Assembly: GCA_030530145.1 (NCBI GenBank)
Contig: JAUMVN010000017.1
Coordinates: forward strand, 1-51,574
Reading direction: 5' to 3'
DNA: 51,574 bases
DNA from: Coriobacteriia bacterium
GTDB lineage: Bacteria > Actinomycetota > Coriobacteriia > Coriobacteriales > Atopobiaceae
Positions 1 through 51,574 of this stretch are shown here, piece after piece. Both the position numbers and the translations under genes were made by a program. How positions within the stretch are numbered: the stretch's first letter is position 1; each line of letters opens with the position of its first letter. A model generated the notes under the pieces. The model was not told the origin of the DNA. It searched no databases and saw only the letters and a list, made by a program, of their open reading frames with translations.

Positions 1-1
1 C

Positions 2-271
2 ATGCAGCTCGAGTCCGGCGCCGTCGACGCCGTGGCCTGCGACCTCTCCATCGCGGCTTACCAGCTCGCCGCCAAGCCCGACGCCTACGAGCAGCTCTCC
101 GAGGAGCTCTCGAGCGAGCACTACGCCGTGGGCTTCAAGAAGGGCGACGACGTCACGGCCGAGACCGTGACCGAAACCCTCAAGGCCATGGACGCCGACG
201 GCTTCGTCAAGGAGCTCTGCGAGAAGTACGCCGACCAGGGCATCTCTTACTCCAACTGGTGCCTGGCGTAG
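2..271 (+). CDS. Amino-acid ABC transporter substrate-binding protein, C-terminal part
   Basis: Only the last 89 residues are in the window; the reading frame is open to the left edge, so the first ATG seen is probably internal. The segment VDAVACDLSIAAYQLA followed by YAVGFKKGDD is the pattern of lobe 1 of family 3 solute-binding proteins (polar amino acid binding), where the strand after GAVDAV and the FKKG turn line the ligand cleft. It is followed by a permease at 353 and an ATPase at 1055 on the same strand, so it should be the extracytoplasmic receptor of this importer. The ligand cannot be read from this fragment. The family call is firm by motif and context. Confidence 0.85.
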   Translation: MQLESGAVDAVACDLSIAAYQLAAKPDAYEQLSEELSSEHYAVGFKKGDDVTAETVTETLKAMDADGFVKELCEKYADQGISYSNWCLA

Positions 272-352
272 CGTAAAGAGAGTCAACCGTCGCAGGCGCC
301 GCCGCCCCATTCGGGCGACGGTGCCTGCGCGCCGTTTGCGAAAGGGGAGCGC

Positions 353-1006
353 GTGGACCTTCTTACCATGGCCGGCATGCTGGGCCAGGGCTTCGTGGTG
401 AGCCTGCAGATCTTCGTCTTCACGCTGGTGGGGTCGCTGCCGCTCGGCATGCTCGTGGCGTTCGCCCGCATGAGCAAGTTCAAGCCGCTCGCGCTTCTGG
501 CCCGCGCGTACATCTCGATCATGCGCGGCACCCCGCTGATGCTGCAGATGTTCGCCATCTACTTCATGCCGTACTACGTCTTCGGCATCAGCCTGACCAC
601 GGACAGCAAGTGGTATGCGACCATCGTGGCGTTCATCATCAACTACGCCGCTTACTTCGCCGAGATCTACCGCTCCGGCATCCAGTCCATCCCGCGCGGC
701 CAGTACGAGGCGGCCGAGATCCTGGGCTACTCGCCGGCGCAGACCTTCCTGCGCATCGTTTTGCCCCAGGTGGTCAAGCGCATCCTGCCGTCGGTGACCA
801 ACGAGGTCATCACCCTGGTCAAGGACACCTCGCTCGCCTTCTCCATCGGCGTCATCGAGATGTTCACCGTGGCCAAGCAGCTCGTGGCCTCGCAGGTGAG
901 CATGGTGCCGTTCGTGATCGCCGCCGTGTTCTACTGGGTGGCCAACTTCGTGATCGATGTGGCCGCCGGCCGCATCGAGAAGCGCCTCGACTACTACCAC
1001 GACTAG
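353..1006 (+). CDS. Amino-acid ABC transporter permease (HisM/GlnP type)
   Basis: The protein is 217 residues and integral to the membrane, with about five hydrophobic segments. The cytoplasmic EAA loop that docks on the ATPase is clear: YEAAEILGYSPAQ followed by FLRIVLPQ near residues 122-144. The early segment MRGTPLMLQMFAIYF is typical of the polar amino acid permease family. The start is GTG at 353, chosen because GGGGAG lies 5-10 nt upstream. It lies between the binding protein and the ATPase, and a single permease gene suggests a homodimeric channel. The substrate is probably a polar amino acid, which is inference from the family. Confidence 0.92.
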   Translation: MDLLTMAGMLGQGFVVSLQIFVFTLVGSLPLGMLVAFARMSKFKPLALLARAYISIMRGTPLMLQMFAIYFMPYYVFGISLTTDSKWYATIVAFIINYAAYFAEIYRSGIQSIPRGQYEAAEILGYSPAQTFLRIVLPQVVKRILPSVTNEVITLVKDTSLAFSIGVIEMFTVAKQLVASQVSMVPFVIAAVFYWVANFVIDVAAGRIEKRLDYYHD

Positions 1007-1054
1007 GCGACGGCGGGCGGCGCCCCCGCCCGTCTTTGTTGCAAGGAGGTCCCT

Positions 1055-1849
1055 GTGAGCGATTCCGTTTCCGCCGCCTCGGCACCCGCGGCCGCCCCTG
1101 CCGCCCCCGTGGTCGCGGTCGACCACGCGAAGAAGTGCTTCGGCGACATCGAGGTCCTGCGCGACATCTCGCTGGCGGTCAACCCGGGCGAGGTCGTGGC
1201 CATCATCGGCCCCTCGGGCGGCGGCAAGTCCACGCTGCTGCGCTGCATGACGCTGCTCGAGACCCTGGACGCCGGCGACCTTTCCTACGGCGACCTGGCC
1301 GTCTGCCGCGACGGCTCGTATGGCGACAAGCGCGTGCTGGCCGACGCCCGCTCCCGCTTCGGCCTCGTGTTCCAGAACTACAACCTCTTCCCGCACTTCT
1401 CGGTGCTGCGCAACGTCATGGACGCGCCCATCTGCGTCCAGAAGCGCGACCGCGCCGAGGTGGAGTCGCAGGCCCGCGCGCTTCTTGCCAAGATGGGCCT
1501 TACGGGCAACGAGGAGAAGGTCCCGTGCCAGCTCTCCGGCGGCCAGCAGCAGCGCGCGAGCATCGCCCGCGCCCTGGCGATGAACCCGCGGATCGTCTTC
1601 TTCGACGAGCCGACGAGCGCGCTCGACCCTGAGCTCACGGCCGAGGTGCTCAAGGTCATCAAGGGCCTCGCGGCCGAGGACATGACGATGGTCATCGTCA
1701 CGCACGAGATGAGCTTCGCGCGCGAGGTCGCCGACCGGATCGTCTTCATGGACGGCGGCGTCATCGTGGAGCAGGGCCCGGCACGCGAGCTTATCGACAA
1801 CCCGCGCGAGGAGCGCACGCGCGCGTTTCTTGCCCAGCGCGGGGCGTAG
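1055..1849 (+). CDS. Amino-acid ABC transporter ATP-binding protein (GlnQ/HisP type)
   Basis: The 264-residue ATPase should power the importer encoded just upstream. Walker [10 protein letters not shown] is at residues 52-60, the signature LSGGQQQR starts at about 160, Walker B IVFFDEP is at 180-186 with catalytic E185, and the switch histidine is H217 in THEMSFA. The first 20 residues are an Ala/Pro-rich extension that most relatives lack. The start is GTG at 1055 with AAGGAGG upstream. It ends the operon and converges on the sensor kinase gene at 1915. Its last codons lie inside a 21-nt stretch that recurs exactly at 7885-7905 (see findings). Confidence 0.95.
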
Positions 1850-1914
1850 ACAACTCGGTAATTCGCTGAACTGTCGCTGCTATTCGAAAGGGTGCGCGCC
1901 TTGACCCTCCGCGC

Positions 1915-3219
1915 CTACTCCCGCACAGGGAGGATAACGTTGAGGTGGAAGACGTTGCCTTGGGTGCGGGCGTGCAGAGTGCCGTGGTAGCGCTCGGCCA
2001 CAAGCTGCATCGAGCGCATGCCGAAACCGTGGTTTGCCTGGTCTATTTTGCTCGTCTTGGGAAGGCCGTCGGCGCCAAAGGACACCTGGCCGGCAAAGTA
2101 GTTCTCAACGTGCACAACAGCCGTGTCGCCCGCGCGGCGTACCACCAGGCTGATGCTGCGCCGACCGGCCTCATCGATTGCTTGCACGGCCTCGATGGCG
2201 TTGTCCAGCGCGTTGAGTATCAGCGAGTAGAGGTCGCTCGGCTTCATGAACGCTAGCGCGGTGCCGTCGGCGATGCACGACAGTGTGACCCCCTCGCGCG
2301 CGCAGGCCAGGGACTTCTCGGTTAATAGCACGTCAAGGGCCTCGTTGCCCGTGCGGATGCCGCTGTCGTAGACCTTGACGGCATCGGCCATCTCGGCCAC
2401 GATGCCCGGCGGCAGCTCCGAGGCCTCGCCCAGGTCGCGGATCATGTGCTTGATGTCGTGGCACTTCACGTTGATGGCCTCGATGGTGTCACGACTAACC
2501 TGGTATTGCGTGCGCTCGTCGGCCATGATCTGCTCGAGGGTGGCGGCTTCAAGTTCGGCGCGCTTGCTATAGAGGGCTTCATACTCAAAGAGCAGGACGC
2601 CCACGCACAACAGACAGTGGACCAGCCGGCAGGCCAGGCACAGAGAGAAGGGCACGCCGCCCTCGGCCAGCTCTTTGACCACCACGTCGAAGCCGATGAT
2701 GGCAAAGATGACCACCGGCATCATGATGAGCATGACATGCTGCTCGATCAGGGCCAACCCCTGGCGGCGAATGCGCTTGATGAGGAGGCCCCAACACAAC
2801 CCGTAGACCACGGCAAAGGGGACGACCATGTTAAAGGCGGCCCCCACGTTGCTGATCTGCGGGATTACCTGGCCTACAAGGTTGCCGATCCCGCTCGCCA
2901 GATTTTGCAGGGTGTAGCCTGCGGTGCAGCAAAAGAAGCCCGTCCATACGCTTGCGTCAAAGATAAAGACCACGGCAAATAGCGATGTCAGTAGCGAGCA
3001 GCCAAAGACCACCAGCAAGATCCACGACTGCCCTGACCCCGGCATCGACAACGGAACAAAGACCGAGAGCGCTCCCGCCCAAGCCATGACCACCACGGCG
3101 AGAACCGCAAGGCGCCCTGCAGGCTTTTCTCGCAAAGGCAGGCTCAAGGCAAAGAGCGCCGTGGCCATCAGGATCTGCAGGCAGGTGAAGAATGATGACC
3201 CAAGGTCCGCGGACAACAT
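1915..3219 (-). CDS. GHKL-family sensor histidine kinase (AgrC/LytS-like), system 1
   Basis: This 434-residue protein has about six transmembrane helices in the first 220 residues, then a coiled linker and a cytoplasmic kinase part. The probable phospho-accepting histidine is H254 in KCHDIKHM, the pattern of the Agr-type kinase class. The ATP-binding N box is NALDNAIEA and the G box is NHGFGMRS. The ATG overlaps the stop of the response regulator gene by one base (TGATG), so the two are translationally coupled. It is a paralogue of the kinase at 9705; both share the membrane motif AGYTLQNLASG. The stimulus is unknown. No agrB or agrD gene is seen near it. Confidence 0.9.
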   Translation of the reverse strand: MLSADLGSSFFTCLQILMATALFALSLPLREKPAGRLAVLAVVVMAWAGALSVFVPLSMPGSGQSWILLVVFGCSLLTSLFAVVFIFDASVWTGFFCCTAGYTLQNLASGIGNLVGQVIPQISNVGAAFNMVVPFAVVYGLCWGLLIKRIRRQGLALIEQHVMLIMMPVVIFAIIGFDVVVKELAEGGVPFSLCLACRLVHCLLCVGVLLFEYEALYSKRAELEAATLEQIMADERTQYQVSRDTIEAINVKCHDIKHMIRDLGEASELPPGIVAEMADAVKVYDSGIRTGNEALDVLLTEKSLACAREGVTLSCIADGTALAFMKPSDLYSLILNALDNAIEAVQAIDEAGRRSISLVVRRAGDTAVVHVENYFAGQVSFGADGLPKTSKIDQANHGFGMRSMQLVAERYHGTLHARTQGNVFHLNVILPVRE

Positions 3220-3938
3220 CAGATGCTCCCGCCCAGGTAGTCGGCAAAGGTGTCGAGAACCGCTTTCTTCTTGGCGCGGCTGGCGTACAGGACGGAGCCG
3301 TCGTCCATCCTGACCTCGCCCGCCTGCATCGAGCGCACGTGGTCCATATTGACCAGGCAGCTGCTCGAGATGCGCACGAAGGGGCCGCCCGCCAGCTCCT
3401 TCTCCAGGGCCGAGAGGGACCCGCGCATGCGCAGGGGCTCCTCATCGGCGCTGCCCGCGAGGCGGTAGATGAGGTCGTGGGCCTGCGTCTCGACATAGAC
3501 AATCTCGGCGCAGGGAACAACGCGCAGGCCGCTGCGGGTGCTCACGGTCACATGCTCGCGTCGGTTGCGCGCGATGGCCCGCATTGCCTTGTCCATGCGC
3601 ATCGAGAAGTGGTAGTAGCTCACGGGCTTCACGATGAAGTCCAGGGCGTCTACTTGGTAGCCCCGAACGGCATACTGTGCCAGGTTGGTGACAAAGATGA
3701 GGGGGACCGTCGGGTCGTAGGTGCGCAGTAGCTCGGCCGCCTCCATGCCGTTGATCCCCGGCAGGTCGATGTCCATGAACACCAGGTCATAGGTGCGGTG
3801 AGACTTGATCAGCGGAACGGCGTTCTCGCTTCTCGCCACCTTGAACTCGATGTGTTGCTCGGCTCCGTAGCGCGCGATCAGCGCACAGAGGTCGTCCGCG
3901 GCGCGCGCATCGTCCTCGACCATCATGACCTGATACAT
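3219..3938 (-). CDS. LytTR-family response regulator, system 1
   Basis: The 239-residue cytoplasmic regulator has a receiver domain (about 1-120; acidic pocket EDD, phospho-acceptor D56 in FMDIDLPG, KPVS near the end) followed by a LytTR DNA-binding domain (about 135-235, with FVRISSSCLVN and the C-terminal YLGG). I start it at ATG 3938 because GGGAGGAG lies a good distance upstream; an upstream in-frame TTG at 3944 is less likely. It is the first gene of the pair with the kinase at 1915. It is divergent from the GH3 operon that starts at 4169, and the intergenic space contains a LytTR-like direct repeat, so control of that operon is a reasonable inference. Confidence 0.92.
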   Translation of the reverse strand: MYQVMMVEDDARAADDLCALIARYGAEQHIEFKVARSENAVPLIKSHRTYDLVFMDIDLPGINGMEAAELLRTYDPTVPLIFVTNLAQYAVRGYQVDALDFIVKPVSYYHFSMRMDKAMRAIARNRREHVTVSTRSGLRVVPCAEIVYVETQAHDLIYRLAGSADEEPLRMRGSLSALEKELAGGPFVRISSSCLVNMDHVRSMQAGEVRMDDGSVLYASRAKKKAVLDTFADYLGGSI

Positions 3939-4045
3939 ATGCAACTCCTCCCATGCTGCATGGTAACCCGGGCCAGCCGGCCATCAACGCGGCGTTTAGG
4001 TGCCCGGCGCCGTCCGTCCGTTGGCCAGCCCCTCGTGCCGTCGCC

Positions 4046-4079
4046 GTCAACTCGTGTACCGATTCGGGCAACTCGCGCG
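4046..4079. promoter_or_regulatory. Candidate LytTR operator (direct repeat, 21-bp period)
   Basis: CAACTCG begins at 4048 and again at 4069, in the contexts GTCAACTCGTG and GGCAACTCGCG, on the same face of the helix two turns apart. LytTR regulators are known to bind pairs of roughly 9-bp direct repeats separated by 12-13 bp, which is this geometry. The site lies between the divergent regulator gene (start 3938) and the GH3 operon (start 4169). The same core, GCAACTCGTGCCG, appears at 11781 and 11896, upstream of the second LytTR gene. Assignment to this regulator is inference. Confidence 0.5.
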
Positions 4080-4168
4080 CTTCTTGCCGAGGCGGGTCTA
4101 CCTTCAAGCCGCAAAACAAGGCATCCGCCCGACCCGCGGGCGGCGCCGCGGAAGAAGGGAAGTAAGCC

Positions 4169-4324
4169 ATGCGGGGAATCAAGAAAGAGGTTTGGAAGGG
4201 GCTTGCGGCGATTGCGATCGCGCTGTTCACGATCGCGATGATGGCGGCGCCCGTCGCCGAGTCCTATTCCGGCAAGATCAACACGGCGTTGGGCATCAGC
4301 ACCACGCGCGTCGTCAACGATTAA
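4169..4324 (+). CDS. Small single-helix membrane protein ahead of GH3
   Basis: A 51-codon reading frame starts at ATG 4169 with AGGGAAG upstream and ends 10 nt before the GH3 start. It has a basic N-terminus (MRGIKKEVWKG), one hydrophobic helix (about residues 11-30) and a polar tail ending GISTTRVVND. From memory, single-chain permuted GH3 enzymes of Firmicutes begin with a membrane helix followed by a similar motif (INxxLGxxTYxVV), so this may be that anchor segment encoded as a separate peptide. A secreted signal peptide is an alternative. The coding call rests on the ribosome site, tight spacing and sensible composition. Confidence 0.7.
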   Translation: MRGIKKEVWKGLAAIAIALFTIAMMAAPVAESYSGKINTALGISTTRVVND

Positions 4325-4334
4325 GGGGGCGCGC

Positions 4335-7300
4335 ATGACTGTAAACGTAAGCAGGCGCGGGTTCCTGAAGGCCATGGGCATCTCGGCCACCGGCGCCGCC
4401 GCCTTCGCGAGCGCCTCTCCGGCCACTGTCGCTCTGGCGGACAACACCGCGTCCACCGACGAGTCCCTCTATCGCTACGTGGGCGAGTACGGCTGCGACA
4501 TCATGGACCAGTCAAAGCTCCAGGAGCTTGAGGACGATTGCGCCGAGCAGGGTGCCTACGAGACCGCCAACGGCCTGGTCCTGCTGCGCAACGACAACGA
4601 CGCGCTCCCGCTGGCCGCGGGCTCCAAGGTGACTCTTCTGGGCCAGAACTCCATTGAGTCCACCATTGAGGAAGAGTCGACGGGCGGCTTCGGCGCCCCT
4701 GCAAAGAAGAGCGGCCCCTTCTATAGCTACCACTCCGGCGGCGACTCCACCAAGGGCGCGCTTGTCTCGACCGTGACGTACCTCGAGTGCATGCAGAACG
4801 TCTATGAGGTCAACCAGGCCCAGGTAGAGGCTTATCAGACGAGCGGCTACAAGCGCGTCAAGTCCACCGACGAACCAGAGGTCGGCGAGGCTCCCGCAAG
4901 CCTCTACACCGATGAGCTCAAGGCCAGCTGGGCCAACTACGGCGACGCCGCCATCATCATGCTGACCCGTCAGGGCTCCGAGGACTGCGACCTTCTCCTC
5001 AAGGACCCGACCGGCATCTCGTATATGGCGCTTCACCAGGAGGAGAAGGACCTTCTCGCCCTGGTCAAGGAGCAAAAGGAGGCCGGCGTCTTTAAGCGCG
5101 TCGTCGTGCTGATCAACTCCAGCTGGGCCATCGAGATCGGCGACCTTCCCAGCTACGGCGTCGATGCCGTGCTGTGGGTGGGCGCTCCCGGCGCCACCGG
5201 CTTCAAGGGCGTGGCGCAGGTCTTGACCGGCGAGGTCTGCCCCTCCGGCCACCTGGTCGACACCTTTGCGAAGAACTCGCTTTCCGCTCCGGCCATCACT
5301 TATGCCCAGGAGAACACCCCTACCTGGAAGAACCTCGATGAGGTCCTGGACGGTTGCGCCGACACTGACAAGTTCGTGAGCTACTACCTGGTTTACGCCG
5401 AGAACATCTACGTGGGCTACAAGTACTATGAGACCCGCTATGAGGACAGCGTCCTGGGCCGGGGCAACGCTACGAGCGCCACCGGCTCCTCCACCGGCGC
5501 CGCCTGGAACTACACCGACGAGATCGCCTATCCCTTTGGTTACGGCCTTTCCTACACCGAGTTCGAGCAGAAGCTCGACGGCGTGACCTACGACTCCGCC
5601 GCCGACGCCTACACCGTCAAGGTCACCGTGACCAACACGGGCAGCGTGGCCGGCCGCAGCGTCGTGCAGGTCTACGGCCAGACCCCCTACGGCGACTACG
5701 AGAAGACCAACAAGGTCGAGAAGTCCGCGGTTCAGCTTGTGGGCTTTGGCAAGACGGCCGAGCTTGAGCCTGGCGCCTCCGAGACCGTCGAGGTTGAGGT
5801 CGAGAAGTACCTTCTCGCCAGCTATGACTATACCAAGGCCAAGGGCTATATCCTGTCTGCCGGCGACTACTACCTGGCGGTGGGCGACGACGCGCACGAC
5901 GCGTTGAACAACATCCTGGCAGCCAAGGGCGCGACGGGCATGGTCGACGTTCTGGGCAACGCCGCCGCGGGCGAGAAGGACAAGGCCTACTCCTGGAACG
6001 AGGCGTCTCTCGACACCGCCTCCTACGCCAAGTCGCGCTACTCCGACGTGGCGGTCACCAACCACTTTGACGACGCCGACATCAACACGCTGGGCTGCGA
6101 GACCGTTACCTATCTTTCCCGCAGCGATTGGGAGGGCACCTTCCCCACCGAACAGGTGGCCATCACCGCCACGGCCGAGATGATCCGCGACCTGGACGGC
6201 TACACCTATGAGATCCCGGCTGACGCGCCGGCCGTCTCGGACTTCACGCAGGGTGTGGACAGCGGCCTGACCTTTGCCGATATGTACGAGGTCGACTACG
6301 ACGACGATGAGACGTGGAACACGTTCTTGAACCAGTTCACCGTCGAGGAGATGGCCTCCATCATGCCGGACAACAACGGCTCGGCGGCCCTCGAGAACAT
6401 TGCCATGCCGGCCTCCTATCGCGGCGACGATATGGACCAGCTTGAGCAGGTCCACTTCAAGCTCACCGACCAGTCCGGCTTCCTGTGGCCGTCCATCATG
6501 CTCTCGGCGGCCACGTTTGACCGCGAGGAGATCGCCCGCCGCGCCGCGCTGACGGCCAACGAGGCCTTCTTCATGGGCTGCAATGAGATCTGGACCGGCG
6601 GCCCCAACATCCACCGCACCCCCTTCAACGGGCGAGCGACCGCCTATTACTCCGAGGACGGCCAGGTGGGATACTTCGTGGCCAAGATTCAGTCCGAGGA
6701 GTGCCAGAAGCGCGGCATCATCTTCGGTCTTAAGCACTTTTGCCTTAACGACCAGGAAGCCCACCGCGAGTCCGCGGCGACCTTCTGCAACGAGCAGGCC
6801 ATTCGCGAGCAGTACATGCGCGCCTTCGAGGGCGCCTATGCGCTGGGCGGCTGCCAGGGCATGATGACCGCCTTCAACCGCATGGGCACGACCTACTGCG
6901 GCAGCTGCAAGGAGCTTCTTACCAACGTTCTTCGCAACGAGTGGGGCGCGCACGTCATCGTGTGCTCCGATGCCGTCGTGGGCATGGACTACAAGAAGCA
7001 CTACACCGAGGATATGTCTGCGGGCATGACGTTTTGGTGCTGGGATACCGCGGGCTTCGGGGCTCCGGCCGGCGGAAAGACCGAGCCGGTGTCTAGCGAG
7101 AAGGTCCCCGCGCTCATCGACGCAGGCGACGGTAACCTGCTCAAGCTGCTGCGTCAGTGCACCAAGGACCACATCTACACCGAGACGCGCTCCATTATGG
7201 TCAACGGCATCGCGGCCGGCGCAAAGATCGAGCACATCACCCCGTGGTGGCAGACCGCGCTGACGGGTGCGAAGTTTGGCACGGGCATCCTTGCTGCCGG

Positions 7301-7385
7301 GTTCGTAGGCCTGTACGCCGCCAAGGCCTTTGTGTGGGACGAGGACGCCGCGGCGGATGCCGGCGCTAAGAAGGGAGGCGAGTAG
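4335..7385 (+). CDS. Permuted GH3 beta-glucosidase, Tat-exported, C-terminally anchored
   Basis: This 1016-residue glycoside hydrolase has its family 3 domains in swapped order. The GH3 C-terminal sandwich comes first (about 75-310, from NGLVLLRNDNDALPL), then a fibronectin III-like domain (about 395-510, after FGYGLSYTEF), then the catalytic barrel (about 640-950). The motif KHFCLNDQE (K800-H801) and the probable nucleophile D879 in IVCSDAV are present. N-terminal SRRGFLK (R7-R8) plus a hydrophobic stretch is a Tat signal. A membrane helix near 985-1005 would hold the enzyme on the cell surface. Such enzymes release terminal glucose from beta-glucosides; the precise substrate is unknown. It follows the small gene at 4169 and precedes a membrane protein by one base. 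Confidence 0.92.
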   Translation: MTVNVSRRGFLKAMGISATGAAAFASASPATVALADNTASTDESLYRYVGEYGCDIMDQSKLQELEDDCAEQGAYETANGLVLLRNDNDALPLAAGSKVTLLGQNSIESTIEEESTGGFGAPAKKSGPFYSYHSGGDSTKGALVSTVTYLECMQNVYEVNQAQVEAYQTSGYKRVKSTDEPEVGEAPASLYTDELKASWANYGDAAIIMLTRQGSEDCDLLLKDPTGISYMALHQEEKDLLALVKEQKEAGVFKRVVVLINSSWAIEIGDLPSYGVDAVLWVGAPGATGFKGVAQVLTGEVCPSGHLVDTFAKNSLSAPAITYAQENTPTWKNLDEVLDGCADTDKFVSYYLVYAENIYVGYKYYETRYEDSVLGRGNATSATGSSTGAAWNYTDEIAYPFGYGLSYTEFEQKLDGVTYDSAADAYTVKVTVTNTGSVAGRSVVQVYGQTPYGDYEKTNKVEKSAVQLVGFGKTAELEPGASETVEVEVEKYLLASYDYTKAKGYILSAGDYYLAVGDDAHDALNNILAAKGATGMVDVLGNAAAGEKDKAYSWNEASLDTASYAKSRYSDVAVTNHFDDADINTLGCETVTYLSRSDWEGTFPTEQVAITATAEMIRDLDGYTYEIPADAPAVSDFTQGVDSGLTFADMYEVDYDDDETWNTFLNQFTVEEMASIMPDNNGSAALENIAMPASYRGDDMDQLEQVHFKLTDQSGFLWPSIMLSAATFDREEIARRAALTANEAFFMGCNEIWTGGPNIHRTPFNGRATAYYSEDGQVGYFVAKIQSEECQKRGIIFGLKHFCLNDQEAHRESAATFCNEQAIREQYMRAFEGAYALGGCQGMMTAFNRMGTTYCGSCKELLTNVLRNEWGAHVIVCSDAVVGMDYKKHYTEDMSAGMTFWCWDTAGFGAPAGGKTEPVSSEKVPALIDAGDGNLLKLLRQCTKDHIYTETRSIMVNGIAAGAKIEHITPWWQTALTGAKFGTGILAAGFVGLYAAKAFVWDEDAAADAGAKKGGE

Positions 7386-7386
7386 C

Positions 7387-7785
7387 ATGAAGAAGAGCCT
7401 TACCTGCTACATCAGCCTTGTCGCGTCTGTTCTTTTGATTGTTGCCGGCGTTTATTACGTGGCGAACGGCACCGCGGTGGACAACTTCAACCCTGTCGTC
7501 GTCGGGTGTCTTGCGGCTGCTGTCGTGTTTGACGCGGTGTTCGTTTTTGTCGATACTAAGTGGTTTGACCTGGGCAACCTTGCTGCCGTGCCTTGTGTTG
7601 CCGCCGCGATTGCTCAGGTGCTGATCAACAGCATTAACACCTTTGCCGACGTCTTCTCGGGCATTACGATGTTCAACTCTAAGGGCGGCGTCGAGTGGAT
7701 CTTTGCCACCGTCGGCATGCTGGTCGTGGCCCTGCTGGCCGAGATCGTCTCGTGCTTCATCAGCAGGGATCCCAAGCGCGCCTAG
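7387..7785 (+). CDS. Four-helix membrane protein in the GH3 operon
   Basis: The 132-residue protein is almost entirely hydrophobic, with four predicted helices (about 8-28, 38-55, 62-82 and 105-125). I take ATG 7387, one base after the GH3 stop, because GGGAGG lies just upstream inside the GH3 gene; the longer in-frame reading from 7330 would run into GH3. No family is recognised. Tight coupling to the GH3 gene suggests it partners the membrane-held enzyme or handles its product, but nothing in the sequence proves that. The operon ends in a strong terminator 45 nt downstream. Confidence 0.85.
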   Translation: MKKSLTCYISLVASVLLIVAGVYYVANGTAVDNFNPVVVGCLAAAVVFDAVFVFVDTKWFDLGNLAAVPCVAAAIAQVLINSINTFADVFSGITMFNSKGGVEWIFATVGMLVVALLAEIVSCFISRDPKRA

Positions 7786-7829
7786 GCTCCCTCCCTTTCC
7801 TCCCTTCCCTTGTAAAAGAGGCGCGCTTG

Positions 7830-7861
7830 CGGCCCGCCGGCATATGCCGGCGGGCCGTTTT
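7830..7861 (+). terminator. Rho-independent terminator of the first GH3 operon
   Basis: A GC-rich perfect hairpin (CGGCCCGCCGGCA paired with TGCCGGCGGGCCG) is followed by a short T run (GTTTT). It lies downstream of the membrane protein gene ending at 7785. Confidence 0.85.
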
Positions 7862-7901
7862 GATGCCGCGACGCGCCAGTGCGCTTCTTGCCCAGCGCGG
7901 G

Positions 7902-7920
7902 GCGTGATACGCTATCACGC
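7902..7920. promoter_or_regulatory. Perfect palindrome upstream of the HAD gene
   Basis: GCGTGATA and TATCACGC are separated by CGC, immediately followed by TTGACC, which resembles a -35 hexamer. It lies 42 nt before the HAD hydrolase start. An operator is possible; no regulator is identified. Confidence 0.35.
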
Positions 7921-7961
7921 GTTGACCTGCCAGCACGTGAGCAGATGAGGAGAGAAACCGC

Positions 7962-8774
7962 ATGGCCGAGCCCTCCGCTGAGCCTGTAATCGCGTTCTTC
8001 GACGTAGACGGCACGCTGACGTATCGCGACCCCGTGACCGGGCCGACCGACGTGCCGACCGCGCGCGTCCGCGAGGCTATCTGCCGCTTCGTCGAGGCGG
8101 GCAACGTCGCCGTGGTCTGCACCGGGCGGAGCGTCCTGGGCATCCAGAACCTCATGGCGTCGTGCCCCTTTGCCGGTGCCGTCACGCTGGACGGCACGCA
8201 CGTGGTGTGCGGCGGGAAGGTCGTCTACGACCGCGTAATCGCGCCCGACGTGTTTGCGGAGACCGTCGCCGAGATGCGTCGCATCGGCATGGAGGCGCTG
8301 GTAGAAGGCACGTCCGGCTGCGCGACCGTGCTGAGCGAGGCGAATCCTAACCCCGAGTTCCGCCGCGTGATGTCCCACATGGAGACGCTCGAGGCGTACG
8401 CGGCGCGCGGCGGCCGCATGGAGTTCGGAAAGATCGACTTTACCGACGAGAGCCTCGCGGCATGCCGGGCAAGCGAGTACCTCATGGCGACGTACGACTA
8501 CCTGAACGTCGGCGATGGCTACCATGAGCTGGCCATTCCCGGCACGAGCAAGGGCGTGGGCGCGCGGGCGTTCATCGATGCGCTGCCCTTTTCTCCGTCG
8601 CGCTTCTTCGCGTTCGGCGACTCGGAGAACGACCTCGCCATTCTCGACGCGGCCGACGTCGCGGTCGTCATGGGCAACGCGTCCGACAGGGTCAAGGAGC
8701 ATGCCGACTTCATCGCCGACCACGTGGCCCAAGACGGCGTGGCCACGGCCTTGGAGAGCCTTGGCCTGATTTAG
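7962..8774 (+). CDS. HAD-superfamily (Cof-type) hydrolase
   Basis: This 270-residue cytoplasmic phosphatase has motif I FFDVDGTLT near residue 12, motif II around CTGRS, the conserved lysine in TSKGVGARAF and motif IV GDSENDLAIL near 220. These place it in the Cof-like IIB subfamily, which dephosphorylates small phosphorylated metabolites, often sugar phosphates or flavin precursors. The start ATG 7962 has GAGGAG upstream. It stands alone between the GH3 operon terminator and the convergent engB. The substrate cannot be told from sequence. Confidence 0.9.
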   Translation: MAEPSAEPVIAFFDVDGTLTYRDPVTGPTDVPTARVREAICRFVEAGNVAVVCTGRSVLGIQNLMASCPFAGAVTLDGTHVVCGGKVVYDRVIAPDVFAETVAEMRRIGMEALVEGTSGCATVLSEANPNPEFRRVMSHMETLEAYAARGGRMEFGKIDFTDESLAACRASEYLMATYDYLNVGDGYHELAIPGTSKGVGARAFIDALPFSPSRFFAFGDSENDLAILDAADVAVVMGNASDRVKEHADFIADHVAQDGVATALESLGLI

Positions 8775-8827
8775 CTTGTCTGGCTGCGGTTTCTTGCTAT
8801 CGGAACGGCTTCGCTAGGGCTTCTTGC

Positions 8828-9415
8828 CTAGAGACACGCCTCGGCGATGCGGCGCTTGAGCTCGTCGATCCCCTGGCCGGTGGCCGAGCTCGTGATGACC
8901 ATCTGCTCGCGCGGCACGTTGAGCTGCTTGGAAAGAAGCGCCGCCTGCTGGTTCTGCTTGCTGCGGCCGATCTTGTCCGCCTTGGTGAGCGCGACGATGT
9001 AGGGGAGCTCGGCCTCCTGGAGGAAACCGATCATCTGCTGGTCGAGCTTCTGCGCCTCGTGGCGGATGTCTACGAGCGAGATGACCAGGTTGAAGCTGCG
9101 CTCCTGCTCGAAGTAACCGGAGATTAGGTTCGCCCAGCGCTCCTTCTCGGCCTTGGAGACCTTGGCGAAGCCGTAGCCGGGCAGGTCGACGAAGGTGATG
9201 CCGTCGACGTCGAAGAAGTTGATGTTGCAGGTCTTGCCCGGGGTCGAGGAAACCTTGACGAGGTTTTTCCGGCCGAAGAGCTTGTTGAGAAGGGAAGACT
9301 TGCCGACGTTGGAGCGGCCGGCGACGCTGACCTCCGGCTGCGTCGGCTCGGGGAGCTGGGCGATGGTGCCGTAGGACGCCTCGAAGCGGGCGAGCTGATA
9401 GTTGACGGAGGCCAT
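8828..9415 (-). CDS. engB: Ribosome-biogenesis GTPase EngB/YsxC
   Basis: This 195-residue TrmE-Era-like GTPase is needed for assembly of the large ribosomal subunit in bacteria where it has been tested. G1 is GRSNVGKSS (33-41), G3 is DLPGYG, G4 is TKAD and the last motif is SSATG. Length and order match the family. The start at 9415 is MASVNYQ. It stands alone, convergent with the HAD gene, and its upstream side holds the first large array of intergenic repeats. Confidence 0.96.
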   Translation of the reverse strand: MASVNYQLARFEASYGTIAQLPEPTQPEVSVAGRSNVGKSSLLNKLFGRKNLVKVSSTPGKTCNINFFDVDGITFVDLPGYGFAKVSKAEKERWANLISGYFEQERSFNLVISLVDIRHEAQKLDQQMIGFLQEAELPYIVALTKADKIGRSKQNQQAALLSKQLNVPREQMVITSSATGQGIDELKRRIAEACL

Positions 9416-9473
9416 GGGCTTCTTCCTTTCGCGAGTTTCAACCCGGCCATTTTACCAGCTCCCCACCCAACCG

Positions 9474-9712
9474 AGAGCTTTGGGGACGTTGCTTCCAGCT
9501 CTCGAATGAGAGCTTTGGGGACGTAGGTTGTAACTCTCAAATGAGGGGTTCTGGGACACAGGTTGAGAAGAGATCCCAGGCTGGCGGCCCGTTGACCAGA
9601 TCAAATCAATTCGCAACGTGTGTCCCCAAACCTCTCGAACGAGAGCTGGAACCAACGTCCCCAAATCAGTCAAATGAGAGCTGGAACCAACGTCCCCAAA
9701 GCTGTCACTGGG
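9474..9712. repeat. Inverted array of TTTGGGGACGTWGGTT repeats, array 1
   Basis: Units of about 36 nt with core TTTGGGGACGT, a GTT or CTT step and an AGCTCTCAAATGA tail lie head-to-tail at 9474-9509 and 9509-9545, with a degenerate unit after. From about 9612 the same unit runs in the opposite orientation three times (GAGAGCTGGAACCAACGTCC then CCAAA). The last copy reaches the end of the kinase gene at 9705. The same family occurs at 15221 and 18274. Confidence 0.85.
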
Positions 9713-11033
9713 CGGCGAGAAGGGCGTTGAGGTAGAAGACGCCGCCGCGGGCGCCCATGTGGAGGGAGCCGCCGTTGCGGCGCACGATGCACTCCATCGA
9801 CTTGGTGCCGAAGCCGTGGTTCATCCGGTCGCGCTTGGTCGTGAGCGGAAGCCCGTCCTTAAAGCGCGGCGTCTCGGCGCAGTAGTTCTCGATGCTCACG
9901 GCCACCATGGCGCCGCGCCGCTCGACGTTGAGCGTGATCGACCTGCGCTCCGGGTCGCCGACCTTTCGCGTGGCCTCGATGGCGTTGTCGAGCGCGTTGC
10001 CGAACAGCGAGTAGATGTCCGACGGCGTCATGAAATCGAGCGCGGACCCGTCGGCGATGCACGAGAGCACGATGCCCTCGTTCGAGCAGGCGAGGCTCTT
10101 CTCGGTCAGGATGGTGTCGAGGGCCTCGTTGCCGGTCTGGACCACCGAGTCGTAGACGTTGACCTCGTGGGCGATGTCGGCGAGCACGTCCTTATCCACA
10201 ACCTCGCCCTTATCGGCAAGATGCCGGATTTGATGGCGGATATCGTGACATTTGATATTGATGGCCTCGATGTTCTCGCGGCTCAGGCGATATTGCCGGT
10301 CGCGCTCGGCCAGCAGCCGCTCGGTCTCGGCCTTCTCCTCGCTCATCCGCCGGGCATAAAGGATCTCGTACTCGGCAAAGAGCACGAACGCGCAGATCAT
10401 GGCGTGCACGAAGCGGATGAGCACCAAGGTTGTGAACTTGATGCTCTCCCACACGAGGCTCTTTATGAGCAGGTCGAACCCGATGATCACGAACGCGACG
10501 ATAAGGAACATCGCGAGCATGGACCGGTCCTCCACCACCGTGAGCCCATTGCGGTCGATCTGTCGAATAAGCACCAGGTAGCCGATGGCATACACGGCCG
10601 AGAAGACCGCAACCGCCACAATGGTCGCGAGCGGCTCCTCCAAAGAGCCGCTCGCCCGGTGAGAAATCAGGAGCGTCGCCGTGACCTCCAGGCCGCTCGC
10701 GAGGTTCTGCAGCGTGTAGCCTGCCGTCGCGCAGAAGAGCGCCTGCCACGGGCCTGTGTCGTAGACGAACATGAGCAGCGCGACGTAGGCACCCATGAGC
10801 ACGCAGAACACGACGAAGCTTTGCCCCACATCGAGCCCGCGCACGAGGCCGCACGCGACCGGCGCCACGCAGGCGGCTCCGAGCACGCAAATACCGATGA
10901 CCCCGCGCATTAACGAGTCGTCGCGATGGGGGAGCCGGTGTCCGAGCAGCATGATCGCGACCGTGAGCGAGCCCACGATCTGCACAGCCCAGCGGGCGGA
11001 GAGAAGACCGGCCCCCACGGCGGTGATGTTCAC
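9705..11033 (-). CDS. GHKL-family sensor histidine kinase, system 2
   Basis: This 442-residue membrane kinase is paralogous to the one at 1915. About six hydrophobic helices fill residues 1-215. The probable phospho-histidine is H263 in IKCHDIRHQ, the N box is NALDNAIEA and the G box NHGFGTKS. The start is GTG 11033, overlapping the regulator's stop (GTGA), with GGGAGG upstream inside the regulator gene. A much longer reading of this frame toward 11891 is just the regulator gene read out of frame. The final codons lie next to the repeat array. The signal is unknown; context suggests control of cell-surface glycosidase or lipoprotein genes. Confidence 0.9.
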   Translation of the reverse strand: MNITAVGAGLLSARWAVQIVGSLTVAIMLLGHRLPHRDDSLMRGVIGICVLGAACVAPVACGLVRGLDVGQSFVVFCVLMGAYVALLMFVYDTGPWQALFCATAGYTLQNLASGLEVTATLLISHRASGSLEEPLATIVAVAVFSAVYAIGYLVLIRQIDRNGLTVVEDRSMLAMFLIVAFVIIGFDLLIKSLVWESIKFTTLVLIRFVHAMICAFVLFAEYEILYARRMSEEKAETERLLAERDRQYRLSRENIEAINIKCHDIRHQIRHLADKGEVVDKDVLADIAHEVNVYDSVVQTGNEALDTILTEKSLACSNEGIVLSCIADGSALDFMTPSDIYSLFGNALDNAIEATRKVGDPERRSITLNVERRGAMVAVSIENYCAETPRFKDGLPLTTKRDRMNHGFGTKSMECIVRRNGGSLHMGARGGVFYLNALLAAQ

Positions 11034-11740
11034 CTGCGGCCTCCCAGGTAGTCGGTGACCCTCTCGGTCACGGCGCGCTTGTGCGTGCGCGAGATGCGCA
11101 GCACCTCGCCGTTGGCCATCTGCATCTCTTGGCTGCGCATGACCTGGATATGGTCCATGTTCGCCAGGCAGCTCTTCGAGATGCGCACCATCGGCGCGTC
11201 GGCGAGCTCCTCCTCGATCTGCACGAGCGACCCGCGGGCGCTCAGCGGCTCCTCGCCCTCCAGGTGGTAGGTCAGCCGGTGCTTCATGACCTCGATGCAG
11301 ACGACCTGCCGCAACGGAACTACGCGCACGCCGTCCTCGGTGGGGATGGTGAGCGTGCGGCCGGCGTTCTTCTCGACGGCGCGCAGCGCGCGGTCGAGCG
11401 AGAGCTGGAGATTGCCGTACGTCACGGGCTTGACGATGAAGCCGGTGGCCCCGACCTCGTATCCCTTCACGGCGTACTTGGCCAGATTGGTTACGAAGAT
11501 GATGGGAATCTCCTCGTCGTACGTGCGCAGGAGCGCCGCAGCCTCCATGCCGTTGATGCCCGGCATCTGAATGTCGAGCAGGCAAAGGTCGTAGCGGCCC
11601 TTGTCTGAGAGCATCTCCATGGCGGAGCTGTGCCACGTGACCTTGAACTCGGTCTGGTGCGCGTGCCCATAGCGGGCAAGAAGGTCGGTCAGGCGCTTGG
11701 CCTCGGCCGTCTCGTCCTCGACGATGAGCGTCTTGTACAT
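11030..11740 (-). CDS. LytTR-family response regulator, system 2
   Basis: This 236-residue protein has a receiver domain with D56 in LLDIQMPG and KPVT, and a LytTR DNA-binding domain from about residue 130 (MVRISKSCLANMDHI to YLGGRR). The start is ATG 11740 (MYKTLIVEDE), the usual receiver N-terminus, with a purine-rich site AAGGAAG upstream; a longer frame to 11899 has no support. It overlaps the kinase start and is divergent from the lipoprotein at 12044. Two copies of CAACTCGTGCCG lie upstream at 11782 and 11897, as in system 1. Confidence 0.92.
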   Translation of the reverse strand: MYKTLIVEDETAEAKRLTDLLARYGHAHQTEFKVTWHSSAMEMLSDKGRYDLCLLDIQMPGINGMEAAALLRTYDEEIPIIFVTNLAKYAVKGYEVGATGFIVKPVTYGNLQLSLDRALRAVEKNAGRTLTIPTEDGVRVVPLRQVVCIEVMKHRLTYHLEGEEPLSARGSLVQIEEELADAPMVRISKSCLANMDHIQVMRSQEMQMANGEVLRISRTHKRAVTERVTDYLGGRR

Positions 11741-12043
11741 GTTCGGTTCTTCCTTCCCTGCGGCGCGCGCGGCAAGAAGTGCAACTCGTGCCGTTTTCCC
11801 TGCACAACAGGTTACCGTCTGGGCCGCCCAAGGTCCCTCGGCGCCGCTCATCGGCGCGTTTTGCCGCTCGCCGAGGCCGCTCGCGGGGCATGCCGGCAAC
11901 TCGTGCCGGCCGTGCGATTCTTCATGACAAATGTAAAGCGCCCGTTAAGGTGGGCTTTAAGTTGACCTTAGGAAACAGCCCCTCGTGGGCAAGGGGAACC
12001 CGTGTGACCTGCGGCGGGTTCAAGGGAAGAAAAGAGGAACCAC
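11741..12043. other. Divergent intergenic region between LytTR regulator 2 and lipoprotein
   Basis: There is no gene here. It contains two CAACTCGTGCCG motifs (11782 and 11897), CTCGCC/CTCGCG half-sites just upstream of the second one, one GGCAAGAAG 9-mer at 11771 and an AT-richer stretch at 11920-11975 where promoters for the lipoprotein are likely (TTGACC at about 11962). No perfect 21-bp direct repeat like that at 4046 is seen. Confidence 0.5.
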
Positions 12044-12526
12044 ATGAAGAAGCAGTTCATCGTCGGCATGGCGCTCGTGGCGGCTGTAGCGATGCCGCTC
12101 GTCGGATGCGGCGGCTCGGGCTCGTCGACCTCCAGCACCACGAGCTCGACCACGACTTCGGGCAGCAGCTCCAGCTCCTCCAGCTCGAGCTCCGACTTCG
12201 ACGCCAACGCGTTCTACGCTGGCCAGTGGCGCGGTTCGGTCGAGATGACCGGCCAGACCGTCTACGGCACCGCCGGCGGCTTCGAGCAGATGCTCGACGT
12301 CAACCTGGCTGAGGACGGCACCTGCGAGGTCGTGCCGCTGGAGGCCCATGCCGACCTTCTCACCGACACCGGCACCTGGGAGGGCACGTCCGACGAGCTC
12401 ACCTTGCACCTGCTGGACGCCGGCGACATCACGCTGACCGTGACGAGCAAGTCGACCCTCGAGGGCGACGCCCACGCGTTCGAGATCGCCGACTTCGACA
12501 CCATCCAGTTCGACTTCTACGGCTAA
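12044..12526 (+). CDS. Small lipoprotein with Ser/Thr linker
   Basis: This 160-residue secreted protein has a lipobox (PLVGC, lipidated Cys22) after a basic and hydrophobic signal. Residues 23-50 are almost only Gly, Ser and Thr, a flexible tether. The remaining 110 residues form an acidic beta-rich domain (WRGSVEMTGQ, GTWEGTSDELTLHL) that looks like a small lipocalin-like or DUF-type sandwich; I do not recognise the family. The start ATG 12044 has GAGGAA upstream. It lies between the LytTR pair and a Tat-lipoprotein GH3, so it is probably an extracellular accessory protein of unknown function. Confidence 0.85.
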   Translation: MKKQFIVGMALVAAVAMPLVGCGGSGSSTSSTTSSTTTSGSSSSSSSSSSDFDANAFYAGQWRGSVEMTGQTVYGTAGGFEQMLDVNLAEDGTCEVVPLEAHADLLTDTGTWEGTSDELTLHLLDAGDITLTVTSKSTLEGDAHAFEIADFDTIQFDFYG

Positions 12527-12632
12527 GGGCGCGCGGCTTATGGCCGCATGACCAGGGCAGAATTGCCTGCCTGAACGGCGCGGCATTTCTCGCCTGGCCG
12601 ACATCCTGCATCAAAACCTATACGGAAGAGAG

Positions 12633-12660
12633 GGGCGCCGCCCGTTGCGGCGGCGCCCTT
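12633..12660 (+). terminator. Probable terminator after the lipoprotein gene
   Basis: The hairpin GGGCGCCGCC / GGCGGCGCCC with a six-base loop is followed by only two T residues, so it is weak as an intrinsic terminator. It sits between the lipoprotein and the GH3 gene at 12693. Confidence 0.5.
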
Positions 12661-12692
12661 AGGGAAGCACGTGTATTGAACGGAGAAACACC

Positions 12693-15140
12693 ATGAGCAT
12701 GAGCAACATCTCTCGCCGCGGCTTCATCGCCGGCTCTGCGCTCTCTGCAGGGCTGCTGGGCCTCGCCGGCTGCAGCACGAGCGGCGGCTCCGCCTCCGAT
12801 CCCCTCGCCGCCCCCGCGGCCGATAAGTACCCGATCGATCCTGACGGCTCCGACGTCAAGGCCAAGTACGCCTCCGAGGAGGTCCGCGACGGCTGGACCA
12901 AGTACACGAACGAGGACGGGGGAGCGACCCTGGGCGTCATGGACACGTCCAAGATCATCCAGGTCGACGGCTATGCGTTCAAGGACCTCGACGGCGACGG
13001 CAAGCTCTCCCTGTGGGAGGACTGGCGTCAGTCCGTCGACGACCGCGCCGCTGCGCTGGCGGAGGCTATGAGCGCGGAGGACTTGTTCCCCCTGCTGTGG
13101 GCGGGTGGCACTCAGTCCAGCTCGACGACCACCGACACCTCTGCCATGGATTATATCGAGCAGGGTTCTCGCTCAGGCGTTTCTCGCCTTCAGTCTTCGA
13201 TCGATTCTTATGCGACCGATATCGAGTGGATTAACCGCGTTCAGGAGACTTGCGAGAAGGACTCCTACGGCATTCCGTATCTTAACTACTCCGATCCTTA
13301 TGTTCTCTTCGGTGTTCCCTCCAGTGTTTCTCTCTCCACTGTTATGGACAAGGACCTTTGGCGCCAGGCAGGCATGTGGCAGGCCCGCGCTTGGCGTGCC
13401 ACGGGCGTGCGCTGCGACCTCGGACCTCAGGTAGATGTCTATTCCAATCCCATTGGCACTCGTCTTTCCGGCTCTGTCTCCGAAGATCCGGCTCTCAACC
13501 GCGACTTCGCGGCGGCGTTTGGCGGCGGCATGCAGTCTACCTGGGGTGATGATGAGGCAACAGATGATCAAGGCTGGGGTGACGAATCCTGTGCCGTCAT
13601 GCTCAAGCACTTTGTCGGCGAAGGCTCCAATGAGGGCGGTCGAGACGATCACTCCGATTCCGGCAAGTGGAATGTTTTCCCCGGCTCCAACTTCGATGCC
13701 CACCTGGTTCCGTTCCTTGATGGTGGCATGCACCTTGATTCTAAGACCGAGCAGATGGCCGCGGTCATGCCTTGCTATGGCATCGCTTATGATCCCAACG
13801 ACCCCGACGGTCTGGGCGAGCACGTCGGCTCTGCGTACTCCACGCACAACATCAGCATCCTGCGTAACGCGGGCTGGGACGGTATGATCTGCACCGACTG
13901 GATGATTCTTGACGGTATTCAGCACGGCATGAAGGACAAGACCGTTCCCGAGCGCTACGCCAAGCTCATGAACAACACCATCTCCCAGCATGGCGGCTCT
14001 TTCCAGCCTGATGTTGCCAAGGAAGCTTATGACCTCATGGTTAAGGAGAGCGATGAGGATACCGCTCTGGGAACCCTGCGCGAGAACGCCCGTCGCATCT
14101 TTAAGCTCATGATGACAGTCGATTTGTTCGAACAGCCCTATTCTGACCGTACCGTGGCAAAGCAGATTCTCGAGAATGAGAAGGCCGCTCAGTTCGGTGC
14201 CGATATCTCTGACAAGTGCGTCGTCATGCTCAAGAACGCCGGCATCATTTCTCAGAACTTCATGAAGGACAAGCCGAAGGTCTATATTCCTCAGAAGTAC
14301 ACCGCTGCTTCTAGCAGCCTTTTCGGCGGGGAGACTCCTGCGTCCATCGCTCCGGTTTTCGGTGCTGATCTCAAGAATGAGTACTGGGATGTTGTCACTG
14401 ATCACGTCAACGCATCCGATAATCCGCAGGAAAGCGACCTCACGCGTCTGACCGCTGAGGAACTTGCCGATGTCAAGTATGCGATCATCAAGGTCAACAA
14501 CCCTGCCGATGCCTACCAGGGCGTTGAGGGTGGCCCGAGCTTCATGACTGTCGTTATGGGCACCGAGCCCGAGCCCGGTCCCTATTGGAAGCCGATTTCT
14601 CTCCAGTACCGCCCGTTCACTGCCGACGGCAGCTATGTCCGTAAGGAGTCGCTCAACCCTGTCGACGAGTACGGCGAGTACGTCAACCGCTCCGTTTACG
14701 GCGCTTCCACGTACGCGACTAACGAGTCTGACCTCGACCTGGTTCTGGATGTTAAGTCTAAGCTTCCGGCCGATGCGAAGCTCATCCTGCTTGTCGACGC
14801 CGATCGCCCCATGTGCTTTGGAGAGATCGAGCCGTCCTGCGACGCGATTCTGCTCGCGTTCAACGGGGTCTCCGAGGAGGCCTACGCTCGAGTTGCTTCC
14901 GGCACCGTCGAGCCCTCCGGTCTTCTCTCCTTCCAGATGCCCAAGGACATGCAGACCGTGTTTGAGCAGCAGGAGGACGTCCCGCGCGACATGGATTGCT
15001 ACACCGACGCGGACGGCAACACCTACGACTTCTGCTTCGGCCTCAACTGGTCCGGCGTCATCGACGATGACCGCGTGAAGACCTACAAGGCTACCCCGCT
15101 GACCAAGCCGGAGACCTGCGAGGTCAAGGCCGACGCCTAA
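12693..15140 (+). CDS. GH3 beta-glucosidase-like Tat lipoprotein, conventional domain order
   Basis: This 815-residue exported hydrolase starts with SRRGFIAG (R8-R9) and a lipobox LAGC (Cys27), so it is probably a Tat-exported lipoprotein. The catalytic barrel comes first: KHFVGEG (K305-H306) and nucleophile D402 in CTDWM; the GH3 C-terminal sandwich follows from about residue 500 (CVVMLKNAG). A DLDGDGKLS stretch near 93-101 resembles a calcium-binding loop. It should act on beta-linked glucosides at the cell surface; the substrate is unknown. Codon use changes inside the gene: about 13140-14800 is clearly richer in T-ending codons than both ends (see findings). A terminator follows. Confidence 0.9.
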   Translation: MSMSNISRRGFIAGSALSAGLLGLAGCSTSGGSASDPLAAPAADKYPIDPDGSDVKAKYASEEVRDGWTKYTNEDGGATLGVMDTSKIIQVDGYAFKDLDGDGKLSLWEDWRQSVDDRAAALAEAMSAEDLFPLLWAGGTQSSSTTTDTSAMDYIEQGSRSGVSRLQSSIDSYATDIEWINRVQETCEKDSYGIPYLNYSDPYVLFGVPSSVSLSTVMDKDLWRQAGMWQARAWRATGVRCDLGPQVDVYSNPIGTRLSGSVSEDPALNRDFAAAFGGGMQSTWGDDEATDDQGWGDESCAVMLKHFVGEGSNEGGRDDHSDSGKWNVFPGSNFDAHLVPFLDGGMHLDSKTEQMAAVMPCYGIAYDPNDPDGLGEHVGSAYSTHNISILRNAGWDGMICTDWMILDGIQHGMKDKTVPERYAKLMNNTISQHGGSFQPDVAKEAYDLMVKESDEDTALGTLRENARRIFKLMMTVDLFEQPYSDRTVAKQILENEKAAQFGADISDKCVVMLKNAGIISQNFMKDKPKVYIPQKYTAASSSLFGGETPASIAPVFGADLKNEYWDVVTDHVNASDNPQESDLTRLTAEELADVKYAIIKVNNPADAYQGVEGGPSFMTVVMGTEPEPGPYWKPISLQYRPFTADGSYVRKESLNPVDEYGEYVNRSVYGASTYATNESDLDLVLDVKSKLPADAKLILLVDADRPMCFGEIEPSCDAILLAFNGVSEEAYARVASGTVEPSGLLSFQMPKDMQTVFEQQEDVPRDMDCYTDADGNTYDFCFGLNWSGVIDDDRVKTYKATPLTKPETCEVKADA

Positions 15141-15158
15141 TCGCCAACCCCTCCCAAA

Positions 15159-15207
15159 GCCCCGCGGGTCGCCCCTCCTCTTCCCTCGCGACCCGCGGGG
15201 CCCTCTT
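15159..15207 (+). terminator. Terminator of the second GH3 gene
   Basis: A long stem, GCCCCGCGGGTCGC paired with GCGACCCGCGGGGC around a 14-15 nt loop, is followed by CCTCTTTA. It lies 18 nt after the GH3 stop. Confidence 0.8.
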
Positions 15208-15220
15208 TACCGCCTCGAAT

Positions 15221-15290
15221 GACGAGTTTGGGGACGTAGGTTCCAGCTCTCAAATGACGACTTTAACCAACGTCCCCAAATCGGTCATCG
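15221..15290. repeat. TTTGGGGACGTAGGTT repeat pair, array 2
   Basis: One unit in plus orientation (about 15228-15257, TTTGGGGACGTAGGTTCCAG then CTCTCAAATGA) is followed by one inverted unit (about 15258-15287, ending AACGTCCCCAAATCGGTCA). It separates the GH3 genes ending at 15140 and starting at 15317. Confidence 0.85.
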
Positions 15291-15316
15291 AGGCCTGCGC
15301 CAGAAAGGACGCCTCT

Positions 15317-18271
15317 ATGGCTGACGAGAAACCCACGGCCGTAAAGCCGAAGAAGCCCATAACCCGCCGCAAGTTCGTGGCCAATACCGCCGTCTCCGCG
15401 GGCCTTCTGGGCGTCACGGCGGCGGTCAACGTGGGCACGGACATGTTCCGCTCCCTTCTTGACCACTACCTCGGCGGCCGCCCCTCCACGGTCGAGGCCG
15501 TGGCCGGCTCAGAGAACTGGGACACCAACTACTACGACGCCCAGTACCGCGGCCGCACGCAGGCCACCGCCGCCGCCAACGAGATCGTGGACCAGATCCT
15601 CGGCGAGGGCGCGGTCCTTCTCAAGAACGAGGGCAATGTCCTGCCGCTTGCGGGCGGCGCCGAGGTCACGCTGCTCGGCCGCTACGCCGCCGATCCCATC
15701 TACGGCGGCGCCGGCTCCGGCACGGTCGACGAGTCCTCCTGCGTGAACCTCCACGACGGCCTCGCCGCCGCGGGCCTTTCCATCAACGAGTCGGTCTACG
15801 AGTTCATCGCCGGCGCCTACGCCGACTACCCCAAGGCCGACATCACCATGGACAACCCCTCCACGGCCTGCTACTACATCGGCGAGATCCCCTGGTCGGC
15901 CTACCCGTCCGACGCCGCGGCGTCTCTTGCCGGCACGGTCGGCATCGTCGTCATCGGACGCGGCGGCGGCGAGGGCGGCGACCTCTCGCGCGACCTTCTC
16001 GGCGACCTGAGCTCCGGCGTCTCCACCACCTTCACCGCCAACGACGAGACGGCCAACTACGTCGAGGGCCAGCACGAGCTCGAGCTCACCGTCGAGGAGA
16101 AGTCCGTGCTCGAGGCCGCCAAGGCCAACTGCGACCGCGTCGTCGTCCTTATCAACGCCTCCACGCCCATCGAGGCCGGGCCGCTCATGGAGGGCGAGTA
16201 CGCAGCCGACGCCATTCTCTGCATCGGCTCGCTCGGCGCGACGGGCGCCACCGGCGTGGGCAAGCTGCTCACCGGCGAGTACAACCCCTCCGGCCGCACG
16301 ACCGACATCTGGGCGGCCGACTTCACCGCCGACCCGACGTTCGAGAACTTCGGCGGCAAGCGCTACACCGACGTCTCGGACTACTACACGAAGAACTTCA
16401 ACTCCACCGCCTCGGACGGCACCGCGTACTTCGTCGAGTACAAAGAGGGCGTCTACATGGGCTATCGCTACTACGAGACGGCGGACGCGGAGGCCAAGGC
16501 GGGCAACTACGCCGGCTTCGACTACGACTCGGCGGTCGTCTTCCCGTTCGGCTACGGGTTGTCGTACACGACCTTCTCGCAGACGCTCGACTCCGTCGAG
16601 GCCGATGGCGAGACGGTCAAGGTCGGCGTGACGGTGACGAACACGGGCAAGCTCGCGGGCAAGGAGGTCGTCGAGGTCTACTACTCCGCGCCCTACACCG
16701 CCGGCGGCATCGAGAAGCCCGCCGTGGTCCTGGCCGCCTTCGCGAAGACCTCTGAGCTCGCGGCCGGCGCGTCCGAGTCCCTTGAGCTCGAGTTCCCGGT
16801 GCGCCAGATGGCGTCGTGGGACTCCTCGAAGGGCTGCTACGTCCTCGACGCCGGCGACTATGCCGTGAGCCTGCGCACCGACTCGCACTCCGTGGTCGAC
16901 GAGAAGACCGTGACCCTGGCCGCCCAGGAGTACAAAACGGACGAGGTCACCGGCACCGAGCTCACGAACCAGTTCGCGGACCTGACCGAGTACATGGAGA
17001 AGAACTGCAAGGGCGAGCTTCTTTCCCGCGCCGACTTCAAGGGCACCTGGCCGAAGGCGGCCGCCGACAAGGACGCGGCCGACTGCGGCGTCGAGTTCGT
17101 CGAGTACGACTACAAGGCCCACGAGGACCCGTCGGGCGAGGCGCCGACCACGGGCGCGGACAACGGCCTGCAGCTCATCGACATGCGCGGCCTCGAGTAC
17201 GACGACGAGGCATGGGACACCCTTCTTGACCAGCTGACCGTTGAAGACATGGTGGGCATGCTCAACGACTGCGCCTACAACACGGGCGCCGTCGAGTCCA
17301 TCGGCAAGCCCGAGACGGCCGAGCCCGACGGCCCCGCCGGTTTCACGTCGCTCACCGGCCCGACCGGCAACTGCTCGTACTGCTCCGAGTTCATCATGGC
17401 GCAGACCTGGAACGTCGACCTTATGCGCCAGATGGGCGAGATGGTCGGCCAAGAAGCCCTCGCGTCCGGCTACAACGGCTGGTACGCCCCGGCGTGCAAC
17501 ACGCACCGCAGCCCGTTCGCCGGCCGCAATTTCGAGTACTACTCCGAGGACCCGCTGCTCGGCGGAAAGATCTGCTCGGCCGTCGTCTCGGGCGCCGCGA
17601 CCAACGGCTGCTACGCGATGATCAAGCACTTCGCGCTGAACGACCAGGAGTCCTACCGCGTCCAGCACGTGGCCACCTGGGCCGCCGAGCAAGCTGCGCG
17701 CGAGATCTACCTGCGGCAGTTCGAGATTCCGGTCAAGGAGGCGCGCTGCGAGCTCAAGTACATCTCCGACGACCAGGGCACCATGAGCACGCGCGAGATG
17801 AACGCCTGCACGGGCCTGATGAGCTCCTTCAACTACGTGGGCTCCGAGTGGGCGGGCGGCCGGCGGTCGCTCTGCACGAACGTGCTGCGCGACGAGTGGG
17901 GCTTCAAGGGCTGCGTGATCACCGACTTCAACCTCTACGGCTATATGGACAAGAACGCCGCGCTCGCGGGCGGCACCGACCTCGAGCTCACGTACTCGGC
18001 GATGACGGGCGACATCGCGGGCAAGAACACCGCGACGGTCGCCTCGCAGCTGCGCGAGTCTTCCCACCGCGTGCTCTATACCGTGGCCAACTCCAACGCC
18101 ATGCAGGGGATGGCCCCCGGCTCGAAGGTCGCGTACGGCGTCGCGCCGTGGCAGATGGGCGTCTGGGGCGGCAGCGCCGCGCTCGTGGCGCTCGCGGGCG
18201 TCTTCGGCTGGCGCGCCTACCGCATGAAGCAGCAGCTCAAGGACCAGGATCCGGAGCAGCCCGCCTCCTAA
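15317..18271 (+). CDS. Permuted GH3 beta-glucosidase, Tat signal, C-terminal membrane helix
   Basis: This 984-residue paralogue of the enzyme at 4335 has the same swapped order: GH3 C-terminal sandwich first (from GAVLLKNEGNVLPL), fibronectin III-like domain after FGYGLSYTTF, then the catalytic barrel with KHFALNDQE (K770-H771) and nucleophile D870 in VITDFNLY. Tat motif ITRRKFV (R17-R18) opens it and a helix near residues 945-965 followed by a basic tail closes it, giving a membrane-held extracellular enzyme. I start at ATG 15317 with AAAGGAC upstream; the reading 15254-15316 lies inside the repeat array. Unlike the first copy, no small membrane genes accompany it. Confidence 0.92.
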   Translation: MADEKPTAVKPKKPITRRKFVANTAVSAGLLGVTAAVNVGTDMFRSLLDHYLGGRPSTVEAVAGSENWDTNYYDAQYRGRTQATAAANEIVDQILGEGAVLLKNEGNVLPLAGGAEVTLLGRYAADPIYGGAGSGTVDESSCVNLHDGLAAAGLSINESVYEFIAGAYADYPKADITMDNPSTACYYIGEIPWSAYPSDAAASLAGTVGIVVIGRGGGEGGDLSRDLLGDLSSGVSTTFTANDETANYVEGQHELELTVEEKSVLEAAKANCDRVVVLINASTPIEAGPLMEGEYAADAILCIGSLGATGATGVGKLLTGEYNPSGRTTDIWAADFTADPTFENFGGKRYTDVSDYYTKNFNSTASDGTAYFVEYKEGVYMGYRYYETADAEAKAGNYAGFDYDSAVVFPFGYGLSYTTFSQTLDSVEADGETVKVGVTVTNTGKLAGKEVVEVYYSAPYTAGGIEKPAVVLAAFAKTSELAAGASESLELEFPVRQMASWDSSKGCYVLDAGDYAVSLRTDSHSVVDEKTVTLAAQEYKTDEVTGTELTNQFADLTEYMEKNCKGELLSRADFKGTWPKAAADKDAADCGVEFVEYDYKAHEDPSGEAPTTGADNGLQLIDMRGLEYDDEAWDTLLDQLTVEDMVGMLNDCAYNTGAVESIGKPETAEPDGPAGFTSLTGPTGNCSYCSEFIMAQTWNVDLMRQMGEMVGQEALASGYNGWYAPACNTHRSPFAGRNFEYYSEDPLLGGKICSAVVSGAATNGCYAMIKHFALNDQESYRVQHVATWAAEQAAREIYLRQFEIPVKEARCELKYISDDQGTMSTREMNACTGLMSSFNYVGSEWAGGRRSLCTNVLRDEWGFKGCVITDFNLYGYMDKNAALAGGTDLELTYSAMTGDIAGKNTATVASQLRESSHRVLYTVANSNAMQGMAPGSKVAYGVAPWQMGVWGGSAALVALAGVFGWRAYRMKQQLKDQDPEQPAS

Positions 18272-18273
18272 CA

Positions 18274-18382
18274 GCTTTGAGAGCTTTGGGGACGTTGGTT
18301 GTGACTCTCAAATGAGAGCTGCAACCTACGTCCCCAAATCAGTCAAATGAGGGCTGCAACCTACGTCCCCAAATCGGTCAGA
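18274..18382. repeat. TTTGGGGACGTTGGTT repeats, array 3
   Basis: One plus unit (18277-18315) is followed by two inverted units (GAGAGCTGCAACCTACGTCC then CCAAATCAGTCA; GAGGGCTGCAACCTACGTCC then CCAAATCGGTCA). It begins 3 nt after the GH3 stop and runs to the ribosome site of cutC. Confidence 0.85.
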
Positions 18383-18417
18383 ATGGAAGGGCTGGATGGT
18401 GGGCGAGAGGAGACGAC

Positions 18418-19071
18418 GTGGCCGGGACGCTTATCCGTGAGTTTTGTGCCGAGAACTTCGAGCAGGTGCCGGCCGCGGTTGCCGCGGGCGCCTCTCGCAT
18501 CGAGCTCTGTGATAACCTCGCCGTCGGCGGCACGACGCCGAGCGGCGGCGTCATTCGCGAGACGGTCGAGTACTGCCACGCGTGCGGCGTCCAGGTCATG
18601 TGCATGATCCGCCCGCGCGGCGGCTCGTTCGAGTACGACATGGTCGAGGCGCGCATCATGTCCTTCGACCTCAAGGCGGCCGCGGCCGCCGGCGTCGACG
18701 GCGTGGTCGTGGGCTGTCTGCGCGGCGGGCACATCGACCGGATCTTCGGCAAGTCGTTCGTCGACATGGCCAAGCGCGCAGGCCTGCAGGTCACGTTCCA
18801 TATGGCGTTCGACGCACTGCCCGAGGGGGACCGGCTGCCGGTCATCGACCTTCTTGCCCGATGGGGCGTCGACCGCGTACTCACCCACGGCGGGCCCGCG
18901 GGGACACCCATAGAGGAGAACATCGCGACCCTCAAGCGCTACGTCGATCACGCGGCCGGGCGGATCATCATCCTGCCTGGCGGGGGCATTACCTGGAAAA
19001 ACGCCGAGGCAGTCGCTGAGGCGCTGGGCGTCGGCGAGGTCCACGGCACCAGAATCGTTCCTCTTGCTTAA
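18418..19071 (+). CDS. cutC: CutC-family protein
   Basis: This 217-residue cytoplasmic TIM-barrel protein carries the CutC signatures: SRIELCDNLAVGGTTPS, MIRPRGGSF, GVDGVVVGCL, TFHMAFD and the final HGTRI. The family was linked to copper handling in E. coli; its biochemical role is not settled. It is slightly shorter than the E. coli protein, lacking part of the C-terminus. The start is GTG 18418 with GAGAGGAG upstream. The thioesterase gene follows 30 nt later on the same strand. Confidence 0.93.
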   Translation: MAGTLIREFCAENFEQVPAAVAAGASRIELCDNLAVGGTTPSGGVIRETVEYCHACGVQVMCMIRPRGGSFEYDMVEARIMSFDLKAAAAAGVDGVVVGCLRGGHIDRIFGKSFVDMAKRAGLQVTFHMAFDALPEGDRLPVIDLLARWGVDRVLTHGGPAGTPIEENIATLKRYVDHAAGRIIILPGGGITWKNAEAVAEALGVGEVHGTRIVPLA

Positions 19072-19101
19072 GGTGGACCCCCGATTTAAGGAGAACCCTC
19101 G

Positions 19102-19515
19102 ATGATCGACCCCGACGCTTCGCTGGAAGAAGTCCAGCGCATCTTCGCGAACGACCGCTTTGCCACCGGGGCCACCGGCTGCCGCGTGGTCGAGGCGGCT
19201 CCCGGCCATGGCGTGTGCGAGTTCGACATCGAGGAGCGTCATATCAACGAGAAGGGCGGCGTCATGGGCGGCGCGATCTTCACGCTCGCCGACTTCGCCA
19301 TCGCCGTCGCCTCGAACGTGGGGGAGGAGCCGACGGTCTCGGTCGCCTGCTCCATCCAGTTCATGAGTCCCGCGCGCGGCAAGCGTCTGATCGCGACGGC
19401 CGATGCCGACAAAAATGGTCGCAGCCTGGGCTTTTACGACTGTCTCGTGACTGATGAGCTCGGCACTCCCGTGGCCCGCGTCACTGGCACCTGCATGCAT
19501 GTTCGGTCAAAGTGA
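19102..19515 (+). CDS. PaaI-family hotdog thioesterase
   Basis: This 137-residue hotdog-fold protein has the PaaI/YdiI signature HINEKGGVMGGAIFTLADFA, where the Asn and Gly residues and the acidic residue in TLAD form the acyl-CoA site. Such enzymes hydrolyse aryl- or acyl-CoA thioesters in the cytoplasm. The start is ATG 19102 with AAGGAG upstream. It lies 30 nt after cutC, likely co-transcribed, and faces the phosphofructokinase gene across repeat element A. The substrate is not predictable. Confidence 0.92.
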   Translation: MIDPDASLEEVQRIFANDRFATGATGCRVVEAAPGHGVCEFDIEERHINEKGGVMGGAIFTLADFAIAVASNVGEEPTVSVACSIQFMSPARGKRLIATADADKNGRSLGFYDCLVTDELGTPVARVTGTCMHVRSK

Positions 19516-19535
19516 CCCTCCGTGGCGCTGATCTA

Positions 19536-19662
19536 CAACATCTCTGCGTCTTAATTCGAATTCGCTGAGTAGAAAGCCAAGAGTAGGGCCAATCAACCGG
19601 CTTTTTGCTGTCGAGAACCCCTGAGCTACTCGCTATGTTCAATTTAAGACGCAGAGATGTTG
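19536..19662. repeat. Long-hairpin element A (GAGTAG family)
   Basis: The outer arm CAACATCTCTGCGTCTTAA (from 19536) pairs perfectly with its complement ending at 19662. Inside it, after about 12 unpaired bases on each side, GAGTAG (19567-19572) pairs with CTACTC (19626-19631), leaving a 53-nt centre. It lies between two convergent genes. Related elements: 23576, 27817, 50615. Confidence 0.8.
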
Positions 19663-19728
19663 CGTTTCAGCTATTGAGGCCACGCGATCGCCCTATTGCG
19701 GGCGGCTGGCCGCGCGAATCGGAAGGGC

Positions 19729-20922
19729 TTAGAGCGCGGAGAGGTGCTCCGGAAGGGCCCCGGCGAGCGGCGCGACGTAGGCTCGGAACTCCTCGGTCAC
19801 GCTCATGCCGTCCTCGGAGATCCATTCGCGCGGCACGGCCTTGACCTGGTTGGCCACGGCGAGCACGTCGACGAGCTCGTACTCCACCGCGTAGGGCTCG
19901 TTGCCCACGCGCTTAACCGAGGACATTTTGACGGACTTGCCGGCGACCGTGGCAAGAACCCCGCGGCGCCCCAGCTCGAAGGCCTCGTCGAGGTCCACCT
20001 GGCTCGCGAGGTGGCTCGCGCAGCGCTGCAGCGTGGATAGCTCGACCGCGCGGGTTTTCACGCCGAGGCGGCCGCCGATAACGCTCGCGAGGTAGCGGCT
20101 CGGGCCCGAGAGCTGCGCCAGGTGGCCGAACTCGTCGACCTTCGTGCCGGCGGCGACGGTCTTTTCGGCAATCAGGTGCCCGTCGGCCTCGCGCAGGCCC
20201 TCGGACATGGCGACGACCACGGTGTTCTGGCGCTCGAGCAGCTCGCTCACGCGCGCGACCAGCGCGTCCTCGTCAAAGGTGATCTCGGGCAGCAGCACGA
20301 GGTCGGGGCCGGCGAGGCAGGCCGAGCCCGCGAGCCAGCCGGCGTCACGCCCCATGATCTCGACGAGCAACACGTTCTTGAGGTCGTACACGTCGGCATC
20401 GAGCATGAGCTCGGAGGTCGCCGTCGCCACGAAGCGCGCCGCGCTGCCGTAGCCCGGCGTGTGGTCGATGCCCACGAGGTCGTTGTCGATGGTCTTGGGC
20501 ACGCCGATGAAGCGGATGGGGGAGCCGGCGCGCTCGCCCCAGGCGCCCAGCTTGGCGATGGTGTCCATCGAGTCGTTGCCGCCGATATAGAGAACCGCGC
20601 CGTAGCCGCCGGCCTCGAGCTTGGCGAAGGCGTCGGCGTAGAAGGCCTCGGCGCCGTCGGCATCGAGCGCCGGCAGCTTGAAGCGGCAGCTGCCGAGCCA
20701 GCTCGAGGGGGTGCGGCGCAGCTGCTCGAGCGCGTCCGCGTCCGGAAGCGCCGCGCCCAGGTCGACCGTCTGCCCGGCAAGAAACCCCTGGATGCCGTGG
20801 CGCATGCCCACGACCTCGGCGCCCGCCTCGCGCGCGCCGGCGACGACGCCCGCCAGGCTCGAGTTGATGGCCGCCGTCGGGCCGCCGGACTGTCCTACCA
20901 GGATGCGCTTGATCTCGGGCAT
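19729..20922 (-). CDS. pfp: Pyrophosphate-dependent 6-phosphofructokinase
   Basis: This 397-residue glycolytic enzyme phosphorylates fructose 6-phosphate. The phosphate donor is read from two positions: GGNDS (114-118), where ATP enzymes have GGDGS, and PKTIDND (142-148), where ATP enzymes have PGTIDND. Asp plus Lys at these sites is the PPi-dependent pattern, making the step reversible and ATP-saving. The start is ATG 20922 (MPEIKRILVGQ) with GAGAGGAA upstream; the 15 extra codons to 20967 are unsupported. Enolase lies just upstream on the same strand but is separated by a terminator. A soluble pyrophosphatase is encoded at 43412. Confidence 0.92.
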   Translation of the reverse strand: MPEIKRILVGQSGGPTAAINSSLAGVVAGAREAGAEVVGMRHGIQGFLAGQTVDLGAALPDADALEQLRRTPSSWLGSCRFKLPALDADGAEAFYADAFAKLEAGGYGAVLYIGGNDSMDTIAKLGAWGERAGSPIRFIGVPKTIDNDLVGIDHTPGYGSAARFVATATSELMLDADVYDLKNVLLVEIMGRDAGWLAGSACLAGPDLVLLPEITFDEDALVARVSELLERQNTVVVAMSEGLREADGHLIAEKTVAAGTKVDEFGHLAQLSGPSRYLASVIGGRLGVKTRAVELSTLQRCASHLASQVDLDEAFELGRRGVLATVAGKSVKMSSVKRVGNEPYAVEYELVDVLAVANQVKAVPREWISEDGMSVTEEFRAYVAPLAGALPEHLSAL

Positions 20923-20974
20923 GGGGTTCCTCTCTCGCTGAGGTTTTGCGGGGTTCTCGCCGGGCAATCACGCA

Positions 20975-21010
20975 CAAGAATACCGCCGCCGGCACGGGGC
21001 CGACGGCGGC
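20975..21010 (-). terminator. Terminator of enolase
   Basis: On the minus strand, GCCGCCGTCGGC and GCCGGCGGCGG form a stem with one wobble pair, followed by TATTCTTGT. It lies 34 nt after the enolase stop. Confidence 0.65.
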
Positions 21011-21043
21011 AATCAAGGCAAAGGAGCTATGTCCAGTTACCTG

Positions 21044-22360
<1,317 letters not shown>

Positions 22361-22429
22361 CTAACTTGCCATCCCAGAGTATACCTAAACTAACTTTGTC
22401 GTATACCAAAGGCGGCAAATTGGCGGCAC

Positions 22430-22466
22430 AAGAAAAGGCGGCAAGAGACGCGCGCCTCTTGCCGCC
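22430..22466 (-). terminator. Terminator of the 3-hydroxyacyl-CoA dehydrogenase gene
   Basis: On the minus strand, GGCGGCAAGAG and CTCTTGCCGCC pair around a short GC loop and are followed by TTTTCTTG. It lies about 30 nt beyond the stop at 22495. Confidence 0.85.
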
Positions 22467-22494
22467 AGGTTGGCCGGGAATGGTTGCGGATGGT

Positions 22495-23427
22495 TTAGTA
22501 GAAACTCTCGCCGCGGTCGATCATGTCCTTGAGCAGTCGCGCCATGGCCTTGTAGTTGTAGGGGAGCATCATCTTCTTAAACAACGGGTTCAGCAGGCCG
22601 GGCACGCTCTGGAACTGCAGCACGATGTTGTAGGCCGTGGCGAGACCCACCGTGTCGATGATGCGGAACGGGCCCTTCGGCGCGCCGGTACCGTGCTCCC
22701 AGGCGATGTCGATGCTCTTCGGGTCCGAGACGCCGCTCGCCCACAGGTCGAGGCCGGAGAGCAAAAACGGCACGAGCATGGAGTTGAGCAGGTAGCCGTT
22801 CTTCTCCTTGCGCACGGGCAGGGCGATCATGCGGATCTGGTTGGCGAACTCGAGCATCTGGTCGAAGACGGCGGAGTCGGTGCCGGCGTGGCCCATGACC
22901 TCGGCGGTGTTGTTCTTCCAGATGGAGTTCGCGAAGTGCAGCGCCACGTACTTGGCGGGGCGCCCCGTGCACTTGGCGAACTGGCTCGGCAAGAGGGTCG
23001 AGGAGTTCGTGGCCAGCACGGTCTTCTCGGGCATAAGCGGCGCGAGCTTCTCGTAGAAGTCGACCTTGGCCTTAGGGTCCTCGGACATGGACTCGATCAC
23101 GAGGTCGGCGTCCTCCACGGCCTTGGCCATATCGAGCTCGAGGGTGAGGCCGTAATAGGCCTTCTTGACGCGGTCGCGGCAGGCGTTCGCGTCAAGAGGG
23201 GCGTCGGAGTCGGCGATGCCGGCGCACCAGGGGCCGGAGCCGTCGGCCATCTGGTCGATGGCCTCCATATAGGTGCTGAGCAGCTTGTCGATCTTCGGCT
23301 GCGTGCGGCCGATCGAGCCCTCGCTGCGCAGCCAGACGGTCACGTCGAATCCGCAGTACGCCGCCTGGAACGCGATCTGGCTGCCGAGCACGCCCCCGCC
23401 GGCAACGACGACCTTCTTGAACGCCAT
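22495..23427 (-). CDS. 3-hydroxyacyl-CoA (3-hydroxybutyryl-CoA) dehydrogenase
   Basis: This 310-residue protein has an N-terminal Rossmann domain (GGGVLGSQIA at about 11-20) and the C-terminal helical 3HCDH domain. The lines LVIESMSEDPKAKVDF, TNSSTLLPS and HFANSIWKN match the NAD binding and active-site region, where relatives have HFFNP; the Asn and nearby Glu of the catalytic dyad region are recognisable though the motif is diverged. It should reduce or oxidise a 3-hydroxyacyl-CoA, but a distinct substrate is possible because of the altered HFFNP site and because no thiolase or crotonase is next to it. The start 23427 has AGGAGG upstream. Confidence 0.85.
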   Translation of the reverse strand: MAFKKVVVAGGGVLGSQIAFQAAYCGFDVTVWLRSEGSIGRTQPKIDKLLSTYMEAIDQMADGSGPWCAGIADSDAPLDANACRDRVKKAYYGLTLELDMAKAVEDADLVIESMSEDPKAKVDFYEKLAPLMPEKTVLATNSSTLLPSQFAKCTGRPAKYVALHFANSIWKNNTAEVMGHAGTDSAVFDQMLEFANQIRMIALPVRKEKNGYLLNSMLVPFLLSGLDLWASGVSDPKSIDIAWEHGTGAPKGPFRIIDTVGLATAYNIVLQFQSVPGLLNPLFKKMMLPYNYKAMARLLKDMIDRGESFY

Positions 23428-23575
23428 GTTGGCCTCCTATTTTGAACCGGGGTCAAGTGCGTCCAGTTTGACGTATAAGAAAGCCCCCGCCCGCGGTACC
23501 GCTGAACGGTGCCGCGGGCGGGCGGGGCGCCATTTTGTGACTCTATTTGGCTCGTGGGGTGTCTCAACGGAGGTT

Positions 23576-23711
23576 CGGCCGACTTTTCCCGCTTTAAAAA
23601 TGGACTTGCCGAGTAGTAGAGGTTGAACCAGCTGCGTTTGCCAAGTTGACGAAGGTGTTCGACGGCAGAGCTACTCGGCACTTCCGATTTTAAAGCGGGA
23701 AAAGTCGGCCG
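23576..23711. repeat. Long-hairpin element B (GAGTAG family)
   Basis: The outer arm CGGCCGACTTTTCCCGCTTT plus AAAA pairs perfectly with its complement ending at 23711 (24 bp). The inner GCCGAGTAG (23608-23616) pairs with CTACTCGGC (23671-23679), with a 54-nt centre. Its outer arm sequence is unrelated to that of element A, yet the architecture is the same. Confidence 0.8.
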
Positions 23712-23747
23712 GAATGCTGCAGAGGGCCGCAAATATGTCGCTTGGGT

Positions 23748-23779
23748 ACAAAAACAAGGCCCCGTTCGGAACGGGGCCC
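23748..23779 (-). terminator. Terminator of the pantothenate operon
   Basis: On the minus strand, a perfect hairpin GGCCCCGTTC/GAACGGGGCC is followed by TTGTTTTTGT. It lies about 40 nt after the panD stop. Confidence 0.9.
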
Positions 23780-23820
23780 GCAATTGAGTTGGAAATCAAC
23801 CGGATGCGTCGACGTCATGC

Positions 23821-24213
23821 CTACGCCATGTCTTCTAGGCGGCCGTGCTTCTCGTAGCGGGTCACGCGGGCAGGGCGGTTCTTCTCGTCCACGAAGACGA
23901 CGTGGGGCTGGAACGCGCGCGCCTCGACCTCGTCCATCTGGGCGTAGCACATGATGATGACCTTGTCGCCGACCTCGACGTAGTGGGCCGCGGCGCCGTT
24001 CAGGCAGATCATGCCGCTGCCGCGCTCGCCAGCGATGACGTAGGTCTCGAGCCGGTTGCCGTTGTCGACGTCCGCGACCGTGACCTTCTCGTACTCGAGG
24101 ATGCCGGCGGCCTCCATGAGGTCCTCGTCGACAGTGATGGACCCGACGTAGTCGAGCTCCGCCTGGACGACGGTTGCGCGGTGAATCTTGCCCTTGAGCA
24201 TGTTGAGGACCAT
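23821..24213 (-). CDS. panD: Aspartate 1-decarboxylase
   Basis: This 130-residue enzyme makes beta-alanine from aspartate for pantothenate synthesis. It is made as a proenzyme that cuts itself between G24 and S25 ([10 protein letters not shown]) to create the pyruvoyl cofactor; both residues and the preceding KIHRATV strand are present at the same positions as in E. coli. Length is normal. The start is ATG 24213 with AGGAG about 11 nt upstream. It is the last gene of panB-panC-panG-panD and is followed by a strong terminator. Confidence 0.97.
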
Positions 24214-24243
24214 GTGAGGATGAACTCCTAGGTGATGGTTTAG

Positions 24244-25059
24244 CTAATTTTGGCCTGCGATAGAGTACAACACGCGCGTGAGCAGCTGATACACCTGCTT
24301 GGTATCCCCACAAAGACAGCTCAGATGCGCGTCGATGGTGGCCGCGTCGCCGCGGGCGGCGGGCCCGGTAAGGGAAGCGGCCACGCCGTCGGCCGCTATG
24401 TGCTCGGCGTTGCCGAGGAAGAGCGGCGCGAGGGCGGCCTCGGCGTCGGCGGGGGCGAAGCCGCAGGTCGCGAGCTCGGAGGCGGCCAGGTCGTAGAGGC
24501 CGACGACCAGGTTCGACGCCATGACGGCCGCGGCGTGGTAGCGCGTCTTCTGCTCTGCCGGGATGCGCGCGGTGCGGTTGCCACAGCTGGCAAGAAGGGC
24601 CTCGAGCAGCTCGACCGCCGCATCGTCGCCCTCCAGCGTGAACCAGGCGCGCTCAAGCTCCTGCCAGCAATCGAAGCGGCTGCTCACCGCGTAGAGCGGG
24701 TGGCAAGAAGCGACCGCCGCGCCGGCCTCGCGCAGCGGCGCCAGGACGTCGGAGGGGAGGGCGCCCGAGCAGTGGGCGACCACCTTGCCTGCGGCGGCTT
24801 CTCCCAAAACTGCCGCCGCCTGGGCCGCGATTTTAGGGAGCTCTACATCGGTGCAGGTCAGGAAGGTGACGTCGGAGGCGAGGACCGCGTCGGCTGCAGT
24901 TTTGAACGCGACGCCGCCGGCAAACGCCGCGGCCTCCTGGGCGTGCTCAGGTGTGCGCGAGAAAAAGCCGACAAGCTCGGCCGCCCCGTTCTCGCCCAGG
25001 TAACGGGCGAGGGAGCAGCCGACCTTGCCGGCCCCGATGAACGCGATGCGAACGGGCAC
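24244..25059 (-). CDS. panG: Rossmann/DUF2520 protein, probable ketopantoate reductase PanG
   Basis: The 271-residue protein has an N-terminal NAD(P)-binding domain (IAFIGAGKVGCSLARYL, residues 4-20) and a helical DUF2520 domain (about 130-265, with RYHAAAVMASN). The operon has panB, panC and panD but no panE. A third class of ketopantoate reductase, PanG, was described in Francisella and some Firmicutes and belongs to this family as I recall it, so this gene most likely supplies that step (ketopantoate to pantoate). I start it at GTG 25059, three bases after the panC stop; the longer frame to 25581 is panC read out of frame. An unrelated reductase is the alternative. Confidence 0.8.
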   Translation of the reverse strand: MPVRIAFIGAGKVGCSLARYLGENGAAELVGFFSRTPEHAQEAAAFAGGVAFKTAADAVLASDVTFLTCTDVELPKIAAQAAAVLGEAAAGKVVAHCSGALPSDVLAPLREAGAAVASCHPLYAVSSRFDCWQELERAWFTLEGDDAAVELLEALLASCGNRTARIPAEQKTRYHAAAVMASNLVVGLYDLAASELATCGFAPADAEAALAPLFLGNAEHIAADGVAASLTGPAARGDAATIDAHLSCLCGDTKQVYQLLTRVLYSIAGQN

Positions 25060-25061
25060 GG

Positions 25062-25964
25062 CTACTCGCCGCAGCCGCAACCGCAGCAGTGGCCGTCGCC
25101 CTCGCCGCAGCCGCACTTCGGCTCGTAGATGAAGTTGTCGATCAGGCGCGTCTTGCCGATGTAGACGGCCATGGCGCAGAGCACCGGCGTGTCCTCGATC
25201 TTCTCGACCTGCACGATGTTCTCGAAGTCGACCATCTTCACGTAGTCGATCTTTGCGAGGGGCTCGGCCTCGATGATGGCCTTCATGGCGCCGAGCACCG
25301 CGGCCGCGTCGCGCTCGCCCTCCTCGACGAGCTTCTGACCAGCGAAAACGGCGCGCGAGAGGCAAAGCGCGGCCACGCGCTCCTCGGCCGAGAGGTACGT
25401 GTTGCGCGAGCTCTTCGCCAGGCCGTCCTCCTCGCGGACGATGGGGCAGCCAACGATTCTGATGCCGAAGTTGAGGTCGCGGACCATGCGGCGGATGACG
25501 GCGAGCTGCTGAGCGTCCTTCTGGCCGAAGTAGGCGCGGTCGGGCGTGACGATGTTGAAGAGCTTGGAGACGACGGTGCACACGCCGCGGAAGTGGATGG
25601 GGCGCGTGAGGCCGCAGAGCTCGTGGGTGAGCTCGTCCATGTTCACGTAGGTGCAGGCGTTGGGCGCGTACATCTCGCTGGGCTCGGGGTGGAAGACGAG
25701 CGCGGCGCCCGCCTCCTCGCAGAGCTTGCAGTCGCGGTCGAAGTCGCGCGGGTAGCTCTCCAGGTCCTCGGTGGGCCCGAACTGCGTGGGGTTCACGAAG
25801 TCGGAGACGACGACGCGGTCGTTCTCGGCGGCGGCGCGCACAATGAGGCTCTTGTGGCCCTCGTGCAGGTAACCCATGGTGGGGACGAGACCGACGGTGA
25901 GGCCCTCGCGCTTCCAGGCGCGGACCTGCTCGCGGACCTCGGCGACAGTGGTTGCGGTTTGCAT
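25062..25964 (-). CDS. panC: Pantothenate synthetase with Cys-rich tail
   Basis: This 300-residue ligase joins pantoate and beta-alanine using ATP. The nucleotidyl-transferase motifs are clear: PTMGYLHEGHKSLI near residue 29 (HIGH-like), YFGQKDAQQLAVI, and KSSRNTYLS (KMSKS-like). After the usual end there is an extra tail with six cysteines and a histidine, KCGCGEGDGHCCGCGCGE, which standard PanC lacks and which could bind metal. The ATG overlaps the panB stop (TAATG). It is the second gene of the operon. Confidence 0.96.
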   Translation of the reverse strand: MQTATTVAEVREQVRAWKREGLTVGLVPTMGYLHEGHKSLIVRAAAENDRVVVSDFVNPTQFGPTEDLESYPRDFDRDCKLCEEAGAALVFHPEPSEMYAPNACTYVNMDELTHELCGLTRPIHFRGVCTVVSKLFNIVTPDRAYFGQKDAQQLAVIRRMVRDLNFGIRIVGCPIVREEDGLAKSSRNTYLSAEERVAALCLSRAVFAGQKLVEEGERDAAAVLGAMKAIIEAEPLAKIDYVKMVDFENIVQVEKIEDTPVLCAMAVYIGKTRLIDNFIYEPKCGCGEGDGHCCGCGCGE

Positions 25965-26806
25965 TAGTTGCTCCTCACTTGGTTCATGACCTCGGGGTCG
26001 AGGTCCTTGTAGCTCTCGGCGGACGACGGGAAGTCGCCGGACTGGATGGCCTCGTCGTAGGCGTGGAAGGCGTCGACGACGACCTGGCCCACCTGAGCGA
26101 ACTGGCGCACCATCTTCGGCTTAAAGCCGCCGGCGGTCATGCCGAGCATGTCCTGCACGACGAGCACCTGACCGTCGCAGCCGTTGCCGGCGCCGATGCC
26201 GATGGTAAACGCGCTGTTCAGGCGCTCGGTGATGTAGGTGGCCAGGTTCGCGGGCACGCACTCGAGCACGATGCAGAAGGCGCCCGCGGCCTCGATGGCC
26301 AGCGCGTCGTCGACGAGCTGGCGGGCGGCCTCCTCGGACTTGCCCTGCACCTTGAAGCCGCCGAAGGCATTGACGGACTGCGGCGTGAGGCCGAGGTGGC
26401 CCACCACGGGGATGCCGGCCTCGACCATGGCGCGGATCTGCTCGACGCAGCGCGCGCCGCCCTCGAGCTTGACGGCCTGGCAGCGGCCTTCCTTCATAAG
26501 GCGCCCGGCGTTCTCGAGCGCCTGCTCGAGGCTCGCCTGGTAGCTCATGAAGGGCATGTCGCCCACCACGAAGGTGTTCTCGGTCGCGCGGGTGACGCAG
26601 CGGGTGTGGTGGACCATGTCGTCCATGGTCACGGGAAGGGTCGAGTCGTAGCCCATCATCGTCATGCCGAGCGAGTCGCCCACGAGGATCATGTCGATGC
26701 CGGCGGCCTCGGTGAGCGCGGCCATCGTGTAGTCGTAGCTGGTCACCATCGTGACCTTGTGGCCCTCGTCGACCTTCTTCTTGAGGGTGAGGACGGTGTT
26801 TGCCAT
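25964..26806 (-). CDS. panB: Ketopantoate hydroxymethyltransferase
   Basis: This 280-residue enzyme makes ketopantoate from ketoisovalerate and methylene-tetrahydrofolate. It shows the family motifs VTSYDYTMAALTEAAGIDMILVGDS, VKLEGG, GHLGLTPQS and the catalytic glutamate in VLECVPA. I start it at ATG 26806 (MANTVLTLKK) with GGAGGGG upstream; the 21 codons further out are unsupported. It is the first gene of panB-panC-panG-panD and overlaps panC by one base. Confidence 0.97.
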   Translation of the reverse strand: MANTVLTLKKKVDEGHKVTMVTSYDYTMAALTEAAGIDMILVGDSLGMTMMGYDSTLPVTMDDMVHHTRCVTRATENTFVVGDMPFMSYQASLEQALENAGRLMKEGRCQAVKLEGGARCVEQIRAMVEAGIPVVGHLGLTPQSVNAFGGFKVQGKSEEAARQLVDDALAIEAAGAFCIVLECVPANLATYITERLNSAFTIGIGAGNGCDGQVLVVQDMLGMTAGGFKPKMVRQFAQVGQVVVDAFHAYDEAIQSGDFPSSAESYKDLDPEVMNQVRSN

Positions 26807-26832
26807 GGGGTTGGGCCCCTCCTTAATCGCGT

Positions 26833-26867
26833 GCAAAGAAGCCCGCCGGGCCGGGGGCGGGGCGGGC
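26833..26867 (-). terminator. Probable terminator of the YdcF gene
   Basis: On the minus strand, GCCCGCC and GGCGGGC enclose a GC-rich loop and are followed by TTCTTTGC. It lies between the YdcF stop (26941) and panB. Confidence 0.55.
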
Positions 26868-26940
26868 ATCAGCTGTTTTCCTGCTTAGTGTAGCGCGTCA
26901 GGACGTTCGCGGCATGCGGTGCTGGTCTCCCCGCTGGTCG

Positions 26941-27687
26941 CTAGATGTTGCCCAGCAGGAAGTCCTTGGCCACGCACGCGACCTCGCGCAGGAGGTTGTT
27001 CGGCAGGAACCAGGCGTCGGAGGGCGCGGATATGCCGCAGGCGCCGGTAAGGCCTTGGCGCGCGGCGATCCTGCAGGCGCGGAAGACGTGGAAATCGTTC
27101 GTCACGATGCCGACGCGGGCGGTCGCGGAGTCGAGCAGCTCGCGCGAGTAGCGCAGGTTCTCGACGGTGGAGCGCGAGCGGTCCTCGAGCACGACGCGCG
27201 ATTCGTCGACGCCGGCTTCCCGTAGGTAGTCAGCCATGCACTCGGCTTCGGAGCAGGGCTCGTTGCCGCCTTTGCCTCCCGAGACGATGCAGCGGGTCCG
27301 TGGGTTCTCGCGCAGGTAGGTTGCCGCGGCGTCGAGGCGGTAGCGCAACACGGCGCTCGGCGTGCCGTCCGGTCGTACCTGGGCGCCGAGCACGATGATC
27401 TCGTCGAGGTCGGCCGGGGGCGCCGTTGCTGTCGCCGCGTTGCCCATCACGACGGCGCCGATGCCGAGGGCGGCGGCGAGTCCGGCTGCGACCACGGCGG
27501 TTATGGCTACGCGCGCAGCAGCGGGCTGTGCGGACCACGCGCCAGCCCGCACGGCAAGGCCGGCCCCGGCGAGCGCCGCGCCGATCGCATACCACACGGT
27601 GAAGAACAGCGTGCCCGACCCGACGAGCATGACCGTGACCCCGTACGCCGCGCAAACAGCGCCGATTCCTATGAGCACCTGTGCCAT
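26941..27687 (-). CDS. YdcF/SanA-family (DUF218) membrane protein
   Basis: The 248-residue protein has about three hydrophobic helices in the first 90 residues and a C-terminal DUF218 domain: IIVLGAQVRPDGTPSAVLRYR, CIVSGGKGGNE, ESRSR-like LEDRSRSTVENL and VTNDFHVFRA. Members include ElyC and SanA, tied to envelope integrity in E. coli; the chemistry is unknown. I start it at ATG 27687 with AAGGGG upstream because the 46 codons further out read into a GC-rich leader. It precedes the pan operon but is separated by a probable terminator. Element C lies upstream. Confidence 0.88.
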   Translation of the reverse strand: MAQVLIGIGAVCAAYGVTVMLVGSGTLFFTVWYAIGAALAGAGLAVRAGAWSAQPAAARVAITAVVAAGLAAALGIGAVVMGNAATATAPPADLDEIIVLGAQVRPDGTPSAVLRYRLDAAATYLRENPRTRCIVSGGKGGNEPCSEAECMADYLREAGVDESRVVLEDRSRSTVENLRYSRELLDSATARVGIVTNDFHVFRACRIAARQGLTGACGISAPSDAWFLPNNLLREVACVAKDFLLGNI

Positions 27688-27816
27688 CGCATCCCCTTCG
27701 CGCCGCCGACGTCTCCATTCTGCGACATTGCCGCGGTGCGGTGGAGCGCGCTCGGCTGCTGCTTCGCCCCCTGAGGCCGCCGTGGGGGGCGATTCGCGCG
27801 GCCCTGCGGAGCAAAA

Positions 27817-27960
27817 TGCAAACATCTCTGTGTCTTAATTCGGGATGGCTGAGTATTCAGTGCCTATTTTGCGGTGGCGAGCTGCTGTCGACCTGCGGAA
27901 ATGCCGACGGAAGACCTTTGGCTACTCGGCAAACTCAAACAAGACGCAGAGATGTTTGCA
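27817..27960. repeat. Long-hairpin element C (GAGTAG family)
   Basis: The outer arm TGCAAACATCTCTGTGTCTT pairs with the complement ending at 27960 with one T-G wobble. The inner GCTGAGTA (27849-27856) pairs with the region GCTACTCGGC (27921-27930); the centre is 65 nt. Its outer arm is nearly the same as that of element A, at another locus. Confidence 0.8.
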
Positions 27961-27999
27961 ATTTGCTCAGCGTGCGGCGTTTTGTCGCCCGCGCGGCAT

Positions 28000-28031
28000 G
28001 AAAAACCCGGCCGAGCGGGTGCTCGACCGGG
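28000..28031 (-). terminator. Terminator of isocitrate dehydrogenase
   Basis: On the minus strand, CCCGGTCGAGC and GCTCGGCCGGG pair around ACCC and are followed by TTTTTC. It lies 37 nt after the stop at 28068. Confidence 0.88.
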
Positions 28032-28067
28032 CGTTACGCGCGGGATGCGGTTATGCGGCGCGGCGCC

Positions 28068-29282
28068 TTATGCGGCGGCCTCAGCGTCGAGGGTCTCGCG
28101 GATGGCGAGGATGAACTCGCGGGTGCCGAGGGTGGTGGGGTTCTCGAGCGAGGTGATGCGCGCGAGGTCGCCCGTCATCTTGCCGGCCTCGATGGTGTGG
28201 ATGGTCGCGGCCTCCAGGCGGTCGGCGAAGTCGACGAGCTCGGGGGTCTCGTCAAGCTCGCCGCGCTTGCGCAGCGCGCCCGTCCAGGCAAAGATCGTGG
28301 CCACCGAGTTCGTGGACGTCGGCTCGCCCTTGAGGTGCTTGTAGTAGTGGCGCTGCACGGTGCCGTGTGCGGCCTCGTACTCGTAGTAGCCGTGGGGGCT
28401 GACCAGCACGGACGTCATCATGGCAAGGCTGCCGAAGGCGCTGGAGAGCATGTCGCTCATCACGTCGCCGTCGTAGTTCTTGCAGGCCCAGATAAAGCCG
28501 CCCTCGGCCTTCATGATGCGGGCCACGGCGTCGTCGATCAGCGTGTAGAAGTACTCGATGCCGGCGGCCTCGAAGGCGTCCTTGTACTCGGCCTCGTAGA
28601 GGTCGGCGAAGACGTCCTTGAAGCGGTGGTCGTACTTCTTCGAGATGGTGTCCTTGGTGGCGAACCAGAGGTCCTGCTTGGTGGAGAGCGCGTACTCGAA
28701 GCAGCTGCGCGCGAAGCTCTCGATGGAGTCGTCGAGGTTGTGCTGGCCCTGGACCACGCCCGCGCCGGTGAAGTCGTGCACGAGCTCGCGGGTCTCGGTG
28801 CCGTCGGCGGCGGTGTACACGAGCTCCACCTTGCCAGGGCCGGGGATGCGCATCTCGGCGTTCTTGTAGACGTCGCCGTAGGCATGGCGCGCGATGGTGA
28901 TGGGCTTCTTCCACGAGGTCACGACCGGGTCGATGCCCTTGACCACGATGGGAGCGCGGAAGACGGTGCCGTCGAGCATGGCGCGGATGGTGCCGTTGGG
29001 GCTTTTCCACATCTGCTTCAAGCCGTACTCCTCGACGCGCGCGGCGTTCGGGGTGATGGTGGCGCACTTGACGGCCACGCCCAGGCGCTTGGTGGCCTCG
29101 GCGGAGTCGACGGTAACCTGGTCGTCGGTCTTGTCGCGGTACTCGAGGCCCAGGTCGTAGTACTCGGTCTTGAGATCGACGTAGGGGCAGATGAGCTCGT
29201 CCTTGATGATCTGCCAGATGATGCGGGTCATCTCGTCGCCGTCCATCTCGACGAGCGGGGTCTTCATCGCGATCTTGGTCAT
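28068..29282 (-). CDS. icd: Isocitrate dehydrogenase, homodimeric NADP type
   Basis: This 404-residue enzyme makes 2-oxoglutarate and NADPH. It belongs to the eukaryote-like type: [13 protein letters not shown] at the start, [13 protein letters not shown], the metal site [17 protein letters not shown], and [10 protein letters not shown]. The start is ATG 29282 with GGGAGG upstream. The open frame that runs on to 30821 is nhaA read out of frame. In an anaerobe it would mainly feed glutamate synthesis; the ammonium transporter gene lies nearby but on the other strand. Confidence 0.97.
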
Positions 29283-29410
29283 GTGCGCCTCCCAGGGCTG
29301 CGTTTTGCCAGTTGAATAGGAATCTATCACGAGGCCGGGGCCGCGCCGCGCGCGCCGCGCGAAGCGAGACACGCTGGATACACAGCCTGTGGCCCGGTTG
29401 CCACGCCGGT

Positions 29411-30787
29411 TTAGGCCGCCTCGCCGCCGCGCTTCTTTCCGAGGGCATGGAATACGTTGAGAAGGACGAGCCCGAGCAGGCTCGCCGTGACGCTGGCGGC
29501 GAGAATGGCGCACTTGGCGGCCAGCTGCTCGTTGCCGTAGCTGAACGAGAGCCCCGAGATCAGGATGCACATGGTGAAGCCGACGCCGCCGAGCACGCCC
29601 ACGCAGATGAGCTGCCCCCAGTTCGAGCCCTCGGGCAGGGGAGAGAAGCCCGTCTTTACCAGCACGGCCGTCACGGCGACGATGCCCAAGGGCTTGCCGA
29701 GCACGAGGCCGAGGAAGACGCCCTGCGCCACGGCATCGCCTAGGATGCTCACGGGGTCGACGCCGACCACGCGCAGCTGGGCGTTGGCGAAGGCGAACAG
29801 CGGCAGGATCAGGAAGTTCACCGGCACGGAGATAGCGCCCTCGACGCGCTGCAGCGGCGGCGTCACGCGGTGCATGATGTTCTCGACGCGGCGGGCGGTC
29901 TTGGTAAAGCCGTGCTGGCCGAGGATGTGCATCTCGGGGTCGTAGGCGTCGTCGAGCTCGGCCTCGCGTTCGGCGAGCCAGCCCTGCAGGTCGGCGAGCT
30001 TGATGTCGCTCTTCACGGGCAGGAAGAAGGCCAAGATGACGCCCGCGAGCGTGGCGTGGACGCCGGAGTTGAGCATGCAGGCCCACAGCGCGAGCCCCAC
30101 GACCAGGTACCAGCGCGCGTGGTAGACCTGCAGGCGGTTGAGCGCCCAGAGAGCCGCGCAGCAGGCGGCCGACGCCGCGAGCCAGGGCACTGACGGCGAC
30201 TGCCCGTAGAAGAGCGCGATCACGATGATGCCGAGCAGGTCGTCGGCGATGGCGAGCGTCGAGAAGAACACCTTGGCCGCGGGGGCCACCTTGTCGCCGG
30301 CGAGCGACATGATGCCGAGCGCGAAGGCGATGTCGGTGGCGATGGGAACGGCCCAGCCGCTCGTCGCGCCGCCCCAGTTGAGCAGCGTGTATATGACGGC
30401 GGGGGCCGCCACGCCGCCGCACGCGGCGAGGATGGGCATGAGGGCCTGCCGCGGGTCCGTGAGGACGCCGGCCGTGAGCTCGTACTTGAGCTCGATGCCC
30501 ACGGAGAGGAAGAAGATCGCCATGAGGAAGTCGTTGATAAAGCCCTCGACGGTGATCGAGCAGGCGAGCGGCCCGAGCGTGAAGCCGAGCGGCTGCTCCA
30601 GGAACTCCTGGACGGGGTAGTAGGCGTCGGTGTTGGCCACGACGATCGCCGCGACGGCGGCGAGCACCATGACCGCGGCGGCGATGGTGCCGTTCTCGGT
30701 GATCCAAGCCAGCCCGCGCCGGCGCGCGCAGCGCTTGGCGACGGCCGGAACCGCTACAATCTTTGATGGCGAAACAGATGCGTTCAT
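29411..30787 (-). CDS. nhaA: Na+/H+ antiporter NhaA
   Basis: This 458-residue integral membrane protein exchanges sodium for protons. It has about twelve helices. Key motifs are [12 protein letters not shown], the ion-binding Asp pair in [17 protein letters not shown], and the C-terminal [17 protein letters not shown] charged insert of about 40 residues ([20 protein letters not shown]) lies mid-protein, as in other long actinobacterial NhaA. The start is ATG 30787 with GGAGAAGG upstream. It is a single-gene unit upstream of icd on the same strand. Confidence 0.95.
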
Positions 30788-30904
30788 GCCTTCTCCTATA
30801 TGTCGGGTCGCATGTATTCAAGTATTCGTGCCGTTGCCCAGCGGGAGCCTAAATTATCCCAATGGACATAAAAGACCGTCGTGTTTCAAGTCTTGGCGCC
30901 CTTC

Positions 30905-30919
30905 GTTACGTATCGTTAC
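30905..30919. promoter_or_regulatory. GTTAC direct repeat upstream of amt
   Basis: GTTAC at 30905 and again at 30915, one helical turn apart, in an AT-rich intergenic region (30788-31083) with no gene. Actinobacterial GlnR boxes are built from GTNAC/GAAAC units about 11 bp apart, so a nitrogen regulator site is possible; spacing and the second half are not a full match. Confidence 0.25.
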
Positions 30920-31083
30920 AAGACAATGTTTGCTAGAGACAAGCGCATGTGCCTCTGTCAAGTTGAATTTGGTGAACGTGGCCTGCTGGCCAGTCTAGCG
31001 GCGGTTTTACAACACGGGTTGTCTACTCGGAGGCAATCTCGCGCGTCTCACACCAAGGAAAGAAGCAAAACAGGGAGGTAGAA

Positions 31084-32796
31084 ATGTTCAGTTCCGCTGA
31101 CGTGACTTGGACGCTCGTCGGAGCGTTCCTTGTCTATTTCATGCAAGCCGGTTTCGCATTGTGCGAGGCGGGCCTTACCCGTGCGAAGAACACGGGCAAC
31201 ATCCTCATGAAGAACCTCATGGACTTCTGTATCGGCACGCCTTGCTACTGGCTCGTCGGCTTCGGCATCATGTTCGGCGGCACCGGCGCCCTCGTCGGCT
31301 CCTTCGACCCGTTCATCCAGGGCACCTACGACTTCGGCACCCTGCCCACCTGGGTCTACGCCATCTTCCAGACCGTCTTCTGCGCCACCGCGGCCACGAT
31401 CGTCTCCGGCTCCATGGCCGAGCGCACGAACTTCAAGGCTTACGTGCTCTACTCCGCGATGATCTCCCTCGTGGTCTACCCCATCTCCGGCCACTGGATC
31501 TGGGGCGGCGGCTGGCTCTCTGAGCTCGGCTTCCACGACTTCGCCGGCTCCACGGCCGTCCACTTCGTCGGCGGCGTGACCGCCTGCCTCGGGGCCGCTC
31601 TCCTCGGGCCCCGCATCGGCAAGTACGGCAAGGACGGCAAGCCTCGCGCCATCCTCGGCCACAACATGACCGCCATGGCCCTCGGCGTCTTCATCCTCTG
31701 GTTCTGCTGGTTCGGCTTCAACGGCGGCTCCACCGTCTCCATGACCGGCGACGACGTCATGACCAACGCCGGCCTCGTCGTCTTCAACACCAACCTCGCC
31801 GCCGCCATGGCGACCCTCGCGGCCATGATCTTCACCTGGTGCCGCTACGGCAAGCCTGACGTGTCCCTCACCTTCAACGCGTCTCTCGCCGGCCTCGTCG
31901 CCATCACCGCCGGCTGCGACGTCATGGATCCCTTCGGTGCCGCCATCACCGGCCTCGTCGCGGGCATCCTCGTGATCCTTTCCGTCGAGTTCTTCGACAA
32001 CGTGGCAAAGATCGACGACCCCGTCGGCGCTGTCTCCGTCCACGGTGCCTGTGGCGCCTTCGGCACCCTGTGCGTCGGTCTCTTCGCCACCGACGGCGGC
32101 CTCTTCTACGGCGGCGGCTTCACCCAGCTCGGCGTCCAGCTCCTCGGCCTCGTCTCCGTCGCCGCTTGGGTCCTCGTGACCATGTTCATCATCTTCAAGG
32201 TCATCGACAAGTTCGTCGGCCTGCGCGTCCCCGAGGAGATCGAGATCGACGGCCTCGACTTCGCCGAGCACGGCCTGCCCACCGCGTACGCCGGCTTCGC
32301 CATCTCCGACCCGACCTACGCCAACCTCGAGCTCGTCAACCCCAACGAGGGCACCGACCTCGGCGAGGACGACATCGACAAGGCCTCCGAGGCCAAGGTC
32401 AACGCGGCTGTCCCCGTGGTCACCTCGCCTGTGTCCACCGGCATGCACAACATCAGCGTGTGCTGCAAGGCCTCCAAGCTCGACGAGCTCAAGGTGGCCC
32501 TCAACAAGGCCGGAATCACCGGCATGACCGTCACGCAGGTCACGGGCTACGGCCTGCAGAAGGGCGCCGGCGAGAAGTACCGCGGCGTCGAGGTCGACGC
32601 GCGCCTGCTCCCGAAGGTCAAGGTCGAGATCGTCGTGGGCAACATTCCCTACGAGAAGATCGTCGACGTCATCAAGCGCGTCCTGTACACGGGCCACATC
32701 GGCGACGGCAAGATCTTCGTCTACGGCGTCGAGAAGGTCGTCAAGGTCCGCACGAGCGAGGAGGACCTGCTCGCCCTCACCGACGAGGCCGAGTAA
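31084..32796 (+). CDS. amt: Ammonium transporter fused to a PII (GlnK) domain
   Basis: This 570-residue protein joins an Amt channel (about 1-420, eleven helices; signatures MQAGFALCEAGLTRAKNTGNI, GGVTACLGAALLG, GHNMTAMALGVFILWFCWFG) to a PII signal domain (about 455-566: ISVCCKASKLDELKVAL, the T-loop GEKYRGVEVD with Y499, and the end GDGKIFVYGVEKVV). Free PII proteins plug Amt when nitrogen is sufficient; here the plug is tethered. Y499 is at the position where PII is modified in many bacteria. The start is ATG 31084 with GGGAGG upstream. No free glnK is seen in the window. Confidence 0.96.
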   Translation: MFSSADVTWTLVGAFLVYFMQAGFALCEAGLTRAKNTGNILMKNLMDFCIGTPCYWLVGFGIMFGGTGALVGSFDPFIQGTYDFGTLPTWVYAIFQTVFCATAATIVSGSMAERTNFKAYVLYSAMISLVVYPISGHWIWGGGWLSELGFHDFAGSTAVHFVGGVTACLGAALLGPRIGKYGKDGKPRAILGHNMTAMALGVFILWFCWFGFNGGSTVSMTGDDVMTNAGLVVFNTNLAAAMATLAAMIFTWCRYGKPDVSLTFNASLAGLVAITAGCDVMDPFGAAITGLVAGILVILSVEFFDNVAKIDDPVGAVSVHGACGAFGTLCVGLFATDGGLFYGGGFTQLGVQLLGLVSVAAWVLVTMFIIFKVIDKFVGLRVPEEIEIDGLDFAEHGLPTAYAGFAISDPTYANLELVNPNEGTDLGEDDIDKASEAKVNAAVPVVTSPVSTGMHNISVCCKASKLDELKVALNKAGITGMTVTQVTGYGLQKGAGEKYRGVEVDARLLPKVKVEIVVGNIPYEKIVDVIKRVLYTGHIGDGKIFVYGVEKVVKVRTSEEDLLALTDEAE

Positions 32797-32828
32797 GCGC
32801 ATCGCGCAGTTCGCATAGCTGGCAAGAA

Positions 32829-32860
32829 GGGCCGTTCGGATGGATTCCGGGCGGCCCCGT
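32829..32860 (+). terminator. Probable terminator of amt
   Basis: GGGCCG and CGGCCC pair with an inner CGG/CCG stem, followed by CGTTGT. The T run is poor. It lies 33 nt after the amt stop. Confidence 0.45.
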
Positions 32861-32874
32861 TGTATTCCGGCGGC

Positions 32875-33312
32875 TTATGCCGGCGGGTTCTCGGCGATGT
32901 AGCGCTCCAGGATGCCGGCGGCATCTTCCACGAGCCGGGGGCAGGGCCGGGCCGCGTAGTACCCGCTCGTGCGCACCTGCGGGACGGGCGAGCTCGCGCC
33001 CGGTTGGTCCAGGCCAAGAAGGTCGCGGCAGATAATCGAGCCGTTGAGCTCCCGGAACTGTCCCGCGACGTCTTGGATGCGTGCATAGACGGACCCCTTG
33101 TCCTCGTCATAGAGCGCCGAGATCACGAACGCCATGCCGGAGATGGCCCCGCAGACCTCTCGCATGCGGCCAATGCCCGCGCCGAACCCGATGGTCAGGC
33201 GCTTGACCTGGTCGGCCGGCATGCCGACCTGCTCGCTAAAGGCCGTCGCGACCGATTGCGAGCAGTTGCAGCCCTCCATAAAGAGCGCCCTTGCCTCAGC
33301 GCCTTTGCCCAT
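32875..33312 (-). CDS. C_GCAxxG_C_C family protein
   Basis: This 145-residue protein shows the spaced cysteines of the C_GCAxxG_C_C family: GCNCSQSV near the start, the central VCGAISG, then CRDLLG and a late CP. Members are thought to be redox-active or metal-binding and often neighbour selenium or iron-sulfur genes; function is not established. I start at ATG 33312; an in-frame GTG at 33318 is a close alternative since GAGGAG precedes both. It converges on amt and is upstream-flanked by a repeat-rich spacer. Confidence 0.85.
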   Translation of the reverse strand: MGKGAEARALFMEGCNCSQSVATAFSEQVGMPADQVKRLTIGFGAGIGRMREVCGAISGMAFVISALYDEDKGSVYARIQDVAGQFRELNGSIICRDLLGLDQPGASSPVPQVRTSGYYAARPCPRLVEDAAGILERYIAENPPA

Positions 33313-33804
33313 GGGCACCCGCCTCTCCTCGTTTGCCGTGGTTGGCCACTAGGATAGCGCGGCGCGGCGGCGGGCGCAGGATTCCCGGGAATGCGGGACG
33401 CCACAAAAGGGAGGGCGCCACAAAAGCGCGCCCTCGGCGACGCGCAGGTTGGGCGGCGCCACAGATGTTCGTTCTCGGCGACATGCGCGGCCCTTCTTGC
33501 CACAGAAGCGGGCCGCGGGCGACGTCCCTGCGTCGTCGCCGCCGCGGTTTTGTGGCAAGAAGGGCCTAGAACGTCGCCGGCACCGGGGTTTTGTGGCGGG
33601 CGGTCTTCGAGCGCCGCCCGTGTCGCGCCGCCGCGGCAGGAGGCTCCGCGCACCTGTCTGCGTCCGGCGCGCCGCGCGTTTCTTGCCATGCCCCGTTAAC
33701 CGAAAGGGTTATGTTCGGAAAACAACAACGGTTTACAGGATGTTAGGCTCTTCAACAAATAGTTTGCACTTGGGGAAGCGCGAACACAAAGGAGAGGAGC
33801 CATC
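33313..33804. repeat. Gene-free spacer packed with GCCACAAAA/TTTTGTGGC repeats
   Basis: In this 492-nt spacer GCCACAAAA occurs at about 33401 and 33418, the variant GCCACAG at 33455 and 33499, and the inverted TTTTGTGGC at about 33548 and 33591, separated by GC-rich 20-40 nt blocks (for example CTCGGCGAC twice). Two CTTCTTGCC/GGCAAGAAG 9-mers lie inside (33493, 33553). The last 100 nt (33700-33800) are AT-rich and probably carry the promoter for the gene at 33805. No coding frame here looks real. Confidence 0.6.
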
Positions 33805-34968
33805 ATGGCCGAGCTCGAGACCCAGCCGCTGCCGCGCACGTTCGAGGAGTTCAACGAGCAGCGTAAGGCTGCGTTCATCCGCGTCAAGGACTTCAAGCAG
33901 GCGGGCAACCGGCTCGTGGGCGTGCTCTGCAGCTACACGCCCATGGAGATCATCGACGCCGCGGGCGCCTCGGCCGTGGGACTCTGCGGCACGTCGGACG
34001 AGGTCATCCCCGATGCCGAGAAGGTCCTGCCGGCGAACCTCTGCCCGCTCATCAAGTCCACCTACGGCTTCGCGTACTCACAGAAGTGCCCCTTCACGTA
34101 CTTCTCCGACCTGATCATCGGCGAGACGACCTGCGACGGCAAGAAGAAGATGTACGAGCTGCTCGCGGACCTCAAGCCGGTGCACATCCTGCACCTGCCG
34201 CAGAGCCGCGAGCGTGAGTACGAGCGCGCAGGCTGGCGCGAGGAGTGCCGCCTGCTCAAGGAGCGCCTCGAGGAGCTCTACGGCATCACCATCACCGACG
34301 ACGACCTGCGCGCCGCTGCCCGCCGCCGCAACCGCCTGCGCGCCGCGCAGCTCGCCATGTTCGAGCTGCAGGCCCAGCAGCCGCCGGCGATGGGCGGCGT
34401 CGAGCTCATGAGCACGATGTTCGCGGGCACGTTCAACTTCAACGTGGACAGCTTCACGCAGCAGGTCGAGGACACCGTGACCGCGCGCAAGGCGGCCTAC
34501 GACGCGGGCGAGCGCCCCATCTCGGCGGATGCTAAGCGCATCCTCATCACCGGCTGCCCGGTCGGCGGCGTGATCAACAAGATCGGCAAGACGATCGAGG
34601 CCAACGGCGGCACGGTCGTCTGCATGGACGACTGCTCCGGCGAGCGCACGGCGCGCATGATGGTGGACGCCGAGGCCGACGACATCCTGGGCGCCATCGC
34701 CGACCGCTACCTGGACATCAACTGCTCGGTCATGACGCCCAACGAGGGCCGCATGGAGAACACGCTGGCCATGTGTGAGAAGTACCACGTGGACGGCGTC
34801 GTCGAGAGCGTGCTCACGGCCTGCCACACCTTCAACGTTGAGAGCGCGAAGATGCAGGCCGCCGTCGAGGGCGCGGGGATCCCGTACATGAAGATCGAGA
34901 CGGACTACAGCGCCGGCGACCAGGGGCAGATCGATACGCGAATTGCTGCGTTTATCGAGACCCTCTAG
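33805..34968 (+). CDS. Double-cubane cluster protein (2-hydroxyacyl-CoA dehydratase family)
   Basis: This 387-residue cytoplasmic protein is of the HgdB/YjiM type. The cysteine motifs [40 protein letters not shown] and DDCSGERT match the iron-sulfur ligands of this family. Relatives either dehydrate 2-hydroxyacyl-CoA or, as stand-alone double-cubane proteins, reduce small molecules with ATP-driven electrons. Only one dehydratase-like subunit is present, which favours the latter. The start is ATG 33805 with GAGAGGAG upstream. Its partner activase follows at 35108 and selenium genes after that. Confidence 0.9.
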
Positions 34969-34973
34969 CTTTC

Positions 34974-35058
34974 CCAGGCACCCCATCTTGCCCCTCATTC
35001 GTCGCTTGCGTGCCCAAGCACGCGTCGCTCCTCTTTCGGGGCAACCTGGGGCACCTGG
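34974..35058. repeat. Large palindrome P1
   Basis: An imperfect 85-nt palindrome: outer CCAGG...CCTGG, middle CACCCCATCTTGCCCC paired with GGGGCAACCTGGGGC, and a perfect tip GCGTGC-CCAA-GCACGC (35008-35023). It is related to the palindrome at 50396, whose tip is GCGTAC-CTAA-GTACGC. It lies between the dehydratase-like gene and its activase. Confidence 0.75.
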
Positions 35059-35107
35059 AAAACCTAGAGCCATCACAAGCACGGCATTCATTGACAAGGA
35101 GAAGCGC

Positions 35108-35884
35108 ATGGCGCGCATCGGCATCGGGATAGACATCGGCTCCACGGCGACGAAGGTCGCGGTGGCGGGCGAGGGCGGCGAGGTCCTGGCCTGCGAGGTC
35201 ATGCCCACGGGGTTCTCGAGCGTGGACGCGGCCGAGCGGGCGCGGCAGGCGCTTCTCGCCAAAGGATTCGACCCGGGCGCCGACGACGCACGCACCGTGG
35301 CCACGGGCTACGGGCGCGTGGCAGTGCCGTATGCCGATAAGGTCGTGACCGAGATCACCTGCCACGGCGTGGGCGCGGCGCGGCTCTACGGGGGCGAGGG
35401 CACGGTCATCGACGTGGGCGGCCAGGACACCAAGGTCATCCAGCTGTGCGGCGGCCGCGTGGCCAAGTTCGCCATGAACGATAAATGCGCCGCAGGTACT
35501 GGACGGTTTTTGGAGGTTATGGCGGACCGGCTCGGGGTGAGCCAGGCCGAGCTCTCGCGCCTGGCCGCCGCCGGCACGGGCTCGGGCGTCAAGATCTCGA
35601 GTATGTGCACCGTCTTCGCGGAGACCGAGGTCATCAGCCTCGTGGGCAGGGGAGAGGCGCGCGAGAACATCGCCCATGCCGTCATCGAGTCGGTCGCGTC
35701 GCGCGTGGTCACGCTCGCGGGGCAGGGCTCCGGCGCGCCCTTCTTCCTCACGGGCGGCCTCAGCGAGAACGCGTACTTCGTCGAGCGGCTGGGCGCGCTT
35801 CTTGGCAGCACGGTGACGACCTGCCCCGAGGCGCGATTTGCCGGCGCGCTCGGGGCCGCCGAGCGCGCGCTCGACCTGGCATAG
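35108..35884 (+). CDS. 2-hydroxyacyl-CoA dehydratase activase (HgdC/YjiL-type ATPase)
   Basis: This 258-residue ATPase has the ASKHA fold: phosphate loops GIDIGSTATKVAV and DVGGQDTKVI, and the two cysteines that hold a shared 4Fe-4S cluster at the dimer interface, NDKCAAGTGRF and SSMCTVFAE. It uses ATP to push an electron into the double-cubane or dehydratase partner encoded just upstream. I start at ATG 35108 with AAGGAG upstream; the longer frame to 34943 would cross palindrome P1. selD follows 36 nt later. Confidence 0.93.
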   Translation: MARIGIGIDIGSTATKVAVAGEGGEVLACEVMPTGFSSVDAAERARQALLAKGFDPGADDARTVATGYGRVAVPYADKVVTEITCHGVGAARLYGGEGTVIDVGGQDTKVIQLCGGRVAKFAMNDKCAAGTGRFLEVMADRLGVSQAELSRLAAAGTGSGVKISSMCTVFAETEVISLVGRGEARENIAHAVIESVASRVVTLAGQGSGAPFFLTGGLSENAYFVERLGALLGSTVTTCPEARFAGALGAAERALDLA

Positions 35885-35920
35885 ACTGAATCAATCGGCT
35901 TCTCTACCGAGGAGGACCTT

Positions 35921-36964
35921 ATGGACATGACCGGCGTCAAGTTGACCGAGCTCGTGGAGGCCGCGGGGTGCGCGGCCAAGCTCGCGCCCGGGTACCTCTC
36001 GCAGGTGCTTTCCGACCTGCCGCGCGTCGACGACCCGAACCTGCTCGTGGGCTTCGACGCCTCGGACGATGCCTACGTCTACGACCTGGGCGACGGGCGC
36101 GGTCTCGTGGGCACGACGGACTTCTTCCCGCCGATGGTGGATGACCCCTACCTCTTCGGCCAGGTCGCCGCCGCCAACGCCCTCTCCGACGTCTGGGCCA
36201 TGGGCGGGCGCCCCGCGCTCGCGCTGAACCTGCTGTGCTTCCCCAACTGCCTGGGGCTCGAGGTGGCGGGGCAGATCCTCGCCGGCGGTGCCGACAAGTG
36301 CCGCGAGGCGGGCGTCATCGTGGCGGGCGGCCATTCCATCAACGACCACGAGCCCAAGTTCGGCCTGGCCGTGACCGGTTTCGTCGAGCTGGACCGCATG
36401 CTCGCCAACGGCGGGGCGCGCGAGGGCGACGTGCTCGTGCTCACGAAGGCGCTCGGCACGGGCATCCTCACCACGGCGCATAAGGCCGAGCTTTTGGACG
36501 AGGCCGGCGTCAAGGTGGCGACGGACTCGATGATCACGCTGAACAAGTACGGGGCCGAGGCCCTGGACGGCCTCGATGCCCATGCGGCCACCGACGTCAC
36601 GGGCTTCTCGCTCATGGGCCATGCCTGCGAGATGGCCGAGGCGAGCGGCGTCACGCTCGAGATCCGTGCCGGCGACGTGCCGGTGATGGCGCGCGCCCGC
36701 GAGATGGCGCAGATGGGCCTGATCCCCGCCGGCGCCTACCGCAACCGCGACTTCTTCGGCCCGCGCGTGGAGATGAGCGACGACGTTCCGCTCGACCTCT
36801 CCGACGTGCTCTTCGACCCGCAGACCTCCGGCGGCCTGCTCGTGGCGCTGCCCGAGGACGAGGCCGCGGGCTACGTGGAGCGCCTGCGCGGGCTCGGCCA
36901 GCCGGCGGCGACCGTTGGGCACGTTGCGGCTCGCTCGGAGTGTTCCGTGCGCGTTACCATGTAG
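35921..36964 (+). CDS. selD: Selenide, water dikinase SelD (Cys form)
   Basis: This 347-residue enzyme makes selenophosphate from selenide and ATP. The catalytic pair is present as C17 and K20 (AAGCAAKLAP); the codon at 17 is TGC, so this is the cysteine and not the selenocysteine form. Further motifs are GTTDFFPPMVDDPYLFG, NALSDVWAMGG, AGGHSI and DPQTSGGLL. The start is ATG 35921 with GAGGAGG upstream. It lies between the activase and yedF. No selA, selB or tRNA-Sec gene is in the window. Confidence 0.97.
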   Translation: MDMTGVKLTELVEAAGCAAKLAPGYLSQVLSDLPRVDDPNLLVGFDASDDAYVYDLGDGRGLVGTTDFFPPMVDDPYLFGQVAAANALSDVWAMGGRPALALNLLCFPNCLGLEVAGQILAGGADKCREAGVIVAGGHSINDHEPKFGLAVTGFVELDRMLANGGAREGDVLVLTKALGTGILTTAHKAELLDEAGVKVATDSMITLNKYGAEALDGLDAHAATDVTGFSLMGHACEMAEASGVTLEIRAGDVPVMARAREMAQMGLIPAGAYRNRDFFGPRVEMSDDVPLDLSDVLFDPQTSGGLLVALPEDEAAGYVERLRGLGQPAATVGHVAARSECSVRVTM

Positions 36965-37036
36965 TCGTAGCTGCGCTTTATTCGCTTCTCGCCAATCGCT
37001 TCTTGCCAATAAACGCTTCGAGAAAGGAAGCTCCCC

Positions 37037-37660
37037 ATGTCCGAGAACAAGCTCGTCATCGATGCGCGCGGCGACGCGTGCCCCCTGCCCGTGGTCAAGA
37101 CCCTGAAGGCGCTGGGGGCGCTGACCGGCCCCGGCGAGGTCGAGACCCTCGTTGACAACCAGATCGCCGTCGAGAACCTGAGCCGCATGGCCGCCTCCAA
37201 GGGCTGCGTCTTCGCGAGCGAGCAGACGGGCGAGAAGGAATGGCGCTGCGTGACCACCGCCGCCGAGGCCGTGGCGGTCGCCGCCGGCGAGGCCGAGTCC
37301 GCGGAGTGCTACGTCCCGGCCAAGAAGAACGTCGTCGTGCAGATTTCCGCCGGCGTCATGGGCACGGGCGAAGACGTCCTGGGCAAGAAGCTCATGAAGG
37401 CGTTCATCTTCTCGCTCACCCAGCTCGACGAGCTGCCGCAGACCATCCTCTTCTACAACGGCGGCGCGTACCTGACCTGTGAGGGCTCCGACTCGCTCGA
37501 GGACCTCAAGAACCTGGCCGACGCCGGCGTCGAGATCCTGACCTGCGGCACCTGCACCGACTTCTACGGCATCACCGATAAGCTCGCCGTTGGCGAGGTC
37601 ACGAACATGTATGTGATCGCGCAGAAGCTCTCGGGCGCCTCCGTCGTCGTGAGGCCGTAG
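37037..37660 (+). CDS. yedF: Selenium-metabolism protein YedF (TusA-like plus DsrE-like)
   Basis: This 207-residue protein has an N-terminal TusA-like domain with the sulfur- or selenium-carrying Cys15 in DARGDACPLPVVKT, and a C-terminal DsrE-like domain (about 95-207; TILFYNGGAYL, ILTCGTCTDFYG). YedF of this two-domain form goes with selD in genomes that use selenium. The start is ATG 37037 with AGAAAGGAAG upstream. It lies 72 nt after selD and only 3 nt before the DUF3343 gene. The likely role is delivery of activated selenium, which is inference from co-occurrence. Confidence 0.95.
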   Translation: MSENKLVIDARGDACPLPVVKTLKALGALTGPGEVETLVDNQIAVENLSRMAASKGCVFASEQTGEKEWRCVTTAAEAVAVAAGEAESAECYVPAKKNVVVQISAGVMGTGEDVLGKKLMKAFIFSLTQLDELPQTILFYNGGAYLTCEGSDSLEDLKNLADAGVEILTCGTCTDFYGITDKLAVGEVTNMYVIAQKLSGASVVVRP

Positions 37661-37663
37661 GCT

Positions 37664-37918
37664 GTGCCGCGCGTCCGCAGGCCGGCGCTCGTGGTCACCT
37701 TCCCGACCACGGCGGCGGCCATGAGCTGCGAGGAGCTGTGCGGCAAGAGGGGGCTGCCGGGGCGCATGATCCCGGTGCCGGGCGAGATTTCCGCCGGCTG
37801 CGGCCTCGCGTGGAAGGCAGCGCCCGAAGACCGCGACGCGCTCGAGGCGGGCCTCGCCGCGGGCGGCGTGCCGGTCGAGGGTTTCCATGTGGTGGAGATG
37901 CTCGAGTTCGTCAAATAA
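37664..37918 (+). CDS. DUF3343 putative Se/S carrier
   Basis: This 84-residue protein matches DUF3343: a basic first strand RRPALVVTFPTTAAAM, then CEELC (C22, C26), then PVPGEISAGCGLAWKA with the conserved C before Gly-Leu. Comparative genomics has linked such proteins to selenium cofactor use with SelD and YedF. The start is GTG 37664, three bases after yedF. A hairpin with a T run directly follows the gene. Confidence 0.9.
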   Translation: MPRVRRPALVVTFPTTAAAMSCEELCGKRGLPGRMIPVPGEISAGCGLAWKAAPEDRDALEAGLAAGGVPVEGFHVVEMLEFVK

Positions 37919-37926
37919 CGGGTACG

Positions 37927-37956
37927 GGCCCGGTCTTTAGGGGCCGGGCCTTTTTG
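37927..37956 (+). terminator. Terminator or attenuator between DUF3343 and the cysteine desulfurase
   Basis: GGCCCGG (37927-37933) and CCGGGCC (37944-37950) pair and are followed by TTTTTG, a textbook intrinsic terminator. The next gene starts only 24 nt later with no room for a full promoter, so partial read-through is likely. Confidence 0.85.
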
Positions 37957-37979
37957 TTCCTTCGGGTGTGAGGGTGCCT

Positions 37980-39134
37980 ATGATCTACCTGGACAACGCG
38001 GCGACCACGATGCGCAAGCCGCAGCAGGTCATCGATGCCGTGGTTGCCGCCATGGGGTCGCTCGGCAACGCGGGTCGCGGCGCGGGCGCGGGCGCGATGG
38101 GGGCCGCGCGCGTGGTCCATGAGTGCCGCGAGCGCATGGCGACGCTCTTGGGCTGCACGCGCGCCGACCACGTGGCCTTCGCGCCCAACTCGACGGCGGC
38201 GTTGAACTGCGCGATCAACGGCCTGGTGGGCGAGGGCGACCGCGTGGTCACCACGGTGCTCGAGCACAACTCGGTCCTGCGGCCCCTGAACCGCCTAGCG
38301 GCCGAGCGGGGCGTGCGCGTGGAGCACGCCGGCTGCGACGCGCTCGGGCGGCTCGACATGGAAGAGCTCGCACGGCTGGTCGCGCCCGGCACGCGGGCGG
38401 TCGTGGTCACGGGCGCGTCGAACGTCACGGGCAATGTCGTTGACGTGGCTGCCGTGGTGGCCCTCGCGCACGCGGCGGGCGCCCTCTGCATCGTGGACGC
38501 CTCGCAGTCGGCGGGGCTTCTTGCCATCGACATGGCTGCGCAGGGCATCGACGTCGTGTGCTTCACGGGTCACAAGGCGCTCATGGGGCCGCAGGGCACG
38601 GGCGGCTTGGCCGTGGCTGAGGGCGTCGACGTGCGGCCGTGGTGCGTAGGCGGCACCGGCGTCCACAGCTTCGACGCGATGCAGCCGGAAGGCTGGCCCA
38701 CGCGCCTGGAGGCGGGGACGCTCAATGGACATGGGCTTGCGGGCTTGAACGCCGGCCTCGCGTTTATTGAGGAGAACGGCGGTGCGGCGGCCATGGGAGC
38801 GCACGAGGAGGCTATGGCACGACGCCTGTACGAGGGCGTGCGTGACGTCCCTGGCGTGACGGTCTACGGCGATTGGCCCGAGGTCGCCCCCGGCTCTACA
38901 CGCCCCGGCATTGTCGCCCTGAACATAGAGGGGCTCGCCTCGGCCGAGGTCTCTGACCTGCTCATGCAGGGCTGGGGCATCGCGACGCGCCCCGGCGCCC
39001 ACTGCGCGCCGCTCATGCATAAGGCGCTCGGTACCGTTGAGCAGGGCGTTGTTCGTTTCTCGACGTCGTGGTTCACCACTGCCGACGAGATCGACGCGGC
39101 GGTCGGCGCGGTGCGCGAGCTCGCGGCGGGCTAG
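37980..39134 (+). CDS. Cysteine desulfurase-family aminotransferase (class V)
   Basis: This 384-residue PLP enzyme opens with MIYLDNAATTMRKP, has the PLP lysine in FTGHKALMGPQGTGG and the catalytic cysteine in RPGAHCAPLMHKALG. It belongs to the NifS-like group found beside selD and yedF in Firmicutes (the EF2568 type), where it could mobilise sulfur or selenium from cysteine or selenocysteine. I start at ATG 37980 with GAGGG upstream; GTG 37968 is possible. It ends the selenium block and meets the DUF3825 gene across a two-way terminator. Confidence 0.93.
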   Translation: MIYLDNAATTMRKPQQVIDAVVAAMGSLGNAGRGAGAGAMGAARVVHECRERMATLLGCTRADHVAFAPNSTAALNCAINGLVGEGDRVVTTVLEHNSVLRPLNRLAAERGVRVEHAGCDALGRLDMEELARLVAPGTRAVVVTGASNVTGNVVDVAAVVALAHAAGALCIVDASQSAGLLAIDMAAQGIDVVCFTGHKALMGPQGTGGLAVAEGVDVRPWCVGGTGVHSFDAMQPEGWPTRLEAGTLNGHGLAGLNAGLAFIEENGGAAAMGAHEEAMARRLYEGVRDVPGVTVYGDWPEVAPGSTRPGIVALNIEGLASAEVSDLLMQGWGIATRPGAHCAPLMHKALGTVEQGVVRFSTSWFTTADEIDAAVGAVRELAAG

Positions 39135-39169
39135 CCGAGAGCGTTTCTTGCGAGCGGTTTTTGCCGAAG

Positions 39170-39222
39170 AAAGGGCCCCGGCACAGGCGATTCGCGCGCC
39201 TGCGCCGGGGCCCTTTGCGTTT
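39170..39222. terminator. Two-way terminator between convergent genes
   Basis: AAAGGGCCCCGGCACAGGCG pairs with CGCCTGCGCCGGGGCCCTTT around a 7-nt loop, with one C-A mismatch. T runs lie on both sides, so it can stop transcription of the desulfurase (plus) and the DUF3825 gene (minus). Confidence 0.85.
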
Positions 39223-39245
39223 CTTGCCAGATCAGCGGCCCGTGC

Positions 39246-41198
39246 CTAAATTCCCGCCGCCTTGGTGAGCCAGGAGGGCTGCTCGGAGCTGACCACGCGG
39301 GCGCAGATGTAGGCGTCGCGCGCGTCGACGGTGGCCACGACCTGCGCATCTCCGTTCTCGTCGGCTACGATCGCGCACACCTGGCCGTCGACGGGAAGAA
39401 GCCCGACGACGCGGTCGGCAACGGCGTCGTAGGCGAGCGTGGCGTAGCGCGGGTTGCGAATGGCCTGCTGCAGGGCGCGGCGCAGCGGCCCCGTGACCTC
39501 GGAGATCGATCGGCGCAGCTCGTCGAACGTGGCCTCGGTGGTCCGGCCGGCATCGGCCTTGGGCTGGGCGAACTGCGGCAGGTACGTCGCCGGCCGGCCC
39601 TTGGCGTTCGTCGAGAAGCACGTGAGCTCCCACTGGATGTCGCCGTCGTGCGGCTCGAGGACCGCGGCGATCGCATTGCCCTCGGCGGTGACCAGGCCCG
39701 TGTCGAACGCGGCGCTCGAGCCGTCGTCGGCCATCGAGAGTTGGTGCTGGCGGGCGATGCGGCGGTAGGTCATGGAGAGGTACTCGCGCAGGATGGCGCG
39801 GTCCTCACCCCAGTCCTCGGGCGCGGCGAGAGACGCGAGCTCCTCGAGAAGCTTGTCCCACGAGCCGAGGATTGCGAACTGGGCGAGCTCGGCCTCGGGA
39901 CTGACGGCATCCTTGAGCTGGTCTTCGTTGGCAAAAGCGGTCCAAGGTCCCGCCGCCTTGTGCTCAAGCGCGCCCATGCCGATCTCTTCGGGCGAGTCGG
40001 CCTCGATGCTCGCGAGGGCCCAGCGCTTACCTGCAACGGCGCGGGCGCGGCGTCGCAGGGTGACCATGACGGGCTCGCCGTTCTTGCGCTGGAAGCGCAG
40101 CGGGAAGCTGACCTCGCTGCGGGTGCCGGCGAGCGCGTGGGTCGAGCGGGCGATGCGGAAGTCCTCCTCGAGCGTCGCCATGGGGTCGACGTCCATGGGG
40201 AGCACCTGGTAGAGGGCCGAGAGGGGCTCGTCGGTCACGATGACGTCGGCGTAGAAGTCCTGGGGCAGGTCGTTGGCGGGGCGAGAAGGGCGCGGGGCGC
40301 GCGCGGGCTGCTGGGCCGGGGTCGGCTGAGGCTTCGGTGCTGGTGCGGCGGGCTGCTCGGGCTTCTCGTCGACGGGCTCGGGGGCGTAGGTAATCGTCAG
40401 GTGGATCGAGGGCTCCGCAGGTTGCGTGGGGGCCTCGCCGGGAACGCCGCCGTGTCCTTCGACTGCTCGGCGCTCGCCGCTGCGCGGCTCGCTCGCTTCG
40501 CGACTCGCGTCGAAGGACACGGCAGCGTCCCCGGCGAGGCTCGCGGTCTGGGAGTCGGCTCCGGCAGCGGAAGATGGGGCCGTCTCGGTTCCGTCGATGA
40601 CGGCGGGAGCCGTCGCTGAGATGGCCTCGGACTCGGGCACGGCGTCGGCGACAGTCTCAGCGTCGGGGCCGGACGCGGGCTGATTCGCGCCGTCCGTGGC
40701 GATCGGCGCAGCGGGCGTTGTTGGAGGCACCTCCGGGGCTGCGGGGGTTTCTTGTTGCTCAGTAGGCTTGGGCTCAGTCTCAACCTCGGGTACAACCTTG
40801 GGCTCGGGCACTGGTTCGGGTTCCGGCTCCGGTTTGGGCTCTATGTGCTTGGGGCGGAGGGGCTTGAGGTTCTTGGCGCCGCGCTTTTGCTTCCAGGGCT
40901 TGCCGGCGGGCGCCTTGTCGGAAGTTCCCTTCTCGGCGCGCGCCAGGGCGGCGTCGTACTCCTCGTTCGAGATGACGGTCACGAAGACGGCGCCCTTCTT
41001 GAAGACGGTGAGCTTGACACACTCGTTGAGCGCCTCGAAGAGGCTGCGCGCGTCGTCGAAGCCCAGGTCGGCGGGGGCGAGTCCGTCGGAGGCGAGCACC
41101 GACGTGGCACGGTCGAGGGCGGTCTGCTTGCCGACCCCGAGCTCTTGAGAGAAAAGGCGGTACAGGTAGAGGCGGTGTCCCGGCTTTATTTGAGGCAT
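39246..41198 (-). CDS. DUF3825 protein with N-terminal winged-helix-like domain
   Basis: The 650-residue protein has three parts. Residues 1-85 (RLYLYRLFSQELGVG to VISNEEYDAALA) look like a small winged-helix, possibly OST-HTH/LOTUS. Residues 95-300 are a low-complexity linker of Pro, Glu and Ala (PKPEPEPEPVPEPK). The C-terminus (about 310-650) matches DUF3825 as I know it: LAQFAILGSWDKLLEELASL, PEDWGEDRAILREYLSMTY, AAFDTGLVT. DUF3825 is reported with OST-HTH domains and is suspected to bind RNA. The linker carries a 32-nt inverted repeat at 40432-40540. The start 41198 is ATG. Role unknown; cytoplasmic. Confidence 0.8.
   Translation of the reverse strand: MPQIKPGHRLYLYRLFSQELGVGKQTALDRATSVLASDGLAPADLGFDDARSLFEALNECVKLTVFKKGAVFVTVISNEEYDAALARAEKGTSDKAPAGKPWKQKRGAKNLKPLRPKHIEPKPEPEPEPVPEPKVVPEVETEPKPTEQQETPAAPEVPPTTPAAPIATDGANQPASGPDAETVADAVPESEAISATAPAVIDGTETAPSSAAGADSQTASLAGDAAVSFDASREASEPRSGERRAVEGHGGVPGEAPTQPAEPSIHLTITYAPEPVDEKPEQPAAPAPKPQPTPAQQPARAPRPSRPANDLPQDFYADVIVTDEPLSALYQVLPMDVDPMATLEEDFRIARSTHALAGTRSEVSFPLRFQRKNGEPVMVTLRRRARAVAGKRWALASIEADSPEEIGMGALEHKAAGPWTAFANEDQLKDAVSPEAELAQFAILGSWDKLLEELASLAAPEDWGEDRAILREYLSMTYRRIARQHQLSMADDGSSAAFDTGLVTAEGNAIAAVLEPHDGDIQWELTCFSTNAKGRPATYLPQFAQPKADAGRTTEATFDELRRSISEVTGPLRRALQQAIRNPRYATLAYDAVADRVVGLLPVDGQVCAIVADENGDAQVVATVDARDAYICARVVSSEQPSWLTKAAGI
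40432..40540. repeat. Palindromic element inside the DUF3825 coding sequence
   Basis: Arm 40432-40463 (GCCTCGCCGGGAACGCCGCC then GTGTCCTTCGAC) pairs with 40509-40540 over 32 nt with two G-T type mismatches; the loop is 45 nt. It is in frame and falls in the low-complexity linker, encoding the SFDAS...VEGHGGVPGEA part. Confidence 0.8.
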
Positions 41199-41324
41199 GT
41201 TCTTGGACCTTTCGCGAAGAATCGAATCTCTACCTTACTACCCAAATCCGCTCACGCTCCCAAGGCATAGGCGGGCGGTCGACTGTCATACTGTTTGGAC
41301 AAAGAAGAAAGGAAGCGGTTCCAG

Positions 41325-42194
41325 ATGAAGGCATCCAAGGTTCTCGGCGCGGCGGCTGTGGTCGCGGGCTCGGTCGTGGCGGTCGGCGCCGCCGCCTGCG
41401 CCGTGGTCGCGCCCCGCCACGGCAATCCGGTGATCGACCAGCAGTGGCGCGAGCTTTCGCGCTATCGGTACGCGCACCGTGGCCTGCATGGCGACGGCAT
41501 GCCGGAGAACTCGTTGGCGGCGTTCCAGCATGCTCGCGAGAACGGGTTCGGCGTCGAGCTCGACGTTCACCTGACGGCCGACGGCGGGCTCGTCGTCATC
41601 CATGACTCCGACATCGCGCGCATGTGCGGCCGGGAGGGCATCGTCGAGCAGATGACGCTCGCCGAGCTCTCCGAGTGTCGCCTGGCCGGCACCGGCGAGC
41701 GCATCCCGACCTTCGACGAGGCGCTCGACGTGTTCGCGTGCGACCCGACCGGCGAGACCGAGCTGCCGCCGTTCGTGATCGTCGAGCTCAAGACCTGGGG
41801 CGACAACTTCACGGAGCTGTGCGAGAAGGCCATGGCCTGCCTCGACGCGCACCTGGTAAGGTTTGCCGTCGAGAGCTTCGACCCGCGCGCGGTCGCGTGG
41901 CTGCGGAACAACCGGCCGGACGTTATCCGCGGCCAACTCGCGGAGAACTACCTGGGCAACAAGGTGATGCCGGCTTGGATGCGCGTCGGCGGCACGGCGC
42001 TTGTGAGCAATGCCCTGGCGCGCCCCGATTTCGTGGCTTACCGCTACGAGGATCACGACAACGCCGCCGTGCGCCTTTCTTGCGGCGTGCTCGGCGCCCA
42101 CCTGGTCGCTTGGACGATCAAAAGCGAGCACGACCTTCTTGCCGCCGAGGCGGAGGGCGCGGTCGTCATCTTCGAGGGCTTCTTGCCGGAGTAA
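41325..42194 (+). CDS. Glycerophosphodiester phosphodiesterase family protein
   Basis: This 289-residue protein has an N-terminal membrane helix (residues 8-30) and a GDPD TIM barrel. The signature YAHRGLHGDGMPENSLAAF, the metal-binding VELDVHLTADG and VVIHD are present, with the closing WTIKS. It should cleave glycerophosphodiesters to glycerol 3-phosphate and an alcohol outside or at the membrane. I start at ATG 41325 with AAAGGAAG upstream; an in-frame TTG at 41295 is less likely. It is divergent from the DUF3825 gene. A repeat cluster follows it. Confidence 0.93.
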   Translation: MKASKVLGAAAVVAGSVVAVGAAACAVVAPRHGNPVIDQQWRELSRYRYAHRGLHGDGMPENSLAAFQHARENGFGVELDVHLTADGGLVVIHDSDIARMCGREGIVEQMTLAELSECRLAGTGERIPTFDEALDVFACDPTGETELPPFVIVELKTWGDNFTELCEKAMACLDAHLVRFAVESFDPRAVAWLRNNRPDVIRGQLAENYLGNKVMPAWMRVGGTALVSNALARPDFVAYRYEDHDNAAVRLSCGVLGAHLVAWTIKSEHDLLAAEAEGAVVIFEGFLPE

Positions 42195-42204
42195 GGAGCC
42201 GCTC

Positions 42205-42388
42205 GCGCCCCGGAAACGACGGTCGCAGCAATCGTGTGTGCCGCCCCGCCCCTTAACTAACGTTTGCAGCAACCCTGGCAAGAAAAGCGCCCCTTAAAGG
42301 ACGGTTGCAGCGGCACTTGGTTGCTGTAACCGTCGTTTAAGGGGCGCTCTTGCCACGGTTATTGCTGTAACCGTCGTTTAAGGGGCGC
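42205..42388. repeat. Cluster of five CGTCGTTTAAGGGGCGC repeats
   Basis: Three units in one orientation (42205-42231, 42247-42272, 42287-42312; type GCGCCCCTTAAAGGACGGTT) are followed by two identical 27-nt units in the other (42321-42347, 42362-42388; TTGCTGTAACCGTCGTTTAA then GGGGCGC). Inverted copies can fold into strong hairpins and could end transcription from both sides. Confidence 0.85.
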
Positions 42389-42410
42389 GTTGTTCGCTAC
42401 GGCATCCCGG

Positions 42411-43250
42411 TTACGGCAGCGTGATGCCGCGGCTCCAGTCGCCGCCGTCCTTCGTGGCGCGGTTGCGCAGGTTCTCGATGGTGCCCTGCATGCCGTGGGG
42501 CGCGTAGCCGTCGAAGCTCGAGAGGTCGTCGGGGATGTAGGCGGCGAGGCTCATCTCGGCCGTCTGCACGGGATTCGCGGGAGCGGGCCCCGGAACGGCG
42601 ATATAGCTGTTGACCAGCGCGCCTTGCGCGGAAAGCCGCTCCTCGTACTCGCTCATGGGGTCGTCCGGGCGTTCGCCGCGCGCGTCGCGGCTCTGCCACG
42701 TGAGCTCGTAGCCGGCAAGAGGGACTTGCGTGAGCGCGAAGTCGAAGAGCGGCTGCGAGTCCGTGCGCAGGCGCACCTCGCCGCCGTCGCGCAGCACCTC
42801 GCGATAGTCCATCAACCGCTCGAGGTTGACGAGGCGTCCCTTCGAGTCCTTCTTGCGCGGGAACGGGGTGGGGAAGTTCAGATAAATAACACCCAGCTCA
42901 CCAGGGGTGAACATCTCGCGGATGCGCATGCCGGTGCCAGGGACGAAGACGACGTTGGGAAGGCCCGACTCGAAGCCGCGCTGCGCGGCGTACGCGATGC
43001 AGATGGGCTCGGAGTCCATGCCGATGAAGAGCGCGTCGGGCTCGCGCCGCGCCGCCTCGACGGTAAAGGAGCCCTTGCCGCACCCGAGGTCGAGCCTTAC
43101 CTCGCGGTAGGCCGCAGCGCCCGCCGGCGCGCACGCCTCCGCCCAACGTCCCGCCCAAGAGTACGGGTCCGCCTCGATGTAGTCCCGGTACTTCTCGATC
43201 CGCTCCTCGAGAACGAAGTTCTTCGGCAACCTGGCATGCAAACCGTGCAC
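42411..43250 (-). CDS. trmB: tRNA (guanine-N7)-methyltransferase TrmB
   Basis: This 279-residue SAM-dependent enzyme methylates G46 of tRNA. The SAM motif is LDLGCGKGSFTVEAA near residue 55, followed by FIGMDSEPI. The TrmB signature is diverged: YLNFPTPFPRKK where most have YLNFPDPWPKKRH, so the aspartate thought to be catalytic is Thr here. It is longer than most TrmB because of a C-terminal extension of about 70 residues. The start is GTG 43250 with GGGAG upstream. It lies downstream of ppaC on the same strand across a long hairpin. Confidence 0.85.
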   Translation of the reverse strand: MHGLHARLPKNFVLEERIEKYRDYIEADPYSWAGRWAEACAPAGAAAYREVRLDLGCGKGSFTVEAARREPDALFIGMDSEPICIAYAAQRGFESGLPNVVFVPGTGMRIREMFTPGELGVIYLNFPTPFPRKKDSKGRLVNLERLMDYREVLRDGGEVRLRTDSQPLFDFALTQVPLAGYELTWQSRDARGERPDDPMSEYEERLSAQGALVNSYIAVPGPAPANPVQTAEMSLAAYIPDDLSSFDGYAPHGMQGTIENLRNRATKDGGDWSRGITLP

Positions 43251-43288
43251 GTCGCTTCTCCCTGTTCAGTAGTCGTCGCCGGTAAGAA

Positions 43289-43394
43289 GGGCGCGGGCCT
43301 TGGTTTCACGCGCAGTTCCGCACGAGCCGGACGCGACTTAATGTCGCGTCCGCGCGAGCAGGGCTGTTTGAGCATGAAACCAAGGCCCGCGCCC
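43289..43394. repeat. Nested long hairpin between ppaC and trmB
   Basis: The outer stem GGGCGCGGGCCTTGGTTTCA (from 43289) pairs perfectly with its complement near 43374-43394, and the centre holds a second perfect stem GGACGCGAC-TTAAT-GTCGCGTCC (43329-43351). It fills the gap between the two genes. Confidence 0.8.
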
Positions 43395-43411
43395 AAACGT
43401 TGCAGGTGGAG

Positions 43412-45082
43412 CTAGTCCTGCTCCTCCTGGATTTTCTGGAAGGTGGCCATCAGCGGCGGCACCATCTGCTTCTTGCGGGAGACGACGCCCGGCAGGACGG
43501 CGATGCCGTCGACGACGTCGGCGCCCCAGGCGCGCTTGATGACGTCCTCGGCGCCCTCGCCGAAGTAGAGCAGCTCGGTCGTGGAGGTCTTCACATCGGT
43601 GAACATGTAGAACACCATCGGAAGCTCCTCGTTCTTGGCGGCCTCCTCGAGGTAGGGCCCGACGAGCTTCTCGGCGGCCTTGCGGGAGTTGTCGGTCATG
43701 AAGGAGCCCTGGCCCACGCCGAACTTGACGTTGCCGCGCGAGAAGACCTTGAAGTCCTGGTGGAAGACCTCGTCGGCGGAGCGGCCGGTGAGGTCGGCGC
43801 CGGCCTCGAACATGGCATCGGAGTAGGTCGGGATGTCCTCGCCGCAGATCTTGGCGAGGGCCTCGCCGGCGTTGACGTCCATGGAGGTGCAGGTCGGGGA
43901 GCGGAACGCCAGGGTGTCGGACATGATGGCCGAGAGCATGAGGCCGGCGATGTCCTTGGGGATCTCGAGGCCGTTCTCCTGGAACATCTGGTAGATGATG
44001 GTGCTCGTGCAGCCCACGGGCATGTTGCGGAAGAGCGCGGGGGCCTCGGTCTCGATGGAGCCGATGCGGTGGTGGTCGATGATCTCCATGATCTCGGCCT
44101 GCTCGAGGCCGTCGACGGCCTGGCTCTTCTCGTTGTGGTCAACGAGGATGACGTGCTTCTTCTTTGCGGAGAGCAGGCTCGGGGTGTTCACGAGGCCCAC
44201 GTACTTGCCGTCCTCGTCGATGACGGGGAAGAAGCGGTGGCGCGAGCTGGCGATGGTCTTCTTGGCATCGTCGACGGAAGTGTTCACGCTGAACTTGATG
44301 GTGGACTTCTCGGAGACCATCTTCGCGCGGACGGGGATGGACATGCAGATCAGGCGCGCAGCGGCGTAGGTGTCGTAGGGGGTGGCGATGATGGCGCAGC
44401 CGTGGCGCTCGGCCGACTCCTTGACCTGGTTGGACACGTGGGCGCCGCAGCAGACGACGATGCAGCTGGCGTCGGAGCCGACGGCGAACTGCTGGGTCTC
44501 GTAGCGGTTGGTCACGAGGACGAGGTCGCCGGCCTTGACGGTGTCCTCCATCATCTCGGGCGTGGTGCCCACGCGCAGGCTGCCGGTCTCGACGCGGGCC
44601 TCGGGGTCGCCGAGGACCATCTCGCCGTTGAGGGTGCTCACGATGTTGGCGTACTTGGTCTTGGAGCTGCCGAGGACCTCGATGTCGAAGATGTCGAGGT
44701 TGGCGTTGGCGATGTCCTTGGTGGCGATGAGGCCGAGCAGGTTGTCCTCGCCGTCGGTGATGGAGAGCGTGTCGGTCTTGGACTCGCGCATGACGTTCCA
44801 GGCCTCGAAGAGGCTCGTCTCGGCGTCGATGCCGGCCTGCTTCTGGACCTCGGTGTCCTTGATCTGCGGGGTCACGGTGGTGATCAGCGGGGGCTCGGAG
44901 AAGCCGAAGTGCTTGAGCGCGAAGGCTGTCTCGCGGTTGACGGAGCCGGCGCGGCGAGCCTCGTAGACGGTGGTGTCGTCCACCTTGTTCTTGAGGTAGG
45001 CGTAGGCGATCGCCGAGCAGATGCTGTCGGTGTCGGGGTTGAGGTGGCCAATGACGTTGACCTTGCGGATAGCCTCGGACAT
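43412..45082 (-). CDS. ppaC: Mn-dependent inorganic pyrophosphatase, CBS-DRTGG type
   Basis: This 556-residue DHH-family pyrophosphatase carries a large regulatory insert. Catalytic motifs are GHLNPDTDSICSA, LVDHNEKSQ, IIDHHRIGSIE and LAFRSPTCT. CBS repeats (about 70-125 and 250-305, IRFFPVIDEDGKYVGL-like) flank a DRTGG domain (about 140-240); these bind adenine nucleotides and tune activity in studied members. I start at ATG 45082 with GGAGG upstream. Together with the PPi-dependent phosphofructokinase at 19729 it points to controlled PPi pools. Confidence 0.95.
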   Translation of the reverse strand: MSEAIRKVNVIGHLNPDTDSICSAIAYAYLKNKVDDTTVYEARRAGSVNRETAFALKHFGFSEPPLITTVTPQIKDTEVQKQAGIDAETSLFEAWNVMRESKTDTLSITDGEDNLLGLIATKDIANANLDIFDIEVLGSSKTKYANIVSTLNGEMVLGDPEARVETGSLRVGTTPEMMEDTVKAGDLVLVTNRYETQQFAVGSDASCIVVCCGAHVSNQVKESAERHGCAIIATPYDTYAAARLICMSIPVRAKMVSEKSTIKFSVNTSVDDAKKTIASSRHRFFPVIDEDGKYVGLVNTPSLLSAKKKHVILVDHNEKSQAVDGLEQAEIMEIIDHHRIGSIETEAPALFRNMPVGCTSTIIYQMFQENGLEIPKDIAGLMLSAIMSDTLAFRSPTCTSMDVNAGEALAKICGEDIPTYSDAMFEAGADLTGRSADEVFHQDFKVFSRGNVKFGVGQGSFMTDNSRKAAEKLVGPYLEEAAKNEELPMVFYMFTDVKTSTTELLYFGEGAEDVIKRAWGADVVDGIAVLPGVVSRKKQMVPPLMATFQKIQEEQD

Positions 45083-45194
45083 GCGTTCCTCCATTACGCG
45101 TGCGTACGTGTGCAACCTTGTATTCTGCCACGTTTTACGGGGCTAATGAGAAACACACGTCGGGAGGGGGGGTCTGCGGATGGTCGCTGGCCCT

Positions 45195-45246
45195 CGAGGG
45201 GCCGCCACCCGGCAACGAGCCCCTCGAGGTGGCGCCACCTCGGGCT
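45195..45246. repeat. Hairpin between the LacI gene and ppaC
   Basis: CCCTCGAGGGGC and GCCCCTCGAGG pair around a 16-nt loop, next to a GGTGGCGCCACC palindrome. No T run follows, so termination of the LacI gene is uncertain. Confidence 0.5.
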
Positions 45247-45261
45247 GCTCCCCAGTGATTC

Positions 45262-46269
45262 CTACAGCGTCGAGCCGAGCCAGCGCGTGGCGCAGCTGAG
45301 CATCTCTTGGCGCGGCTTGGCCTCGGGGTCGGCCATGAGGTCGACGAGCATGGCGCAGGCGATGCGCCCTTCTTCCTGCACGGGCTCGATGACGGTCGAG
45401 ATGCCGGGCTCGGTGAGGTCGCTCCAGTCGGCGCAGTTGAGGCCAAGAAGCCCGATGGTCCGCGGCATGAGATGTCGCATGGGGACCATGGCCTTGTACA
45501 CGCGCCCGAGCGCCCACTGGTGGGGACAGATGACCAGGGTCTTCTTCGCGGGGTTGATCTCGCGCTCAAGGTAGCGCGTGAGCTCCTCGATCGTGGGCGT
45601 CTCGTGCGAGATGGTCAGGGCCTTGCCCTCGAGCTCCGCCTCCGCGAGGGCGTCGAGGATGCCCGAGGCGCGCTCCGAGCGGGTCCGCGCCGCGGCGGTC
45701 ATGCCCGAGAGGATGACGAAATCCTCGTAGCCGCGCGCGACGCACTCCGTGACGGCGTCGTACATGCCGCCGTAGAGATCGGATTTGACCCAGGTGGTCT
45801 GGAGGTCGATCACGCTGAAGTCGTAGAAGACGACCGGCTTGCCCGCGCGGCGGATGCGCTCGTTGACGCTGCGGTAGTGCGCGGTCGGCTGGACGATGAA
45901 GCCGTCGACGCCGAGCGAGAGCATCTTCTCGACGTAGTCGCGCTCTGTCTTGTGGTCGAAGTGCGTGTCGCACACGACGGTCTGGTAGCCGCAGAGATGC
46001 GCGATCTCCTCGACGCCCGAGACGAGCTGCCCCGCCCAGACGTTCGTGTTGTCCAGGATGAGGACCGCGATCACGCCCGACGACTTGCTGGCCAGGTTCT
46101 GGGCCGCGGCGGAGGGCACGTAGCCGGTCTGGGTGATGGCGTCGGCGATCTTCTTGCGCGTGGCGTCGCTCATCTTGGAGAACTTGCCGTTGAGGTAGTG
46201 CGAGACGGTGGCCGTGGAGGTGTTGGCCAGTTTGGCGACGTCGACGATGGTGGTGCGCTTCTCGGCCAT
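45262..46269 (-). CDS. LacI-family transcriptional regulator
   Basis: This 335-residue repressor has an N-terminal helix-turn-helix (TTIVDVAKLANTSTATVSHYLNGK, hinge AAAQNLASKSSGV) and a sugar-binding periplasmic-like domain (VIAVLILDNTNVWAGQLVSG). The start is ATG 46269 with GAGGGG upstream. It is divergent from the PTS operon, and the 351-nt gap carries a 22-bp perfect palindrome that suits a LacI-type dimer, so it very likely represses that operon until a sugar phosphate or sugar binds. Confidence 0.94.
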   Translation of the reverse strand: MAEKRTTIVDVAKLANTSTATVSHYLNGKFSKMSDATRKKIADAITQTGYVPSAAAQNLASKSSGVIAVLILDNTNVWAGQLVSGVEEIAHLCGYQTVVCDTHFDHKTERDYVEKMLSLGVDGFIVQPTAHYRSVNERIRRAGKPVVFYDFSVIDLQTTWVKSDLYGGMYDAVTECVARGYEDFVILSGMTAAARTRSERASGILDALAEAELEGKALTISHETPTIEELTRYLEREINPAKKTLVICPHQWALGRVYKAMVPMRHLMPRTIGLLGLNCADWSDLTEPGISTVIEPVQEEGRIACAMLVDLMADPEAKPRQEMLSCATRWLGSTL

Positions 46270-46620
46270 GTGCGGATCCCCTCGGGCGTCTTCGGGTGCT
46301 CGTGGCCTCTAGCTTAGCGGTTGTCAGCCTTCACATCCCCTACATATTCAGGACCATCTGCGCCTGGTTAACGCCGATGGCCGACGGGCCGAGGTTCTTC
46401 TTGACAATCCGCAGTTTTGGGAAATGGGCCGTAATTTGATTTGGTTAAGCGCTTAACCAAAATGAGTAACACCATCATCTACCTGCGCGTTTGCCGATAT
46501 TAGAGAGATGTGACACAGGTTCGCGCTCACAATATAGCCAGCACAACGGCAGCCGAGAACTCGCCGGGGACGCGAATCGCGACGCGCACGGCACAGCAAA
46601 GCTAGCGAGAGGAGAAGAAC
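46270..46620. other. Regulatory intergenic region of the LacI/PTS locus
   Basis: No gene in these 351 nt. It holds a half-site TGGTTAA at 46365, a TTGACA hexamer at 46401, the perfect palindrome at 46440 and an AT-rich stretch up to about 46510; the last 100 nt look like an untranslated leader. I cannot assign a convincing -10 box. Confidence 0.5.
46440..46461. promoter_or_regulatory. LacI-type operator (22-bp perfect palindrome)
   Basis: TTTGGTTAAGC followed by its exact mirror GCTTAACCAAA. The central GC step (AGCGCT) is typical of LacI-family sites, where a leucine from the hinge inserts. It lies 160 nt upstream of the PTS gene and beside the divergent lacI-type gene. Confidence 0.8.
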
Positions 46621-48129
46621 GTGAAAATCGTAGCTGTGAGCGCCTGCACCGTCGGCATCGCGCATACCTACATGGCCAAGAAGGCCATCGAGGACGAGTG
46701 CGCCAAGCGTGGCATCGAGTGCAAGGTCGAGGCCCAGGGCGGCCTCGGCATCGAGAACGAGCTCAGCCAGCAGGACGTGGACTCGGCGGACGTGGTCATC
46801 GAGACCGTCGACGTCGGCATCGAGGGCGAGGACCGTTTTGAGGAGAAGGTCGCAGCCGGACGCTTCCTCAAGGTGGGGACCGCAGACGCCATCGCGAACG
46901 CCGCCAAGGTCGTCGACGACGCGCTGGCGCTGGTGGGGGAGAAGGGCGGGGCCGCGGCAGCTGAGCCCGCGCCTGCCGCCGCGGCGCCCAAGCCTGCCGC
47001 CGCGGCGCCCAAGCCTGCCTCCGCTCCCGAGCCCGCCGCTACCGCGGCCCCCGGCGCCCCCGCCCCCAAGGCGAAGTCGTCCATCTTCGCCGATCCCGGC
47101 AAGACCCTGCTCAACGCCTTCAACACGGGCGTCTCGTACTTCATCCCCATCGTCGTCATCGGCGGCGTCTTCCTGGCCTTCTCCCTGGCCTCCGGCACCG
47201 CTGGCGACGCCGGGATGGAGGTCACGAACCCCTTCATGGTGAGCCTGAACACCATCGGCATGGCCGGCATCGCCATGATGATCCCGGTGCTCGGCGCCTA
47301 CATCGCCTACTCGATGGCCGGCAAGCCCGCCCTCGCGCCCGGCTTCGTCCTCGGCTACCTGGCCAACAACGCGGTGGTCACCCCGAGCGGCGCGTCCGTC
47401 TCCACCGGTTTCCTCGGCGCCATGATCATGGCCGTGCTCTGCGGCTACTTCGTGCGCTGGATGAAGACCTGGAAGGTCAGCACGACCGTCCAGACCATCA
47501 TGCCGATCCTGATCATCCCGATCCTGACCTCGTTCGTGCTCGGCATGGCCTATATCTACATCCTCGCGACCCCGCTCGGATTCGTGATGGATTGGCTTAC
47601 CGCCGCGCTCGGCAGCCTGCAGGGCGGCTCGGCCGTCGTCCTCGGCCTGGTCATCGGCGTCATGACCGCCTTCGACATGGGCGGCCCCATCAACAAGACC
47701 GCCTCGACCTTCACCATGGCGCTCATGGCCTCGAGCATCTACGGCCCCAACGGCATGTTCCGCGTCGCCGTCGCCGTACCGCCGCTGGCCTGCGGCATCG
47801 CCTCCCTCGTCGCCCGCGACAAGTTCGACGACGCAGACCGCCAGATGGGAATCTCTGCGCTCTTCATGGGCTGCATCGGCATCACCGAGGGCGCTATCCC
47901 CTTCGCCGCGAAGGACCTCGTCCACACCATCCCGGGCCTTTGCGCCGGGTCGGCCGTCGGCGCCGCCCTCGCCGCCTTCCAGGGCATCGACTGCTACGTT
48001 CCCCACGGCGGCTTCATCGTGGCCCTGGCCACGAACAACGTGCCCCTCTTCTGCCTCGACATCGTGGTCGGCGCGCTCGTGGGCGCCGCGGTTCTTATCG
48101 CCATGAAGCCGAAGCTCGAGAAGAAGTAA
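46621..48129 (+). CDS. PTS fructose-type transporter, EIIB-EIIC fusion
   Basis: The 502-residue permease has an EIIB domain (1-100; phospho-accepting Cys9 in VSACTVGIAHTYMA), an Ala/Pro linker (about 115-150) and an EIIC membrane domain (about 155-500) with GGPINKTAS and the ITEGAIPFA motif. It imports and phosphorylates a ketose or sugar alcohol of the fructose/mannitol class. The start is GTG 46621 with GAGAGGAG upstream. No EIIA is present in the operon, so an EIIA encoded elsewhere must serve it. Aldolase-like, transaldolase and transketolase genes follow. Confidence 0.93.
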   Translation: MKIVAVSACTVGIAHTYMAKKAIEDECAKRGIECKVEAQGGLGIENELSQQDVDSADVVIETVDVGIEGEDRFEEKVAAGRFLKVGTADAIANAAKVVDDALALVGEKGGAAAAEPAPAAAAPKPAAAAPKPASAPEPAATAAPGAPAPKAKSSIFADPGKTLLNAFNTGVSYFIPIVVIGGVFLAFSLASGTAGDAGMEVTNPFMVSLNTIGMAGIAMMIPVLGAYIAYSMAGKPALAPGFVLGYLANNAVVTPSGASVSTGFLGAMIMAVLCGYFVRWMKTWKVSTTVQTIMPILIIPILTSFVLGMAYIYILATPLGFVMDWLTAALGSLQGGSAVVLGLVIGVMTAFDMGGPINKTASTFTMALMASSIYGPNGMFRVAVAVPPLACGIASLVARDKFDDADRQMGISALFMGCIGITEGAIPFAAKDLVHTIPGLCAGSAVGAALAAFQGIDCYVPHGGFIVALATNNVPLFCLDIVVGALVGAAVLIAMKPKLEKK

Positions 48130-48269
48130 TCCGGTGCCGCTCGGCGCGGTGGCAACCCCCCAGCGCTTCTTCCTGCTCGATTCGCGCGAATAAATCCCAG
48201 CTCAACAACCTCATTCACCTATAAGAAGACGCCTCGTGCGCGGGGCGCCCTAGGAAAGGACTGTGCAAA

Positions 48270-49544
48270 ATGTCGAACCTCACCATCCGCCAAGCCGTCC
48301 AGGGCATGCTCAAGCTCCAGGATTCCGGCGACCACGCCACCATGGTCGGCATCGGCCCCATGAGCCCGAACCTGATCCAGGCCGTCTTCGAGCTGGCCCG
48401 CGACGAGGACTTCCCGCCCATGTTCATCGCCTCCCGCAACCAGGTCGACATGGACGAGATGGGCGCCGGCTACGTCAACGGCTGGGACCAGGCCCGCTTC
48501 GCCGCCGACATCAAGAAGGTCGCCGACGAGGTCGGCTACGACGGCCCCTATTACCTCTGCCGCGACCACGGCGGCCCGTGGCAGCGCGACGAGGAGCGCA
48601 ACGCCCACCTGCCCGAGGACGAGGCGATGGCGCTCGCCCGCAAGTCGTTCGTGGCCGACATGGAGGCCGGCTTCGACCTGCTCATGGTCGACCCGACCAA
48701 GGACCCCTACCAGATCGGCAAGGTCATCCCGCTCGATGTGGTCCTGCGCCGAACCGTCGACCTCATCGACTACCTGGAGAAGTACCGCCGCGAGCACGGC
48801 CTGCCCGAGGTCGCCTACGAGGTGGGCACCGAGGAGACGAACGGCGGGCTGACCTCCACCGACAAGTACGAGGAGTTCATCTCCCAGCTCAAGCCCGAGC
48901 TCGAGCGCCGCGGCTGCCCGATGCCGACCTTCATCGTCGGCCAGACCGGTACCCTCACCCGCTGGACCGAGCAGGTCGGCCACTACAACTTCAAGAACGC
49001 CCGCGAGCTCGCCGACATGGCCAAGCGCTACGGCGTGGGCCTGAAGGAGCACAACGCCGACTACCTGGACGACGCGACTCTGCTCGAGCACATCCCGGCC
49101 CACGTGACCGCCTCCAACGTGGCGCCGCAGTACGGCACCGAGGAGACCCGCGCCCTGCTCAAGCTGTGCGCCACCGAGCGGATCCTCGTGGAGAACGGCC
49201 TGTGCGACGACCCCTCCGACCTTTACAACACGCTGCTCGTCAAGGCCATCAAGACCGAGCGCTGGCGCAAGTGGATGACGGGCGACGACGTGAACCTCCA
49301 GGTCGACGATATCCTGGCCTCCGAGGAACTGAGCCTGAAGATCCTCGATGTTTCCGGCCACTACGCCTTCAACGATCCCGAGGTCAAGGGCCAGATCGAG
49401 AAGATCTACCGCAACCTTGCCGCCCAGGACATCAACGGCCAGCGCTTCGTCGTCGAGCACATCAAGCGCCCGATCAAGCAGTACATCGTGGGGCTGAACC
49501 TCAAGGGCGTCACGACTCGCATCGAGCAGGCGCTCGCGGAGTAG
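48270..49544 (+). CDS. GatZ/KbaZ-family protein (tagatose-bisphosphate aldolase subunit-like or 4-epimerase)
   Basis: This 424-residue protein matches the GatZ/KbaZ family: MVGIGPMSPNLIQAVFELA, FIASRNQVD, CRDHGGPWQRDE, DPTKDP, YEVGTEETNGGL and GLKEHNADYL. In E. coli these accompany the catalytic GatY/KbaY subunits, but some stand-alone members act as ketohexose-6-phosphate 4-epimerases. No GatY/KbaY lies in this operon, so epimerase-type activity on the PTS product is a reasonable inference. The start is ATG 48270 with AGGAAAGGA upstream. It is followed by transaldolase. Confidence 0.88.
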   Translation: MSNLTIRQAVQGMLKLQDSGDHATMVGIGPMSPNLIQAVFELARDEDFPPMFIASRNQVDMDEMGAGYVNGWDQARFAADIKKVADEVGYDGPYYLCRDHGGPWQRDEERNAHLPEDEAMALARKSFVADMEAGFDLLMVDPTKDPYQIGKVIPLDVVLRRTVDLIDYLEKYRREHGLPEVAYEVGTEETNGGLTSTDKYEEFISQLKPELERRGCPMPTFIVGQTGTLTRWTEQVGHYNFKNARELADMAKRYGVGLKEHNADYLDDATLLEHIPAHVTASNVAPQYGTEETRALLKLCATERILVENGLCDDPSDLYNTLLVKAIKTERWRKWMTGDDVNLQVDDILASEELSLKILDVSGHYAFNDPEVKGQIEKIYRNLAAQDINGQRFVVEHIKRPIKQYIVGLNLKGVTTRIEQALAE

Positions 49545-49658
49545 GCGCCGTCGAGAAGCGCCCGATTCCGCTCCGCTGAGTAGCCCGGCCGGGGCCGCGC
49601 TGGCCCCGGCCACCTTCCCGGAATTCACGTATATCCACAGCTAGAAAGAGGTACCGCC

Positions 49659-50342
49659 ATGAAGTTCTTCATCGACACCGCCGACATCGACGAGATCAAG
49701 GAGGCCATGAGCTGGGGCTGCCTGGCCGGCGTCACCACCAACCCGTCGCTGTACGCCCGCACCGGCGGCAAGCTCGCCGACTTCGAGGGCCACATGCTCA
49801 AGATCGCCGAGATCTGCGAGGGCCTGCCCGTCTCCGCCGAGAGCCAGTCCAAGACGACCGAGGGCATGGTCGAGGACGGCCGCCGCCTCTCCGCGCTCGC
49901 CCCGAACATCGTGGTCAAGCTCCCGATCTGCGCCGAGTCGCTCGCGGCCACCCACACCCTGGCCGCCGAGGGCGTCCGCATCAACATGACGCTCGTCTTC
50001 AGCCCGACCCAGGCGCTCCTGGCCGCCAACGCCGGCGCCCGCTACATCAGCCCGTTCGTCGGCCGCTTCGACGACATCGCCGAGGACGGCGTCCAGCAGC
50101 TCGCCAACGTCGTGGCCTGCGTCCAGAACTACGACTGGAGCGGCAAGAACGTCGACGACGAGGTCGAGATCATCACCGCCTCCGTGCGCACCCCCAACCA
50201 CGTGACCCAGGCCGCCCTGCTCGGCGCCGACATCGCCACGGTGCCGTTCGGCGCGCTCAAGAAGTGCCTGAAGCACCCGCTGACCGACCAGGGGATGGCC
50301 TCCTTCGACGCCGACTGGGCCAAAGTTGTAGCAGCCCAGTAG
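49659..50342 (+). CDS. Small transaldolase (TalC/FSA type)
   Basis: This 227-residue cytoplasmic enzyme is of the short decameric transaldolase / fructose-6-phosphate aldolase family. MKFFIDTADIDEIKEA, GVTTNPSL, the Schiff-base lysine in IVVKLP, and ISPFVGRFDD are present. Family members either transfer dihydroxyacetone units or split fructose 6-phosphate; the sequence alone does not decide. The start is ATG 49659 with AGAAAGAGG upstream. It sits between the GatZ-like gene and transketolase, which supports transaldolase use in pentose-hexose exchange. Confidence 0.93.
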   Translation: MKFFIDTADIDEIKEAMSWGCLAGVTTNPSLYARTGGKLADFEGHMLKIAEICEGLPVSAESQSKTTEGMVEDGRRLSALAPNIVVKLPICAESLAATHTLAAEGVRINMTLVFSPTQALLAANAGARYISPFVGRFDDIAEDGVQQLANVVACVQNYDWSGKNVDDEVEIITASVRTPNHVTQAALLGADIATVPFGALKKCLKHPLTDQGMASFDADWAKVVAAQ

Positions 50343-50395
50343 GGCCTGCGGGCGGGATTCGGCGGGCGCCTAGCTCGCAACGTCCTTCGCGCCGG

Positions 50396-50482
50396 CCGGG
50401 TACCCCATCTAGGGGCTCCGACCCTCGTCGCGTACCTAAGTACGCTTCCTCGGGCTCGTCGCTCCCTATCTGGGGCACCGGG
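50396..50482. repeat. Large palindrome P2
   Basis: Outer CCGGGTACCCCATCTAGGG pairs with CCCTATCTGGGGCACCGGG; the tip is a perfect GCGTAC-CTAA-GTACGC (50430-50445). It is homologous to P1 at 34974, where the tip pair G-C replaces A-T, which keeps the pairing. Confidence 0.75.
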
Positions 50483-50614
50483 CCGACGCCGCAAGGTTTA
50501 CGGGGGGCATTCTGAGGCCGCCGCGAGGTTATTGCCGTTGGGTTTAAAAGGGGAGCGGCTCACGTATTGGACTCAAAGGGGCGCTTCAGAGGCTTCCGGG
50601 GGACCTATATCAAA

Positions 50615-50754
50615 ATACCTGCGCGTATTGTGTAACTAAAATCAGATTCACTGAGTAGCAGGTCATTTCGAGGCTCTATTTCATTGCATCTTGTAGCTAA
50701 ATATCGCCGGCTACTCAAGAGTTTCAAATTAGGTTACGCAATACGCGTAAGTAT
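50615..50754. repeat. Long-hairpin element D (GAGTAG family)
   Basis: The outer arm ATACCTGCGCGTATTGTGTA pairs with TTACGCAATACGCGTAAGTAT, with G-T wobbles and one mismatch. The inner GAGTAG (50653-50658) pairs with CTACTC (50711-50716); the centre is 52 nt. It is AT-rich compared with its surroundings. Arms unrelated to A, B or C. Confidence 0.8.
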
Positions 50755-50951
50755 ATTCCCGCTTTGCGCAGATAGGCCCCTGAGCCCCGAGTCGAGCCCG
50801 GCGTTGGCACCCGGAGCCCCGTGGCTGAGCCCCGGCTCGCGACCGAAGCCGATTGCGCGGCCTCCTCGGCTGGTTAAAGGGAGCCGCCTCGCTCATTGGA
50901 CTCACGGCATTAAGAAATCCAAGGTCAGAGTTTGTATGGAGGTTTGAGTTT

Positions 50952-51574
50952 ATGACTGACGAAGAGCTTCGCCGCGTCGCCAACGAGGTCCGCAAGGGCG
51001 TCGTGACCGGCGTCCACGCGGCCAAGGCCGGCCACCCGGGCGGCTCGCTCGGCTGCGCCGATATCATCACCTACCTCTACTTCGAGGAGATGGACGTCGA
51101 CCCGGCCGAGCCCAGGAAGCCCGGCCGCGACCGCTTCGTCCTCTCCAAGGGCCACTGCGCGCCGGCGCTCTACGCGGCGCTCGCCGAGAGGGGCTTCTTC
51201 CCGAAGGGGGACCTGCCCACCCTGCGCCACGTGGGCTCCCACCTGCAGGGCCACCCGAACATGAACGACACCCCGGGCGTCGACATGTCCACGGGCTCCC
51301 TCGGCCAGGGCATCAGCGCCGCCGTGGGCATGGCGCTCGCCGCCAAGCACTGGGGCGACGCGTACCGCACGTACACGCTCCTCGGCGACGGCGAGTGCGA
51401 GGAGGGCCAGGTCTGGGAGGCCGCCATGTTCGCCGGCGACAAGGCGCTCGACAACCTCTGCGTCGTCGTCGACCACAACGGCCTGCAGATCGACGGCACC
51501 ATCGAGGAGGTCAACTCCGCGATGCCCATCGCCGACAAGTTCCGCGCGTTCAAGTTCAACGTGATCGAGGTCGC
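50952..51574 (+). CDS. Transketolase, N-terminal subunit (3'-partial)
   Basis: The frame opens at ATG 50952 (MTDEELRRVANEVRKG) with GGAGG upstream and stays open to the window edge, giving 207 residues. The thiamine diphosphate half is clear: AGHPGGSLGCADI, SKGHCAPALYAALAERG, SLGQGISAAVGMAL and GDGECEEGQVWEAAMFA with the metal-binding LVVDHN-type strand CVVVDHNGLQIDG. Opening and spacing match the split form, in which a second gene encodes the pyrimidine and C-terminal domains; that gene would lie beyond the edge. It closes the sugar operon starting at 46621. Confidence 0.93.
   Translation, partial: MTDEELRRVANEVRKGVVTGVHAAKAGHPGGSLGCADIITYLYFEEMDVDPAEPRKPGRDRFVLSKGHCAPALYAALAERGFFPKGDLPTLRHVGSHLQGHPNMNDTPGVDMSTGSLGQGISAAVGMALAAKHWGDAYRTYTLLGDGECEEGQVWEAAMFAGDKALDNLCVVVDHNGLQIDGTIEEVNSAMPIADKFRAFKFNVIEV

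Follow-up and report, generated by a model that had tools for sequence, protein, structure and literature searches.

What keeps the two arms of a long intergenic hairpin complementary when their sequence differs from copy to copy? Four elements, A (19536-19662), B (23576-23711), C (27817-27960) and D (50615-50754), raise this question in a 51,574-nucleotide stretch of DNA from a Coriobacteriia bacterium, which we call the window. A sequence-only reading had seen in them one architecture, with arms matched within each element and differing between elements, and had taken them for folded RNA or hairpin DNA under selection. We propose a different answer, to which we give about an even chance of being right: that they are dispersed, non-autonomous elements of duplex DNA, transposon- or REP-like, with two composite putative protein-binding ends around an asymmetric centre.

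The earlier description of the four elements itself holds up well. All lie where they had been placed, gene context confirms that each is intergenic, and the TTAA or TTTAAAA step and the 52-65 nt centre are correct on a check of the sequence. The common architecture is real, with type IV arms in A and C, type IIa in B and type III in D (Table 1). The GAGTAG/CTACTC core was said to be fixed; this is so in A, B and D, but in C one side reads GAGTAT. The folds of A, B, C and D clearly outdo those of dinucleotide shuffles, with z = -6.8, -11.4, -5.8 and -7.0.

Table 1. Parts of the four elements in window coordinates (strand "." for the boxes)
Element	Part	Position	Strand
A	type IV arm (CAACATCTCTGCGTCTTAA)	19536..19554	-
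A	GAGTAG box	19567..19572	.
A	degenerate centre word, 3 mismatches	19593..19606	-
A	CTACTC box	19626..19631	.
A	matching arm	19644..19662	-
B	type IIa arm (CGGCCGACTTTTCCCGCTTTAAAA)	23576..23599	+
B	GAGTAG box	23611..23616	.
B	centre TTTGCCAAGTTG	23637..23648	+
B	CTACTC box	23671..23676	.
B	matching arm	23688..23711	+
C	type IV arm	27817..27836	-
C	GAGTAT box, one change	27851..27856	.
C	centre TTTCCGCAGGTCG, ~11 bp farther than usual from one box	27889..27901	-
C	CTACTC box	27922..27927	.
C	matching arm	27941..27960	-
D	type III arm (CGCGTATTGTGTAACTAAA)	50622..50640	-
D	GAGTAG box	50653..50658	.
D	degenerate centre region	50679..50690	-
D	CTACTC box	50711..50716	.
D	matching arm, some one-arm changes	50729..50747	-

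The four copies are real but belong to a far larger family. A covariance model built from 28 copies finds about 66 loci in the genome; with one inside-out copy the total is about 67 intergenic elements of about 130-145 bp. An exact core, GAGTAG-N51..55-CTACTC, is present in 28 copies, whereas the reversed pattern is not found once. No named family of this kind was known to the sequence-only reading, and Rfam indeed has no match at gathering score. A published description was not found in the open-access literature, from which most subscription papers are missing, and the family is apparently unnamed and undescribed so far.

Small, non-coding and multicopy, with terminal inverted repeats, the element is built of two inverted end-modules, each a type-specific arm of about 20 bp, then 10 to 14 bp, then GAGTAG, which face an asymmetric central site. 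It is the outer arm that forms the perfect stem; beside the GTAG tag, pairing is only loose. A central word, TTTnCnCAGKT (degenerate in A and D), orients the element, B on the plus strand and A, C and D on the minus strand, and the asymmetry of the centre is seen only after the copies have been oriented in an alignment. Types I and II continue outward beyond the arms (CAAACTC...GAGTTTG), so the true ends of the element are uncertain. At two loci (L103 2501-2646 and L097 2501-2646) a nested GCTCCCTC...GAGGGAGC hairpin stands in place of one side of the core.

About 14 discrete arm types can be distinguished: besides I, IIa, IIb, IIc, III, IV and VI there are seven copies that are singletons or without assignment (copy L022, which the script assigned to type I, does not belong there). 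Within types I and IIa, the two cleanest, arm change per base is 0.03-0.04, while the cores differ at many positions. Compensated double changes exceed expectation, 7 against 0.4 in IIb and 12 against 2 in III. Cells with both sides changed number 181 in the alignment and 57.6 in shuffles (paired in 96% against 70%), which bears out the claim that pairing is kept through sequence change, and covariation in the outer stem is well above both shuffles and slid controls. The sequence-only reading had staked its case on further copies and on outer-stem covariation beyond the first four; both are found. In other genomes the arms are wholly different and the layout is kept (GCTAAGTGAGCRGGCAAA in G059, CATTTGTTGGGTGGTTTC in G093, GGAAATGGAGGTTC in G144). 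It had also been held that the ends of a simple MITE would stay the same, which ignores that arm types can be separate subfamilies.

A covarying stem is present, yet it is not specific to RNA. Template switching, which homogenises the arms of inverted repeats and is able to turn spacers round (PMC8604942, PMC8794818), is another possible source of matched arms. Since shared recognition of the two arms and template-switch copying between them would both keep the arms matched, RNA is not required.

The spacing of the parts points to duplex DNA. When the arms were scanned for without a length constraint, all 38 type II sites (<=3 mismatches) fell into 19 pairs, with spans of only 115, 125 or 126. 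The span is 126 in 13 of 13 complete type III pairs, 133-136 in 13 of 13 complete normal type I pairs, and 125 in 8 of 8 pairs from the relatives G058/G059. Arm-to-arm spans are thus locked at 125-126 bp in types II and III and in the relatives, and at 133-134 in type I. Wherever the centre is clear, it lies 27 bp from GAGTAG; from the centre to CTACTC the distance is 26/27, or 15-16, or 37-38. The larger departures in length, mostly between the centre and the right box, are thus close to one DNA turn (-10/11 or +10/11); they rest on about 3-4 independent length events, because several of the -11 copies have a common GAGTATC core and are perhaps one event. Such one-turn steps fit better with proteins sitting on the same face of a DNA duplex; a hairpin loop would not be expected to produce them.

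One copy (contig C23:19029-19144; L193:5030-5145) is inside out, in the order CTACTC-14-arm'-centre-arm-14-GAGTAG. Each arm-14-GAGTAG module is intact but reversed, and the central word TTTGCCCAGGT is still in between. The intact modules speak for the duplex-DNA reading, but this order is odd for a transposon end.

Where do the copies lie with respect to genes? According to a gene caller seeded with Pfam-confirmed genes, 21 copies have convergent neighbours, 39 co-directional and 6 divergent, and one more copy is at a contig end. The copy is closer to the 3' end of the upstream gene in about 31 of the 38 decidable co-directional cases (counted by eye). The family thus shares with REPs and REPINs that it is extragenic, multicopy and 3' of genes. 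The sense of the element bears no relation to the direction of the genes (22 against 17).

The core family is absent from G001, a genome of the same genus, and the orthologous spots in it, at the sites inspected by eye, are without the element. Because there are about 67 copies here and none at the G001 loci compared, we regard the family as dispersed. No target-site duplication was found among 24 type I/II-like copies, a weak negative given the uncertain ends. Downstream of a gene shared by the two genomes (L022/L115), G001 carries an unrelated hairpin instead. Closer relatives, G144 and G146, have in common some near-unchanged elements (L200/L202 first copy, L201/L204) and a neighbouring one with the arms swapped left-right and most of the core replaced. 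Between a Sir2-like gene and folP (assigned by sequence reading) the elements of the same two genomes differ in arm type, and the patch that holds them has diverged much more than the genes on either side. A search for empty sites among G143-G146 gave a single clear comparison, which held an element of another arm type and not an empty site. Different arm types at one orthologous site suggest that sites matter more than mobility. The right flank of L199 in G144/G146 contains a separate repeat of about 180 bp, about 80% identical, with dozens of copies per genome.

Across 397 genomes of the order, the core is commonest in family f3, at up to 34 exact-core copies; there it reads GAGTAGACC...AAACCGCAGGTAGA...GGTCTACTC and is joined to other arms. 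The genome of the window belongs to family f1, not f3. One f4 genome has 15 exact-core copies, and the other families have mainly chance-level single matches. Further copies in relatives are therefore also established, the same core being present in many genomes of the order. Type II arms have 9 unrelated matches in GTDB genomes, near chance. Viral contigs contain neither type II or III arms nor the core with its centre, and element B has no match in phages and plasmids.

No acting enzyme was found for the family. Arm scans of this draft genome and of the one-contig G059 yielded no autonomous copy with the same arms and no arms bounding a longer element. Y1 (RAYT/TIRYT) transposases are common in the bacterial family, and this genome has a single RAYT-like (Y1_Tnp) gene, at contig C52:19877-20209. 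We rejected it as the owner of the GAGTAG ends, its flanks being TTTGGGGACGTTGG repeats; the RAYT loci examined contain no GAGTAG modules.

Other repeats deserve a mention. Palindromic GGGGACGTTGG/GGGGACGTAGG repeats at 9473-9706, 15219-15288 and 18276-18380 of the window are of the same family as those flanking the Y1_Tnp gene, and look like TIRYT-type repeats. Hairpins of 178-223 nt in G001 (L120, L128, L130), in places tandem-doubled, have GCAGAAGTGGCCTTCGTGTGAG arms and a similar central ACCTGCGGTTT word; they may be a sister family within the genus. The window also contains a very stable hairpin cluster in which copies of a GCGCCCCTTAAACGACGGTTACAGCAA unit are nested in inverted and direct orientation (42204-42402), another long hairpin that lacks both GAGTAG and the centre word and has 20 bp GGGCGCGGGCCTTGGTTTCA arms and an inner GGACGCGAC stem (43289-43394), and stacked inverted repeats around GCCACAAAA words that form a hairpin of about 130 nt (33416-33598). 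A 32 bp inverted repeat, 94% complementary and 109 nt across, lies inside or overlaps a predicted gene (40432-40540).

We know several systems that the family resembles in part. GTAG-tagged REPs, BIMEs and REPINs with their RAYT (PMC3733652, PMC2817692) also have inverted GTAG/CTAC halves, lie between genes and 3' of them, occur in many copies and several types per genome, and leave no target duplication. A REP, however, is a hairpin of 20-40 bp that adjoins its tag. Here the tag lies inside the element and the arm of about 20 bp stands apart from it on the outer side; the asymmetric centre is conserved and the spacings are fixed. No short perfect hairpin rises from the GTAG tag, and none of the RAYT loci examined is flanked by the family's own repeats. 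TIRYT/TIRtron repeats (PMC3733652), represented here by GGGGACG palindromes, are dimeric, dispersed terminal inverted repeats unrelated to GTAG repeats. The G001 hairpins with TIRYT words resemble the GAGTAG family in their layout of arm, spacer and inner box, but the GGGGACG set differs from it in sequence and, unlike it, flanks the RAYT gene of this genome. With MITEs of DDE transposons, Correia, ERIC/RU-1 and similar repeats of 100-170 bp the family shares size, terminal inverted repeats, hairpin potential and intergenic dispersal. It differs from these in the absence of target duplications and of any parent transposon found, in its many arm types on one core, in the inside-out copy, and in spans that are locked with one-turn steps.

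How do the possible explanations compare? Strong folding and covariation are what a transcribed long hairpin selected for pairing would show, and a 3'-end location puts most copies in transcribed 3' regions. We still find a structured RNA family improbable, and with it the folded RNA or hairpin DNA first proposed: the arms are type-specific and near-invariant within types, lengths change by helical turns, the copies have no strand preference relative to genes, the order can be inside out, and Rfam has no match. Functionless palindromes matched solely by template-switch mutation are a very improbable explanation. Arm homogenisation and spacer inversion are known for this process (PMC8604942, PMC8794818), and the swapped arms in G144 and G146 agree with it, but identical arms at unlinked loci, fixed spacings, the constant GAGTAG and centre and the 3'-end location would be left unexplained.

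Two further explanations are somewhat better, though we consider each unlikely. The copies could be REPIN/TIRYT-like elements, GTAG-tagged halves in one hairpin, moved single-stranded by a RAYT-type (HUH, IS200-like) transposase without target duplication. Facing GTAG/CTAC tags as in REP dimers (PMC3733652), the missing target duplications, the REP-like location 3' of genes, the many Y1 transposases of the family and the similarly laid out G001 hairpins with their TIRYT words (GGGGAC/GGGACAG) are consistent with this. Yet the only Y1_Tnp gene has unrelated ends and the RAYT loci examined are without GAGTAG modules, G087, which carries three elements, is absent from the set of genomes that match Y1_Tnp, and a single-strand substrate would not be expected to show helical-turn spacing. 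Or the copies could be non-mobile nucleoprotein sites of the host chromosome (insulator, roadblock, domain or segregation) in many specificity classes. Arms much more conserved than cores, the 3'-end location, the geometry retained inside out, and close relatives that keep an element of another arm type at the same site argue for it; the absence from the orthologous places checked in the same-genus genome and copy numbers from 0 to 34 among related genomes argue against it, and for about 14 classes a single genome would need a large set of cognate proteins, of which none has been identified. Arm-type switching is the most novel feature of the family. Doubtfully, it might mean that nucleoprotein complexes assemble at sites throughout the chromosome whose core is constant and whose arms serve as many orthogonal, interchangeable addresses, the arm type being switchable between close relatives at a conserved site, with site and geometry unchanged (27 bp, then one-turn steps).

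Under the duplex-DNA reading that we favour, proteins would bind the arms (type-specifically) and the constant boxes, and would join both modules on one face of the helix. The resulting nucleoprotein complex, or its movement in trans, would hold the arms near-invariant while the core drifts. The two arms may stay matched since the same protein would have to read both, perhaps aided by template-switch copying between arms.

If this is right, one bacterial order harbours a widespread class of intergenic element that apparently has no name, and covariation, the usual mark of a structured RNA, would here reflect matched protein-binding ends on duplex DNA. That would be a warning for RNA discovery based on covariation. 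Some 14 diverged end specificities on one core would also provide a natural case for studying how the ends of mobile elements, or DNA addresses, diversify.
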